Below the pieces are notes generated by a model. It saw nothing but the letters and a program-made list of their open reading frames with translations, was not told the origin of the DNA and did not search any database. A DNA stretch of 10,599 nucleotides, taken from an uncultured Eubacteriales bacterium (GTDB lineage Bacteria; Bacillota_A; Clostridia; Christensenellales; Aristaeellaceae). A program made the translations under genes and the position numbers. The first letter of the stretch is position 1, and the number at the start of each line of letters is the position of its first letter. The stretch is taken from contig USEE01000028.1 in NCBI GenBank assembly GCA_900553645.1, forward strand, positions 1-10,599, read 5' to 3'. Positions 1 through 10,599 of the stretch are shown piece by piece.

Positions 1-81
1 CCTTCAAGACATGCCTAAGCAGCGCATTGCAAAACGTGTCGCACGGATGCGCCGATCCGACAAACAAACAGCCTTTTTGCG

Positions 82-109
82 GTAGGAAAACCATGCGCCC
101 TGAGCGAAA
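82..109 (+). promoter_or_regulatory. Sigma-H-like promoter of the spoIIA operon
   Basis: The -35 block GTAGGAAAA (82-90) fits every position of the B. subtilis sigma-H consensus RnAGGAwWW. After a 12-nt spacer, AGCGAAA (103-109) fits RnnGAAT except for the last base. Transcription would start near 116, about 45 nt before the spoIIAA ATG. In B. subtilis the spoIIA operon is transcribed by sigma-H, so motif, spacing and location agree. The match is read by eye; the link to sigma-H is inference from the known regulon. Positions 1-81 upstream hold no gene that I can assign. Confidence 0.65.
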
Positions 110-144
110 TATATGTGAGCTTTATAAGGCCATATATGTAACTT

Positions 145-155
145 GAGGGGGGTGG
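145..155 (+). promoter_or_regulatory. Ribosome binding site that fixes the spoIIAA start
   Basis: The purine-rich run GAGGGGGGTGG ends 5 nt before ATG 161. An alternative in-frame TTG at 143 has no Shine-Dalgarno sequence upstream and would place this run inside the coding region, so ATG 161 is preferred. Confidence 0.75.
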
Positions 156-160
156 CTTCG

Positions 161-481
161 ATGCCGGGCGAACGGGCGCACGTAACCGTGACGGCAAACC
201 TGCGCGGCGAGCTGGATCACTTCAGCGCCGACAGCGTGCGCACAATGCTGGACGAACTTACTCAGGATAAGGCAGTTAAGTACCTGATACTGGACATGAG
301 CGGCATGACGTTTATGGACTCATCAGGCGTTGGCGTGATAATCGGCCGGTACAAGCGCATGGCGGCGCGCGGCGGCGGCGTGAAGGTGTGCGGCGCAAGC
401 CGTCAGGTGGACAGGCTGATGGAGCTGGCCGGTCTGTACAAAATCGTGCAAAAATGCGAGCGGGCAGGTGACAGAGTATGA
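161..481 (+). CDS. spoIIAA: Anti-sigma F factor antagonist SpoIIAA (STAS domain)
   Basis: This is the anti-anti-sigma factor of the sigma-F switch. When dephosphorylated in the forespore it binds SpoIIAB and releases sigma-F; SpoIIAB inactivates it by phosphorylating one serine. The 106-residue protein is a single STAS domain with the beta strand YLILDMSG (41-48) and the signature FMDSSGVGVIIGRYK (51-65). Ser54, the first serine after Asp53, corresponds to the phosphorylated Ser58 of B. subtilis. The family is usually about 110-117 residues, so it is complete. ATG 161 was chosen over TTG 143 because of the Shine-Dalgarno site just before it. Its stop overlaps the spoIIAB start (ATGA), implying translational coupling. 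It is the first gene of the operon, behind a sigma-H-like promoter. Identity is secure from motif and gene order. Confidence 0.96.
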   Translation: MPGERAHVTVTANLRGELDHFSADSVRTMLDELTQDKAVKYLILDMSGMTFMDSSGVGVIIGRYKRMAARGGGVKVCGASRQVDRLMELAGLYKIVQKCERAGDRV

Positions 482-924
482 CGTGCGTAAATGAAATGCG
501 GGTGGACTTCCTCGCCTGCGGCGAAAACGAGGGCTTTGCGCGGCTGTGCGCGGCGGCGTTCATAATGCGCCTTAACCCCACTGTCGATCAGATGAACGAC
601 ATAAAGACCGCCGTGAGCGAGGCTGTGACCAACGCGATAATACACGGCTATGACGGCACGCGCGGCATGGTGCGCCTGAGTGGGGAGATATTCGACGACA
701 ATTCGGTTGCGTTCGAGGTGCACGACGCGGGCTGCGGTATAGAGGATGTGGAGCGCGCCCGACAGCCGTTTTACACATCGCGCCCCGACATGGAGCGCTC
801 CGGACTGGGCTTTACCGTGATGGAGACGCTAATGGACACCGTGGAAGTGACCTCGCAGCGCGGGCGGGGCACTAAGGTGCGCATGACCAAGCAGCTGGGC
901 GCGCCGGATGAGGCCGCACGATGA
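478..924 (+). CDS. spoIIAB: Anti-sigma F factor SpoIIAB (serine protein kinase, GHKL fold)
   Basis: SpoIIAB binds and holds sigma-F in the pre-divisional cell and the mother cell, and uses ATP to phosphorylate SpoIIAA. The 148 residues show the whole GHKL ATP-binding fold: N box with Glu48, Asn52 and His56 in SEAVTNAIIHGY (47-58), G1 box DAGCG (83-87), the ARQPFYTSRPDMERSGLGF stretch (94-112) with the glycine-rich lid, and the closing TKVRMTKQL (132-140). These track the B. subtilis protein closely in sequence and length (about 146 residues). The start at 478 is supported by AGGTGA (466-471) six bases upstream and by the N-terminal NEM match to B. subtilis. It overlaps spoIIAA by 4 nt and sigF by 17 nt, a compact arrangement consistent with coordinated stoichiometry of the three partners. 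Confidence 0.97.
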   Translation: MTCVNEMRVDFLACGENEGFARLCAAAFIMRLNPTVDQMNDIKTAVSEAVTNAIIHGYDGTRGMVRLSGEIFDDNSVAFEVHDAGCGIEDVERARQPFYTSRPDMERSGLGFTVMETLMDTVEVTSQRGRGTKVRMTKQLGAPDEAAR

Positions 925-1621
925 AACGATGGAGTACATCCGCCGCGCGCAGGCGGGAGATAAGGCGGCGCTGGACGCGCTGGTAAGCGACAATATAGCG
1001 CTGGTCAAATCGATTGCGGCGCGCTTTGGCGGCCGGGGCGTGGAGTGGGACGATTTGTTTCAACTGGGCTGCATGGGGCTGGTCAAGGCGATTCGCGGGT
1101 TTGATTTAAGCTATGAAGTCAGGTTTTCGACCTACGCGGTGCCCATGATAATGGGCGAGATAAGGCGCTTCCTGCGCGACGATGGTCAAGTGAGGGTGTC
1201 GCGCGTACTACGCGAAAAGGCGCGGGCGTGTTTTAAGGCAAGGGAGGAACTGGAGCGCGAACACGGCCGCGAACCCACGATAGAGGAACTGGCCGGGCGC
1301 GCAGGGCTGGACGTGGCCGACGCGGTGGAGGCAATGGCCGCAGTTCGCAGTGTGCGCTCGCTCAGCGAGCCGGTGGGCGAGGACAGCATGACGTTGGGCG
1401 ACACGATAGGCAAGGACGATTCCGAACGGCAGATAGAGCATATGGAGCTGGAGCGCGGCATAAGCGCGCTGGAAAGCCGCGAAAGCGAGCTTATTAATCT
1501 GAGGTATTTTCAAAACCTCACGCAGTCGCAGACCGGCGCAAGGCTGGGCATATCGCAGGTTCAGGTGTCGCGCATGGAAAGCCGGATAATGGCTAAACTG
1601 CGGGAGCGGATGAGCGGGTAA
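908..1621 (+). CDS. sigF: RNA polymerase sigma-F factor (SpoIIAC), early forespore sigma
   Basis: This sigma factor directs the first forespore-specific gene set once SpoIIAB lets go of it. The 237-residue product is a sigma-70 family protein of the sporulation group. Region 2 holds DDLFQLGCMGLVKAIRGFDL (48-67) and VRFSTYAVPMIMGEIRRFLR (71-90); region 3 follows; region 4 ends in the helix-turn-helix around 202-227 with LGISQVQVSRMESRI. These last motifs are typical of SigF/SigG, and position after spoIIAA-spoIIAB decides for SigF. It is about 18 residues shorter at the N terminus than the B. subtilis protein (about 255). The start is uncertain: ATG 908 overlaps spoIIAB and lacks a strong Shine-Dalgarno, and ATG 929 (residue 8) is equally plausible under translational coupling. 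It ends in tandem TAA codons before a hairpin. Nine of its 13 isoleucines use ATA. Confidence 0.96.
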   Translation: MRPHDETMEYIRRAQAGDKAALDALVSDNIALVKSIAARFGGRGVEWDDLFQLGCMGLVKAIRGFDLSYEVRFSTYAVPMIMGEIRRFLRDDGQVRVSRVLREKARACFKAREELEREHGREPTIEELAGRAGLDVADAVEAMAAVRSVRSLSEPVGEDSMTLGDTIGKDDSERQIEHMELERGISALESRESELINLRYFQNLTQSQTGARLGISQVQVSRMESRIMAKLRERMSG

Positions 1622-1628
1622 TAAAATC

Positions 1629-1657
1629 GGAGAGCCGGTCTGCCGAACCGGCTCTCC
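1629..1657. terminator. Bidirectional intrinsic terminator between sigF and the dehydrogenase gene
   Basis: An 11-bp perfect stem (GGAGAGCCGGT 1629-1639 with ACCGGCTCTCC 1647-1657) closes a 7-nt loop. On the plus strand it begins 7 nt after the sigF stop, but the following run (TGTTTAC) is a poor U-tract. On the minus strand it is followed by GATTTTATT, a better one, and lies 42 nt beyond the stop of the convergent gene. It probably serves both genes. Confidence 0.8.
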
Positions 1658-1699
1658 TGTTTACATATGAAAATCGAGGTATGAATCCTGAAACGACAA

Positions 1700-2650
1700 T
1701 CACACAATATCCTTCAAATGCTCCATGTTGTGGCGTATGCCGTCGCAGCATTCGTGGAAGGTAGCGCGCTCGGCGTCGGTCAGCGGGAGTTCTATTACCT
1801 GCTCCACGCCATTTTTACCGATCAGGCAGGGTACGCCCGCGAACAGGCCGGTTTCGCCGTATTCGCCGTTCAGTTCCATGCTGGCGGGCATTATGCGGCG
1901 CTCGTCGTGCAGTACTACGCTTGCCATGCGCGCCGCGGTAGTGGCTATGCCGTACTCGGTGCAATTCTTGCCCTTGAACGTTACCCAGCCGCCGCCGATG
2001 GCGGTCTTGCGCATTTCGTCGTGATCGAAGCGGAAACGCTCGTCGCGCTTGGCCAGCTCCTCAAGCGGCATTCCTGCAAAGCTTACGCACGACCACGGCG
2101 CAAACTGCTGCGCGCCATGCTCGCCCATCATGTATGCCGTGATCGACTTGTGGTCTACACCCGTCTGCATGCTCAGCGCCGAAAGCAGTCGCGAGGTGTC
2201 AAGACCAGTGCCAGTGCCGAATACGCGGCCGCGCGGCAGGTCAAGTCCTAAGGCAAGCTGGCGCGTTACTATGTCGCAGGGGTTGGTTATGTTTATCAGC
2301 ACGCCGTCAAAACCCGACTTGCGTATCTTGTCTACATACCCGTTAACAGCATGAATCGTAAAGTCCATCTCGTCCAGACGGTCGTTGTTTGCAATCAGCA
2401 GGTCGATTTTGCCCACGCTGTTTATAATAAGATCGCAGTCCTTCAGATCGGAAAAACCGCCTACGTTTACATTTACGCGATGCGGCAGGTACGCCACGCT
2501 GTCGCGCAGGTCCTGACATTCGCTTACGGCCTTTTGCTCGTTTGCATCTATAAGCAGCAATTCGTCGGCTATGCCCTGCACGGCAAGGCTGTACGCGACG
2601 TGCGCGCCGACATGCCCAAGTCCTATAACGGCAATGCTGCGGGTTTTCAT
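1700..2650 (-). CDS. NAD-dependent L-2-hydroxyacid dehydrogenase (L-lactate / L-2-hydroxyisocaproate type)
   Basis: Member of the LDH/MDH superfamily, interconverting a 2-oxoacid and an L-2-hydroxyacid with NAD(H) in the cytoplasm. The 316-residue protein opens with the Rossmann motif GLGHVG (10-15); Asp35 in LLLIDAN is the usual NAD-selecting acid. Catalytic landmarks follow: ITNPCDIVT (121-129), Asp151 and Arg154 in LDTSRL (150-155), and the proton-relay His178 in GEHGAQQF (176-183). The whole resembles L-2-hydroxyisocaproate dehydrogenase (GLGxVGA..., IDANE, GTGTxLDTxR) more than classical LDH. The mobile loop (about 80-97, with Arg91) looks shorter than in that enzyme, so the substrate is open: lactate, hydroxyisocaproate or another hydroxyacid. 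ATG 2650 is preached by AGGAGG (2665-2660) at 9 nt; an in-frame ATG at 2728 lies inside a repeat element and is not the start. It appears monocistronic, separated from the GH127 operon by a terminator. Confidence 0.85.
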   Translation of the reverse strand: MKTRSIAVIGLGHVGAHVAYSLAVQGIADELLLIDANEQKAVSECQDLRDSVAYLPHRVNVNVGGFSDLKDCDLIINSVGKIDLLIANNDRLDEMDFTIHAVNGYVDKIRKSGFDGVLINITNPCDIVTRQLALGLDLPRGRVFGTGTGLDTSRLLSALSMQTGVDHKSITAYMMGEHGAQQFAPWSCVSFAGMPLEELAKRDERFRFDHDEMRKTAIGGGWVTFKGKNCTEYGIATTAARMASVVLHDERRIMPASMELNGEYGETGLFAGVPCLIGKNGVEQVIELPLTDAERATFHECCDGIRHNMEHLKDIV

Positions 2651-2674
2651 AAATGATCGCCTCCTGAATTTAAC

Positions 2675-2838
2675 TAGAGTGTGTCTCAAAAATTCCTTAA
2701 TCCGCAATTTCGGCGTCTTTTCCGCCATTTCTGCGTCATCAATCCTCGACTTAGCGCTGCTAAGCCTTCGGATTTATTCCTTGAACTGACGAAAAATCCA
2801 CTCGAACTTGCGGATTTTCCTTTTTGAGACACACTCTA
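2675..2838. mobile_element. MITE-like 164-bp inverted-repeat element with TA at both ends
   Basis: TAGAGTGTGTCTCAAAAA (2675-2692) recurs as an exact inverted copy at 2821-2838. The arms continue imperfectly inward: AATCCGCAA (2699-2707) pairs with TTGCGGATT (2808-2816), and TTCG (2709-2712) with CGAA (2803-2806), giving terminal repeats of about 36-38 bp. The interior has a small hairpin, CTTAGC (2750-2755) with GCTAAG (2759-2764), and no credible gene. TA at each outer edge could be a TA target duplication, as made by IS630/Tc1-mariner elements, leaving a 160-bp element at 2677-2836. A non-autonomous transposon derivative is the best reading; the family assignment is inference. It lies 24 bp upstream of the dehydrogenase start, so transcription of that gene must begin inside it or pass through it. 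Confidence 0.7.
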
Positions 2839-3009
2839 AACCATCGTTAATAACTCGAACTCAAAAGCAAAGCGCCTTTTGAAAAGGCACATTACCCTTG
2901 GAATGTCTGTAACATCGCTCAAGTCCGCAAACCACTTTCAGTATAAGTCCACCATGTCAATCTTGCCTTGTAAAAGATCGTCAAACGCACTCGCAGCGCG
3001 GCAGTTCCA
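2839..3009. other. Gene-free spacer between the GH127 terminator and the repeat element
   Basis: I see no credible gene here on either strand. The only clear structure is a 7-bp dyad, GCCTTTT (2874-2880) and AAAAGGC (2882-2888), with a single central base. On the minus strand TTGACA (2960-2955) and TATACT lie only 9 nt apart, too close for a sigma-A promoter, so I cannot point to the dehydrogenase promoter. Confidence 0.5.
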
Positions 3010-3052
3010 TAAAAAAACAAGGCACAGGCGACCGCAAAGAATCGCCCATGCC
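3010..3052 (-). terminator. Strong intrinsic terminator after the GH127 gene
   Basis: Read on the minus strand, an 11-bp stem (GGCATGGGCGA, 3052-3042, with TCGCCTGTGCC, 3031-3021, including two G-U pairs) closes a 10-nt loop. It is followed by TTGTTTTTTT (3020-3011). It starts 18 nt after the GH127 stop. It ends the activase / radical enzyme / GH127 operon and isolates the dehydrogenase gene downstream. Confidence 0.88.
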
Positions 3053-3070
3053 CTGCAAAAAATCATGTCC

Positions 3071-4744
3071 TTAAATCCGCGTAACCACCGGGTAAACGCT
3101 GAACGGTTCGTCGCGTATTTCCAGATAAGGCCAGTACTCGTGCCGGTCGTCGCCGCGCAGTTTAAGTTTCAACCCATCGCTGGCCGGTTCAAACCACTTC
3201 TGCGGCTCCTCAGGGTTCCAGCTCACATGCACCGGGCCGGGCGCGCCCATCGCCGCGTACAGCAGCGGGCCGTACTCCAGCGCCCAACGCTCCTCGCGCG
3301 GCTTCTCCTCGCCGCCGGTGTAGCGCGTGGTCTTGAAACCAAACGGCAGATCAAGCTCAAATACGTCGCCCGCCTTAACGCCCTCAATCGTCTCATAATA
3401 TGACTTGCCGCCCTCGACCGCCCAGCGTGGATGGCGCAGCTTGAGCGTGAACGGCGCGGCGCAGTCCACGACGGTTATGCGCACATGGCCGCTTTCAGGC
3501 ATATCGGTTTCGCAGCGCAAAGTGACATTGCCCGCGTCCAACGGCAGAGTGGCCTCGCTCTGCGAATAAATGTCCGCATACACGGTGTCGCCAGTGTACG
3601 TATACAGGAACTGAGGCAGCAGCGCCGCCAGCCGTGTGCCCATAGCAGAGCAGCACGTCGCGCGATCCAGCCAGCGCCAGTCCTTGGAGCGCTCAAGAAA
3701 GTTGAGGTAGTGATAGCCCTTATCCTCGACCTGCGCTGCCAGCAGCACGTTGTATATCGAGTTTTCCATCTCGTCCACATAATGCGCGTCGTCGGGGAAC
3801 AGCCGGTGCATACGCTGGTTTATCAGTACCCAGAAGTTGGTGGAGCACAACTCGTTATAGTGATGCGACGGGTCGAGCCAGTTGCAGCCGGGGAAGTACT
3901 TGTCGTCCTCGCACATGTTGATGCCGCCGCCCACATGCTGCCACTTGCCTTCGTACATCTTGAGCGCGTGGCGTACCGCGTCGATGTAGATTTGTTCGCC
4001 GGTCGCGCGGTATATGTCCAGGTAGCCCTCCAGCGTGGTAAGCAGCGTGCTGTGCGGATGGTTGCCGGGATGCTCGTAAATGGCGCGCTGGTCGTCGTTA
4101 ATCAGCTCCTCCAGCCACCACTTTTCCTGATACCATTTTAGCGCGGTGTCGATGTCAGCGCGCTTGCCGACCGGGCTGTCGTACAGGCGGGGGTTGGCCA
4201 GGATGCCCTGAAAGCCCAGATTCATGTCCTTGACAAACGGCAGCACTTCGCACTGATTAAAGAAGTCGCCAAAGCCGCGCACCAGTTCAAACGCGCGCTG
4301 TTCGCCCGCGTATCCCGCGTCCAGCAGTCCGAACGTTATCCACGCGCGCGTGTAGTTGGGGTATTCGCGCGTGCGGAACTCGTCGCGCGTTATCGGCAGT
4401 ATGAACCCGTCGCTTTCACGCCCGGCCTCGATGCAGTCCAGCAGCCTGCGCACCATGCCGCGCAGTTCCGCGTCCTCGCCCCAGAGCAGACTTGCGCCCG
4501 CGCCCATCATAAATTCACCCGCAGTCTGGCCCTTCAGATTGTTCTCAAAATGCCCTGCGTCGCTGGCATATGGTACGCCCGGCGCGGGTTTACCCTGATG
4601 CACGCGATACCAATAGAGCATCCTGTCCACATCAAAGCCCTTTAGAAAGCTTACGTTGTTGTCAAAAGCCTTTTTAAGCCGCCCGCCGGTCAGCTTAACG
4701 CCGCCCATCGGCGCCTTAAGCGCATATTCCACAGCATATTTCAT
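3071..4744 (-). CDS. GH127-type glycoside hydrolase (DUF1680; probable beta-L-arabinofuranosidase-like)
   Basis: A zinc-dependent cysteine glycosidase. The best-known member, Bifidobacterium longum HypBA1, frees L-arabinose from beta-L-arabinofuranosides such as those on plant hydroxyproline-rich glycoproteins. Its Zn ligands and nucleophile (Glu338, Cys340, Cys417, Cys418) have clear counterparts here: Glu298 and Cys300 in YNELCSTNF (296-304), and Cys364-Cys365 in RATCCSAMG (361-369); Cys364 would be the nucleophile. Glu279 is a possible acid/base residue. The N-terminal two thirds should form the alpha-helical barrel (PHSTLLTTLEGYLDIYRATG at 230-249 is typical), followed by beta-sandwich segments (LRHPRW 436-441, ALEYGPLLYA 488-497). 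At 557 residues it is about 100 shorter than HypBA1. No signal peptide, so it should act in the cytoplasm. ATG 4744 has GAGGTGGAG 5 nt upstream. It lies 23 nt after the radical enzyme gene. Family is confident; substrate is inferred. Confidence 0.88.
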   Translation of the reverse strand: MKYAVEYALKAPMGGVKLTGGRLKKAFDNNVSFLKGFDVDRMLYWYRVHQGKPAPGVPYASDAGHFENNLKGQTAGEFMMGAGASLLWGEDAELRGMVRRLLDCIEAGRESDGFILPITRDEFRTREYPNYTRAWITFGLLDAGYAGEQRAFELVRGFGDFFNQCEVLPFVKDMNLGFQGILANPRLYDSPVGKRADIDTALKWYQEKWWLEELINDDQRAIYEHPGNHPHSTLLTTLEGYLDIYRATGEQIYIDAVRHALKMYEGKWQHVGGGINMCEDDKYFPGCNWLDPSHHYNELCSTNFWVLINQRMHRLFPDDAHYVDEMENSIYNVLLAAQVEDKGYHYLNFLERSKDWRWLDRATCCSAMGTRLAALLPQFLYTYTGDTVYADIYSQSEATLPLDAGNVTLRCETDMPESGHVRITVVDCAAPFTLKLRHPRWAVEGGKSYYETIEGVKAGDVFELDLPFGFKTTRYTGGEEKPREERWALEYGPLLYAAMGAPGPVHVSWNPEEPQKWFEPASDGLKLKLRGDDRHEYWPYLEIRDEPFSVYPVVTRI

Positions 4745-4767
4745 GTTTACTCCACCTCGCATAATAA

Positions 4768-6810
4768 TCAAACCGAATATGAAGTCCGCGCGATGATCTG
4801 CTCCTGATACGCGCGGTCGAGCAGTACGAACCGCCCGCTCCAGCCCCATACGCGCACGATGAGGTTGGCGTAGTTCTCGGGGTGTGTCTGTGCGTCGCGC
4901 AGCTGGTCAACGTTGACCGAGTTAAGTTGCAGCTGATGCCCGCCCAGCTGTATAAAGCTTCGCACGAGCTGTGCCACCTTGGTCAGACCGTCCTCGCGCT
5001 TAAACACGCTGTCGTGCAATTCCAGCGTCAGCGGCCCGCCGTTCATGCAGCGCCCGACCTCGGGGCGCGCAAACGCCTGTATCACGCTGAGCGGCCCCGC
5101 GTCGCGCAGCAGCAGCGACGGCGAGAAGTTGGCCGGGAAGGGCTCGCCCGGCTCGTGGCCGTCGCAGGTATAACCCAGCTCCTTCGCGTGCCATATGTAG
5201 TACATCGCCGAGCCCGTGCCCGCGCGGAATATGCCGCCGCGCTCGTTGACAAGTCCTTTCAGACTGTCGGCAAACGCGTCCAGCACATCGTCCGCCAGTG
5301 AATCAGCGGCTTCATCGCGTCCCAGCTTGGGCGCGTCGCGGCGCAGTATTCCCAGCAGCTCCGCGTCGTCCCTGAAATCATTTTTAAGGGCATTGAGCAG
5401 CCGTTCGCGCGCCAGCGTGCCCTTATCAAACACAAACTGCTTAACGGTTGCAAGCTGATCCACTGCCAGCGTAAAGCCGGTGCCGTGTATGCCATAGTTG
5501 TTGTATTTGGCGCCCAAGCTTACATCATGGCTCACGTCGCTCATCAGCACCGACGCATACGGCGCGGGTTCCATGTAAAGCGGGTGCAGCGTATCGGCAA
5601 GCTGTACCGCGCGCGTACGCATCTCCTGCCTGAACGCGTCCATAAGCTCGTCGAATGTCGCGCAGTCCATAAGCTTTGCGCGTATAACGTCGTCGGCGGT
5701 CTTTGCCAGTGAAATCGCGCCGATGTTGGGTATATCCATCGCTGCGCCGGGTATTATGAATTCCCAGCACGCCGCCACGACGTAGTTGCGCGCGTCCTCG
5801 GGCGCATAGCCCATGTTTATCAGCGCGGGAATAACCGCGTCGTCGTTGGCGTACTGCGGGAAGCCCAATCCCTGCCGCGTGAGCAGCGTGCAGCGCTCGT
5901 ATACCTCAAGCGGTGTGCTTTTGTTTACGCGCAGATTGATCTTGGGGTCGATCATGCGCATCTCCAGACTTGCGGTCAGGCACAGTTCGGTGAGCTTGTT
6001 GAACGCATCGCTGCCCTGAGCGTCGCAGCCGCCCAGTACCATGCTCTGGCCGTTATCGCCCTGCTGCATACCCTGATATATGTCGCTGTCCAGATTGAAC
6101 GACAGGAAAAAGTCCTCCAGCAGCGTCAGCGCGCCCGCCTCGTCCAGCGCTCCCGACGCGATGTCGCTCTCGTAATAGGGCAGCATGTACTGGTCGAATC
6201 GTCCCACAGTGTTGTGGTAAACGTTGCTGGCCCACAGCACGAAGTGCAGCACGCGGAACGTCTGCAGCGCCGCCCAGAACCCGGTCGCGCCAGTGCGTAT
6301 GCTCTGTCTCAGCGCCCGTGCGAGCTTGCACTCGCCGCGATCGGCCAGCAGCTCGGCGTGCCTGTCTGCAAACGCCAGCGTCGCGTCGATGCACTCGACG
6401 GCCGCCTGGGCATACTCTGCGTCCCTGGCCTCGGCGAGTATGCGAGCGCGCCGGGGCAGAAGCCCGTGCGCAATCACGTCGGCATAGTCGTACGCGATGT
6501 TGCATACGCGCCCCTGCTCGTGTACATAATGTCCCTTTGTCAGCTTTTCGCGTTCGCCGGGCGCGTATATGTCGGGAAAGTCGGTTATCGTGCGCATACA
6601 TACAAACGCCGAGCCGTTCAGCCCGCCCACGCGCTCGCGCTCAAGCAACAGCCTGAGCCGCAGTGCGGCGCGGCGTTCCAGCGACAGCGCGGGATTCTGT
6701 ATCGCGCCTTCAATAGCCGTGCGCTCCTCGTCCGAAAGCTTGCGGCGCAGCGCGCGATGATCGCCGCGCAGTACGCCGTCGCGCATTGCGCGCATGTTTT
6801 CACTTAACAT
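4768..6810 (-). CDS. Glycyl radical enzyme of unassigned function (PFL-like fold, eliminase-type active site)
   Basis: An anaerobic radical enzyme of the pyruvate formate-lyase / glycerol dehydratase superfamily. The 680-residue protein has the active-site Cys348 in VVAACWEFIIPG (344-355). The Cys-x-Glu pattern (Glu350) matches radical dehydratases, choline lyase and related eliminases, not the Cys-Cys of pyruvate formate-lyase. Supporting family blocks are GQSMVLGGCDAQGSDAFNKL (254-273), GLGFPQYANDDAVIPAL (314-330) and LGGHQLQLNSVN (622-633). The radical site is Gly656 in RVWGWSGRF (653-661), where Trp replaces both the usual small residue and the Tyr around the glycine. The Cys-to-Gly distance (308) is near that of PFL (316), but the protein is about 70 residues shorter on the N-terminal side. 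ATG 6810 has GAGGTG 5 nt upstream and overlaps the activase gene by 7 nt. A sugar, polyol or aglycone substrate is inferred only from the neighbouring glycosidases. Confidence 0.9.
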   Translation of the reverse strand: MLSENMRAMRDGVLRGDHRALRRKLSDEERTAIEGAIQNPALSLERRAALRLRLLLERERVGGLNGSAFVCMRTITDFPDIYAPGEREKLTKGHYVHEQGRVCNIAYDYADVIAHGLLPRRARILAEARDAEYAQAAVECIDATLAFADRHAELLADRGECKLARALRQSIRTGATGFWAALQTFRVLHFVLWASNVYHNTVGRFDQYMLPYYESDIASGALDEAGALTLLEDFFLSFNLDSDIYQGMQQGDNGQSMVLGGCDAQGSDAFNKLTELCLTASLEMRMIDPKINLRVNKSTPLEVYERCTLLTRQGLGFPQYANDDAVIPALINMGYAPEDARNYVVAACWEFIIPGAAMDIPNIGAISLAKTADDVIRAKLMDCATFDELMDAFRQEMRTRAVQLADTLHPLYMEPAPYASVLMSDVSHDVSLGAKYNNYGIHGTGFTLAVDQLATVKQFVFDKGTLARERLLNALKNDFRDDAELLGILRRDAPKLGRDEAADSLADDVLDAFADSLKGLVNERGGIFRAGTGSAMYYIWHAKELGYTCDGHEPGEPFPANFSPSLLLRDAGPLSVIQAFARPEVGRCMNGGPLTLELHDSVFKREDGLTKVAQLVRSFIQLGGHQLQLNSVNVDQLRDAQTHPENYANLIVRVWGWSGRFVLLDRAYQEQIIARTSYSV

Positions 6811-7670
6811 ACCAGCACCTCGATTCCTTTGTCGGTAAATGGCTGAGTAAAGGCGTTCGGCTCGACGCTTTCGTCAAAGCCGGGTGAATAATCCATACCC
6901 AGCCGCGAATACTTTGCGCCCGCCGCCTTGTTGTATTTAAGCAGCTCGACGCGTATAAGTCCATTTGCGTCCGCAACCCATTTTGCGGTTTCAGTCATGT
7001 TTTCGGGGGTGTCATTTACGCCGGGTATCAGCGGCACGCGCGCGATGAATGGCTTGCCGCTGGATTTGAGCAATTCCAGGTTTGCGCGTATCCGCGTATT
7101 GTCAACGCCTGTCCAGTGCTTATGCGCCGCCGGGTCGGTATGCTTGATGTCGAACATGATAAGGTCGATTTCCCGTATCACGTCATGAAACACTTCGCTA
7201 TGCAAATAACCGCTGGTTTCGACCGCCGCGTGCAATTCAGGCAGAAGCCGTCGCGTTTCAATCACAAATTCAGGCTGAGCCAGCGCCTCGCCGCCTGAAA
7301 ATGTAATTCCGCCGCCGTTCATTATCAAAAGCTTACTTATCCTCCGCACCCGCGCGGCAGCTTGTTCGGACGATACCTCCCGTCCGCACAGCTCGATCAG
7401 CCCGCCGGGACACGCCCGCACACATGCTCCGCACGCGACGCACCTGCTGGGCGAGGGACAGACGCGTTCGCACTCGCCGCAGTGCCGGCATCGTTCGCGC
7501 GCAATCATGCGCTGTACGCGCCGCTCCAGCCCCTCCGGGTTGTGACACCACCGGCAGCGCAGCGGACAGCCCTTCATGAATATCACGCAGCGTATGCCCG
7601 GCCCGTCGTATATTCCGAATTCCTCAATGTCAAATATCATGCCGCTGGCCGTATGTATCACCTCCGACAT
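6804..7670 (-). CDS. Glycyl radical enzyme activating enzyme (radical SAM)
   Basis: This enzyme cleaves S-adenosylmethionine to a 5'-deoxyadenosyl radical and abstracts hydrogen from the glycine of the partner radical enzyme, presumably Gly656 of the adjacent gene product. The 288 residues begin with the family hallmark IYDGPGIRCVIFMKGCPLRC (20-39); Cys35, Cys39 and Cys42 (CxxxCxxC) hold the catalytic 4Fe-4S cluster. A ferredoxin-like insert carries two further 4Fe-4S sets: Cys61, 64, 67, 71 and Cys77, 80, 83, 87. This arrangement is typical of activases for dehydratase and decarboxylase-type enzymes and absent from classical PflA. The SAM-binding GGE lies in TFSGGEAL (123-130), and DIKHTD is at 174-179. 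The start is uncertain: ATG 7670 lacks an upstream Shine-Dalgarno; Met11 (7640) is an alternative. It is promoter-proximal and precedes its target enzyme, the reverse of pflB-pflA or cutC-cutD. Confidence 0.94.
   Translation of the reverse strand: MSEVIHTASGMIFDIEEFGIYDGPGIRCVIFMKGCPLRCRWCHNPEGLERRVQRMIARERCRHCGECERVCPSPSRCVACGACVRACPGGLIELCGREVSSEQAAARVRRISKLLIMNGGGITFSGGEALAQPEFVIETRRLLPELHAAVETSGYLHSEVFHDVIREIDLIMFDIKHTDPAAHKHWTGVDNTRIRANLELLKSSGKPFIARVPLIPGVNDTPENMTETAKWVADANGLIRVELLKYNKAAGAKYSRLGMDYSPGFDESVEPNAFTQPFTDKGIEVLVC
7657..7665 (-). promoter_or_regulatory. Misplaced Shine-Dalgarno-like sequence inside the activase start region
   Basis: GGAGGTGAT is a nine-base complement to the 16S rRNA 3' end, but it lies 5 nt after ATG 7670 and 16 nt before ATG 7640. 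Neither spacing is normal for initiation. It leaves the true activase start open and may reflect a non-standard start or internal pausing. Confidence 0.45.
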
Positions 7671-7759
7671 TATAAACGGCAGTATAGTTATGCTGTATCA
7701 GAGCGAATTCACATAATAACATCTATTAATCTATTTAATGTAACTCCGGCAACACGCAA

Positions 7760-7788
7760 ATTATACAGCATTCGCGCGCAGTGCGCAA
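7760..7788 (-). promoter_or_regulatory. Sigma-A-like promoter of the activase / radical enzyme / GH127 operon
   Basis: On the minus strand TTGCGC (7788-7783) and a perfect TATAAT (7765-7760) are 17 nt apart. The -35 box matches only 3 of 6 consensus positions, which suits a regulated promoter. The leader before ATG 7670 would be roughly 80 nt. Confidence 0.6.
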
Positions 7789-7981
7789 TAGTGCCTTTAC
7801 CTACACGTAAAATAAATTTGGAAAGAGACTGTATTGGACTATACAGATATGCCCGCCGCATATGTCATAACAACACATCGACGAATGTGCTATATTCAGC
7901 CGCTTAAAGTGATATAATCGATAATCTGCATCAAAATCGATACGTGGGATTGTCATATCATACGAATGTAACGACGGCATG

Positions 7982-8010
7982 TTGCAATACAAACGATTTA
8001 TTGTTATAAT
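7982..8010 (+). promoter_or_regulatory. Sigma-A-like promoter of the regulator / alpha-mannosidase operon
   Basis: TTGCAA (7982-7987) and a perfect TATAAT (8005-8010) are 17 nt apart, placing the transcription start near 8017 and about 25 nt before the regulator ATG. The repeat block TGTCATATCA / ACGAATGT (7951-7969) sits just upstream of the -35 box, where an activator or repressor could act. Confidence 0.72.
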
Positions 8011-8042
8011 AATCCCGTGATTACAAGGCAGGGGGAATAGAC

Positions 8043-9206
8043 ATGGCACATGGCCGACAACCCAAGCCGAAGCCGCTGTATCAGAACGTCATGGACGACA
8101 TTTTGACGGCGATCGATTCGGGCGGGTTTTCGTTTGACAAGCCGATATGCACCGAAAGCGGGCTTATGGATAAGTACGGTTACAGCCGCATAACCGTGCG
8201 CCGCGCGTTGGACGAGCTGGAGAACATGGGCGTGCTGTACCGCAAGCGCGGCGTGGGCAGCTTCGTAAGCCGCGATTCATACCTTTCCAGCAAGGAAGAC
8301 TCGGTAAGCGTCGCGGGCAAGCTGTTCGCATTCATATGGCCGTTCAACATATCGCGCACCAGCCTCGCGGTCACGTTTCAGTCGGCCAACGATTATCTGC
8401 TGGCGCACGGCTGCTATGGCTCGGTATTCATTACCGAGGACGAGGGCGAAAAGAAAAGCAGCATGGTGCTGAGCCGCCTTGCGCATACCGACGTGGCGGG
8501 CATTGCGTATTATCCGCTCAAAAACGATATACACATAGACCTGCTTAACCCATTCGTATTCAAAAATCGCCCCGTGGTAATAATGGACATGCCCAGCGGC
8601 TGTTCGTATCTGCCCAGCGTGACCAGTGACAACGCGGGCGGCAGTCTGAAACTGATGGAGCATCTGACGATGCTGGGGCACAGGAAGATCGCCTATATAT
8701 CCGGCATAGGCGCAATGCAGCGCGCCACCGTGGGCGACCGCATAGCCGGGTATCTGGCAGGGCATTCGCGCGCGGGCCTGCCGATAACGCCCGACTTTAT
8801 ACATACCGACGTAACTGCGGACAAGTGGACTGCGCCGCTTGGCGAGCCGGACAGCCTGCGCGCACTGCTCGAGCATCTGGTGTCGTGCGGCGTTACTGCG
8901 GTGCTTGCCGAAAACGACGCGCTGGCCTACCATATAATAGTTACCTGCCGCGATCTGGGCATAGACGTACCCGGCCGTCTCAGCGTATGTGGCTTTGACG
9001 ACAGCGAATGGGCGGCCCTGCTTGAGCATTCCGAACCGTCCGCGCATCTGACAACCGTGCGTCAAGATCAGGCCGCAATGGGGCGCGCGGTGGCTGAACT
9101 CCTCTATAAAGGACTCAACGAACCAATAGGCATACACAAACCCGTGGTAGTACCCACCACATTGATAACAGGCGATACGACCGCAAAGGCGTATCAATCT
9201 GAATAA
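8043..9206 (+). CDS. AraR-type transcriptional regulator (GntR winged helix plus LacI-type sugar-binding domain)
   Basis: A likely sugar-responsive regulator, usually a repressor released by its effector. The 387-residue protein joins an N-terminal GntR winged helix (about 12-77; YGYSRITVRRALDELENMGV at 45-64, RKRGVGSFV at 67-75) to a LacI/periplasmic-binding-protein-like domain (about 90-380). Recognisable segments of the latter are TSDNAGGSLKLMEHLTMLGH, the AENDALAYHI ligand-domain stretch, GIDVPGRLSVCGFDD and the late LTTVRQD. The same architecture is found in B. subtilis AraR, which senses L-arabinose, an apt parallel to the GH127 gene nearby. ATG 8043 is preceded by AGGGGG (8030-8035) at 7 nt. 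It is divergent from the activase operon and co-directional with the mannosidase gene 12 bp downstream, so it probably controls both arms and itself. Eighteen of 23 isoleucines are ATA. Effector and operator are inferred. Confidence 0.9.
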   Translation: MAHGRQPKPKPLYQNVMDDILTAIDSGGFSFDKPICTESGLMDKYGYSRITVRRALDELENMGVLYRKRGVGSFVSRDSYLSSKEDSVSVAGKLFAFIWPFNISRTSLAVTFQSANDYLLAHGCYGSVFITEDEGEKKSSMVLSRLAHTDVAGIAYYPLKNDIHIDLLNPFVFKNRPVVIMDMPSGCSYLPSVTSDNAGGSLKLMEHLTMLGHRKIAYISGIGAMQRATVGDRIAGYLAGHSRAGLPITPDFIHTDVTADKWTAPLGEPDSLRALLEHLVSCGVTAVLAENDALAYHIIVTCRDLGIDVPGRLSVCGFDDSEWAALLEHSEPSAHLTTVRQDQAAMGRAVAELLYKGLNEPIGIHKPVVVPTTLITGDTTAKAYQSE

Positions 9207-9218
9207 GGAGCTGAACAC

Positions 9219-10599
9219 ATGATAACCGAAAACGGCATGAATCAGACAAAGAATAAGCTGACTCGCTTCATCGGCACGCTGAAGTCGCTGATGTTCAGAC
9301 CTGTAGGCAGCATCGAAACCACGCTGTATCAGACAAAACAACCGCTGAACGAAATCCCGGATGCGCGCCTGTTCAAGCCCGCCGATTCGCCTGCATGGGG
9401 CGGCGATGGCGTGTACGGCTGGTTTAAGGGCGAATACACTGTGCCCGCCGAGCTGGACGGAAAGGCGATTTTCCTGTGGCCGCGCATGAAGTTTTATGAG
9501 GCAACGCTGTGGGTCAACGGCAAAATTCATTCCAATTACGCCGCTAAATTCGTGGAGGGCTCGCACGGCAACCACTATTGCAACCGCATAACGCCCTGCG
9601 CCAAGGCGGGCGAGAAGTTCGACTTCGCGCTGGAGGGCTATGCGTATCACGATATGCCCGGCACTCAGCCGCTCTCTGACGACGGCAAGGTGGATGAATT
9701 CGAGTATGCCGTGGGCGGCATGGACATATGTCTGCGCGACGATGAAGTGATGGACTTCATGTTCGATCTGGACACGCTGCTGTCGTTGTGCCGTGCGTTG
9801 GACGCAAGCTCGTTCCGCAGGGCTGAGGTAGAAAACGCGCTGTACAATGCCCACCTCAAGCTGTTTTACGATCCCGCAATGTGCACCGACGAGGAGTTCT
9901 GCTCCGGTCTGCGCGCCGCCGCGCCGATACTCAAGCAGCAGCTTGCGCGCAAAAACGGCGACGCAACTCCGCTTGTGGGCCTGATTGGTCATAGCCATAT
10001 GGACACGGCATGGCTGTGGCCGATAAGCGAGACGAACAAGAAGTGCGCCCGCACATATGCCAATCAGCTGAACCTGATGGCCGAATATCCCGAGTATCGC
10101 TTTGTACAGTCCTCGGCGTATCACAGCGATATAATCCGCCGCCAGTATCCCGAACTGTTCAGCCGCATACAAAAGGCGGTGGCCGAGGGCAAGTATGAAC
10201 CCAACGGCGGCGTGTGGGTGGAGTGCGACTGCAACCTGACCGGCGGCGAAAGCATGGTGCGCCAGTTCCTGTGGGGCCAGCGCTTTACCCGCAAGTATTT
10301 TGGCTACACCGCCGACAGCTTCTGGCTGCCCGACACGTTCGGCTATTCGTTCGCGATTCCGCAGATAATGAAGGAAAGCGGCGTAAAGTATTTCCTTACC
10401 ACTAAAATAGCGTGGAACGATACGACCAAGTTCCCGTATACGTCGTTCTACTGGCAGGGTCTTGACGGCACGCGCGTGCTGACGCATTTCAACCGCACGC
10501 ACATCGGCCCCACGCCCGAAACATTGCACGAAATAACCGACGGTGCCGACGCGATACGCGAAAACCGCGCCGCGCCCCTGCGCCTGTTCTCATATGGCA
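9219..10599 (+). CDS. GH38 alpha-mannosidase, 3' end beyond the window
   Basis: A retaining, zinc-dependent exo-alpha-mannosidase that should trim mannose from imported glycans. The open frame runs without a stop for 460 codons to the window edge; bacterial relatives are about 1000 residues, so roughly half is missing. Residues 58-145 look like the N-terminal beta domain (SPAWGGDGVYGWFKGEY). The catalytic domain opens with GLIGHSHMDTAWLWPISET (254-272), where His260 and Asp262 are the expected Zn ligands. WLPDTFGYSFAIPQI (369-383) carries the probable nucleophile Asp372, equivalent to Asp204 of Golgi mannosidase II. The fourth Zn ligand, a later His, lies outside the window. No signal peptide is visible, so a cytoplasmic location is likely. 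AAGGAG (9205-9210) overlaps the regulator stop and lies 8 nt before the ATG. GH38 is confident; linkage and substrate are not known. Confidence 0.92.
   Translation, partial: MITENGMNQTKNKLTRFIGTLKSLMFRPVGSIETTLYQTKQPLNEIPDARLFKPADSPAWGGDGVYGWFKGEYTVPAELDGKAIFLWPRMKFYEATLWVNGKIHSNYAAKFVEGSHGNHYCNRITPCAKAGEKFDFALEGYAYHDMPGTQPLSDDGKVDEFEYAVGGMDICLRDDEVMDFMFDLDTLLSLCRALDASSFRRAEVENALYNAHLKLFYDPAMCTDEEFCSGLRAAAPILKQQLARKNGDATPLVGLIGHSHMDTAWLWPISETNKKCARTYANQLNLMAEYPEYRFVQSSAYHSDIIRRQYPELFSRIQKAVAEGKYEPNGGVWVECDCNLTGGESMVRQFLWGQRFTRKYFGYTADSFWLPDTFGYSFAIPQIMKESGVKYFLTTKIAWNDTTKFPYTSFYWQGLDGTRVLTHFNRTHIGPTPETLHEITDGADAIRENRAAPLRLFSYG

Follow-up and report, generated by a model that had tools for sequence, protein, structure and literature searches.

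A short glycyl radical enzyme encoded beside a GH127 glycosidase: a candidate radical entry into L-arabinose catabolism

Organization of the divergent locus

The window (the whole analyzed stretch of 10 599 nt) carries three genes on the minus strand: a radical SAM activase of 288 aa (6804..7670; TIGR02494, 254.0 bits against a cut-off of 174.35), a glycyl radical enzyme of 680 aa (hereafter GRE; 4768..6810) and a GH127 family glycosidase (3071..4744). We observed that the activase and GRE genes overlap by 7 bases and that the GH127 gene starts 23 bases after the GRE stop, which bears out the single operon proposed in the initial annotation. For the GH127 gene the mechanical open reading frame starts at 4849; the ATG at 4744, located behind GAGGTGGAG, agrees with the relative L012 and was taken as the start, giving a protein of 557 aa. 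As had been predicted, the operon ends in a terminator-like hairpin of the intrinsic type (3017..3056, minus strand) with a 17-pair stem and a T-run; it is the longest of 12 such matches in a scan of the window, a number without excess over shuffled sequence (mean 12.2). The GH127 protein matches PF07944 with 85.2 bits (cut-off 24.9) and keeps the E-x-C and CC motif, whose residues align in 10 proteins and which we take to be the zinc/cysteine catalytic residues. A search that scored 7995 candidates gave 435 homologues at E ≤ 1e-50, and the identity of the protein to the GH127 proteins of GRE loci outside its own subfamily is 24–31%. These features point to a GH127 family member with predicted beta-L-arabinofuranosidase activity.

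The putative divergent promoter/operator region (7671..8042) contains the palindrome CTGTATTGGACTATACAG at 7829–7846 and, on the plus strand, a promoter-like TTGCAA-17-TATAAT site at 7982–8010; the promoter scan gave 4 matches compared to 6.2 in shuffles. Behind it follows a regulator on the plus strand (8043..9206) in which a GntR helix-turn-helix domain (PF00392, 45.1 bits) and a LacI-type sugar-binding domain (PF13377, Peripla_BP_3, 96.6 bits) both lie above cut-off, in agreement with the AraR-like protein expected on this arm. The same combination of domains is found in Bacillus subtilis AraR (available text of PMC4666351), so that the window regulator has the AraR architecture, with L-arabinose as putative effector. 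Only 12 bases 3' of the regulator gene begins the GH38 glycosidase gene (9219..10599, plus strand), which had also been named beforehand; its first 460 residues lie inside the window and match the catalytic-domain profile PF01074 (Glyco_hydro_38N) with 230.6 bits (cut-off 25), and its 3' end lies beyond the window. By BLAST no other match to this GH38 protein was found among the genes called in 80 GRE loci. A weak GH57/GH38-like neighbour, with the GH38 model under cut-off, was seen in the loci L019 and L020.

The glycyl radical enzyme and its characterized relatives

Both the PFL-like domain (PF02901, 255.7 bits) and the Gly_radical domain (PF01228, 61.9 bits) of the GRE score above the Pfam cut-off. 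The thiyl Cys348 (codon 5769–5767), Glu350 (5763–5761) and the radical Gly656 (4845–4843) are invariant in an alignment of 70 rows, the active-site triad reads Cys348-Trp-Glu350, and C348 and E350 align with C433 and E435 of glycerol dehydratase. The AF2 model (pLDDT 92.9) matches GRE folds. We consequently assign the protein to the eliminase type of the glycyl radical enzyme superfamily, with radical formation and dehydratase activity as predictions. Pyruvate formate-lyase has a Cys-Cys active site, and this identity was rejected on the basis of the Cys-Trp-Glu triad and a score of 50.8 of 994.2 bits against TIGR01255. Scores also stayed far below the cut-offs of TIGR01774 (PFL2/glycerol dehydratase subfamily, 283.2 of 678.2 bits), of PRK09983, presumably the PflD model (241.6 of 1109 bits), and of the HypD equivalog NF043068 (248.9 bits, cut-off 1100). 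Apparently the GRE belongs to a short, widespread, uncharacterized family outside all characterized-family models tested. At least 7340 homologues were found at E ≤ 1e-60, a number which is not the family size because this threshold may take in other GREs. Among the matches listed, open-literature titles and abstracts held no description of this family or of an arabinose-acting GRE, an absence that weighs little.

Class III ribonucleotide reductase, which uses an external reductant, acts on nucleotides and shares 12–14% identity with the GRE. HypD resembles the GRE in being an eliminase with Cys and Glu. Since GH127 includes HypBA1-type enzymes, the initial annotation had suggested hydroxyproline from arabinosylated glycoproteins as a substrate, and a pyrroline-5-carboxylate reductase-like gene was indeed noticed by eye upstream of the activase in the loci L010 and L014. 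However, besides the low HypD score, the two HypD residues Asp278 and Asp339, reported as essential in the available text of PMC7077986, correspond to Asn200 and Asn253 in an alignment that begins behind HypD H160 and covers both positions. The recurrent partners of the GRE are moreover sugar genes, and we regard a HypD-like function as highly improbable.

The best-scoring solved relative is the B12-independent glycerol dehydratase (1r8w; 233 bits), which is about 100 residues longer than the GRE and shares 26% identity with it. This would fit an enzyme that dehydrates a small diol formed when pentoses or deoxyhexoses are broken down (ethylene glycol, 1,2-propanediol or glycolaldehyde hydrate) in the manner of glycerol or propanediol dehydratase. 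The isomerase, kinase and class II aldolase in L040 and L054 would yield the necessary C2/C3 fragments, and DhaK-, DhaL- and HpcH-like genes were noticed by eye about 7 kb downstream in L019. However, Val434 of glycerol dehydratase is Trp in the GRE, its His164 and Asp447 are replaced by Asn104 and Asn362, both invariant in the 70 rows, and no diol context was seen for the GRE. Isomerase, kinase and aldolase were not noticed in the GRE operons of 13 Bacteroidota loci (partly by eye), and incidental reading of the loci brought up no microcompartment gene. We therefore rejected a diol dehydratase as the best fit and consider a small-diol substrate improbable.

Genomic neighborhoods of the family

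Relatives of the GRE are spread over Bacillota, Bacteroidota, Verrucomicrobiota and Spirochaetota. We collected 504 loci and read the neighborhoods of the best 80, of which 50 are uncut. Counting the window as well, 65 of 81 loci have the activase immediately next to the GRE. Within six genes of the GRE we found a labelled glycosidase in 28 of 80 loci (23 of 50 uncut loci), GH127 or GH51 in 18 of 80, and any labelled glycosidase, sugar transporter or sugar enzyme in 52 of 80 (39 of 50 uncut). Labelled transporters are near the GRE in 38 of 80 loci (unlike ABC ATPases left out) and an aldose epimerase in 8 of 80. Labelled glycosidases make up 30 of 339 genes up to three positions from the GRE compared to 11 of 465 genes farther away (p 6e-5). 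The initial annotation held that homologues lacking glycosidase neighbors in most genomes would speak against a link: this is the case for glycosidases taken by themselves, and not for sugar genes as a whole. One neighbor family, c18, occurs near some GREs and has no Pfam match and one weak PDB match (E 0.033).

The modest share of loci with a glycosidase could also mean that the pairing in the window arose by chance, all the more as genome G591 has the GH127 gene and no GRE, and G200 carries both on separate contigs. Against this, the order activase-GRE-GH127 is found again as orthologous order in L001 and L012, and a related GH127 (39–40%) is the gene next after the GRE in L073 and lies two genes ahead of the GRE in L072; in genome G500 the GRE activase directly follows the GH127 gene. 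Among 396 genomes of one order, the GRE is present in 4 of 5 genomes with a window-type GH127 (≥54%) compared to 17 of 391 others (p 3e-5), in 4 of 7 when two genomes with GH127 at 36–38% are added (p 2e-4), and in 1 of 2 versus 17 of 391 when three genomes known beforehand are left out (p 0.09). We thus consider chance very unlikely, and the recurring gene order together with the missed family cut-offs supports the earlier view of a GRE linked to sugar release outside the characterized families tested. Of the 15 tree rows in the window's branch only 3 have GH127 next to the GRE, and what speaks for arabinose in this branch is synteny and the regulator type.

In Bacteroidota GRE loci GH127, GH51, mutarotase and GntR/PBP-type regulators recur jointly. 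An example is Parabacteroides chinchillae, where a regulator (Peripla_BP_3 under the Pfam cut-off) stands beside activase, GRE, MFS sugar symporter, GH127, aldose epimerase and GH127; its strain DSM 29073 is a cultured GRE carrier. At some clostridial and spirochaete loci we found genes for a FucI-like isomerase, an FGGY or PfkB kinase, a class II aldolase or DeoC, so other sugars are possible for some family members. The family might accordingly be polyspecific, with the GRE acting on some other compound that the same glycosidases set free (a different sugar, a polyol, an anhydro-sugar or an aglycone) and L-arabinose used in the Bacteroidota branch only. The GH38 gene in the window and the varied partners over the tree (GH36-type, GH78, GH106, sulfatases, FucI/FGGY/aldolase, DeoC/AKR/lactonase) are in line with this. 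The study of Ma et al. reportedly deals with 1,5-anhydroglucitol. According to the available text of PMC12441222, the GREs PflD and YbiW can act on sugar-like substrates, converting PTS-phosphorylated 1,5-anhydrohexitol-6-phosphates to 1-deoxyfructose-6-phosphate; unlike these systems, GRE loci have symporters or ABC importers. However, the joint recurrence in Bacteroidota, and the GH127 and AraR-type regulator in the window itself, argue for arabinose, and we judge a different substrate unlikely, though a serious contender.

A repeat, ACTGGTACGRACTGGTACGR, also written as ACTGGTACG, was found near the GRE or its partner genes in 9 of 20 scanned loci and was absent from the other 11. The pattern was derived from four of these loci and gave 18 matches, two of them within genes, compared to 3.0 in letter shuffles; a scan of 10 genomes gave 33 matches compared to 9 with a reversed control. 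Each of the 13 matches with at most two mismatches is located either at a GRE locus or upstream of a GH127-GH51 fusion gene or a SusCD-GH127 operon. Some of the Bacteroidota thus have the repeat in front of GRE, activase, regulator and GH127 and also in front of arabinofuranosidase clusters unlinked to the GRE. We infer from its position before GRE and arabinofuranosidase genes that it may serve as a shared operator. Among the genes under the repeat we saw no enzyme that would process the proposed product further.

Relation to the L-arabinose route and proposed chemistry

According to the available text of PMC4666351, L-arabinose is a ligand of AraR, and araMPRDAB belongs to the AraR regulon in every araR genome studied. 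The araMPRDAB pathway of Bacteroides resembles the GRE systems in its mutarotase, GH51, symporter and L-arabinose-type regulation; it follows the isomerase-kinase-epimerase route. The ara locus of G030, a Bacteroides MAG carrying the GRE operon, lacks these three enzymes and the symporter: we found aldose epimerase, AraR(Nudix), GH51, tkt and rpiB there without araP, araD, araA and araB. Its relatives L114–L118 have araD-araA-kinase behind AraR, all 36 other genomes in the sample whose AraR reaches at least 63% identity keep AraA, and at E ≤ 1e-100 the GRE was found in none of the 150 genomes that were sampled around G030. This swap counts as a single event (Fisher p 0.027) in a MAG that is itself the center of the sample. 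In G023, G029 and G030 neither AraD nor AraA was found above cut-off. The AraB query matched only weakly in one control genome, G179, and two unlike FGGY kinases stand at that place in relatives (by eye).

A general complementarity of GRE and AraA was rejected: AraA is above cut-off in 32 of 80 GRE genomes (31 strong), compared to 99 of 151 sampled Bacteroidaceae, a single family in which 52 of the sampled genomes have no AraA above cut-off. Since AraA is kept in many GRE genomes, including 9 of the 18 Bacteroidota that bear the GRE (G026 and G220, both titled Bacteroidaceae, are two of these), the two routes often coexist. We see no support for a loss of the ara route from the clostridial branch of the window, as 16 of 17 searched genomes (14 from this branch) keep an AraD-type protein and only G004 does not; these proteins may be ascorbate-type paralogues.

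Taking gene content, residues and regulation together, we lean towards a radical dehydratase whose substrate would be a free pentose, with L-arabinose as the likeliest one, and which would act as the first catabolic step after release by arabinofuranosidases and import. GH127 and GH51 enzymes would set the sugar free, and its uptake would be through a symporter or an ABC system. The activase would place the radical on Gly656, from where it would pass to Cys348, and the Cys348 thiyl radical would abstract hydrogen from one of the sugar's carbinol carbons; Glu350 would then deprotonate the hydroxyl group on the radical carbon while the adjacent hydroxyl departs as water. Abstraction of the anomeric C1-H from the ring form would lead to a 2-deoxy-pentonolactone, and abstraction of C3-H, as in ribonucleotide reductase, to a 3-keto-2-deoxy-pentose. 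Substrate, dehydration and product are all inferred, and the window's clostridial branch and the Bacteroidota branch would presumably use the same sugar. With less assurance, and on balance somewhat doubtful, we propose that the GRE attacks imported L-arabinose itself, possibly at its anomeric carbon, and has replaced isomerase, ribulokinase and epimerase in some gut Bacteroidota, as part of a redox-neutral deoxygenating pentose fermentation common to several anaerobe phyla.

L-arabinose is one of the main dietary-fibre pentoses, and isomerization or oxidation is generally regarded as the first step by which bacteria catabolize it. Our findings suggest that an oxygen-sensitive GRE can stand in for a three-enzyme arabinose breakdown route. 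If true, entry through such a radical step would add a new branch to carbohydrate metabolism, would help to explain genomes rich in arabinofuranosidases without AraA, would assign a role to a large set of gut proteins now labelled pyruvate formate-lyase, and would set free-sugar metabolism beside the chemistry of ribonucleotide reductase.

The glycyl radical enzyme locus and its GH127 gene

All genes described in the initial annotation were found in the window. The minus strand carries the activase (6804-7670), the glycyl radical enzyme (GRE, 4768-6810), GH127 (3071-4744) and, after it, a terminator-like hairpin of 17 pairs (3056-3017), while the plus strand carries the regulator (8043-9206) and a GH38 gene that begins at 9219 and continues past the window end. 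The start codon of GH127 was chosen by match to a relative at locus L012; position 4744, rather than 4849, agrees with L012 and has the ribosome-binding-like GAGGTGGAG in front. CTGTAT/ATACAG occurs four times within ~150 bases between the divergent arms (7693, 7763, 7829 and 7841; 10 copies in the whole window), and the copies at 7693-7846 are a candidate operator of the regulator. The consecutive plus-strand genes at 143-1621 we take to be SpoIIAA-like, SpoIIAB-like and SigF-like; ATPase and sigma domains were detected in the latter two, and this gene row suggests a host from an endospore-forming lineage. A lactate/malate dehydrogenase family protein, below the listed NCBIfam cut-offs, is encoded at 1700-2728 on the operon's strand (minus), but beyond the operon terminator.

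The nearest tree rows to the window GRE are Clostridia (a 15-row clade). In L001 and L012 the gene right after GRE encodes a GH127, 66% and 71% identical, respectively, to that of the window. Related GH127 proteins (39-40%) are encoded directly after GRE in L073 and two genes before it in L072, far from the window in the GRE tree; the remaining GH127 proteins of the GRE loci analysed are 24-31% identical. In one order of 396 genomes, GRE was found in 21 (E<=1e-150) and window-type GH127 in 7 (E<=1e-80), five at >=54% and two at 36-38%. GRE is present in four of the five and absent in the two (G292 and G312). Three of the four genomes with both were known beforehand; leaving these out, GRE occurs in 1 of 2 GH127 genomes versus 17 of 391 (p 0.09). 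In G500 a radical SAM activase gene directly follows GH127 and GRE lies on a different contig, G200 has the two on separate contigs, and in G591 GH127 is present and GRE was not found. From these three genomes and the association counts, the GRE-GH127 link looks real but not obligatory.

Sugar genes around GRE relatives

A GRE relative is encoded in 504 of 507 pattern-matching contig stretches, and the best 80 of these 504 loci were used for neighbour analysis. Open reading frames were called by codon-usage score and clustered; most counted clusters took a Pfam name from one representative, and LacI regulators, RbsA/RbsC and other ABC permeases were identified by eye. Because singleton genes fell mostly outside the Pfam scan, the neighbour counts are lower bounds. 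The expectation that glycosidases would accompany GRE homologues held in part: GH127 recurs next to or near GRE in L001, L012, L072 and L073, but a labelled glycosidase lies within six genes of GRE in only 28 of 80 loci (GH127 in 12, GH51 in 11, either in 18). Within the same distance an aldose epimerase was observed in 8, a labelled sugar transporter in 38 and any labelled sugar gene in 52. Where GRE has three or more genes on each side (50 loci), a labelled glycosidase occurs in 23 and at least one labelled sugar gene in 39. No labelled glycosidase, transporter or sugar gene was found near GRE in 28 of the 80 loci, 11 of them shorter than 9 kb. Labelled glycosidases make up 30 of 339 genes at most three positions from GRE versus 11 of 465 farther away (p 6e-5), transporters 41 versus 21 (p 9e-5) and other sugar enzymes 23 versus 15 (p 0.03), in tests that are not free of choice because the labelled clusters were picked for recurrence in the same loci.

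A FucI-like isomerase, FGGY or PfkB kinases and a class II aldolase occur at some loci (L013, L032, L040, L054 and L078), and L031 and L034 carry FGGY, DeoC, an aldo/keto reductase, DUF4867 and a lactonase-type protein of the SMP-30 kind; these gene sets point to other sugars or to different routes downstream. L031 and L034 are Diplocloster loci in which GRE is also flanked by a xylose-isomerase-like TIM barrel and an MFS_2 transporter; their gene set is possibly a complete deoxy-sugar pathway.

Several further genes were recorded near GRE. Proteins of 500-660 residues (cluster c18) are encoded next to or near it in L015, L017, L021 and L022; their representative gave no Pfam match and one weak PDB match. 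Some 7 kb downstream of GRE in L019 (19221-21694), beyond genes on the opposite strand, are genes that by eye are DhaK-, DhaL- and HpcH/HpaI-like. An HpaB-family protein (Pfam), by eye of the 4-hydroxybutyryl-CoA dehydratase type, is encoded downstream of GRE at L008:3655-5115, and pyrroline-5-carboxylate reductase-like and MurA-like genes (by eye) precede activase/GRE in L010 and L014. In a Parabacteroides MAG GRE seemingly occupies two reading frames of 91 and 563 aa (L045:3328-5301), which appears to be a frameshift or assembly error.

A shared repeat and the arabinose locus in Bacteroidota

The gene order in Parabacteroides chinchillae is regulator / activase, GRE, MFS sugar symporter, GH127, aldose epimerase, GH127. 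The intergenic sequences of L063, L064, L067 and L077 revealed a tandem repeat, ACTGGTACGRACTGGTACGR. A scan for it in 20 loci (18 Bacteroidota and 2 Verrucomicrobiota) gave 18 matches, 2 of them plainly intragenic, where letter shuffles gave 3.0; the repeat occurs in 9 loci, near a regulator, activase, GRE, GH127 or melibiase-type gene, and was not found in the other 11. Five carriers (L047, L048, L049, L051 and L079) had no part in deriving the pattern. Ten whole genomes contain 33 matches with <=3 mismatches versus 9 for the reversed control. With <=2 mismatches, all 13 matches, placed by coordinates and by reading the loci, fall in one of three places: a GRE locus, the region preceding a GH127-GH51 fusion gene in the Bacteroides MAG G030 (whose GRE locus is L079), or that preceding a SusC-SusD-...-GH127 operon of P. 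chinchillae. Several of the 3-mismatch matches (L099, L100, L104 and L110), which lie within or at a distance from genes of other kinds, look like chance.

The G030 fusion is a single 1482-residue protein (L112:5465-9913) with a GH51 part of the arabinofuranosidase type, and beside it lie aldose epimerase, AraR (Nudix, with Pfam AraR_C), GH51, transketolase and rpiB genes. Pfam names were obtained for the L112 genes and four L114 genes, the others being named by BLAST, AraA/AraD matches and eye. The G030 genes are 46-88% identical to their counterparts, where present, in the ara-type loci L114-L118. AraR and GH51 adjoin in G030 with no gene between; in L114, L116 and L117 a symporter precedes AraR, and araD, araA and an FGGY kinase gene separate AraR from GH51. 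L115 and L118 have araD-araA-kinase and at that place lack the symporter and GH51, and rpiB was not found in L114. G030 itself gave AraA below cut-off (best 21 bits) and no AraD match. According to PMC4666351, AraR binds L-arabinose, AraM is a periplasmic L-arabinose mutarotase, and araMPRDAB belongs to the reconstructed regulon of every genome with araR. Read most simply, the GRE operon, which brings a symporter, regulator, mutarotase and GH127 of its own, would stand in for araP, araA, araB and araD in G030.

This swap is one case. In a sample centred on G030, with 150 further genomes of its family, AraA exceeded the cut-off in 99 of 151, its absence in the family being not rare, and GRE (E<=1e-100) was found in none of the 150. 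AraR (E<=1e-60) occurs in 65, four of which lack AraA (G030, G086, G113 and G122); AraR of the last three shows 52-58% identity, and all 36 genomes at >=63% retain AraA. Beyond the sample, two of three GRE carriers titled Bacteroidaceae (L064, L067 and L077) have AraA. Across 18 GRE-bearing Bacteroidota AraA was found in 9, AraD in 11 and neither in 7; several are incomplete MAGs, and P. chinchillae, with neither, is an isolate genome. Of 17 genomes searched for an AraD-type protein, 14 of them from the window's branch, 16 have one.

Possible chemistry and relation to known enzymes

GRE eliminases take hydrogen from an OH-bearing carbon and expel an adjacent group. In a cyclic aldose C1, with its weak C-H and acidic OH, would be a candidate abstraction site, and with the C2 OH expelled the product would be a 2-deoxy-aldonolactone. 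This C1 route agrees with, but is not proved by, the mutarotase in the operon and the lactonase-type gene at two loci; in Bacteroides, mutarotase also serves the classical pathway. Alternatively, C3-H/C2-OH chemistry as in ribonucleotide reductase may operate, which would fit the loci with DeoC and the aldo/keto reductase.

GREs with sugar-like phosphate substrates are already known: PflD and YbiW convert 1,5-anhydromannitol- and 1,5-anhydroglucitol-6-phosphate to 1-deoxyfructose-6-phosphate (PMC12441222). The review PMC11574389 describes many abundant gut GREs as having unknown functions and never uses the word arabinose. On this basis the kind of enzyme is known, and what would be new is a GRE family linked to the use of free pentoses.
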